Of a DNA stretch of 34,096 nucleotides, positions 1 through 34,096 are shown piece by piece. Location: contig JAHENF010000022.1 in NCBI GenBank assembly GCA_024643255.1, forward strand, positions 1 through 34,096, read 5' to 3'. How positions within the stretch are numbered: position 1 is the first letter of the stretch; each line of letters opens with the position of its first letter. The stretch is from Ilumatobacteraceae bacterium. Its GTDB lineage: Bacteria > Actinomycetota > Acidimicrobiia > Acidimicrobiales > Ilumatobacteraceae. The translations under genes were made by a program, and so were the position numbers. A model generated the notes under the pieces. It searched no databases. It was given only the letters and a program-made list of their open reading frames with translations, and was not told the origin of the DNA.

Positions 1-808
1 TCGGCCACTCCGCGACCGGACCAGAACCATGCACGGACGGGTCGGCGTCGGCGTCGACGACCACCACGTACTCGCAGCGCCCCGAGCGGGTGACACCGGC
101 GGTGCCGTCGATCAACGCGGCCAGGGCATGCCCGGTGAGGAACCTCTGCTTCTCGACCGGATCATCCGGGCAGCCGTCGGGCACGGCTTCGGCGAACAGT
201 GCCTCGACGGTCGCTGCCAACTTCGACGCGAGGCGGACACCGCTCACCGGGTCGAACTGGCCGCGCAGGTTCCACATGCCTTCCGCATCCACCCATGACG
301 AGGCCCGCACTGCACGGCGTTGGCGGGCCAACCGGTCCACTCCGTCGTCGGTCTGGATCCGCTTTGCCTCCAGCGCTACCCGACGGGCGAACTGCTCCAC
401 CGTCGACGCCGCCGCTACATCGACCAACGCATCGACACGATCGAACAACTCACCCCGCTGCGCCACCGGCAACTGCGCCGCCGCCCGGGTGACCGCATCC
501 ACATGACCAGACGTCGTCTGACCATCACCCAACGTCTCGGCCAGCTTCGGCGTCAAAGCCAGCGTGCGTGAACGTTGGGTGGACTTCGCCGCCGCGCCGA
601 TCGAGGTCTTCGCGGCGTTCGCTACACGGGCCTCCGGGAAGTCGTCCGACGACAATTTCGCCACCAACGCCGCCTGCTGCGCCTCCGCCCACGACTGGAT
701 CTCGCGCACCGCGACCAGACCCGACTCGATCAGATCATCCGACGCCGAGACATCGTCACGAACCGCAATGATGCGCTCCACCCGCTCGACAACCCCAACC
801 GAATCCAT
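1..808 (-). CDS. DUF222 (13E12 repeat family) protein, probable HNH endonuclease, 3' end outside window
   Basis: An open minus-strand frame runs from ATG at 808 off the left edge, giving about 269 residues and no stop. It begins MDSVGVVERVERIIAVRD. It continues with the helical, alanine-rich pattern of DUF222/13E12 proteins, including AEAQQAALVAKL, a conserved LTPKLAETLGDGQTTSGHVD stretch and a VSGVRLASKL segment before FLTGHALAALI. In this family a C-terminal HNH nuclease domain normally follows; it would lie beyond position 1 and cannot be seen. An in-frame GTG at 814 is an alternative start. These genes are multicopy in actinobacteria and are often linked to mobile or repeated DNA. The family call is firm; nuclease function is inferred from the family only. 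Confidence 0.8.
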   Translation of the reverse strand, partial: MDSVGVVERVERIIAVRDDVSASDDLIESGLVAVREIQSWAEAQQAALVAKLSSDDFPEARVANAAKTSIGAAAKSTQRSRTLALTPKLAETLGDGQTTSGHVDAVTRAAAQLPVAQRGELFDRVDALVDVAAASTVEQFARRVALEAKRIQTDDGVDRLARQRRAVRASSWVDAEGMWNLRGQFDPVSGVRLASKLAATVEALFAEAVPDGCPDDPVEKQRFLTGHALAALIDGTAGVTRSGRCEYVVVVDADADPSVHGSGPVAEWP

Positions 809-887
809 ACCCACATCATGACCAAGGGGTCTCACAGAGTTGGCCGGGGTATGGCACCGGTGACAGAGCGGCGCTCCGGTCGGTTGC

Positions 888-1325
888 TCAGTCGCCGAGA
901 ATGGCGAACGTGCCTGCCGCGGTCGCGACGAGCCGCTCGTCGTCGCCGACGACCCTCGCCTCGAGGTGCACGACATTGCGGCCGCGCTTGACCACGGTCG
1001 CGGTGGCCGTGAGCCGACCGGCAACCGCCGGCCGGATGAATCGCAGTGCCACCTCGATACTGGCGCAGTAGCGACCGGGCTCGTCGAGCATGCTCATCGT
1101 CGACTTGCCCATCGCGGTGTCGACCAGGGCGAAGAGCACCGCACCATGCACGACGCCGTTCGGGTTGAGATGGTCGGATCCGACGTCGAGATGGGCGAAT
1201 CCCTCACCAGGTTCGTCGCCGGTCAACTCCATGCCGAGAAATTGCTGAAGTGGGAAGTCGCCGAATCCAGCCGGCTTCTCGAGGCCCGACTCGTCGGTTC
1301 CCCCTGCATGACCGTCCGCTGCCAT
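888..1325 (-). CDS. PaaI-family hotdog thioesterase
   Basis: A 145-residue protein, the usual size for a single hotdog-fold acyl-CoA thioesterase. Residues 54-73 hold the signature NPNGVVHGAVLFALVDTAMG-type helix entry, with Asn54 and the HGAV...DTAMG segment. The C-terminal part (ALRFIRP, TATATVVKRGRNV, LEARVV) forms the strands typical of the fold. The family hydrolyses acyl-CoA or aryl-CoA thioesters in the cytoplasm, often as a housekeeping step beside CoA-dependent catabolism. A CoA ligase lies on the same strand further upstream. The gene stands alone: 117 bp separate it from the aminotransferase stop and the Shine-Dalgarno is weak. The substrate cannot be read from the sequence. Confidence 0.85.
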   Translation of the reverse strand: MAADGHAGGTDESGLEKPAGFGDFPLQQFLGMELTGDEPGEGFAHLDVGSDHLNPNGVVHGAVLFALVDTAMGKSTMSMLDEPGRYCASIEVALRFIRPAVAGRLTATATVVKRGRNVVHLEARVVGDDERLVATAAGTFAILGD

Positions 1326-1442
1326 GAGGCCAGAGGCTATTGGCGCAGTCAGTGCTGGTGACAGTGCGGCGGTGCGACCGTCCTCCCGGAATCACGCGCG
1401 GGGCATCCTGTCGGTGCGCCGGCCGAAACGCCAGCCTGCCGA

Positions 1443-2813
1443 TCAGCCGCGGTTGCGCGCGGCGAACTCGCGGCTGGCGTCGGTGAGCAGCCGGCGCAAC
1501 GTCGACTCGATGAACGCGAACTCCTCCTCGCCGGCGATCAGTGGTGGCGACAGCGTGATCACCGGTTCGCCCCTGTCGTCGGCCCGGCAGATCAACCCGG
1601 CCTCGAACAGGCGCGGCGACAGGTACTCGCGCAGCAGCCAGTTCGCGGTGTCGTCGTCGAACATGCCGCGGCCCGCCTGATCGGTGACGAGTTCGATCGC
1701 CAGGAAGTAGCCGTCGCCACGGACGTCACCGACGAGAGGGATGTCACGCATCCCGTCGATCAGCGACTTGAAGCGGCCCTCGTTCGCGAGCACGTGCCCA
1801 CACAGGTCCTCGCGTTCGAACACGTCGAGGTTGGCATTCGCCACCGCGCACGACACCGGGTGGGCGCCGAAGGTCTGGCCCTGCAGGAACGCTCCCGGCG
1901 CGTCGACGAACGGCTCCGCGATGCGGTCGCTGATCATCACGCCACCGAGCGGTGAGTAGCCGCTGGTGACCCCCTTGGCGAAGGTGATCATGTCGGGCTG
2001 GTAGCCGTAGCGAAGGCTCCCGAACATGTGGCCGAACCGACCGAACGCGCTGATCACCTCGTCGCTGACGAGCAGCACCCCGTAGTGGTCGCAGATCTCG
2101 CGGACACGCGCCCAGTACCCCTCGGGTGGGACGAACGCGCCGCCGGTGTTCTGCACCGGCTCCATGAACACCGCGGCGACCGTGTCGGGGCCCTCCATCT
2201 CGATGCGCAGCGCCAGGTCGTCGGCGCAACGCAGCGTGCACGCGTCGAGGTGCATGCAGTCGCCGCAGCGGTAGCGATAGGGCGTCTGCACCTTGACCGC
2301 GCCCGGCAGCAGCGGTTCGAACACCGACTTGATCGACGGCACGCCGGTGAGACTGAGCGCGCCGAGCGATGTGCCGTGGTAGGCGAGGTAGCGCGAGATC
2401 ACCTTGGTGCGCATCGGCTCGCCGCGCAGTTTCCAGTACTGGCGCGACAGCTTGATCGCGGTCTCCACCGCGTCGCCGCCCGACGGCGTGAAGAACACCC
2501 GTTGGAGATCGCCGGGAGCCATCGCCGCGAGCCGCCCCGCGAGCGTGACCGCGGGTTCGTGCGCGAACCCCCAGATCGGGAAGTAGGCGAGCGTGGCCGC
2601 CTGCTCGCGAGCGGCGTCGGCGAGTTCGGCACGGCCGTGGCCCACCTGCACGGTGAACAGCCCCGACAGGCCGTCGAGGTACCGCTTGCCGTCCTCGTCC
2701 CACACGTAGCAGCCCTCACCACGCACGATCACCGGCGCCCCGCCCTGCTGGGCGCGCAACGGCGTGAAGTGCATCCAGAGGTGGCGGCTGGCGGCGTCGG
2801 AGATCTTCGACAT
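1443..2813 (-). CDS. Class III PLP-dependent aminotransferase
   Basis: A 456-residue fold-type I aminotransferase of the omega-amino-acid/diamine class. Visible signatures are the YLDGLSGLFTVQVGHG substrate-binding start (about 45-60), FFTPSGGDAVETAIKLSRQY (107-126), EPVQNTGGAF (218-227), the PLP-aspartate in VSDEVISAFGR (Asp251) and the Schiff-base lysine Lys280 in TFAKGVTSGY. It would transfer an amino group between an amine or omega-amino acid and a keto acid. An AGGAT Shine-Dalgarno lies just upstream of ATG 2813. An insertion at residues 183-196 contains four cysteines (C-x2-C-x5-C-x3-C), reported as a separate finding. It is not overlapped with its neighbours. Specificity (beta-alanine/pyruvate, GABA, other) is unknown. 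Confidence 0.9.
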   Translation of the reverse strand: MSKISDAASRHLWMHFTPLRAQQGGAPVIVRGEGCYVWDEDGKRYLDGLSGLFTVQVGHGRAELADAAREQAATLAYFPIWGFAHEPAVTLAGRLAAMAPGDLQRVFFTPSGGDAVETAIKLSRQYWKLRGEPMRTKVISRYLAYHGTSLGALSLTGVPSIKSVFEPLLPGAVKVQTPYRYRCGDCMHLDACTLRCADDLALRIEMEGPDTVAAVFMEPVQNTGGAFVPPEGYWARVREICDHYGVLLVSDEVISAFGRFGHMFGSLRYGYQPDMITFAKGVTSGYSPLGGVMISDRIAEPFVDAPGAFLQGQTFGAHPVSCAVANANLDVFEREDLCGHVLANEGRFKSLIDGMRDIPLVGDVRGDGYFLAIELVTDQAGRGMFDDDTANWLLREYLSPRLFEAGLICRADDRGEPVITLSPPLIAGEEEFAFIESTLRRLLTDASREFAARNRG

Positions 2814-2880
2814 TCGTGATCCTCGTTTCGGTGGGCAGACGATGTTGGCCAGGGAGCCCGCATCAGAGCAACAGCGGTGG

Positions 2881-3372
2881 TCAGAGCACCAGCCACTGTG
2901 AGCCGTCGATGAGCTCGCGAGCGGCGTCGAGATGTCCGGCGTGGCACGCGGTCTCGCCGATCATGTGCAACATGATGTGGCGCAGACTGGGGAAGTCGAG
3001 GCCCCACTCGTCCCACTGCGGGTCGCGTCGGCGAGGAGGGTCTCCGGGATCTGTCGACTCGATGACCGCATTGGCCTCGGCGATCTCGTGTCGGTAGAGG
3101 TCGATGATCCCGCTCGTCGTGTCGGCGGTGTCGATGATCCAGTCGGCGTTGGGTTCGGGCGGGAAGAAGTCGAGCGATTGCCCGCCGACGATGCTGCGGA
3201 ACCAGTAGTGCTCGTCAGCGAGGGAGAGATGTTTGAGCATGCCGAGGCAGCTCCAGCCGGACGGGAGTACCGGACGCCGGAGTTGCTCATCGGTGAGCCC
3301 GTCGATGGCGGCGAACACGTGGTGGCGCTGGGCGTCCAACGTCGCGAGGAGGTCCTCCTTCTCGGTCCTCAT
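2881..3372 (-). CDS. DinB-like (DUF664) family protein
   Basis: About 163 residues from the ATG at 3372 (MRTEKEDLLATLDAQRHH). An upstream in-frame start at 3411 would lie inside the preceding gene and is less likely. The protein is a predicted four-helix bundle with the family's metal-site pattern: His48 and His55 in LKHLSLADEHYW, and a C-terminal HMIGETACHAGHLDAARELI. DUF664/DinB_2 members are metal-binding proteins, some of which act as mycothiol- or bacillithiol-dependent transferases; here no specific reaction can be assigned. The start lies 1 bp after the stop codon of the upstream PLP enzyme (TGA complement 3374-3376), which implies translational coupling. Confidence 0.85.
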   Translation of the reverse strand: MRTEKEDLLATLDAQRHHVFAAIDGLTDEQLRRPVLPSGWSCLGMLKHLSLADEHYWFRSIVGGQSLDFFPPEPNADWIIDTADTTSGIIDLYRHEIAEANAVIESTDPGDPPRRRDPQWDEWGLDFPSLRHIMLHMIGETACHAGHLDAARELIDGSQWLVL

Positions 3373-3373
3373 C

Positions 3374-4471
3374 TCAGCCGAGCGCTCGCTGCAGATCGGC
3401 CCACAGGTCATCGACGTGCTCGCAGCCGACGCTCATGCGGATCAACGACGGTGGGATCCGCTCCTGGCCCGGAATCACCGCGCGCCGTTCCATCGTCGAC
3501 TCGACACCACCGAGGCTCGTCGCATGGTTGATGAGCTCCACTCGGGCACAGACCTCGCTCGCTCGTTCTCCGCTCCCGGTCGGCTCGAAGGAGAGCATCG
3601 CTCCGAACCCGACCATGAACGACGCCGCGACGGCATGGGTCCCATGGCTCGGGAGACCGGGATAGAGCACCCGCGAGATCTGGTCGTGAACCTCGAGGCG
3701 CGCCGCCAACTCCATCGCGTTCTGTTGTGCTCGTTCGAGCCGCAACGCCAGCGTCCTGGCTCCGCGGATGGTGAGGAAGGCCTCCATCGCGCCGATCGTC
3801 GCACCGTGGAGCAGGCGCCGGCGGTCGAACTCCTCGTACACGTCGTCGTCGCGGGTGACGAGCACTCCGGCGAGCAGGTCGGAATGTCCGCCGATGAACT
3901 TGGTCGCGGAGTGCATCACGACGTCCGCGCCGTAGTCGAGCGGTCGTTGGTTCAGCGGCGTGGCGAACGTGCCGTCGACGGCGACGAGCGTCGTCGACGG
4001 GCGCGGCGCCCCGCAGATCACCGGGAGGTCGGCGACGGTCATCAACGGGTTCTCCGGCGACTCGAGCCACACGAGATCGCACTGCGCCAACGCGTCGAGC
4101 CATGCCGGGGTGTCGGCCTGGTCGAGCCGACGCACGGTCCAGCGACCCTGGGCCTCGCCCTCGTCGACGATGCCTGCGACGCCGTGGTACGGATCGGTGG
4201 GAACCGCGATGTGCGCGCCGACCGCCAACCGGTTGAAGACGACCGCCGCGGCGGCCATGCCCGACGCGAACACGAGCGCCCGGCCGCCCTCGAGCCCGCC
4301 GAGCAGCGTCTCGAGCGCATCGGTCGTCGCGGTGCCGTCCGAGCGGCTGTACACGCGGTCGTCGGGCAGGTAGAAGTTCGATGCGAACGCCGGCGGGACG
4401 TTGAGTGGCTCACCCGCCGTGCGATTGCGACCTCCGGCGACCAGCCACGACTCGGGACTCCACTCGGACAT
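3374..4471 (-). CDS. Cys/Met metabolism PLP enzyme (cystathionine gamma-synthase/lyase-like)
   Basis: 365 residues. Diagnostic features of the transsulfuration family are VYSRSDGTATTDALE (40-54), the glycine-rich FASGMAAAAVVF (69-80), LESPENPLM (136-144), VAVDGTFATPLNQRPLDYGAD (164-183) and the PLP lysine Lys191 in VMHSATKFIGGHSD. Family reactions include gamma-replacement or elimination on homoserine esters, cystathionine or methionine. The usual YSR-x-x-NPT is replaced by YSRSDGT, so the exact reaction is uncertain. The protein is slightly shorter than typical MetB/MetC proteins (about 380-400). It is transcribed ahead of the DinB-like gene with a 1-bp gap. Confidence 0.88.
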   Translation of the reverse strand: MSEWSPESWLVAGGRNRTAGEPLNVPPAFASNFYLPDDRVYSRSDGTATTDALETLLGGLEGGRALVFASGMAAAAVVFNRLAVGAHIAVPTDPYHGVAGIVDEGEAQGRWTVRRLDQADTPAWLDALAQCDLVWLESPENPLMTVADLPVICGAPRPSTTLVAVDGTFATPLNQRPLDYGADVVMHSATKFIGGHSDLLAGVLVTRDDDVYEEFDRRRLLHGATIGAMEAFLTIRGARTLALRLERAQQNAMELAARLEVHDQISRVLYPGLPSHGTHAVAASFMVGFGAMLSFEPTGSGERASEVCARVELINHATSLGGVESTMERRAVIPGQERIPPSLIRMSVGCEHVDDLWADLQRALG

Positions 4472-4515
4472 CGAATCAAGCTACTGGGGGCGCGAGCCGC
4501 CCCGAGATCTCGTCG

Positions 4516-5337
4516 TCAGCCGATCACCTCGGCGACGCGCTCGATCACCGTCGGCGGCTCGGATTTCGGGATCGAGACGATCACGAGGTCGACGCCGGCC
4601 GTCCCGAACGCCTCCAGGCTCGTGCGGAGGGCGTCGTCGTCACCGTCGTAGCGTGCGATCGCGCTGCAGGTGATCTCACCGGGGTCGCGTCCGATCGCCG
4701 TACACGAGTCGTGCAGCACGGCGCGGCACTCGGCGAACTCGGCCAGGTCGGTCCCGCTGAAGTTCCAGTGGTGCGCGTAACGCGCCGCGAGCGGAAGTGT
4801 GCGGCGCTTGCCGCGCCCACCGATACAGATCGGCAGCGGGCGCTGCAGCGGCTTGGGGTTGTTCATCGCCTCGTCGAGCACGTAGTACTCGCCCTCGAAC
4901 GACGTGTGCTCGTTGCCGAGCAGCGACTCGAGTACCGCGAGACCCTCCTCGAAGCGGTCGAAGCGTTCGCGCATCGAACCGAGATCGATCCCGAAGGCGT
5001 CGCACTCCTCCTGGTTCCAGCCGGCGCCCACCCCGAGCTCGAGACGCCCACCCGAGGTGATGTCGAGCGTCGACGCCATGTTCGCGAGCACCCCGGGGTG
5101 GCGGTACACCATCCCGCTCACGAGCACACCGCCGCGGAGCCGTGCGGTCTCGTGGAGCAGTGCGGTCAGGCTGATCCAGCCTTCGAGGCAGTCCTCCGTC
5201 GAGTCGCCGAAGAGCGGGTACAGGTGGTCGAACGTCCAGCCCGATTCGAACACCTCGAGCTGGTCGGCTCGCTGCCAGACCTCCTTCATCCATGACCACG
5301 AGGTGCGTTGCGGTGAGGTCGAGAAGGCGAAGCGCAT
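4516..5337 (-). CDS. LLM-class F420-dependent oxidoreductase
   Basis: 273 residues from ATG 5337 (MRFAFSTSPQRTSW). Longer in-frame starts reach into the neighbouring ligase gene and are rejected. The TIM-barrel pattern of bacterial-luciferase-like F420/flavin enzymes is clear: GWTFDHLYPLFGDS near residue 33, VSGMVYRHPGVLANMASTLD, and GGRLELGVGAGWNQEECDAFGI (the cofactor-binding loop). It also has PLPICIGGRGKRRTLPLAARYAHHWN. The family transfers hydride between F420 (or FMN) and diverse substrates. It lies 44 bp from the PLP enzyme and 50 bp from the CoA synthetase, in the same direction. The substrate is unknown. Confidence 0.9.
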   Translation of the reverse strand: MRFAFSTSPQRTSWSWMKEVWQRADQLEVFESGWTFDHLYPLFGDSTEDCLEGWISLTALLHETARLRGGVLVSGMVYRHPGVLANMASTLDITSGGRLELGVGAGWNQEECDAFGIDLGSMRERFDRFEEGLAVLESLLGNEHTSFEGEYYVLDEAMNNPKPLQRPLPICIGGRGKRRTLPLAARYAHHWNFSGTDLAEFAECRAVLHDSCTAIGRDPGEITCSAIARYDGDDDALRTSLEAFGTAGVDLVIVSIPKSEPPTVIERVAEVIG

Positions 5338-5387
5338 GTCAGGAACGATCGCGCGTCGGTGCCGCCGGGCCGTTGCCGGACGGCGCG

Positions 5388-6887
5388 TCAGCGGATGGGA
5401 TGATCCGTCGACGCGAGGTCGCGGTACTGGTCGACGAGCCGGCGCTTCTGGACCTTGGCCGACATGTTGCGCGGCAACGGCTCGTCGCGCACGACGAGGT
5501 AGCGCGGGAGCTTGAAGTCGGCGAGCGTCTCGGAACACGCCGTGAGCACGGTCGCAGCCGTTACCAGGTCGGGGTCACCGACCGCGATGACCGCGGGCGT
5601 CTCACCCCACCGTTCGTCCGGCACTCCGATCACCGCCACCTCGGTGATCCCCGGAAGTGCGGCGAGGAGTCGTTCGATCTCGGCGGGATACACGTTGAGC
5701 CCACCCGAGATCAGCATGTCCTTCATGCGGTCGACGACGTACAGGTACCCCTCGTCGTCGACACGCCCGATGTCGCCGGTGTGCAGCCAACCGTTGCGCA
5801 GCGCGTCGCGGCTCTCGTCGGGTCGGTTCCAGTAGCCGACCATGATCTGGGGGCCGCCGACGAGAATCTCGCCGAGTTCGCCGGGCGGTACCGGTCGGTC
5901 GTCCTCTGCAGCGATCATGACCCGGCCGTGCATGACAGCGAGGCCCGCCGAGCCGAGCTTGCGCAGCGCATCGCTCGGCGCCAGGACCGTGACGGCCGCC
6001 GATGCCTCGGTGAGGCTGTAGCCCTGGGCCATCGGCACCCCGCGCGCCTGCACCGCGCGGATGATCGACTCGGGCACGGCAGCACCCCCCGACGACGCCA
6101 CCCGCCACGACGACAGATCGGTGTCGGCCCAGCGTTCGTGGCTGATCATCGACTGGTAGATCACGGGCACGGCGAACAGCCCGGTGATCCGTTCGGCTTC
6201 GATCAGCTCCAATGCGCGCGTGGCGTCGAAGCCACGTTCGAGCACGACGCAGCCACCGGCCCAGTAGGTGAACAACCACACGGCCAGACCGCCGGTGAAC
6301 GCCAGGGGGAACGGGAGCAGCACCCGCTCGTCGGGACCGAGCGCCATCGCCTGAGCCCAACCCTGCGATGCCGAGTTCCACGAGTCGTGCGTCAGGATCG
6401 CACCTTTCGGATCGCCGGTCGTGCCCGACGTGTAACAGATGAATGCCGCCTGTGCCCCGCCGCCGTTCGAGCGGGCAGGCGATCGGCCGACCCGACGGTG
6501 GTCGTCGAGTTCCTCGGCCTCGACCACCCGTCGGTCGGCCAGCTTCGCCAGCGCGTCCTCGAAGGCGGCTTCGCTGACGATGACCCGGCAGTCGGCGTCG
6601 TCGGCCACGTAGGCGACCTCGGTCGCAGTGAACCTGACGTTCATCGGCACGACGACCGCGTCGAGTTTGAGCGCCGCCATGGCGACTTCGCACCACTCGG
6701 GCCGATTCGTCATCAATAGTCCGACGCGATCGCCGGCAACGACGCCGAGTTCGGCCAACCCGACGGCGAGTTCGTCGGTTCGGCGCTCGATGTCGAGCCA
6801 CGTGAAGTCGCGTCCCTCGAATCGCAGGCCGACCGCGTCCGGCCGGTTCGTGGCCCAGTAGCGGCCGATGTCGGCCAGATGCACCAT
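5388..6887 (-). CDS. AMP-dependent acyl-CoA synthetase (fatty-acid/carboxylate-CoA ligase)
   Basis: 499 residues starting MVHLADIGRYWATNRPDAVG at ATG 6887; the open frame extends upstream but into the promoter of the divergent gene. ANL-superfamily motifs in order: A3 ATP loop YTSGTTGDPKG (152-161), GYSLTEAS (A5), GELGEILVGGPQIMVGYWNRP, GWLHTGDIGRVDDEGYLYVVDRMKDM (A7/A8 hinge) and SGGLNVYPAEIE. The catalytic C-terminal Lys478 lies in NMSAKVQKRRL. It activates a carboxylic acid to acyl-AMP and then acyl-CoA. It is divergent from an LLM oxidoreductase across 76 bp that contain a palindrome. Acyl-chain or aromatic specificity cannot be told from these motifs. Confidence 0.92.
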   Translation of the reverse strand: MVHLADIGRYWATNRPDAVGLRFEGRDFTWLDIERRTDELAVGLAELGVVAGDRVGLLMTNRPEWCEVAMAALKLDAVVVPMNVRFTATEVAYVADDADCRVIVSEAAFEDALAKLADRRVVEAEELDDHRRVGRSPARSNGGGAQAAFICYTSGTTGDPKGAILTHDSWNSASQGWAQAMALGPDERVLLPFPLAFTGGLAVWLFTYWAGGCVVLERGFDATRALELIEAERITGLFAVPVIYQSMISHERWADTDLSSWRVASSGGAAVPESIIRAVQARGVPMAQGYSLTEASAAVTVLAPSDALRKLGSAGLAVMHGRVMIAAEDDRPVPPGELGEILVGGPQIMVGYWNRPDESRDALRNGWLHTGDIGRVDDEGYLYVVDRMKDMLISGGLNVYPAEIERLLAALPGITEVAVIGVPDERWGETPAVIAVGDPDLVTAATVLTACSETLADFKLPRYLVVRDEPLPRNMSAKVQKRRLVDQYRDLASTDHPIR

Positions 6888-6910
6888 CGTCGACACCCCC
6901 TCGATCGCCG

Positions 6911-6927
6911 GACGACCTTCGGTCGTC
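6911..6927. promoter_or_regulatory. Palindrome in divergent promoter region
   Basis: GACGACC-TTC-GGTCGTC is a perfect 7-bp inverted repeat with a 3-bp spacer. It sits in the 76-bp gap between the divergently transcribed CoA synthetase (start 6887) and LLM oxidoreductase (start 6964). It may be an operator for a regulator encoded elsewhere. In DNA this GC-rich, such palindromes also arise by chance. Confidence 0.35.
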
Positions 6928-6963
6928 GACCGCGACGACACCGTCGACAGTACGTTGTCGGCG

Positions 6964-7833
6964 ATGACTCGGACGGCTCGGATCGGCATCACGCTCATGC
7001 TCGGCGATGACGGCATCTCGCCGAGCGAGCTGGCGCGGGCGGTGGAGGAGCGTGGCTTCGAATCGCTCTGGCTCCCCGAGCACAGCCACATCCCGATCAG
7101 TCGCGACACGCCGTGGCCGGGGTCGCTGAGCGGTGAACCGCTGCCCGAGGTCTACTCGCACCTGCTCGACATGACGGTGTCACTGGCGATGGCGGCGGCG
7201 GTCACGACCCGTCTTCGACTCGGCACGAGCGTGGCGCTGCTCGCGGCGCGAGACGTGCTGTGGACGGCGAAGGAGTATGCGACGCTCGACGTGCTGAGCG
7301 CGGGGCGAGTGGAATTCGGTGTCGGGTTCGGCTGGAACCGCGAGGAACTCGCCCACCACGGCGTCGATTTCGAACGTCGCTGGGATCACACACGCGAGGC
7401 GGTCGCGGCACTCCGCTCGGTGTGGAACGACGACATCGCGTCGTTCGACGGCGAACACGTGGCCTTCACGCCCTCATCGGCATGGCCGAAACCCGGCCGC
7501 GACGGGCCGAAGGTGCATGTCGGCGGTGGCGCCGGCCCGCGCGTGCTGCGCAACGTCGCGGAGTGGGCGGACGGGTGGATGCCGATCAGCGCCCGGTCGA
7601 GTCTCGCCGGGCGTCTCGCCCTGCTCGACGAGGCATGCGATCGGGCTGGACGCGACCGCCGCGAGATCGATGTCAGTGTGTTCGGCGCCACGACCGACCC
7701 CGACGGCCTGGCGAACCTCTTCGACGAGGGTGTCCACCGAGCCGTGCTGACGCTGCCGAGTCATCAACGCGACGATGTGCTGCGCCGGCTCGACGAGTGG
7801 GCGCCGCTGGTCGAGCTCAACGCCGGGCGGTGA
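6964..7833 (+). CDS. LLM-class F420-dependent oxidoreductase
   Basis: 289 residues from ATG 6964 (MTRTARIGITLMLGDDGIS). It shows LWLPEHSHIPISRDTPWPG near the N-terminus and TRLRLGTSVALLAARDVLWTAKEYATLD. The F420 family hallmark GGR-like segment appears as AGRVEFGVGFGWNREELAHHG, followed by KVHVGGGAGPRVLRNVAEWADGWMPI. This matches the subgroup of actinobacterial LLM enzymes often annotated TIGR03619, named here from memory. Its last 17 bp overlap the end of the convergent amidotransferase gene. It is the second of four LLM paralogues in this window; the substrate is unknown. Confidence 0.9.
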   Translation: MTRTARIGITLMLGDDGISPSELARAVEERGFESLWLPEHSHIPISRDTPWPGSLSGEPLPEVYSHLLDMTVSLAMAAAVTTRLRLGTSVALLAARDVLWTAKEYATLDVLSAGRVEFGVGFGWNREELAHHGVDFERRWDHTREAVAALRSVWNDDIASFDGEHVAFTPSSAWPKPGRDGPKVHVGGGAGPRVLRNVAEWADGWMPISARSSLAGRLALLDEACDRAGRDRREIDVSVFGATTDPDGLANLFDEGVHRAVLTLPSHQRDDVLRRLDEWAPLVELNAGR

Positions 7834-8503
7834 CGCCGGCCCAGTCGCAGAAGTTGGCGATCAGCCGACGCCCGGCCGGGTGCTCGTCGGTCCAGTACTC
7901 GGGATGGAACTGCGTGCCCGCGAGCGGTCGCGAGCCGTGTGCGAGGTACTGCACCTCGGTGATGTCGGTGCGGGCGAGGTTCACGAATCCCTCCGGCACG
8001 TCCTTGAGCTCCCACGTGTGGGCATGGCGGAACACCGGGCGGCGTTCCATGCCGACGAGCAGCGGGTGCTCGCCGATCAACTCGACGGGTTCGTACCCGA
8101 GCTCCTTGCGCCAGCCGGGCTCGTACTTCGGATGCGGGTCGGCTTCCGCTTCGTCGAGCCGCCCGACTCGCTCGAGGCGGGCCCCCATCGCCTGGCCGAG
8201 CAGTTGGAATCCGCCGCAGAATCCGAACACCGGGGTCTGGCCCGCCCGGATGATCTCGATGAGTCCGCCGAGATCGCGCTGGTCGTAGGCCTCTGCCGGC
8301 GCGCCGTTGCCGCTGATGAAGACCGCCGTGATGTCGAGTTCGTCGACGATGCCGGCGTCGACGTCGGTGTAGCGCTGGAGCAGACAGCGTTGACCGGTGA
8401 CGTCCTGGAGCATGTACGAGATGCGCGCTCTCGCCGCGAGCAGCCAGTCGGTGTGCGGCCTCAGGTAGGTCGAGGCGTGTTCGTAGTCGACGTAGAGGAT
8501 CAT
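7817..8503 (-). CDS. Class I glutamine amidotransferase-like protein
   Basis: 228 residues from ATG 8503 (MILYVDYEHASTYLRPHTDW). The class I triad is visible: Cys96 in the nucleophile elbow FGFCGGFQLLGQAMG, with His200 and Glu202 in GTQFHPEYWTDE. The fold is therefore that of GuaA/CarA/PuuD-type amidotransferases. There is no fused synthase domain, so it could hydrolyse gamma-glutamyl compounds or supply ammonia to a separate partner. The 3' end overlaps the convergent LLM gene by 17 bp. It is divergent from the isochorismatase-crotonase pair, with a 43-nt palindromic repeat in the gap. Confidence 0.85.
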   Translation of the reverse strand: MILYVDYEHASTYLRPHTDWLLAARARISYMLQDVTGQRCLLQRYTDVDAGIVDELDITAVFISGNGAPAEAYDQRDLGGLIEIIRAGQTPVFGFCGGFQLLGQAMGARLERVGRLDEAEADPHPKYEPGWRKELGYEPVELIGEHPLLVGMERRPVFRHAHTWELKDVPEGFVNLARTDITEVQYLAHGSRPLAGTQFHPEYWTDEHPAGRRLIANFCDWAGVTARR

Positions 8504-8535
8504 CGCGGCGGCCAACCTACCGGGCCCCCTGATTC

Positions 8536-8578
8536 GCGATGAGCGAACACTCCTCCATGCGGTGCGCTCGCTCATCGC
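8536..8578. repeat. 43-nt palindromic repeat, copy A
   Basis: Arms GCGATGAGCGA and TCGCTCATCGC are perfect complements, 43 nt end to end. The element lies between the divergent amidotransferase and isochorismatase genes. Three further 43-nt copies (16933, 16995, 18078) share GCGATGAG...CTCATCGC but carry different, still complementary, bases at the next three arm positions. Confidence 0.8.
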
Positions 8579-8630
8579 TCGACTGGTCGGCCGACGTAAC
8601 GTTCGGTGATTCCTGGAGAGGGGAGACGAC

Positions 8631-9194
8631 ATGACCAGTTTGATCGATCGTCCGAACACCGCGCTGGTGGTGGTCGACGTGCAGAACGACGTGGTGGCCA
8701 ACGCGCACGAACGCGATGCGGTGGTCGCGAACATCAGTGCCCTCGTCGACAAGGCTCGTGACGCCGACGTGGCGGTCGTGTGGGTGCAGCACTCCGACGA
8801 TGATCTCGTCGAGGAGAGCCCCGGATGGCAGCTGGTCCCGGAGTTGCAGCCGCTCGAGTCCGAGCCGGTCGTCCGCAAGCACTACGGCGACTCGTTCGAG
8901 GACACCTCGCTCGAAGCCGAGCTGGCGGCGCGCGGCATCGGCCGCGTGATCGTCGCCGGCGCGCAGACCGACGCCTGCATCCGCGCCACGCTGCACGGCG
9001 CGTTCGTCCGCGGCTACGACACCACCCTCGTGTCGGACGCCCACACGACCGAGGACTTCTCCGACTACGGGCTGCCGCCGGCCGACAAGGTGATCGCCCA
9101 CACCAACATGTACTGGTCCTGGCAGGCCGGACCCGATCGGACTGCAGCGGTGGTCGAGACCGAGGCCGTCGAATTCGGAGGACAGAACCCATGA
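8631..9194 (+). CDS. Isochorismatase-family cysteine hydrolase
   Basis: 187 residues with a strong purine-rich Shine-Dalgarno (GGAGAGGGGAG) before ATG 8631. The catalytic triad of the family is intact: Asp16 in VVVDVQND, Lys83 in VVRKHYGDSF and Cys116 in AGAQTDACIRATLHGA. The family includes nicotinamidase, N-carbamoylsarcosine amidase and ureidoacrylate hydrolase, all using the Cys nucleophile on amides. True isochorismatases lack this Cys, so an amidohydrolase role is more likely. The stop overlaps the ATG of the crotonase gene (ATGA, 9191-9194), so the two are translationally coupled. The substrate is unknown. Confidence 0.9.
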   Translation: MTSLIDRPNTALVVVDVQNDVVANAHERDAVVANISALVDKARDADVAVVWVQHSDDDLVEESPGWQLVPELQPLESEPVVRKHYGDSFEDTSLEAELAARGIGRVIVAGAQTDACIRATLHGAFVRGYDTTLVSDAHTTEDFSDYGLPPADKVIAHTNMYWSWQAGPDRTAAVVETEAVEFGGQNP

Positions 9195-10018
9195 GTACCA
9201 CCGATCCCGTCCTGCTCGTCGACGACCCGCTTCCCAAGGTGCGTCGGCTGACGCTCAACCGGCCCGACAAACGCAATGCCCTCAATGACGATCTGCGTGG
9301 CGCCTTGTTCGACGCCCTGCGTTCTGCCGATCGCGACCGCGAGGTGTCCGTGATCGTGATCCGCGGCAACGGGCCGGCGTTCTGCGCCGGCTACGACCTC
9401 GGGTCGGTCAACCACGATGTCGAGCGGTCGATCGCTCCGGCAGACGGTTGGTGGAGCCGTCACGTCGTCAACAACTGGTTCGAGATGTGGGACATGCCGA
9501 CCCCGATCATCGGTCAAGTGCACGGCTACTGCCTGGCGGGCGGCACGGAACTCGCTGCTGCCTGCGACCTCGTGTACGTGGCCGAGGACGCTCAGATCGG
9601 ATATCCGCCGGTCCGCCTGATGTCACCTCCCGACATGCAGTGGCAGACCTGGCTGATGGGTCTGCGACGCGGCATGGAGGCGTTGCTGACCGGTGATGCG
9701 ATGAGCGGCATCGAGGCCGTCGAGGCCGGCGCCGCCAACCGGGCGTTTCCTCTCGCCGATCTCGACGAGGCGGTCCTCGCCGTCGCCGAACGCGTCGCCA
9801 AGGTGCCGCCGGAACTGCTCGCGCTCAACAAGCGAGCCGCGCACCGGGCGATGGATGCGATGGGGATCCGGACCTCGATCCGAGCCACCGCCGACATCCA
9901 GGCCCTCGGCTTCCACCAGCCGCCGTCGAAGGCGTACATGCGCTCGTTCGGCGAGAAGGGCGTCTCGGCCGCACTCAGCGATCGCGACCGTCAGTTCTCC
10001 GACTACCGCGAGCGCTGA
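9191..10018 (+). CDS. Crotonase-fold enoyl-CoA hydratase/isomerase family protein
   Basis: 275 residues from ATG 9191, overlapping the upstream stop by 4 nt. Crotonase signatures are LNRPDKRNALNDDLRGALFDAL (22-43), the oxyanion loop AFCAGYDLGS (63-72) and HGYCLAGGTELAAACDLVY (111-129). Of the two catalytic glutamates of rat mitochondrial enoyl-CoA hydratase (E144, E164), only the second appears conserved (Glu163 in RRGMEALLTGD). The first aligns with proline (Pro140 in GYPPVRL). This argues against a standard beta-oxidation hydratase and for another crotonase reaction such as isomerisation or hydrolysis. The alignment is from memory. Confidence 0.88.
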   Translation: MSTTDPVLLVDDPLPKVRRLTLNRPDKRNALNDDLRGALFDALRSADRDREVSVIVIRGNGPAFCAGYDLGSVNHDVERSIAPADGWWSRHVVNNWFEMWDMPTPIIGQVHGYCLAGGTELAAACDLVYVAEDAQIGYPPVRLMSPPDMQWQTWLMGLRRGMEALLTGDAMSGIEAVEAGAANRAFPLADLDEAVLAVAERVAKVPPELLALNKRAAHRAMDAMGIRTSIRATADIQALGFHQPPSKAYMRSFGEKGVSAALSDRDRQFSDYRER

Positions 10019-10048
10019 TCGCGGACCGCGGCGAGCTGAAATGCAGGA

Positions 10049-10492
10049 TCAGGTGAGGTAGGCGGTCAGCAGATCGCGCATCGACACGACACCGACGAGC
10101 ATGCCGGCATCGTCGGCGACGAGCATGTGGCGCAGGTAGTTCTCCATCATCTCCTCGGCGACGTCCTCGACGGACGATCCCATGGCGGCCCATTTCAGGT
10201 CTTCGCTCTCGACGGTCGCCACGACGGTGGCATCGAGATCCATTCCGAGTGCGACGCACCGGACGATGTCGCGCTCGGAGACAACACCCATCACGGCGTC
10301 GAGTGAACCGACGACGAGCAGTCCGACCTCAGCGGCCTGTAGCCGTTCGGCAGCCTCGCGCAGCGACGCCGAGGGGTCGAGCATGGCGACCGCGTCGCGC
10401 ATGAACAGCTCGACGGCCTGATCGCCGCCTCGCGCCGGCTCGTCGTCGGGCATCGATGCCTCCTGCGTCGAATCTCGTTGCGTCTGGGTCAT
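10049..10492 (-). CDS. Tandem CBS-domain protein
   Basis: 147 residues from ATG 10492, preceded by GAGAGGA. Two CBS repeats are visible: VELFMRDAVAMLDPSASLREAAERL...GVVSERDIVRC and VEDVAEEMMENYLRHMLVADD...GVVSMRDLLTAYL. Free-standing CBS pairs bind adenosine nucleotides. In mycobacteria the CBS protein Hrp1 (Rv2626c) is a DosR-regulated hypoxia protein. Here the gene lies 29 bp downstream of a double-USP gene in the same direction, probably in one operon under the DosR-box-like promoter at 11442-11476. The ligand is not predictable. Confidence 0.88.
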   Translation of the reverse strand: MTQTQRDSTQEASMPDDEPARGGDQAVELFMRDAVAMLDPSASLREAAERLQAAEVGLLVVGSLDAVMGVVSERDIVRCVALGMDLDATVVATVESEDLKWAAMGSSVEDVAEEMMENYLRHMLVADDAGMLVGVVSMRDLLTAYLT

Positions 10493-10521
10493 CTCGGGTC
10501 CTCTCTCTGGAGACCTCGACG

Positions 10522-11406
10522 TCAACGAACGACGACGGTCGGGCAGCTGCTGTGCGTGGCCGCTGCACTGGCGATCGATCCGAAGAGCATCGCTCGGAAT
10601 CCGCCACGGCCCCTCGAGCCGAGCACGAGCAGGTCGGCGGTCGTCGACAGCTCCAACAGCGAATCGGCCTCATTGCCCTCGATGAGTTCGCCGCTGACGC
10701 CACCCCCGAGTACCTCGCGGGCGGCTTCGACGGCCTGGTCGAGGATCAGCTCCGCATCGACGGGCGTGAAGTCGTCGGCACGGTCGATACCGCCCATCGT
10801 GAGGTGGTAGCCGTACTTCCACACGTGGGCAACCACCAGGTCGGCGCCGCGTCGGGCGGCTTCGTCGGCGGCCCATCGCACGGCATGGTCGGCATGTTCC
10901 GAGCCGTCGGTCCCGACGACGATTCGCGAGGTCGGGGCGTGCAACTGCTCCGGCACCACGACCACGGGACACGGGCACGACGCGAGCAGGGAACCGGTGA
11001 CCGAGCCGAGCAGGAACCGGGTGATCGCCCCGGCGCCGGAACTCCCGACGACGACCAGATCGGCCTCCTTGGCTTCTCGCAGCAGCGCCATGGCGGGGCT
11101 CTCGCGAACCGCCTCGATGTCGTGGACGACGCCGGGATACTGCTCGAACACCTTCGCCGTGGCGGTCTCGAGGCGATCGAGGCACCACGTTGCGATGTCG
11201 GTCATGTCGACTCCCGTCCCGGTCGCGCCCGAGCCGAAGTCGATGACGGGCTCCATCGAGTACGACGAGACCACCCGCACCGAGGCACCTCTCGCCTCCG
11301 CCTCCTTCGCCGCCCAGTCGATGGCGCCCAGCGACGAGTCGGAACCGTCGAAACCGACCACCAGACGTCGGTGGAGGGCACTGTCGTACGCGCCGGTCGA
11401 GGTCAT
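10522..11406 (-). CDS. Tandem universal stress protein (two USP domains)
   Basis: 294 residues from ATG 11406 (MTSTGAYDSALHRRLVVGFDGSD); longer upstream starts would cross the divergent promoter. There are two UspA domains, each ending in the ATP-binding motif G-x2-G-x9-G-[ST]: GSSGAGAITRFLLGS in the first and GSRGRGGFRAMLFGS in the second. It is therefore the nucleotide-binding class, like Rv2623. Such proteins act in the cytoplasm under hypoxia and starvation. It is followed after 29 bp by the CBS gene and is divergent from a second double-USP gene. Confidence 0.92.
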   Translation of the reverse strand: MTSTGAYDSALHRRLVVGFDGSDSSLGAIDWAAKEAEARGASVRVVSSYSMEPVIDFGSGATGTGVDMTDIATWCLDRLETATAKVFEQYPGVVHDIEAVRESPAMALLREAKEADLVVVGSSGAGAITRFLLGSVTGSLLASCPCPVVVVPEQLHAPTSRIVVGTDGSEHADHAVRWAADEAARRGADLVVAHVWKYGYHLTMGGIDRADDFTPVDAELILDQAVEAAREVLGGGVSGELIEGNEADSLLELSTTADLLVLGSRGRGGFRAMLFGSIASAAATHSSCPTVVVR

Positions 11407-11441
11407 GACTCGATGGTCGCGCCGGGCGGCCGCGGCACCAA

Positions 11442-11476
11442 GGGGCGAATGACCCAGGTGAGGGGACGAAATTCCC
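11442..11476. promoter_or_regulatory. Two DosR/DevR-box-like palindromes in divergent USP promoter
   Basis: GGGGCGAATGACCC (11442-11455) and GGGACGAAATTCCC (11463-11476) resemble the mycobacterial DosR core GGGACTWWAGTCCC, matching at about 10 and 12 of 14 positions. Their starts are 21 bp apart, two helical turns, as for paired DosR sites. They lie between two divergent USP genes, a gene class typical of the DosR regulon. No DosR-type regulator is encoded in this window, so the assignment is inferred from motif and context. Confidence 0.6.
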
Positions 11477-11511
11477 TGATCAACGGCCTCGCGATCCGTC
11501 AAGGTTGAATC

Positions 11512-12405
11512 GTGACCGAGTCGTCGAGAGAACATCACACGGTGATCGTCGGTGTCGACGGCTCGGCCGGCTCTGCGGTCGCGTTGCAGTGGGCGCTCGA
11601 TCATGCCGACCGGCTCGGTGTGGTCAGACCTGTGATGGCATTCACGAGCGGCCTGTACGCGCTGGGATACGGCGCGATCGAACAGTTCGACGCCGGCGGA
11701 GGGCCGTATCGCAGCGAGGCGGAACTGCACCTTCGGATGTTCCTGCAGGAGCACGCACCCTCGCTCGCCGACGTCGGCCTGGTGGTCGAGGATCGTGCCG
11801 GTGCCGGCCTCGTCGAGTCGGCCGCAGGGTCAGAACTCCTCGTGGTCGGCACCCGCGGGTGGGGTTCCCGAGTCGACCTCTCGATCGGATCCGTTGGCGC
11901 CTACTGCATTCGACATGCCCGGGTGCCTGTTGCGTTGATCCCGGCAGCGGTGCCGCCGATTCACGAACAGCTCGACGTCGTCGTCGGATTCGACGGATCG
12001 GCCCATTCCCGGGCCGCGCTGCGGTGGACGCTCACCCATCTGCGGCCATCTGCGACCGTGACCGCGGTGCGGGTGTTCACCAGCGACTCGGTCGTCGGCG
12101 AACCACTGCCGCCATCGCCCGAGACGGCGGAAACCAGGGCTCGCGAAGAACTCGAACAGGGTGTGATCGACGTCCTGAGCGGCGTCCATGGCCATCCGGC
12201 CGTGGAGTTGCTCGCCGTGTCGGGGGATCCGCGTGCCGCGCTCCGATCGGCGAGCAGCGATGCCGACATGCTGGTCATCGGCTCTCGCGGCCATGGCGTG
12301 CTCGACCGGCTGCTGGTCGGATCGGTCGCCACCGCGCTGGCGCACCATCCGTCGCTGCCGACGATCGTCGTCCCGCTCCCGGACGACACCGTCCGACGAA
12401 CCTGA
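11512..12405 (+). CDS. Tandem universal stress protein (two USP domains)
   Basis: 297 residues from GTG 11512, with AAGG upstream. Domain 1 starts TVIVGVDGSAGSAVALQWALDHAD and ends GTRGWGSRVDLSIGS. Domain 2 starts DVVVGFDGSAHSRAALRWTLTHL and ends GSRGHGVLDRLLVGS. Both carry the G-x2-G-x9-G-S nucleotide motif. The gene is divergent from the other double-USP gene and shares its DosR-box-like region. Its stop is 3 bp from the stop of the convergent thioesterase gene. A stress/dormancy role is inferred from the family and the promoter. Confidence 0.92.
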   Translation: MTESSREHHTVIVGVDGSAGSAVALQWALDHADRLGVVRPVMAFTSGLYALGYGAIEQFDAGGGPYRSEAELHLRMFLQEHAPSLADVGLVVEDRAGAGLVESAAGSELLVVGTRGWGSRVDLSIGSVGAYCIRHARVPVALIPAAVPPIHEQLDVVVGFDGSAHSRAALRWTLTHLRPSATVTAVRVFTSDSVVGEPLPPSPETAETRAREELEQGVIDVLSGVHGHPAVELLAVSGDPRAALRSASSDADMLVIGSRGHGVLDRLLVGSVATALAHHPSLPTIVVPLPDDTVRRT

Positions 12406-12408
12406 GCG

Positions 12409-13095
12409 TCAGGCGGTCGGCTGCGGCACGAACGCGCTCGGGTCGACGGCGATGAACGTGGCGGTCGAGCGGGCGAGCACCTGTCGTGTCGCCGCGACAC
12501 TCAGTTCGCCGGTCATGTACCGCTTGCGCCGTTCGCGCCGTTCGAGGCGCACCCGGCAACTCAGCGGCTCGCCGATCGGGACACCCGCCTCGTAGCGCAT
12601 CGACAGTTCACCGGTGAACGCCATCTCGGTCTCGATCTGCAGGATGAACCCGAACAGGTCGTCGAAGAGTGCGGCCACGATGCCTCCGTGGCTCCGTCCC
12701 GGTGCACCTTCGTGCGCAGCGCGCAGCGTGAGTGTTGCGACCGCTTCGTTGCCATCTCGCCTGACCTCGATGTCGAGCCCCCAGGGACTGGCGCGGCCCG
12801 ACACCGGACGTTCGTCGTACGACGTCATGATCGACCCATCGGGTGGCGGTCCGCCGAACTCGCCGTCGCGGCGAACCTCGCTCCGTGTGCGATCGGCGCC
12901 CTCGTCCAGCCGGAGCGTGAGGCCGTCGAGCAGCCGCGCGACATCTTCGAGGGTCTCGGTCGGTGCATGGTGGCCGATCAGCGAATGGCCGATGTCGCGT
13001 ATCGCCCGCCCGGCATGTGCTCGCGCGTCCGCCTCGCGGTCGGGGTGGTCGGCTTGAGCGACGTGGACCAGCGGGTCGAGGTGGGCGTCGGACAC
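12409..13095 (-). CDS. PaaI-like hotdog thioesterase with N-terminal extension
   Basis: 228 residues. The C-terminal two thirds is a hotdog domain with the signature RSHGGIVAALFDDLFGF (about 135-150), then LSMRYEAGVPIGEPLSCRVRLERRERRK, then LARSTATFIAVDP. About 100 N-terminal residues precede it: they are charged, contain TETLEDVARLLDGLTLRLDEG and end PPPDGSIMTSYDERPVSG. This extension is longer than in a single-domain PaaI protein. It is probably a cytoplasmic acyl-CoA thioesterase. It converges on the USP gene with a 3-bp gap. The substrate is unknown. Confidence 0.8.
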   Translation of the reverse strand: MSDAHLDPLVHVAQADHPDREADARAHAGRAIRDIGHSLIGHHAPTETLEDVARLLDGLTLRLDEGADRTRSEVRRDGEFGGPPPDGSIMTSYDERPVSGRASPWGLDIEVRRDGNEAVATLTLRAAHEGAPGRSHGGIVAALFDDLFGFILQIETEMAFTGELSMRYEAGVPIGEPLSCRVRLERRERRKRYMTGELSVAATRQVLARSTATFIAVDPSAFVPQPTA

Positions 13096-13286
13096 TCCGA
13101 GGACCCTAGGTGCGCAACGGCCGGTCAGCGAAGTGGGCGGGCTTCATCGGATCTTCACGGTCGCCGCGTTCGGCGCTTGATGCTGCGGGGGGCATATGGG
13201 TGGTGCAAGGACAAGGGAGCCCGGTGGAGATCCGGACACGAGGTGCGGCGACGCCGGAGGCTCGAGACACTCGGAAAGGAGTGGTC

Positions 13287-13649
13287 ATGAAGAAGATGCT
13301 GCTCACACTCACCACGGTCGGAGTGCTCGCCGTTCCGGCGGGCATGGCACTCGCCCAGTCCGACACCCCCGAACCAGCAGGGCCGGTTCCCACCTGTGTC
13401 GATCCCGTGCGAGACCGGGATCGTGATCGCACCGCAGACCAGGATGCCCTGGGTGTGCAGGATCAGCTGCGCACGCAAGCGCGGACACAGCTCCGTCTCG
13501 ATGACGGCACCTGTGTCAGTGACTGCACGGGCGATCAGAACCGCTTGCACGACCAGATCCGTCTACAGGATCAGACCCATCTCGCCGACGGTCATGGCGC
13601 TGCCGCCATGCACCGCATGGGCGAGATGGGCGAGGCCACCAATGGCTGA
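13287..13649 (+). CDS. Small secreted Cys/His/Met-containing protein of unknown function
   Basis: 120 residues from ATG 13287 with a strong Shine-Dalgarno (GGAAAGGAG). A Sec signal peptide, MKKMLLTLTTVGVLAVPAGM, probably ends at ALA-QS (23/24). The mature part is rich in Asp, Arg and Gln, with degenerate repeats (VRDRDRDR, QDQLRTQARTQLRL, DQNRLHDQIRLQDQ). It has three cysteines (37, 76, 80; TCVSDC) and a His/Met tail (His103, Met108, His109, Met111, Met114). It is followed by a hairpin and then a two-component system. I do not recognise the family; an extracytoplasmic metal-binding or sensory accessory role is only a guess from composition and position. Confidence 0.8.
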   Translation: MKKMLLTLTTVGVLAVPAGMALAQSDTPEPAGPVPTCVDPVRDRDRDRTADQDALGVQDQLRTQARTQLRLDDGTCVSDCTGDQNRLHDQIRLQDQTHLADGHGAAAMHRMGEMGEATNG

Positions 13650-13656
13650 CGTCGAC

Positions 13657-13688
13657 GAACTGCCGGGACGAGACGGTCCCGGCAGTTC
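13657..13688 (+). terminator. Strong hairpin, probable terminator or attenuator
   Basis: GAACTGCCGGGAC (13657-13669) and GTCCCGGCAGTTC (13676-13688) form a perfect 13-bp stem with a 6-nt loop, starting 8 bp after the secreted-protein stop. There is no T-tract, as is common for actinobacterial terminators. It separates that gene from the two-component system. Confidence 0.75.
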
Positions 13689-13741
13689 CGCGTCCACGAA
13701 CGCCTCGATGCACGAGCCCGCTCGATGAACCGGCTCCTACG

Positions 13742-14446
13742 ATGAACTCCGTGCCCGGTGAACGAATCCTGGTGGTGGATGACGAGGCGGCCATCCGCGA
13801 TCTCGTCGGCACGTACCTGCGCAGCGAGGGGTTCGAGGTCGACGAGGCGGCCGACGGCGAAGACGCACTGGTTCGCTTCGGCGAGCGCGCTCACGATCTC
13901 GTCGTGTTGGATCTTCGGCTGCCGGGCATCGGCGGGCTGGATGTCCTGCGTGAGATCCGGCGCACGTCGTCGGTCTACGTGATCGTGCTGACCGCCCGGG
14001 CCGACGAGACCGACAAGCTGGTCGGGCTCGAGCTCGGAGCCGACGACTACGTCACCAAGCCGTTCAGCCCACGCGAGCTGGTGGCCCGCGTCCGCGCCGT
14101 GCTGCGACGCCCGCGGGCGGGCGACACCGACAGCGACGACGTGACGGCGTTCGACGGTCTCACCATCGACACCGGTCGTCACGAGGTACGCGTCGACGAC
14201 CGACCGGTCGAACTCACCAGTCTGGAGTTCCAGCTCCTGGCAACACTGGCAGAGGCGCCAGGGCGGGTGTTCACGCGCCGGCAACTGATCGAGCGCGTGT
14301 GGGGTTGCGACTTCTACGGCGACGAGCGGCTGGTCGACGTCCACATCGGAAACCTGCGCAGAGCCATGGGCGACGCGGCCGACGAACCCCGATTCGTGGG
14401 GACCGTGCGCGGGGTCGGCTACAAGTGCGTCGCCGGACCGTCGTGA
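13742..14446 (+). CDS. OmpR/PhoB-family response regulator
   Basis: 234 residues. The receiver domain (about 8-118) has the acidic pair Asp13/Asp14, the phospho-acceptor Asp57 in VVLDLRLPGIGG, the Thr in VLTARADE and Lys106 in DDYVTKPFSP. The C-terminal winged helix (about 140-230) shows LTSLEFQLLATLAEAPGRVFTRRQLIERVWG and a VDVHIGNLRRAMG...VRGVGYKC recognition region. It is a DNA-binding transcription factor activated by the kinase encoded next. The genes overlap by GTGA at 14443-14446. Its regulon is unknown; the adjacent secreted protein is a candidate target or accessory. Confidence 0.95.
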   Translation: MNSVPGERILVVDDEAAIRDLVGTYLRSEGFEVDEAADGEDALVRFGERAHDLVVLDLRLPGIGGLDVLREIRRTSSVYVIVLTARADETDKLVGLELGADDYVTKPFSPRELVARVRAVLRRPRAGDTDSDDVTAFDGLTIDTGRHEVRVDDRPVELTSLEFQLLATLAEAPGRVFTRRQLIERVWGCDFYGDERLVDVHIGNLRRAMGDAADEPRFVGTVRGVGYKCVAGPS

Positions 14447-15588
14447 GCTTCACGCTGCTGCCTCGCCGGTTGCGGACGCGGTTGTTCCTGTCGTACGTGG
14501 TCGTCGTCGCCGCCGGTGCGGTCGCGATGCTGGTCGTGGGCACCGTCGTGACCAGGACGGTGTACGAGCGAGAGATTCGTGGGTTCGGGCTCGGCCGCGG
14601 CCAGGGTCGCGCCGACGCGGTGAGCGAGACCCAGCTCCGCTCGGCGCTCGACGAATCGCTCGTGCCGGCGCTCCTCATCGGGGTGGCAGCTGCGTTGATC
14701 ACGGCAGCGATCGTCGCAATGTTCGTCGGCGCCCGGCTCCTGAGCCCGATCGACGAGTTACGCGAGGCGACGCGCCGGATGGCCGCGGGTGACTACTCGG
14801 TGAAGGTGCCAGTGCCCACCGAGACGGAGCTCGCCTCGCTGGCGAACGACGTGAACGAACTCGGCGCGCACCTCGCGACGACGGAACAGCGGCGCACGCA
14901 GTTGCTCGGCGAGGTCACACACGAGTTGCGCACGCCGATCACGGTGATCCGCGGCCAGACCGAAGGTCTCATCGACGGCGTGGTGACGCCATCGGCCGAG
15001 GTGTACGCGCTGATCGCCGACGAAGCATCGCGATTGCAGCGGATGGTCGATGATCTCACGCTGCTCTCGCGCGCCGACGAGGGCACGCTCGAAATCCAAC
15101 TGGCCGACCTCGATCTGGTCGCCGTTGCCGCGGCCGCAGCGGAGCGACTCAGGCCACAGTTCGAGTACGCCGACGTCGCCCTCGTGGTCGACCTCGGCGA
15201 CCCGCCCCGGTCACTCCCCGTCCGCGGCGACGCTGACCGGTTGACCCAGGTCTTGTCGAATCTGTTGGGCAACGCCCTGGGCCACACACCGTCGGCCGGC
15301 ACGGTGACGCTGCGCACGGGCCGTGATCATTCGATGGCATGCGTCGACGTGATCGACACTGGGTCGGGCATCCCGGCCGAAGAACTCGAACGCATCTTCG
15401 AGCGCTTCTACCGCCGCCCCGACCACGCGGGCCGCACGCGCGCCGGACGCGGCCTTGGCCTGACGATCGCCCGCAGTCTCGCCCGCGCGCAGGGCGGTGA
15501 CGTCGTGGCGTCGTCGAGCGGACCCGGAAGCGGAGCCACATTCCGCCTGACGATCCCCGATCGAGGCGCGCCGTCGTTCCACGCGTAG
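14443..15588 (+). CDS. HAMP-domain sensor histidine kinase
   Basis: 381 residues from GTG 14443, overlapping the regulator stop. TM1 is about residues 15-35, followed by a short extracytoplasmic loop of about 40 residues. TM2 is about 74-98 (VPALLIGVAAALITAAIVAM), then HAMP (about 99-150). HisKA has the phospho-acceptor His160 in EVTHELRTPITVIRGQ. HATPase_c has the N box NLLGNALGHT (Asn273/Asn277), the G1 box DTGSGIP and the G2 box GRGLGLTIARSLA. It autophosphorylates and passes phosphate to the preceding regulator. The short sensor loop suggests membrane, envelope or partner-protein sensing rather than a bulky ligand domain. Confidence 0.95.
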   Translation: MSFTLLPRRLRTRLFLSYVVVVAAGAVAMLVVGTVVTRTVYEREIRGFGLGRGQGRADAVSETQLRSALDESLVPALLIGVAAALITAAIVAMFVGARLLSPIDELREATRRMAAGDYSVKVPVPTETELASLANDVNELGAHLATTEQRRTQLLGEVTHELRTPITVIRGQTEGLIDGVVTPSAEVYALIADEASRLQRMVDDLTLLSRADEGTLEIQLADLDLVAVAAAAAERLRPQFEYADVALVVDLGDPPRSLPVRGDADRLTQVLSNLLGNALGHTPSAGTVTLRTGRDHSMACVDVIDTGSGIPAEELERIFERFYRRPDHAGRTRAGRGLGLTIARSLARAQGGDVVASSSGPGSGATFRLTIPDRGAPSFHA

Positions 15589-15597
15589 GTTCGGGCC

Positions 15598-16506
15598 ATG
15601 AGTGAACGACGTCCCGCCCTGTCTCTCGCCGCCGTGCCCGGGCGACGTGCCCAGACCGTGGAGCTCGCATCCGAGATCGAGCGACGCGGGTTCTCGGGTA
15701 TCTACTGCCCCAGCTTCGGTGACGCCTTGGGGCTGTGCCTGTCGATCGCGCACGCCACCTCGCACATCGAGTTCGGCACGTCGATCCAGCCGATCTACCT
15801 GCAGCATCCTGCGGCCCTCGCCACAACGGCGAGCTACCTCCACGAGATCGCCGACGGTCGCTTCCGTCTCGGGGTCGGCGTCACCCACGGTCCGGTCGTC
15901 AAACGTCTCGGTGTCGAGACCGGCAGGCCGCTCTCGGACATGCGCGAGTACGTGACCACCATGCGAACGACGGCCGAGGCAACCGGCGGTCTGCCGCCCG
16001 TGGTCCTCGCGACACTGCGCGACAAGATGGTCGGTCTCGCTGTCGAGATCGGCGACGGTGCGGTCTGGGCGAACGCGTCGATGAGCCGGATGGCCCACTC
16101 CTTGTCGCTCGTTCCCGACGAGCGCCGGGAGGCAGGCTTCTGGATCGGCAACATGATCCCGACGGTGATCGACGACGACATCGATGCGGCGCGCGCCCGC
16201 AACCGCAAGACGTTGCAGGGATACGTGGCGTTGCCCAACTACCGCAACTACTGGATCGAGGCGGGCTACGAGGCCGAGATGGCGGCGGTGCAGGTCGGGC
16301 TCGCGGCTCGTGACGGCGACGCGGTGCTCGCGGCGATGAGCGATCGCTGGCTCGACGACTGCACGCTGTCGGGTTCAGCCGATCGCGTGCGCGGCGGCAT
16401 CGAGGCATGGTTCGATGCAGGTGTCGTCGCCCCGATCATCGTGCCGTCGTCGACATCGGGCGGGCAGGCCAAGGCCTTCGCCGAACTGTTCGATGCGTAC
16501 GCTTGA
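15598..16506 (+). CDS. LLM-class F420-dependent oxidoreductase
   Basis: 302 residues from ATG 15598, 9 bp after the kinase stop. Features are the N-terminal barrel strand LAAVPGRRAQTVELASEIERRGFSG, IEFGTSIQPIYLQHPAALATTASYLHE, the hallmark GRFRLGVGVTHGPVVKRLG, and a C-terminal GSADRVRGGIEAWFDAGV. This resembles the actinobacterial subgroup often called TIGR03857, from memory. It is the third LLM paralogue here. The LEH-like gene follows 27 bp later in the same direction, so the pair may act on a common substrate. Confidence 0.9.
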   Translation: MSERRPALSLAAVPGRRAQTVELASEIERRGFSGIYCPSFGDALGLCLSIAHATSHIEFGTSIQPIYLQHPAALATTASYLHEIADGRFRLGVGVTHGPVVKRLGVETGRPLSDMREYVTTMRTTAEATGGLPPVVLATLRDKMVGLAVEIGDGAVWANASMSRMAHSLSLVPDERREAGFWIGNMIPTVIDDDIDAARARNRKTLQGYVALPNYRNYWIEAGYEAEMAAVQVGLAARDGDAVLAAMSDRWLDDCTLSGSADRVRGGIEAWFDAGVVAPIIVPSSTSGGQAKAFAELFDAYA

Positions 16507-16533
16507 GCGCGATCCGAACCGAGGGAGCGAACC

Positions 16534-16923
16534 ATGAGTGAACCCGAAGCCGTCGTCGCGGCATTCATCGCCGCAATCGAATCCAAGGACATCGACGCGG
16601 CGGTCGAGTTGCTCGCCGACGACGTCTCGTACGAGAACGTGCCGATGTCGCCGATCGCGGGCAAGGAAGCCGTGCGGGCGACGCTCGGGGCCTTCCTCGG
16701 CGCTGCTGCGCAGGTGGAGTGGCCGATCCGGCGCCAGGTCGTCGCCGGCAACGTGGTCGTCAACGAGCGTCTCGACCGGTTCCAGATCGGCGACGGGTGG
16801 CTCGAGCTCCCGGTCGCCGGATTCTTCGAGGTGACCGACGCGGGCCTGATCAGCCTGTGGCGCGACTACTTCGACATGGCGAGCTACACCGGCCAACTCG
16901 CGGCGCTCACCGCCACCGACTGA
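16534..16923 (+). CDS. Limonene-1,2-epoxide hydrolase-like (SnoaL-fold) protein
   Basis: 129 residues, the size of a single NTF2/SnoaL-fold domain. It matches the limonene-1,2-epoxide hydrolase subgroup rather than generic SnoaL proteins. Tyr33 and Asn35 (SYENVPMSPIAG) correspond to the water-positioning Tyr/Asn, Arg79-x-Asp81 (NERLDRF) to the Arg/Asp of the catalytic dyad, and Asp111 (LWRDYFD) to the second Asp. The Tyr-to-Asp spacing (33 to 81) equals that of the Rhodococcus enzyme (53 to 101), as I recall. The predicted reaction is opening of an epoxide to a diol. It follows an LLM oxidoreductase by 27 bp. Two 43-nt repeats lie downstream. Confidence 0.8.
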   Translation: MSEPEAVVAAFIAAIESKDIDAAVELLADDVSYENVPMSPIAGKEAVRATLGAFLGAAAQVEWPIRRQVVAGNVVVNERLDRFQIGDGWLELPVAGFFEVTDAGLISLWRDYFDMASYTGQLAALTATD

Positions 16924-16932
16924 CCCAGCTTT

Positions 16933-16975
16933 GCGATGAGATTGTGGTCGGACAGGTGGTCCGGAATCTCATCGC
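16933..16975. repeat. 43-nt palindromic repeat, copy B
   Basis: Arms GCGATGAGATT and AATCTCATCGC, 43 nt overall, 9 bp after the LEH-like stop. The inner part also pairs partly (GTGGTCGG / GGTCCGG region). It is the first of two copies between convergent genes and may double as a transcription terminator. Confidence 0.85.
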
Positions 16976-16994
16976 TCGTGGGGTTCCGCCCATT

Positions 16995-17037
16995 GCGATG
17001 AGGTTGTGGCCCGCTGGGCGGCCCGAAACCTCATCGC
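16995..17037. repeat. 43-nt palindromic repeat, copy C
   Basis: Arms GCGATGAGGTT and AACCTCATCGC, 43 nt, starting 62 bp after copy B. The one arm base that differs from copy B (A to G) is compensated on the other side (T to C). It ends 20 bp before the aldo/keto reductase stop. Confidence 0.85.
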
Positions 17038-17056
17038 CGGTCGGGGTCGTGCTCGG

Positions 17057-18028
17057 TCAGGCGAACTCCCTGACCGGCTGCGGGGTGTAGGGCGACTCGA
17101 GGCGCGCCACTTCGTCGTCGGTGAGCACGAGCTCGAGCGAGGCGATCGCGTCGTCGAGATGCTGCTGCTTCGTGGCGCCGATGATCGGCGCGCTCACCGC
17201 GGGGTTGCGTGACACCCATGCCAGTGCCACCTGCGCCCGTGACACTCCTCGGTCGGCGGCGATCGCCGCGACTTCGCTGATGATCTCGGTGTTCGCGGAG
17301 CCGTACAAGGTCTTGCCGAACTCGTCGGTGTCCTGTCGCGCGGTCGACTCGTCGAGGTCACGGGTGAGCTTGCCCCGGGCCAACGGGCTCCACGGGATCA
17401 CCCCGACGCCCTGATCGGTGCACAGCGGGAGCATCTCGCGTTCCTCCTCGCGGTAGAGCAGGTTGTAGTGGTTCTGCATCGTGGCGAACTTCGTCCAGCC
17501 ATTGCGCTCAGCGAAGTGCTGGGCCTTCGCGAACTGCCACGCCCACATCGACGACGCACCGATGTGCAGCGCCTTGCCGGCCTTGACGACGTCGTGCAGC
17601 GCCTCCATCGTCTCCTCGATCGGCGTGCGGTGATCCCAGCGATGGACCTGGTACAGGTCGACGTAGTCGGTGCCGAGCCGGCGCAGGCTGTTGTCGATCT
17701 CGGTCATGATGGCCTTGCGCGACAAGCCCCGGCCGTTCGGGCCGATCCGCATCTGCCCGTGCACCTTCGTGGCGAGCACGATCTCGTCGCGGCTGGCGAA
17801 ATCGGCCAGCGCGCGTCCGACGATCTCCTCGCTCGTGCCATCCGAGTACACGTTCGCGGTGTCGAAGAAGTTGATCCCCGCCTCGACGGCGCGCTGGATG
17901 TGCGGGCGGCTCTCGTCTTCGCTCAAGGTCCAGGCATGGTTGCCGCGGTCGCTGATGCCGTAGCTCATGCACCCCAGGCAGATGGGTGACACGTCGAGTC
18001 CGGTGGTGCCGAGTTTGCGATACCTCAT
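17057..18028 (-). CDS. Aldo/keto reductase
   Basis: 323 residues, typical for the superfamily. The catalytic tetrad is visible: Asp56 and Tyr61 in FFDTANVYSDG, Lys88 in VLATKVHG and His129 in LYQVHRWD. C-terminal NADPH-binding elements include GVIPWSPLARGKL and ALAWVSRNPAVSAPIIGATKQQHLDDAI. The pattern GTTGLDVSPICLGCMSYG at the N-terminus is that of the YhdN/YajO-like AKR group. It reduces carbonyls to alcohols with NADPH in the cytoplasm. It is convergent with the LEH-like gene and divergent from the alpha/beta hydrolase, with 43-nt repeats on both sides. Confidence 0.93.
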   Translation of the reverse strand: MRYRKLGTTGLDVSPICLGCMSYGISDRGNHAWTLSEDESRPHIQRAVEAGINFFDTANVYSDGTSEEIVGRALADFASRDEIVLATKVHGQMRIGPNGRGLSRKAIMTEIDNSLRRLGTDYVDLYQVHRWDHRTPIEETMEALHDVVKAGKALHIGASSMWAWQFAKAQHFAERNGWTKFATMQNHYNLLYREEEREMLPLCTDQGVGVIPWSPLARGKLTRDLDESTARQDTDEFGKTLYGSANTEIISEVAAIAADRGVSRAQVALAWVSRNPAVSAPIIGATKQQHLDDAIASLELVLTDDEVARLESPYTPQPVREFA

Positions 18029-18077
18029 GCTCCGACCCTACGACCCCATGCTGCCGGCGTCGCCGTCGAACCCGTCA

Positions 18078-18120
18078 GCGATGAGTCTGGGCGCGCACGG
18101 GTCGCGCTGAGACTCATCGC
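18078..18120. repeat. 43-nt palindromic repeat, copy D
   Basis: Arms GCGATGAGTCT and AGACTCATCGC, 43 nt. It lies between the divergent aldo/keto reductase and alpha/beta hydrolase genes, upstream of both, so a terminator role is unlikely for this copy. Confidence 0.8.
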
Positions 18121-18177
18121 AGCCGACTGGAGGATGACCGCGTCTGCGGGGTTGTTCGGCGAAGGTGGCGTGACTAA

Positions 18178-18197
18178 GTTGTAGTAATCGCTACAAC
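18178..18197. promoter_or_regulatory. TetR-type operator upstream of alpha/beta hydrolase
   Basis: GTTGTAG-TAATCG-CTACAAC is a perfect 7-bp inverted repeat, 12 bp before the hydrolase ATG at 18210 and next to its AGGAGG. A near-identical site lies before the convergent TetR gene at 19635. The pair strongly suggests that the TetR protein represses both itself and this hydrolase. Confidence 0.75.
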
Positions 18198-18209
18198 CAG
18201 GAGGTTCCC

Positions 18210-19088
18210 ATGACCACGCTCACGCCGTCGGACGCCGCCGATCTGTTCCGCCGACCGCCGGGGCGCTTGCTCGACGTCGGGGCAGGCGAGGTTGCCCATC
18301 GCCAGGTCGGCAGCGGGCCGAACGTGCTGTTCATCCACGGTTGGCCGGTCAGCGGGGCGACGTTCCGCAAGCTGCTCCCGCACCTGGTCGACCACGTGAC
18401 GTGCCACGTGATCGACCTGCCGAGCAGCGGTTCGAGCAGGTTCGACGACACCACGACGCTGACGATCGACCAACACATCCGCAGCGTGCGGCGGGTCGTC
18501 GATCTGCTCGAACTCGACGACGTGGCCGTCGTCGGTCACGACAGCGGCGGTCTGATCGCTCGCCACGCGATGGTCGGCGATCCGAGGCTGCGCGCCATGG
18601 GTCTGATCAACACCGAGCAGCCGCAGGGATCGAGCTGGCGGTTCCGGATGTTCCTGGCCGGGCGGCACATGCCCGGCTTCGCCGGAGTGCTCGGCTGGGC
18701 AGCAGGGAATCCACGGGTGCGCCGGAACCCCTTCGTGTTCGGCGGCGCGTTCGAAGACCGTTCACTGCTCGACGGTGACTTCGACGAGTTCTTTCTTGCT
18801 CCCCTGAACGAGAACCCCGCGAGGCGCCACGCTGCCGTGCGTCTGCTGCGCAGCTTCGACTACCAGCTGGTGCACGACCTGGCCGATGTGCATCGGCGGA
18901 TCGAGGTGCCCGTGCAGTTGGTGTGGGGCGACCGCGACCCCTTCTTCCCGATCGCGCGTGCCGAGGGCATGGTCGACACGTTCCCCGACGCTCGACTCGC
19001 GACCATCGCTGGCGCCGGCCTCTTCTCCCACGAGGAGGAGCCGGCCGCGGTCGCCGAGGCCCTCCTGCCGGTGCTGACCGGAGGCTGA
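18210..19088 (+). CDS. Alpha/beta-fold hydrolase (epoxide hydrolase/haloalkane dehalogenase-like)
   Basis: 292 residues, with AGGAGG placed 7 nt before ATG 18210. The core motifs are VLFIHGWPVSGATFRKLLPHL (39-59, HGWP oxyanion region) and the nucleophile elbow VVGHDSGGLIARHAM. There the nucleophile is Asp111, not Ser, as in epoxide hydrolases and dehalogenases. The acid is probably the Asp in VWGDRDPFFP, and the His lies in AGLFSHEEEPAAVAEAL. No Trp follows the nucleophile, which favours epoxide hydrolase or another reaction over dehalogenation. Its stop abuts the stop of the convergent TetR gene. It is regulated by the operator at 18178. Confidence 0.87.
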   Translation: MTTLTPSDAADLFRRPPGRLLDVGAGEVAHRQVGSGPNVLFIHGWPVSGATFRKLLPHLVDHVTCHVIDLPSSGSSRFDDTTTLTIDQHIRSVRRVVDLLELDDVAVVGHDSGGLIARHAMVGDPRLRAMGLINTEQPQGSSWRFRMFLAGRHMPGFAGVLGWAAGNPRVRRNPFVFGGAFEDRSLLDGDFDEFFLAPLNENPARRHAAVRLLRSFDYQLVHDLADVHRRIEVPVQLVWGDRDPFFPIARAEGMVDTFPDARLATIAGAGLFSHEEEPAAVAEALLPVLTGG

Positions 19089-19625
19089 TCAGGCGACGCC
19101 GAGGCGCGTTGCCGCCCGACCGGCAGCTTCGGGCCCCGCGAGTTGCCGGACCAGAAGGAGCCCATCGAGGAGCGCGATCGCAGCTTCGGACTCGGCGCGC
19201 CGGGCTGCAGGTCGACCTTCGAAGAACGTGGCGAGCCATTCGACCCAGGCGCCGACCAGACCGGTGACCACACGTCGGTACGGCTCGCGGCCCGCCGCTG
19301 CGAGACCGTTGGCCTCGAAGAACAACGCGAAGACCGGGTCGGCATCGCGATGGGCGAGGACCGGCCAGGCGGTCCGGGCGAGCTCGAGATGGCCGGCGGC
19401 CGGAGTGGTGAATGCCTCGGCCAGGGTCAGCTGGAGCCTCAGGCCCACCGCCCCCATCACCTCGGTGATGAGATCGTCCTTCGTGGGGAAGTAGTAGACG
19501 ATGATCCGGTCGCTGATCCCGAGGCGTTTGGCGAGTCGGCCGAACGTGAGCTGGCTGAGCCCGTCGTCGAACACCGCATCGAGCGCTCCCTGAAGGATGT
19601 CGTCCTTGCTGTGCTTGTGGCCCAT
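19089..19625 (-). CDS. TetR/AcrR-family transcriptional regulator
   Basis: 178 residues from ATG 19625. The N-terminal HTH is typical: DDILQGALDAVFDDGLSQLTFGRLAKRLGISDRIIVYYFPTKDDLI, with the recognition helix around ISDRIIVYYF. The ligand domain follows. The stop codon is directly adjacent to that of the convergent hydrolase. Matching palindromes lie upstream of this gene (19635-19652) and of the hydrolase (18178-18197), indicating autorepression and control of the hydrolase. The divergent LLM/LDI-like pair starts 91 bp away and could share the operator. The inducer is unknown. Confidence 0.93.
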   Translation of the reverse strand: MGHKHSKDDILQGALDAVFDDGLSQLTFGRLAKRLGISDRIIVYYFPTKDDLITEVMGAVGLRLQLTLAEAFTTPAAGHLELARTAWPVLAHRDADPVFALFFEANGLAAAGREPYRRVVTGLVGAWVEWLATFFEGRPAARRAESEAAIALLDGLLLVRQLAGPEAAGRAATRLGVA

Positions 19626-19634
19626 CGGCTCCGA

Positions 19635-19652
19635 TCGTAGTGACCGCTACGA
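19635..19652. promoter_or_regulatory. TetR-type operator upstream of tetR gene
   Basis: TCGTAG-TGACCG-CTACGA, a perfect 6-bp inverted repeat with a 6-bp spacer, lies 10 bp before the TetR start. It matches the site at 18179-18196 in geometry and in most bases, with covarying second positions (T/A there, C/G here). It lies in the divergent gap before the LLM oxidoreductase. Confidence 0.75.
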
Positions 19653-19715
19653 CCGGCGCTCGGGCGTAGTTCCACGACGCGTGACCGAGGTGCCGTCGGC
19701 GGGTACGTTGGCGTG

Positions 19716-20621
19716 ATGGACCTTGGAATCTTCGGTGGCGTGAGTGGACGGAGCGGGATGGCCGGAGTCATCGCCGACGTCAAGGCAACCGCCGATGCGG
19801 GCTTCGCCTCGTACTGGCTTCCGCAGCTCGTCCAGAGCATCGAGGCGATGAACGTCATCGGCGCGGTCGCGCAGCACGTGCCGGACTTCCGTTTCGGGAC
19901 CTCGGTGGTGCCGACCTATCCCCGACATCCGATGGTGATGGCCGAGCAGGCGATGACGACCAGCAAGGTGACGGGCGGGCAGTTCACGCTGGGGATCGGG
20001 TTGTCGCACCAGCCCGTCGTCGAAGGGATGTGGGGCATGTCGTTCGACAAGCCATTGCGCCATGCACGCGAGTACCTCGAGGTGCTGATGCCACTGCTCG
20101 GTGGCGAGGCCGTGAATTTCGTCGGTGAGACCGTGACGGCGCGCGGCAAGCTGGACATCGACGCCGTGGAGCCGCCGGTGTTGCTCGCGGCGCTCGGTCC
20201 GCAGATGCTGCGTCTGGCCGGGGCCCGCTGTGCCGGCACGATCACGTGGATGACCGGTGCCTCGACGCTCGCGTCGCTGACCGTGCCGACCATCGGTGAG
20301 GCCGCCGAGGCAGCGGGTCGCCCCGCCCCTGAGATCGTCGCCGGCTTTCCCATCTGGGTCACCGACGATGCCGAGGCCGCCCGTGCGAACGCCGCCAAGA
20401 CGTTCAAGATCTATGGACAGCTCCCGTCGTACCGGGCGATGCTCGACCACGAAGGTCTCGCCGGCCCGGAAGACCTCGCCATCATCGGCGACGAGGCGAC
20501 TTGTGCAGGTCGGATGGACGAACTCGCAGCGGCGGGCGTCACGCTGTTCATCGCGTCGGAGTTCGCCGCCGATCCGGAGGATCGAGCACGAACCAGGGCG
20601 TTCCTCGCCAGTCGACTCTGA
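19716..20621 (+). CDS. LLM-class F420-dependent oxidoreductase
   Basis: About 301 residues from ATG 19716 (MDLGIFGGVSGRSGMAG); the GTG immediately before (19713) is an alternative start. The barrel motifs are GFASYWLPQLVQSIEAMNVIGAVA, FRFGTSVVPTYPRHPMVMAEQA, the F420-family GGQFTLGIGLSHQPVVEGMWG, and VLLAALGPQMLRLAGARCAGTITWMTG. This fits the MSMEG_4879-like subgroup (TIGR03564), from memory. Its stop (TGA 20619-20621) shares one base with the ATG of the next gene, so the pair is translationally coupled. It is probably a redox partner step for the substrate of the LDI-like protein. Confidence 0.9.
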   Translation: MDLGIFGGVSGRSGMAGVIADVKATADAGFASYWLPQLVQSIEAMNVIGAVAQHVPDFRFGTSVVPTYPRHPMVMAEQAMTTSKVTGGQFTLGIGLSHQPVVEGMWGMSFDKPLRHAREYLEVLMPLLGGEAVNFVGETVTARGKLDIDAVEPPVLLAALGPQMLRLAGARCAGTITWMTGASTLASLTVPTIGEAAEAAGRPAPEIVAGFPIWVTDDAEAARANAAKTFKIYGQLPSYRAMLDHEGLAGPEDLAIIGDEATCAGRMDELAAAGVTLFIASEFAADPEDRARTRAFLASRL

Positions 20622-22096
20622 TGGAGCTCTCCGCTCGCTCGCTCGGTTGGTTGCGGTACCTGCACCGCAAGGCCCACACGCCCGACGACTGGAGCCGTGG
20701 GGGGCATCCGCATCCGCACTGGGACGATCGTTCCGATCCGCCGATGGCGAGCTGGCATCGTTTCGATCTCGTCGACTCGTCGTACGCGATGGGACTGATG
20801 GCGCACCGAACGCCTGCCTGGACCGAACCGTACGTCGCCGTGCTCGACCAGCTGATCGAGCGACACACCGGCTGGTGGTCGGCCGCCGACTGGCTCACCC
20901 AGTTCGGTCACGACCCCGATCGTGCGAACTACCCGGACATCTACCGCTTGTTCATTCCCCAGGAACTGTGGGGCGACTACGACGTGCCGGGGTGGACCGC
21001 CAACGGCACCGAACCGTGGGGCGTCCAGATGGATCCGGTCGCGGCCGACGGGATGCTGTTCTACAAGGGCTTCCTGCTCGTGCTGCTCGGCATCCGTTCG
21101 ATGGTCGACAACTCGCCCGATGCTCGCGACCGGTGGAACGAACCGTTCGAGATGATTCGCGACGGCGACAACACCTTCACGTGGACGCATGCCCAGATCG
21201 CTGACCACCTGACCCGGCAGTGGCTGGCTGCACCGATCGGGTGTCATTGAGAGAACACCAAGGTCTGGCCGTTTTGACTGGCCGGAGCTGGCCTCGGTCT
21301 GAGGCTCCACGACAACCGATACGGGACTGACTTCAACGCTCAGGCGTTCGAGCCGTGGTGGGCCTACGCCCGCGAGCACTATCTCGACCTTGCCGATTCG
21401 GCGCCGCCCCAGATGACGACCTTCTACTACGACCCTCAGGTCGACGTGCACCATCGCCTTCCGGTGGCCGCTGCGCTGACGACGTCGTTCTACGCCGCCC
21501 CGCAGGTCCCCGCTGATGCCCGTCGGCTCTTCGACGCCGGGTGTGTCTCGGCGGGCATGAACCGACCGATCGTCACGCCGGTCAGGGCCAGCCGTGCCTT
21601 CGGGTCGTCGCTGCTCCTCGCGCGTGAGTGGGCGGTGACCGAGCTCGAGGGGCATCTCGCAGACGCGATCGAGGCGTCGTACGAACCGAGATGGGACACC
21701 GCGCTCGGTGAGTTCACGTGGGGGCTGGGACTGAACGAGCCGCATCCCCGCGGTCAGTTCAATGCGTTCCTGGCGGCTGCCGAAGCTGGTGGGCCGGGCG
21801 CCTGGACGCGTCTGTCGGCGGCACCGCTGGCGCGTTGTCCGCAGATCGTCGACGTCGACTTCCCGGCGATGGCGCTCAGCCGTGCCGAGTGGGTCGACGG
21901 TAATCTTCGACTCCGGTTGGCGCCGCGGCGCGAGGATCCGACGATCTTCACGACCTTTCGACTGGTCGGCGCCGAACCGCGCAACTGGGACGTCCACGGT
22001 CTCGACGGCGTCAGCCTGGATCTGTCGACGACCGGCCTCACCATCCGCGTCCCGATGGTCACTGCCGATCTCGAGTTGATCCGCGGCAGCTACTGA
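20621..22096 (+). CDS. Linalool dehydratase/isomerase-like protein with two in-frame UGA codons (candidate dual selenoprotein)
   Basis: A single frame of 491 residues is interrupted only by TGA at 21248 (residue 210) and 21275 (residue 219). The protein reads on sensibly across both: LAAPIGCH-U-ENTKVWPF-U-LAGAGLGLRLHDNRYGTD. LinD of Castellaniella has two catalytic cysteines in C-x8-C, followed 16 residues later by GTD; both spacings are reproduced here with U for C. Further LinD-like segments are SSYAMGLMAHRTPAW, QELWGDYD and DPVAADGMLFYKGF; the LinD YKGH histidine is Phe151 here. LinD hydrates/dehydrates and isomerises linalool, geraniol and myrcene. Each TGA is followed by a SECIS-like hairpin. 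The alternative is a double-nonsense pseudogene. The substrate is unknown, and the alignment is from memory. Confidence 0.72.
21248..21286 (+). promoter_or_regulatory. SECIS-like hairpin for first UGA (21248)
   Basis: TCTGGCC (21264-21270) pairs with GGCCGGA (21280-21286): seven pairs including one G-U. The 9-nt loop GUUUUGACU starts 20 nt after the UGA. This meets the bacterial SECIS rules I know: apical loop about 16-37 nt downstream and a G in the first two loop bases. The second UGA lies inside this loop. Confidence 0.5.
21275..21306 (+). promoter_or_regulatory. SECIS-like hairpin for second UGA (21275)
   Basis: GGCCTC (21290-21295) pairs with GAGGCT (21301-21306): five Watson-Crick pairs plus one G-U. 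The loop GGUCU starts 18 nt after the UGA. E. coli fdhF SECIS has the apical loop sequence AGGUCU about 17 nt after its UGA, so both loop and distance agree closely. It does not overlap the preceding hairpin. Confidence 0.6.
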
Positions 22097-22131
22097 CCCC
22101 GGCCCCGGCGATCCGGTGGGGGCAGGCCGGG

Positions 22132-22184
22132 TGTTTGTGGCGAGGATTGGTTGACCCGTCCCAACCGGAGTGCGCCACAAGCGG
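22132..22184. repeat. 53-nt hairpin repeat, copy 1
   Basis: It begins TGTTTGTGGCGAGGATTGG. Outer arms TTGTGGCG/CGCCACAA and inner arms GGTTG/CAACC make a nested stem-loop. It lies just after the LDI-like stop (22096), in the convergent gap before the GST-like gene. The second copy follows with a 73-bp period and two base changes. Confidence 0.85.
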
Positions 22185-22204
22185 ATGTGGGGTGGCACGC
22201 CTGA

Positions 22205-22257
22205 TGTTTGTGGCGAGGATTGGTTGACCCGTCCCAACCGGAGTGCGCCGCAAACGG
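22205..22257. repeat. 53-nt hairpin repeat, copy 2
   Basis: Identical to copy 1 except for two bases near the 3' end (GCAAA in place of ACAAG). It ends 11 bp before the GST-like stop codon. The rest of 22097-22267 holds no gene; spurious minus-strand frames across it read GTGQPILATN. The pair may act as a bidirectional terminator. Confidence 0.85.
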
Positions 22258-22267
22258 GGAAGGGCGG

Positions 22268-23299
22268 TCAGGAGAGCAGGGGTTCGCAGCCGGTGCCTGC
22301 GAGCAACCGGTCGACATCGGAGCGATCGGTGGCGGAGAGCGCGGCGTACTGCTCGCGCAGCCAGGCGAGGCACTTCCCCTGGTAGGCGAACGGGCCCTGG
22401 CGGTACTCCTGGCCGTCGATCTCGCACACCATCTCGTCGGCGCCCGACTGCAGCGCCTCGGCGTTGGCGATCATGAACGGCGCGTAGGTCCGGCCGATCT
22501 CGTGGAGCAGGGAGATCGTCGTCGCCGGGATCTCGTCGCGCCCGACCCAACCCTCGTTGCCAGTGACCGACCACCACGACAGGTCGTCGGTCATGTCGAC
22601 CCAGTGGACGACCCGTGGCGCCCGCTCGACGGCGATGCGCGCGGACTCCGGATCCCAGCCGACCAGCTGTCGCAGCTGACCGAACAGCCCGAAGTCGCCG
22701 CGACCCGGCCGGTCGCCGAGCAGGAACGTCCCGGCGCTGAAGCTCGCGGTCAAGAGGTCGAGCAGTCGCGTGTACGAGTTCTCGATGATCGGACGGTTCG
22801 CCTCGGTCGAGCCCACCAGCGCCATGCGACCGATCTGGCGATCGGTGATGAAGCGCTGCCTGTCCTCCCAGTCGGCGTCGGACACCTGGAGGTTCTGATC
22901 GAGCGGCAGGAGCTTGGCTGCCTTGTCGATCGCGTCGTCGTAGTACCAGCGGTAGTGGTACATCGGCTTGGTCACCCACTCGTCGCCGTAGTCCTCGATC
23001 AGGTAGTCGAGGAACGCGACGACCGGGTCGGTCGGCACCAGGCTCCGCTCGGCGAACATCGTCTCGAGTCGCATGATCTGCGGTGACGAGTCGATCATCG
23101 CCTCGGTGTACTCACCCTGGTCGTCGGGGAACGCGACGACCGGGATCAGCCGGACCGGAACCGGCGGGAGACGGTCGTGCTTCGAGCCGCGCAGCACCCA
23201 CGTGAACGGGATCTGCCGGTAGCGGAACACCGAGCGCATCTTCAGCGAGTACGGCGACCCGTACCCGCCGCCGAGCTGGAGCGGGTACTCGGCGCTCAT
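22268..23299 (-). CDS. Glutathione S-transferase-like protein
   Basis: 343 residues from ATG 23299, overlapping the upstream stop by ATGA; last gene of the nine-gene run. The N-terminus is thioredoxin-fold GST-like (PLQLGGGYGSPYSLKMRSVFRYRQIPFTWV...LIPVVAFPDDQ), followed by EAMIDSSPQIMRLE. The C-terminal helical domain contains NSYTRLLDLLTASFSAGTFLLGDRPGRGDFGLFGQLRQL, where GDRPGRGDFGLFG is the usual GST N-capping region. The protein is longer than the usual 200-230 residues. Actinobacteria usually lack glutathione, so the thiol cofactor may differ. It is probably conjugative or dehalogenating within the cluster (inference). Confidence 0.82.
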   Translation of the reverse strand: MSAEYPLQLGGGYGSPYSLKMRSVFRYRQIPFTWVLRGSKHDRLPPVPVRLIPVVAFPDDQGEYTEAMIDSSPQIMRLETMFAERSLVPTDPVVAFLDYLIEDYGDEWVTKPMYHYRWYYDDAIDKAAKLLPLDQNLQVSDADWEDRQRFITDRQIGRMALVGSTEANRPIIENSYTRLLDLLTASFSAGTFLLGDRPGRGDFGLFGQLRQLVGWDPESARIAVERAPRVVHWVDMTDDLSWWSVTGNEGWVGRDEIPATTISLLHEIGRTYAPFMIANAEALQSGADEMVCEIDGQEYRQGPFAYQGKCLAWLREQYAALSATDRSDVDRLLAGTGCEPLLS

Positions 23300-24126
23300 C
23301 CGGTCACCGACTGCTGGAGGACATCGAGCGTCGGACGGACGATCATCGTGTAGGTGTCGGCGATCGCTTTCTCGCGGTGGTCCTTCTGTGCCTCCAGACG
23401 GGCCGGGTCGGTGACGACCGCCATGAACGCCCGCTTGCTCGGGAACTGGTTGAAGCGCACCTGGTGCCAGACGCGTCCGTCGCCGATGATCGTGCCCTCG
23501 ACGGCGAACCACCCGGCGACTCGGACGCCGTGTTTCGACGCCGAGATGGCGGCGGCCGACTGGTACGCCTGCATGTGGGTCGGCGTGATGTGTGCCGCCT
23601 CGGGGTCGTCGAAGCGGATCACGTGCAGCACCATGACCGGCCCGTCGTCGTCCGTCGGTGGGTGGGGCACGTCGGACCAGTCGACCGATGCCGTGCCCTC
23701 GGGTGCGGTCGGATACGGCATCGGCTGGCAGCCCATCACGATGGTCTGCTCCATGCCGGCGTCCTTGTGTGCGTGCGACGTCTGGAACTCGGGCCGCGAC
23801 TGCATCTCGATGAACGACCGCCGGGTCGGGTACTTCACGACGCCGATGCGATCCCAGATCGGGGCCTCACCGAGCAGCTGCTGATCGACGTCGCCGAAGA
23901 ACACCGGCGCCGCACCGACGGCCGTGAGCGACTCGAGCGGCATGTACTCGTCGTCGGCCTCCATCCCACTGAGCGTCGTCTCGCGACCGTCCTCGTACTC
24001 CGCGACGTCGCGATACTTCATCAGGTTGACCATCCACACCGGGCCGTCATCGCCGCGCGGCGTGGTGGCGAGGCGCATGCCGTAGTCGCGGTCGACCTGG
24101 CCGTAGCGGGGTGCGTTGGTGCTCAT
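23296..24126 (-). CDS. Duplicated dimeric alpha/beta-barrel (DUF1330-like) protein
   Basis: 276 residues from ATG 24126, overlapping both neighbours by 4 nt. Two ferredoxin-like repeats are evident. The first begins GPVWMVNLMKYRDVAEYEDG and holds IGVVKYPTRRSFIEMQSRPEFQTSHAHKDAGMEQTI. The second begins GPVMVLHVIRFDD and holds WHQVRFNQFPSKRAFMAVVTDPARLEAQKDHREKAI. The pattern KYPTRRSFIEMQSRPEF resembles DUF1330/EthD-type dimeric barrels. No catalytic residues can be assigned. The gene is placed between the sulfatase/DJ-1 fusion and the GST-like protein in a catabolic operon. Confidence 0.75.
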   Translation of the reverse strand: MSTNAPRYGQVDRDYGMRLATTPRGDDGPVWMVNLMKYRDVAEYEDGRETTLSGMEADDEYMPLESLTAVGAAPVFFGDVDQQLLGEAPIWDRIGVVKYPTRRSFIEMQSRPEFQTSHAHKDAGMEQTIVMGCQPMPYPTAPEGTASVDWSDVPHPPTDDDGPVMVLHVIRFDDPEAAHITPTHMQAYQSAAAISASKHGVRVAGWFAVEGTIIGDGRVWHQVRFNQFPSKRAFMAVVTDPARLEAQKDHREKAIADTYTMIVRPTLDVLQQSVTG

Positions 24127-26708
24127 GACCGGTTCCCTTCTGCGGCAACTGCGTCGGCGACGAGTTGCATCATTTCCCGGGCCACCATCGGGCCTGCGTT
24201 CTGGTTCTGACCGGTGACGAGGTTGCCGTCGACGACCCAGTGGTTGGCGAGCGGATCGCGGCGGCGGGTCTCGCTCTCGAAGAGCGCACCCATCGCCCGC
24301 AGTTCGGTCTCGGGATGCTGCGGCGTCGACTCGATGCCGAGTTCGCGCACCTGCTTGTCGGTCACGGCAGAGACTCTGCGGCCCTTGACCAGTGGCTCTC
24401 CGTCGGTTCCCTTCGCATTGCGGAGCCCGAGGGGGCCATGGCACACACCGCCGATCACCTTGCCGAGCGCATTGGCCCGCGTGATCTGATCGGCGAGCAC
24501 CTCGGAGAAGCCGAGGTCGAACGCCGCACCCCAGCCGCCGGCGAGGTACACGATGTCGTAGGCGGCCATGTCGAGATCGCCGACCGCGAGCGAGCGGGTG
24601 ACCTTCTCGCGCAGCACGTCGTCAGCCAGGAAGCGGTCGTCGTCGGTCGAGCGTAGAACCGGCTTGAGCGACTGCGGGTCGACGGGGATGACCCCGCCGA
24701 GCGGGCTGGCCACGTCGACGTCCATGCCGGCGTCGAAGAACGCGTAGTACGGCACGGTCATCTCACTCGCGAACACTCCGGTCGGCTTGCCGATGTCGAG
24801 CATGGCGTGGTTCGTGGCGATCACGAGCGCCCGCCGCCCGAACAGGTCGAACTCGCGGGCATCGGGATCGTCGGGGTGCATCCCGAGCTTCTGCAGCGCC
24901 TTGCGCAGCGCCCGCGCCGGAGCCGGCGGGCGCTTCGATTCGGGGGTGAGCTTGCGGCGCGAGGCATACGGCCAGGAGTGATGACGTTCCGGCACACGCT
25001 CGGCGCGCTCGTGCTTCATGACGTCCTTCAGGTGGGCGAACACCGACGCGACGGCCGGATCGTTCCATCTGTTCGCCGCCTCGATCGGGTCGGCGTCGAG
25101 GTCGTACAGCTCCCATTGATCGGGCAGCACCGAGGTGCGGAACGTGTCGCCGCCGGGCCCGCTCGACGCCAGTTGGCGCACGCCGGGTTCGGTCCAGGTC
25201 GCCGGGTCGTCGAATGTCCGCACGAGCTTCCAGAGATGGTCGGACCCACCCTCGGCGCCGGCGACGCGTGCGACGACGCCCTCGAAGTTCGAGGCCACGT
25301 GGGCCGGAATCTGGATGCGCAGCGGTGCCGGCGGCTTGGCGGCGCGGCCGAGACGGCGAGCCATCCCCGACGCGCCGGAGTCACCTTCGAGCATGTTGTC
25401 GCGGGTCATCAGATACACCGGCCGGTTGCTGTCGGCAGGCTCCCCGTCGACGACGGGCATCAGGTTGCGACCGGGGAGCGGGTGAACCTCGGAGAACGAC
25501 TCGCGCAGCACCGCTGCGGTCGCCTCCTCGTCGATGCCCGCGGCGCCGAGCAGCGTCGGCACGATGTCGACGTGCGAGGTCGGTGCGTCGTCGACGGTCC
25601 GGCCGTCGGTGACCGTCGATCCGATCCGGGCGATCGAGAACGGCACACGCGTCGCCTCGTCGTAGAGCGTGTACCACTTCTGGTGCAGACCGCCGTGCGA
25701 GCCGAGCAGGTCGCCGTGGTCGGAGGTGCGCACGATGACGGCGTCGTCGGACCCGCCCTCGGTGATGGTGCGCCGGACCTGGTCGAGCGGCGCGTCGACC
25801 TCGGCATGGAGTCGGTAGTAGGTGTCGCGGTACTGCTGTGCGTTCTTGCGGTAGATCCGCTCGACGGCCGCGCCGAATCCGTAGGCCGTCGGGTACGAGG
25901 TCCGGTACGCGATCTGGGCGGCGGGCTTGGTCGCCAGATCCTCGTCGGCGGTGGGGGAGGCGGCGATCGACGGAGGGTCGAGCGGCGACGGGCTCTCGAT
26001 GGGTGCGCCGCGCGCGGCCCACATCGGGAACAGCACGATGTCGTGCGGGTTCACGAAGCTGGCCACGAGCAGGAATGGCTTCAACGCCTCGGCGTCGCCA
26101 GCGCGTCGGCGGGCATATCGGTCCTCCAACCACGCCACCACGCGGGCAGCGATCAGCGGGTCGCGCCGCGTGCCGCTGTTGGCGAGCGGCGCCCCGTGTG
26201 GTTCCGGGCCGATCCAGCCGGAGAATCCGTAGGGGTCGAGCGGGTCGGCGGCTCGATATGCCGCGACCGCTGCGTCGTCGACGACCCCGTCGTCGTCGTT
26301 GGTTGCCAGGGGCTGTCCGTCGTCGCCGGTCAGGTCGGCGTGGGAGATGTGCCACTTGCCGTCGTAGTGCGTGTCGTAGCCGGCGGCGCGGAACCAGTGA
26401 CCGAGCGTCGGGACCTCGCCCTGCGGCAGCCAACGCAGACGCGAGTCGTCGTACATCTTGCCGAGGCCGTCGGTCTGGGTGACCCCGTGCACATCGGGAT
26501 ATTGGCCGGTGAAGATCGTGGGGCGGCTCGGCACGCAGGCCAGCGAACCGGTGTAGTGGCGGCCGAAGTTGACGGCGTGGTCGTCGAACCAGGCGCGGCC
26601 GGTGAGGACGTTGCGGCGCCACTCGGCGACGTCGGCGCCTTCGTACGGGGGAGCGGCGCGCTCCTCGTCGGTCATGATGATGATCACGTCGGGGCGGATG
26701 GTGCTCAT
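24123..26708 (-). CDS. Sulfatase fused to C-terminal DJ-1/PfpI domain
   Basis: 861 residues from ATG 26708, overlapping both neighbours by 4 nt. Residues 1 to about 600 are a type I sulfatase. They carry the formylglycine signature Cys58-V-P-S-R (SLACVPSRPTIFTGQYPDVHG), the metal ligands Asp14/Glu15 in IMTDEERA, DGKWHISH and TSDHGDLLGSHGGLHQK. Residues about 626-861 form a DJ-1/PfpI-type domain with RALVIATNHAML, YLAGGWGAA and the nucleophile elbow GGVCHGPLGL (Cys756-His757). The frame is open across the junction. Family roles are sulfate ester hydrolysis for the first domain, and glyoxalase/chaperone/amidotransferase-like for the second. The fusion is unusual. Confidence 0.88.
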   Translation of the reverse strand: MSTIRPDVIIIMTDEERAAPPYEGADVAEWRRNVLTGRAWFDDHAVNFGRHYTGSLACVPSRPTIFTGQYPDVHGVTQTDGLGKMYDDSRLRWLPQGEVPTLGHWFRAAGYDTHYDGKWHISHADLTGDDGQPLATNDDDGVVDDAAVAAYRAADPLDPYGFSGWIGPEPHGAPLANSGTRRDPLIAARVVAWLEDRYARRRAGDAEALKPFLLVASFVNPHDIVLFPMWAARGAPIESPSPLDPPSIAASPTADEDLATKPAAQIAYRTSYPTAYGFGAAVERIYRKNAQQYRDTYYRLHAEVDAPLDQVRRTITEGGSDDAVIVRTSDHGDLLGSHGGLHQKWYTLYDEATRVPFSIARIGSTVTDGRTVDDAPTSHVDIVPTLLGAAGIDEEATAAVLRESFSEVHPLPGRNLMPVVDGEPADSNRPVYLMTRDNMLEGDSGASGMARRLGRAAKPPAPLRIQIPAHVASNFEGVVARVAGAEGGSDHLWKLVRTFDDPATWTEPGVRQLASSGPGGDTFRTSVLPDQWELYDLDADPIEAANRWNDPAVASVFAHLKDVMKHERAERVPERHHSWPYASRRKLTPESKRPPAPARALRKALQKLGMHPDDPDAREFDLFGRRALVIATNHAMLDIGKPTGVFASEMTVPYYAFFDAGMDVDVASPLGGVIPVDPQSLKPVLRSTDDDRFLADDVLREKVTRSLAVGDLDMAAYDIVYLAGGWGAAFDLGFSEVLADQITRANALGKVIGGVCHGPLGLRNAKGTDGEPLVKGRRVSAVTDKQVRELGIESTPQHPETELRAMGALFESETRRRDPLANHWVVDGNLVTGQNQNAGPMVAREMMQLVADAVAAEGNRS

Positions 26709-27181
26709 GCGTTGGTCTCCGTTGTGGCGATGTGACTGGCGAGGTGGCTGGTGAGTCCGGCGATCATCTCGTCGGACGCGGCGGCAAGTTTTCGGCCGAC
26801 CACCTTGGCGACGACCTTCTGGGGTGGACGTGGCCCGGTGTCGATGGTGCTCGTCAGGGTCACGGCGGTGCCCGCTCCGTCCTGTGTCAGGCTCCACGTG
26901 TTCGTGACCGAGCGGACCACCTTGGGCAGCCCGGCGAGCGAGTAGGCCAGTGCACCCGGCTGGTCGGTGGTCGGGGCGGTCCACGTCACGACCGTCTCGA
27001 CCAACGTCGTGCGGCCGGTCTGGATGCGGCGGGCCGTGCCGATTCCGGTCTCCTGTTCCGTGAGCAGGCACGAGTGGTCGACGTTCGTCGCCCACGCGCT
27101 GATCGCCCCGAAGTCGGCCAGTGCGGCCCAGACCGTGTCCGGTGTGGCGGGGATCATCCCGGAGCGTTCGACGGTGGTCAT
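26705..27181 (-). CDS. SRPBCC-family (START-like) protein
   Basis: 158 residues from ATG 27181, overlapping both neighbours by 4 nt. The N-terminal VERSGMIPATPDTVWAALADFGAISAWATNVDHSCLL is the usual SRPBCC opening, followed by GTARRIQTGRTTLVETVVTW and the C-terminal amphipathic helix region. These proteins have a deep hydrophobic cavity and bind or cyclise/hydroxylate hydrophobic small molecules such as polyketides or lipids. In this operon it may bind the substrate (inference). Confidence 0.85.
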   Translation of the reverse strand: MTTVERSGMIPATPDTVWAALADFGAISAWATNVDHSCLLTEQETGIGTARRIQTGRTTLVETVVTWTAPTTDQPGALAYSLAGLPKVVRSVTNTWSLTQDGAGTAVTLTSTIDTGPRPPQKVVAKVVGRKLAAASDEMIAGLTSHLASHIATTETNA

Positions 27182-28044
27182 CGTGGGGGCCTTTCTCGGG
27201 CGGCGGGCATCCAGTTGGGGCCGGCGGTGAGGTCGACGCGTTCGACGAGACGGTCGCCGACGGGTTCGATCAGGTCGAGGAACTGTCGTGTGCGTTCGTC
27301 GCCGAGCGCCTTCCAGGCGATGGACGCAAGGGCGTCGAGGCGATCCTCCAACTCCTGGCGGTACTCGATGCCCCGCGCGTTGACGGCACCGCCGGTGGCG
27401 AGTCCGCGCCGTTCGAGTTCGGTGAACGCCGCGTCGAGCGCGGAGTCATCCGCGCCGCGGCTGCGCGGCAGCCAGTCGTCGGCGTAGCTCATCCAGGCGC
27501 CGTGGAGGATGCCGGACTCGACCTGGCCGATGTCCTCGGCGGTCAGGATCGCCCAGTGCGTGTCGCCGCGCCACTCGCGGATGCAGTTGACCGCGAGCCA
27601 CGCCGACAGCAGGTCGTCGTCGGGCCGAGGCCAGTCACGGCACGTGCCGAACAGCACCCGTCCTGCGATCGGCAGTGCTTCTGCGGCCGCCCAGAGCGGG
27701 TCGGCCAGCGAGGCGAGCTCGTCGCAGATCTCCGGCACGTAGCTCCGCAGGCCCGCAACGACGCCGTTGTCGCGGGCAGCAGCAGCGTCGGCGAAGGTGG
27801 TGCGCTCGCGACACTGGTCGAGACACACCGAGATGAAGGGCGGGCTGATCGAGTAGAACGCCGCCACGACGGCAGCGTTGCCGGCATCGGCCAGGGTCGC
27901 GCCGCGGGTGGCGATGTAATAGGTGAACGGGTCGGGCCCGAGCGCGGCGTAGTTCTCGATCGCAACCGGATCCCAGTAGATCCAGCCGATCAAGCGGTGC
28001 GAGACGAAACCCGCGCGCCGCGTGAGCTCCAACCAGTCGGTCAT
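27178..28044 (-). CDS. SCO6745-family protein
   Basis: 288 residues from ATG 28044, overlapping both neighbours by 4 nt. It is mostly helical, with IGWIYWDPVAIENYAALG, GNAAVVAAFYSISPPFI, NCIREWRGDTHWAILTAEDIGQVESGILHGAWM and a C-terminal ERRGLATGGAVNARGIEYRQELEDRLDAL. This matches the actinobacterial SCO6745 family (HTH/MarR-like C-terminal region), which is widely distributed but without a defined reaction. The segment ELERRGLATGGAVNARGIEYR looks like a winged-helix remnant. A regulatory or binding role is possible; function is unknown. Confidence 0.78.
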   Translation of the reverse strand: MTDWLELTRRAGFVSHRLIGWIYWDPVAIENYAALGPDPFTYYIATRGATLADAGNAAVVAAFYSISPPFISVCLDQCRERTTFADAAAARDNGVVAGLRSYVPEICDELASLADPLWAAAEALPIAGRVLFGTCRDWPRPDDDLLSAWLAVNCIREWRGDTHWAILTAEDIGQVESGILHGAWMSYADDWLPRSRGADDSALDAAFTELERRGLATGGAVNARGIEYRQELEDRLDALASIAWKALGDERTRQFLDLIEPVGDRLVERVDLTAGPNWMPAARERPPR

Positions 28045-28946
28045 CGGCCGATGGCGTCGATGAGGACCTGGGCGAGCTGTTCGGCGCCGTCCTCCTGGAA
28101 GAAGTGGGCCGCCCGCTCGATCGTCACGTGAGGCTGTCCGGCGGCGCCCGGCACGCGCTGCTGGAAGACGCGTTCGCCACCAGCCGTCACGGGGTCACTG
28201 TCGCTGAAGCACGTGATCAGCGGCTTGTCCCACGCCTCCAGCACCTTCCACGCAGCGCGATTGTCGGCGGCGGCAGGATCGTCGGGCCTGGTGGGCACCA
28301 GCGACGGGAAGATCCGGGCTCCGGCCTTGTACGAGTCGTCGGGGAACGGTGCGTTGTACGCGGCGATCTCGCCCTCGGTCAGCTCGGCGACCGTCGCGCT
28401 GTCGATCAGGAAGCCGATGTCGAACACCGGTGTCTCCTGCGAGAACTTCTGCCAGGCCATGAACGCGTCGCTGAGCGGACCGTCACCGGTCGGCAGGCCG
28501 GTGTTGCCCACGACGATGCGGGTGAACCGGTCGGGATTTTCGGCGACGAGGCGAAGGCCGACGAGTCCACCCCAGTCCTGCCCGAAGAACGTGGCGTCGC
28601 GCAGGTCGAGGTGGTCGATGATCGCCGCCTGCATCCAGGCCACGTGGCGGGCGTAGGTGTAGTCGCTCTTCTCGGTCGGTTTGTCGCTGCGACCGAATCC
28701 GACGAGGTCCGGCGCGATCACGCGGTGCCCGGCGTCGACGAGGATCGGGATCATCTTGCGGTAGAGGTAGCTCCACGACGGCTCGCCGTGCATCAGCAGG
28801 ATCGGGGCCGCGTCACGTGGGCCCTCGTCGAGGTAGTGGACGCGAAGTGTTGCGCCCTCGCCGTCGGGAACGTCGGCGTAGTTCGGCGCGAAGGGGTAGC
28901 CGGCGAGGCCGGCGAACCGTTCGTCAGGTGTGCGCAGTGCCTTCAT
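28041..28946 (-). CDS. Haloalkane dehalogenase (subfamily I-like)
   Basis: 301 residues from ATG 28946. Motifs are characteristic: [13 protein letters not shown] (53-65, oxyanion region with Trp58), [13 protein letters not shown], and the nucleophile elbow [12 protein letters not shown] with Asp124 and the halide-binding Trp125. The catalytic acid is Asp249 or Asp251 in [13 protein letters not shown], and His281 lies in [16 protein letters not shown]. Expected reaction: hydrolysis of a haloalkane to alcohol plus halide. The gene overlaps the MBL gene by 23 nt and SCO6745 by 4 nt. Natural substrate unknown; a related Asp-nucleophile hydrolase is the alternative. Confidence 0.9.
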
Positions 28947-29823
28947 GGTGCTCCATTCGATTGGTGACGCCGATGCCTGGCACCGGCGTCACCGGGTTGA
29001 TCTCGATGCGGTGGAGGTCGTCGCCGAGTTCGACGACGCCCGTGAAGTGGTCGGCCGTGAGCGCCTTCCAGTCGTCGCCGCTGCCCCCGGTCGGGATCGG
29101 TGGGACGTAGTGGGTGAGCACGAGCGTGCCGACGCCACCACGCGCCGCCGTCTGCGCGGCTTCCTCGGGGGAGGAGTGGTAGTCGAGGGTGTCCTTGATC
29201 CGCTGCATCGGCACGTTGGCGATGATGTCCTTGCGGATCACGGTGTGAACGAGCGCATCGGCGCCGTCACACAACGAGTCGAGACCCGGGCACGGCACCG
29301 TGTCGCCGGCGGCGACCACCGCGACGCCGTCGTGCTCGAAGCGAAACCCGACGCTGGGCTCGACCGGCTTGTGATCCGTCTGGGCGCAGGTGATGCGCAC
29401 GTCGCCCGGCAGGGTGACGTCACCTTCGGTGACCTCGATGACGTCCACCTGGGGTGGCGCATCGAGATCGTGGTGGTGCGCGATGCGGTACGCCATGTCG
29501 GGTTCGAGCGACGCCATGATGTGCTCGACGACGGCCTTCGTGCCGACCGGTCCGACGATCGTGAGCGGGGTCGGCACGAACGTCATCACCCAACGGGTGG
29601 TGATCACGTCGTTGAGGTCGGTGATGTGGTCGCTGTGCAGGTGGGTGATCAGTACGGCCGAGAGGTTCGGCGCGCCGAGGCCCGCGGCGGCGAGGCGCAT
29701 CAACACGCCGCGGCCGGCATCGACCAGGTAGTGCTCCTCACCGGCGGAGATCAACGTCGCGGGCCCGGCTCGATCGGGGCTCGGTATCGGGCTGCCGGTG
29801 CCGAGCAGGGTGATGGCGATCAT
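28924..29823 (-). CDS. Metallo-beta-lactamase-fold hydrolase (RNase Z/arylsulfatase-like)
   Basis: 299 residues from ATG 29823, overlapping the upstream sulfatase stop by 4 nt. It starts [22 protein letters not shown]. The zinc motif is [16 protein letters not shown] (HxHxDH), with further ligands in [19 protein letters not shown] (Asp) and [10 protein letters not shown] (His). The group contains RNase Z-like phosphodiesterases and alkyl/aryl sulfatase-like enzymes; the operon context favours small-molecule hydrolysis. Its 3' end includes a 29-bp palindrome (28964-28992) that encodes [10 protein letters not shown], and it overlaps the dehalogenase by 23 nt, so the C-terminal tail may be a late extension. 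Confidence 0.88.
28964..28992. repeat. 29-bp palindrome inside 3' end of MBL gene
   Basis: GTGACGCCGATGCC-T-GGCACCGGCGTCAC: 14-bp arms with one mismatch around a single central base. A second copy with the same length and nearly the same sequence is at 33989-34017. Here it is translated as part of the MBL protein C-terminus. Confidence 0.8.
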
Positions 29824-32084
29824 TGACGGCTCATTTCCGCGGCTGCCTCGGCAGCTCGCGCTTCGAGATCGCTCGGTGAGAGGAGCTGGATGACCACCTC
29901 GTGCAGGTTCCCGGTGAAGGCAAATGGCGCCTCGTAGCGGTTCGACACCGGTGAGCCGTGGTCGGAAGCAATGCTCGGTCCGACCGACGACATCATGCGC
30001 ATGAACAGCGGCAACTCGGCGCCTCCCACCGATGACCCGTCGATCTCGATCTCGATGCTGCCGATACGACCGTCACCGCGGCGGAACTTGGCCACCAGCG
30101 TCGAGGTGCCGTCGGGAACCTCGACGTCCGACTCGACGATCGTATGGTCGTCGAACGCGTTGTAGTCGACGACGAGCCGGTCGTCCTGCAGGAACACCGA
30201 AATCCCGGAATTCTGTGTGCCGGTCGCGAACAACACGCCGTCGTCGCCGCGTTGGCGGGTCACGGTTGCCGTCAGGTCGAACGATCGGCCGCCGATTGCA
30301 GCGCCGGCCTGGCCGGGCAGCGGTGACATGGGTGGCCGGTAGACGTAGCGCCGGTCACCGGGATGTGGCGAGTTCGGTCGGAATCGCGCCCCGAAGAGCT
30401 CGACCAGGCGGTCGTCGAGGGGCAGCACTCCATGCCGTTCGGCCTCCACCCACCACCGCTCGATCAGTTCGGCGAGCTTGTCGGGTCGTTGCTGCGCGAG
30501 GTCGTTGCACTCCGACCAGTCGTCGGTCAGCCGGTAGAGCTCCCACGGTTCGGTGTCGTAGTCAGCGCCCTGGGTGTGTTTGCAGACCGCTTTCCAGTCG
30601 CCCGCGACGAGCGCCCGGCTGCCGCTCATCTCGAAGTACTGCAGGGTGTTCGTCGCCGCTGCGTCCGGGTCCGCAAGGACCGAGGCGAAGGAGTGACCCG
30701 TGATCGGCAGCTGTTCGATCCCCCGATACACGTCGGGCGCGGTCGCACCGACGAGTTCGTAGATCGTCGGCGTGATGTCGGACACGTTGACGAACTGCGA
30801 GCGCTTGGTGCCCGCCTGATCGGCCGGGACGATGCCGGGCGCGTGCACGATCATCGGCACGTGGACGCCACCCTCGTGGGTGTTCTGCTTGTACCACTTG
30901 AAGGGGGTGTTTCCGCACTGCGCCCAGCCCCACGGGTAGTTGGTGTGGCTGTGCGGGCCGCCGATGTCGTCGATGCGCTCGACCGCTTCGTCGGGTGTCT
31001 CGAAGATGCCGTTGAAGAACTTCATCTCGTGCATGACCCCGAACGGGCCGCCCTCCTGCGATGCGCCGTTGTCGGCCATCACGACCAGGACGGTGTTGTC
31101 GAGTTGGCCCATGTCGCGCAGTCCGTCGACGAGGCGTCCGATCTGGTCGTCGGTGTGGTCGAGGAATGCGGCGAAGGCCTCCTGCAACCGACAGGCGAGG
31201 CGCTGTTGGTTCTCGGGCAGGTCGTCCCAGGCGTCGACACCCGGGTTGCGCGGTGCGAGCTGTGTTCCGTTGGGTACCAGTCCCGATTCGAGCTGGCGGG
31301 CGAACCAGCGTTCGCGGACGACATCCCATCCCTCGTCGAACCGTCCCCGGTACTTCTCGAGGTACGCCGCCGGCGCCTGGTGAGGAGCGTGTGTGGCACC
31401 GAACGGCAGGTACGCGAAGAATGGTCGGTCCGGTCGCACCCCCTTGGAGTCCGACACCATCTTCAACAGCTGGTCGACCAGGTCCTCGGACAGGTGGTAC
31501 CCGTCCTCTGGCCGCGACGGCGGATCGACCGGGTGGTTGTCGCAGGTCAGCTCGGGATGGAACTGGTCGGTCTCGCCCTCGAGGAAACCGTAGAACCGGT
31601 CGAAGCCACGGGCGAGCGGCCATTGGTCGAACGGTCCGGCGGCCGAACACTGTTCCATCGGGGCGAGGTGCCACTTGCCGACGCAGAACGTGGCGTAGCC
31701 CTCTTCGCGCAGCACCTCGGCGACGGTCGCCGCGTGGTTGGTGATGTGGCCGAGCATGTTGGGGAAGCCGGTGCGGAAGTTCGACACCGCGCGCATGCCG
31801 ACGGCGTGCTGCGAACGACCGGTGAGCAGCGACGCGCGTGTCGGCGAGCACAGCGGGGTCACGTGGAAGTTCGTGAACTGCAGGCCGTTCGCCGCGAGCG
31901 CATCGACGTTCGGGGTGTCGATGTCCGAGCCGTAACAGCCGAACTGTGCGAATCCGGTGTCGTCGAGCAGCACGATGACCACGTTCGGTGCGTCGACACC
32001 GGGATGTGGCGGCTCGTCGTACCAGGCCTCGGAGTCGGCCACCGTCTTGCCGATCGTCCCCTCGAATCGAGATGCTCGTGTCAT
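29820..32084 (-). CDS. Arylsulfatase-type sulfatase
   Basis: 754 residues from ATG 32084 ([22 protein letters not shown]), preceded by GGGAGGA and overlapping the TetR stop by 4 nt. The type I signature is Cys79-S-P-T-R in [18 protein letters not shown], where Cys79 is the formylglycine precursor. Metal ligands include Asp41/Asp42 ([16 protein letters not shown]), VGKWHL and [12 protein letters not shown]. The size and the C-terminal beta-rich region ([18 protein letters not shown]) match large actinobacterial arylsulfatases of the AtsA/AtsD type. There is no signal peptide, so it is probably cytoplasmic. It needs a formylglycine-generating enzyme, which is not in the window. Confidence 0.93.
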
Positions 32085-32722
32085 GTCTGTCCTCCCGTCG
32101 CGATCGGGGTCAGACCCCGATCGCGATCGTTGGTGATCAGGGTGAGAAGGCTGGCCTTCCACGCTCTGGCGATCTGCGTGTCGTTGCGTGCGTGGGCGCG
32201 GGTCATCAACTCGTACGCCTCGGGTGAGGTGAGTGAGTCGACGACCGCGACGAGGTCGGCGGCATCCGACGGCGTCAGCCCGTCGATCTCGCTGCCGAAG
32301 CACGCTCGGGTCTGGTCGGCGAGGGTCGCCCGGTTGCGGGCGACGGCTTCGACGAGGGTGTCGTGCTCGAATGCCCGAGCGCGGGCCATCGACATCAGCG
32401 GGCCGGCCTGCTCGTAGAGGTCGAGCCGAGTGCGAACGAAGAACGCGACGCGGTCGTCGAGATCAGCGTTGCGCGGCGGCGTCGCGTCCAGGAGATGTGA
32501 GAAGCGTTCGCGGAACTGGTCGAGCGCCTGCTGTTGGAGGTCGCCCAGGCCATCGAAGTTCCGGAAGATCGACGACACCGACACGCCTGCGCGCTCGGCC
32601 ACTGCTTCGGCCGACGGGGCGCCCTTGCCCTCGACGATCAGCGCGAACGCTGCGTCGACCACGGCCTGGCGGTTGCGGTCGCGCCGCGCCCGGCGACCAT
32701 CGATCGGTACGTCCCCACTCAC
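32081..32722 (-). CDS. TetR-family transcriptional regulator of the sulfatase/dehalogenase operon
   Basis: 213 residues from GTG 32722 (VSGDVPIDGRRARRDRNRQAV); longer starts cross the divergent promoter. The HTH is clear: QAVVDAAFALIVEGKGAPSAEAVAERAGVSVSSIFRNFDGLGDL. It is the first gene of the nine-gene minus-strand run, overlapping the sulfatase by ATGA. A 17-bp palindrome at 32755-32771 in the divergent gap is the likely operator, which would control both this operon and the GrdB-like gene. The last residues (DRDRGLTPIATGG) are encoded by a 29-bp perfect palindrome, so the C-terminus has probably been rewritten by a repeat insertion. Confidence 0.9.
   Translation of the reverse strand: MSGDVPIDGRRARRDRNRQAVVDAAFALIVEGKGAPSAEAVAERAGVSVSSIFRNFDGLGDLQQQALDQFRERFSHLLDATPPRNADLDDRVAFFVRTRLDLYEQAGPLMSMARARAFEHDTLVEAVARNRATLADQTRACFGSEIDGLTPSDAADLVAVVDSLTSPEAYELMTRAHARNDTQIARAWKASLLTLITNDRDRGLTPIATGGQT
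32098..32126. repeat. 29-bp perfect palindrome inside 3' end of tetR gene
   Basis: TCGCGATCGGGGTC-A-GACCCCGATCGCGA: perfect 14-bp arms around one central A. The GGGGTC-A-GACCCC core is a widespread repeat motif in bacterial genomes. It has the same size and geometry as the palindromes at 28964 and 33989 but a different sequence. Confidence 0.8.
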
Positions 32723-32754
32723 GGGGAGCGACTGTAGACCCTCGACGAAGATAA

Positions 32755-32771
32755 TGCGAGTCCAACTCGCA
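32755..32771. promoter_or_regulatory. Probable TetR operator between operon and GrdB-like gene
   Basis: TGCGAG-TCCAA-CTCGCA is a perfect 6-bp inverted repeat in a comparatively AT-rich stretch, 33 bp before the TetR GTG and about 62 bp before the GrdB-like start. Its position suits a shared divergent operator bound by the TetR protein of this operon. Confidence 0.6.
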
Positions 32772-32803
32772 AAAGAATGTGATCGGTCGAATATGGTGAG
32801 CTC

Positions 32804-32836
32804 ATGACCCACCACGGAACATCGAGCCCGGCATGA
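32804..32836 (+). CDS. Possible 10-residue leader peptide overlapping the GrdB-like start
   Basis: ATG 32804 encodes MTHHGTSSPA and stops at TGA 32834-32836, overlapping ATG 32833 of the next gene by ATGA. It has its own Shine-Dalgarno-like GGTGAG 5 nt upstream, while the GrdB-like gene has none of note. It could deliver ribosomes to the downstream start by coupling. It is very short, so chance is possible. Confidence 0.35.
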   Translation: MTHHGTSSPA

Positions 32837-33987
32837 ACGGCGACCAGATGATGCGGGCCCATTCGGCGACACTGCCCGGGCCGGAGTTCCCGAATCCGGC
32901 GTGGGTGACGCCGCCGGCGCTGGCCGACGCGACTGTCGCGATCGTCACGTCAGCGGCGCTCTACGCGGCGGGCGACGACGGCTTCACCGCCGGCGACACG
33001 AGCTATCGACTCATCGACCGTGAGCGCCGTGATCTCGTGATGGGGCACTGGAGCCCGAACTTCGACCACACCGCCGTGGCGATGGATCTCAACGTGGTGT
33101 ACCCGATCGATCGGCTGGAGGAACTCGCGGACCGCGGCGTCATCGGCGCAGTCGCTCCGCGGCACGTCTCGTTCGCCGGCAACCAGCCCGACGACGTCGC
33201 GACGATCCGGCTCGACACCGGCCCGGCGGCGGCCGCCGCGTTGCGCGCCGACGGCGTCGACGTGGCGATCTTCACGCCCGTTTGACCGTTGTGCACGCGC
33301 ACCGTGAGTGTGCTCGCCCATGTGTTCGAAGCTGCGGGGATCGCCACCGTGGTCTTGTCGTCGGTCCGCGAGATGGCCCTGAAGACCGCGCCACCCCGCG
33401 CCCTGCACTGTGAGTTCCCGCTCGGCCGCCCGCTCGGGCGCCCTGCCGATCCCGAGTTCCAACACGATGTGTTGGCGCGGGCGTTCGCGTTGCTCGAGGC
33501 GGATTCAGGTCCAGTGCTCGTCGATCACCCCGACGTGATCGAAGCCGACGAGCAGCCGGCCTCGTGTGCGTTGCCACCCCGGTACGACCCCGACCTGCCG
33601 CCCGCAGTCGACGAGGCTCGCGGGCTGCGCAAGGCCTACGACCGCGGGCTCGCGCGTCGCGGCGTCACCTCGGTTGGTCGTGTGATCGATGCCGACGGTG
33701 TGCCCGACGCGCTCGGCGTGCTCGACGCGATCGTCGAGGGCGAGGACTGGTCGACGGCCGGCATCCCCGGCGGCAACACCATCGCCGTGTGTCACGACAT
33801 CCGCACGTACTACGAGGAAGCCGCTCTCGAACTCGTCGACGGACCCCTGCCGGGTGGGCGAGCCCTGGAAGATTGGTTCTTCGACCAGACCGAGGCCGGC
33901 GCCACCGTTCTCGCTGCTCGGGCGGCGATCCGTGACAGCGGCGCCAAGTTCCCGATCTGGTTCTACATGACCCCCGGCCAGCGCTGA
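32833..33987 (+). CDS. GrdB-like (glycine/sarcosine/betaine reductase selenoprotein B family) protein with in-frame UGA
   Basis: 384 residues if TGA 33283 (residue 151) is read as selenocysteine; without readthrough the frame breaks into 150 and about 233 residues. The sequence at the UGA is FTPV-U-PLC-TRTVSVLA, a U-x-x-C redox motif at the place where GrdB/PrdB-like proteins carry Sec or Cys. Family segments on both sides are VAIVTSAALY, GHWSPNFDHT, NVVYPIDRLEELADRGVIG, HVSFAG, then LAHVFEAAGIATVVLSS and HCEFPLGRPLGRP. Members in aerobes have no proven reaction; Clostridium homologues reduce glycine or proline derivatives. The last 80 residues (GIPGGNTIAVCHDIRTYYEE...) look like an extra region. 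It is divergent from the TetR operon. Confidence 0.78.
33283..33313 (+). promoter_or_regulatory. SECIS-like hairpin for UGA 33283
   Basis: GCGCAC (33297-33302) pairs with GTGTGC (33308-33313): six pairs including one G-U. The loop CGUGA starts 17 nt after the UGA and has G at its second base. The stem starts 11 nt after the UGA, the same distance as in E. coli fdhF as I recall. Confidence 0.55.
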
Positions 33988-33988
33988 C

Positions 33989-34017
33989 GTTACGCCGGTG
34001 CCAGGCACCGGCGTCAC
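33989..34017. repeat. 29-bp palindrome, second copy, after GrdB-like gene
   Basis: GTTACGCCGGTGCC-A-GGCACCGGCGTCAC: 14-bp arms with one mismatch, centre A. It differs from the copy at 28964 at only a few positions. It starts 2 bp after the GrdB-like stop and precedes the thiolase start, so it may also act as a terminator. Confidence 0.8.
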
Positions 34018-34055
34018 CATCGCTACGTTGGCCGGATTCACCTCAGGAGGAACCC

Positions 34056-34096
34056 ATGTCCGACGCACTGATCATCGACGCCTGCCGCACCCCTCG
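34056..34096 (+). CDS. Thiolase (acetyl-CoA acetyltransferase) N-terminus, truncated by window edge
   Basis: ATG 34056 follows a strong AGGAGG (7 nt spacing). The 13 complete codons visible encode MSDALIIDACRTP, the classic thiolase opening (I-[IV]-DA-x-RTP). The remainder, including the catalytic Cys/His, lies beyond the window. The family condenses or cleaves acyl-CoA in beta-oxidation. Confidence 0.75.
   Translation, partial: MSDALIIDACRTP

Follow-up and report, generated by a model that had tools for sequence, protein, structure and literature searches.

What is a reader to make of a gene whose frame is crossed by two in-frame stop codons nine codons apart: is it broken, or does it encode selenocysteine (Sec) twice? 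The question is raised by the window analysed here, a stretch of 34,096 nucleotides from an Ilumatobacteraceae bacterium, in which an ORF reading finds a plus-strand coding sequence (20621..22096) that runs from ATG 20621 to the terminator TGA 22094-22096 and, with readthrough, yields 491 residues with predicted Sec210 and Sec219. We consider it probable that the product is an enzyme with the fold of linalool dehydratase/isomerase (LinD). It would likely be a (de)hydratase/isomerase acting on alkenols or terpenols by means of two selenols. This explanation draws on the frame, the columns on which the two codons fall, the predicted-fold match, the Sec genes, recurrence across phyla, a SECIS-type hairpin behind the second UGA and a hairpin linked to the first.

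Codons 210 (UGA1, 21248..21250, plus strand) and 219 (UGA2, 21275..21277, plus strand) are the sole interruptions of the 491-residue frame, and the continuity of one frame through both, claimed in an earlier note on this DNA, is real. The Pfam Ldi profile (PF18566) scores residues 136-304 at 41.8 bits against a cut-off of 26.1, and 518 of 7996 scored candidates are homologues with E values of 0.001 or lower. When a 17-sequence profile was aligned with LinD, codons 210 and 219 came to lie exactly over both Cys of C-E-P-D-N-Y-F-V-Q-C, which are C171 and C180 (C170 and C179 in mature numbering), and the GTD motif lay 16 residues past the second site in both proteins. The note's placing of the two TGAs on the catalytic Cys columns, at the spacing of the LinD pair and with the same distance to GTD, is therefore borne out. 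A phmmer search of the PDB with the single protein returned nothing related, its one match having an E value of 0.99. The predicted structure matches the LinD fold, an (alpha/alpha)6 barrel (PMC6013536).

The closest known system is LinD (LDI) of Castellaniella defragrans (PDB 5g1u, 5hlr, 5i3t, 6tfr and 6tft), at 19% identity. The window protein differs from it first in the predicted Sec that replaces both Cys, and its residues 406-491, mostly strands in the predicted model, extend past the part that aligns with LinD. The column of LinD H129, which we take to be a catalytic residue, is occupied by Phe151 instead of the active-site His, so the chemistry may differ from that of LinD; over 84 loci the four most frequent residues in this column are F (74), W (5), S (2) and N (1), with His not among them. 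Cys is also absent from the positions of the structural disulfide C48-C101 of LinD (PMC6600392), the only remaining Cys of the window protein being 208, 308 and 406. Its N-terminus, MELSARSLGWLRYLHRK, has no signal peptide by eye; LinD proper (EC 4.2.1.127) is periplasmic.

We read the codons at the two catalytic columns in 110 loci, of which 85 are distinct after exact duplicates were dropped (L035 is a copy of L069, and L049 of L102); the contig scan comprised the best 80 of 161 relatives, and relatives of the window are over-represented in the sample. With U standing for TGA and the first column given first, the 85 loci divide into 32 U/U, 48 C/U (L085 is one), three C/C and two S/H, and none is U/C. 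The homologues, which the earlier note had expected to carry Cys or Sec at both columns, do so in 83 of the 85 distinct loci, and 110 of 120 homologous predicted proteins among the matches listed are Cys/Cys. The family occurs in Actinomycetota, Chloroflexota, Pseudomonadota, Myxococcota and others. Across 79 U/U and C/U loci, in-frame TGAs fall only on the two catalytic columns or at the terminator, the sole one counted as internal being residue 492 of 494 in L059, that is, the terminator; with no other internal TGA, the argument that two TGAs on these columns are beyond chance stands. Sequencing error is a very unlikely source of the TGAs, since 32 distinct loci have the two-TGA form, L128 among them on a 4.4 Mb chromosome record.

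Some relatives depart from this pattern. R, G, Q, S or H occupies one or both catalytic columns in P0002, P0003, P0004, P0103, P0104, L038 and L039, and Arg and Gly codons can be a single base from TGA; these may be decayed or re-purposed forms, or come from lineages in which Sec was lost. One metagenome-assembled genome (G340) holds both a Cys/Sec copy (L028) and a Sec/Sec copy (L076).

The host genome encodes selA, selB, selC and selD, the absence of which had been named in advance as fatal to the selenoprotein reading. SelA and SelB are adjacent on contig 55, tRNA-Sec with anticodon UCA is on contig 94, and SelD (contig 5 of genome G000, 28247-29167) has an in-frame TGA of its own and is itself a predicted selenoprotein (SHGAGUGCK). 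Of 397 genomes of the order searched at the protein level, 37 gave a match. SelA was found in all 28 genomes with one or two in-frame TGAs in the match, against 244 of the 397 overall (Fisher 6e-7, with kinship ignored); the other nine matched genomes comprise three C/C without SelA, two S/H with SelA and four with SelA that carry partial matches without a stop. Outside Actinomycetota, SelA is present in 17 of 18 TGA genomes (covering 18 of 26 TGA loci), with G407 the sole exception.

Selection on the reading frame was gauged from 126 pairs of 28 U/U loci with dS of 0.05-1.5. The median dN/dS rises from 0.10 ahead of UGA1 to 0.27 past UGA2, with a maximum of 0.71; values below 1 behind UGA2 mean that purifying selection persists past both UGAs, although it is weaker there. 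A pseudogene, an assembly error or TGA as an ordinary sense codon, for which one could cite the origin of most relatives in draft metagenome assemblies, is all but ruled out by the recurrence of the identical two codons, the lack of any further internal TGA, the dN/dS values, the Sec genes and, for reassignment of the code, the termination of this gene and a number of relatives in TGA.

A predicted bacterial SECIS, which we call hairpin 2 (21290..21306, plus strand), lies behind UGA2, with a 6-bp stem (GGCCUC/GAGGCU) and an apical loop GGUCU (21296-21300) 18 nt from that codon. The short stem and GGUCU-type loop liken it to the SECIS of E. coli fdhF, where such a loop stands about 17-18 nt behind the UGA; unlike the fdhF type, it is preceded by a hairpin whose loop contains UGA2 and whose presence accompanies an additional UGA 27 nt before that codon. 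Hairpin 2 conforms to the bSECIS model as given in section 5 of PMC13188914 (loop of 3-9 nt, stem of at least 4 bp, an early G in the loop, a distance of 16-37 nt and -7.5 kcal/mol or lower), and its energy is at or below that threshold in 71 of 77 U/U and C/U loci without N. The stretch GGYCUC-GGUCU-GAGRCU is near-invariant behind UGA2, with the GGUCU loop kept in 78 of 79 loci. Its codons CTC, GGT and CTG are fixed across phyla (79/79, 79/79 and 78/79 loci), against a use of 0.35-0.38, 0.19-0.21 and 0.33-0.34 elsewhere in the same genes. All six pairs show standard pairing in every cell of the comparison, and one of them co-varies (C-G, U-A and, once, G-C), with 65 Watson-Crick matches against 41.8 (sd 3.7) expected from the genes' own codon use (scorable loci, kinship ignored). 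The sequence GGTCTGAG is missing from all five genes read that are C/C (three) or S/H (two). Folding energy was discarded as proof: synonymous nulls are as low in 7.5% (U/U) and 1% (C/U) of cases, and over the same stretch the three C/C genes reach lower energies (mean -12.4 versus -10.1 in U/U) through a different structure. The case for hairpin 2 as a putative SECIS thus rests on the locked codons, the loop and the co-varying pairs, not on energy.

A second structure, hairpin 1 (21264..21286, plus strand), has an 8-bp stem and a loop (21272-21278) that contains UGA2, and could be either a spacer or a non-standard SECIS. The RNA after UGA1 in the window folds into two tandem hairpins at -24.4 kcal/mol (z -1.97), and 8 of 200 shuffled sequences fold at least as stably. 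Among the 32 U/U loci, 26 have all eight pairs of hairpin 1, three have seven, and L118-L120 have five in a bulged fold; only L023, L024 and L028 among 47 C/U loci have at least seven. Run without structure input, RNAalifold returned both hairpins for U/U and hairpin 2 only for C/U. The energy of the hairpin 1 core in U/U loci is -9.97 against -5.70 for the synonymous null, with none of 200 null sets as low, and in C/U loci -4.43 against -3.89, where 5% of null sets are as low (45 loci remaining after two with N were dropped).

The earlier note had given each UGA a SECIS-like hairpin. This holds for the shape of both and, by the bSECIS model, for hairpin 2; hairpin 1 is real and conserved but fits the model only in stem, spacing and energy. 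Its loop is variable in sequence (UUUUGAC, CAAUGAC or CGUGAC), and in only one of 32 U/U loci does a G stand at either of its first two positions (four of 32 when L118-L120 are taken in the fold that they adopt); without the early G it fails the usual SECIS rule. A hairpin with a GGAGCN loop 33 nt behind UGA1 was also considered as a SECIS for this codon and rejected: it beats the null in U/U (1.5% as low) and in C/U (0/200), and so does not track UGA1.

The tree, made by a quick method from 109 rows with one sequence per locus and shorter loci excluded, places U/U loci in one Acidimicrobiia group and two Chloroflexota groups among C/U relatives. Given its well-supported branches, the U/U state must have been gained or lost at least twice. 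The closest relatives outside the Acidimicrobiia group, L073 and L079, are C/U, so Sec at the second site seems to have come first. The three C/U loci that retain most of hairpin 1 (L023, L024 and L028) lie within a U/U clade and look like reversions. The distant Chloroflexota U/U loci L124 and L128 share the same GGCCGGA arm, which their C/U tree neighbours lack; this reads as convergence or transfer.

These data bear on whether UGA1 is decoded at all. UGA2 might alone be read as Sec, with UGA1 a weak or regulatory stop and most product truncated: UGA2 occurs alone in the C/U loci (48 of 85), and a canonical SECIS stands behind UGA2 alone, at 18 nt, the loop of hairpin 1 breaking the rule. 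We regard this as highly improbable, given that UGA1 lies on a catalytic column, that it is found again in distinct clades, all of which have hairpin 1 or some variant, and that the sequence past UGA1 is under purifying selection.

If both codons are decoded, the protein could still be a redox enzyme whose two Sec, carried on a LinD fold, alternate between a diselenide and selenolates without catalysing (de)hydration. Redox proteins make up most characterised selenoproteins, UxxU pairs have precedents (PMC13188914, section 7), and the Cys-to-Sec steps alter both partners of the pair. Against this, the fold is predicted to be that of LinD, whose Cys pair must be kept reduced and participates in catalysis on the substrate, and no conserved redox partner gene lies nearby; we therefore find a redox role rather unlikely. 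On the (de)hydratase/isomerase reading, the two selenols would act as the LinD thiols are proposed to do, in acid/base or covalent catalysis, the latter through a seleno-terpene adduct. Oxygen sensitivity is a known weakness of LinD, and a selenol pair might be more readily re-reduced after oxidation than its Cys pair. LinD has already been applied to diene production (PMC6013536).

A decoding of UGA1 could be accounted for about equally well in two ways. From UGA1 to the GGUCU loop is 45 nt, beyond the 16-37 nt rule; folding of hairpin 1 would take out 23 nt and bring this distance to about 22 nt, so that one SECIS could act on both codons. With SelB bound to the GGUCU loop, UGA1 would be recoded across the folded hairpin; passage of the ribosome would then unwind hairpin 1, and UGA2 would be recoded from 18 nt. 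The other account makes hairpin 1 a SECIS in its own right, bound by SelB despite a non-standard loop, with one element for each UGA. Its loop is 21 nt from UGA1 in the window, inside the rule, the energy of its core is at or below -7.5 kcal/mol in 29 of 32 U/U loci, and rule-breaking SECIS elements are noted in the review (PMC13188914); its loop varies and mostly lacks the early G, whereas the GGUCU of hairpin 2 is kept. We hold such a second SECIS to be quite possible, if somewhat short of probable. The full proposal joins three parts: one SECIS serving two UGAs through a foldable spacer that brings UGA1 near the single SelB loop and is melted by the ribosome; a first selenoenzyme of hydro-lyase/isomerase type with a Sec-Sec catalytic pair; and separate origins of the RNA device in Acidimicrobiia and Chloroflexota, each on a prior second-site Sec. 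That conjunction is tentative, and we would sooner doubt than assert it as a whole.

Bacterial proteins with two predicted Sec are already known, namely a Prx-like UxxU, the metal-binding UxxU family NF041115 and TsoB with UxxxxU (Table 1 of PMC13188914). They share with the window protein the two Sec residues and Sec-decoding hosts, but are thiol-redox, metal-binding and rhodanese-like, whereas it has UxxxxxxxxU on a (de)hydratase fold; the kind is therefore known, and the enzyme class and RNA arrangement differ. No Ldi family is among the 119 families and subfamilies tabulated in section 7 of PMC13188914 (May 2026), and NCBIfam release 20, in which no match fell below E 0.2, contains no model for the family. 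Literature searches, their range lying outside subscription journals and preprints, found nothing that pairs linalool dehydratase with selenocysteine; among the matches listed for bacterial selenoproteins, two-UGA or diselenide proteins and PF18566, the family appears in no title or abstract start, and neither linalool nor dehydratase is mentioned in deep-Sep or the GOS paper. UGAs at both catalytic-pair positions of a (de)hydratase-type enzyme are thus a combination not found in the literature searched.

The analysis adds a selenoprotein family that gene callers truncate at UGA, so that databases contain it as fragments; P0106, P0110 and P0118 are database proteins that end just 5' of UGA1 or begin just 3' of UGA2. 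If our reading is right, selenium chemistry extends to a non-redox enzyme class, and both catalytic residues of one active site were swapped successively, in a set order that starts with the second site. From Cys/Cys through Cys/Sec to Sec/Sec, the forms make a natural series for testing the benefit of Sec in non-redox catalysis, and the same series offers a way to test bacterial recoding of two closely spaced UGAs.

The stop codon of a luciferase-like monooxygenase gene (19713..20621, plus strand; PF00296) shares one base with the ATG of the selenoprotein gene, and a relative of that monooxygenase lies near the Ldi gene in only two of 80 loci. Each of the window's neighbours recurs beside relatives in one or two of 80 loci (L051-L130, same-genome duplicates counted and many flanks short), and no other neighbour family recurs in more than 13 loci save Ldi itself and its shadow frames. 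Some of these families resemble acyl-CoA metabolism genes by eye. With no conserved neighbour, the neighbourhood points to no pathway and assigns no function. Directly 3' of the gene (22118-22257) are two 67-nt direct repeats, 91% identical and each with GGTTG...CAACC, whose 32-nt core has one more copy, with two mismatches, on contig 97. Further along the window are a fusion of sulfatase and DJ-1/PfpI domains (24123-26735) and, by eye, a second sulfatase-like ORF (29820-32303).
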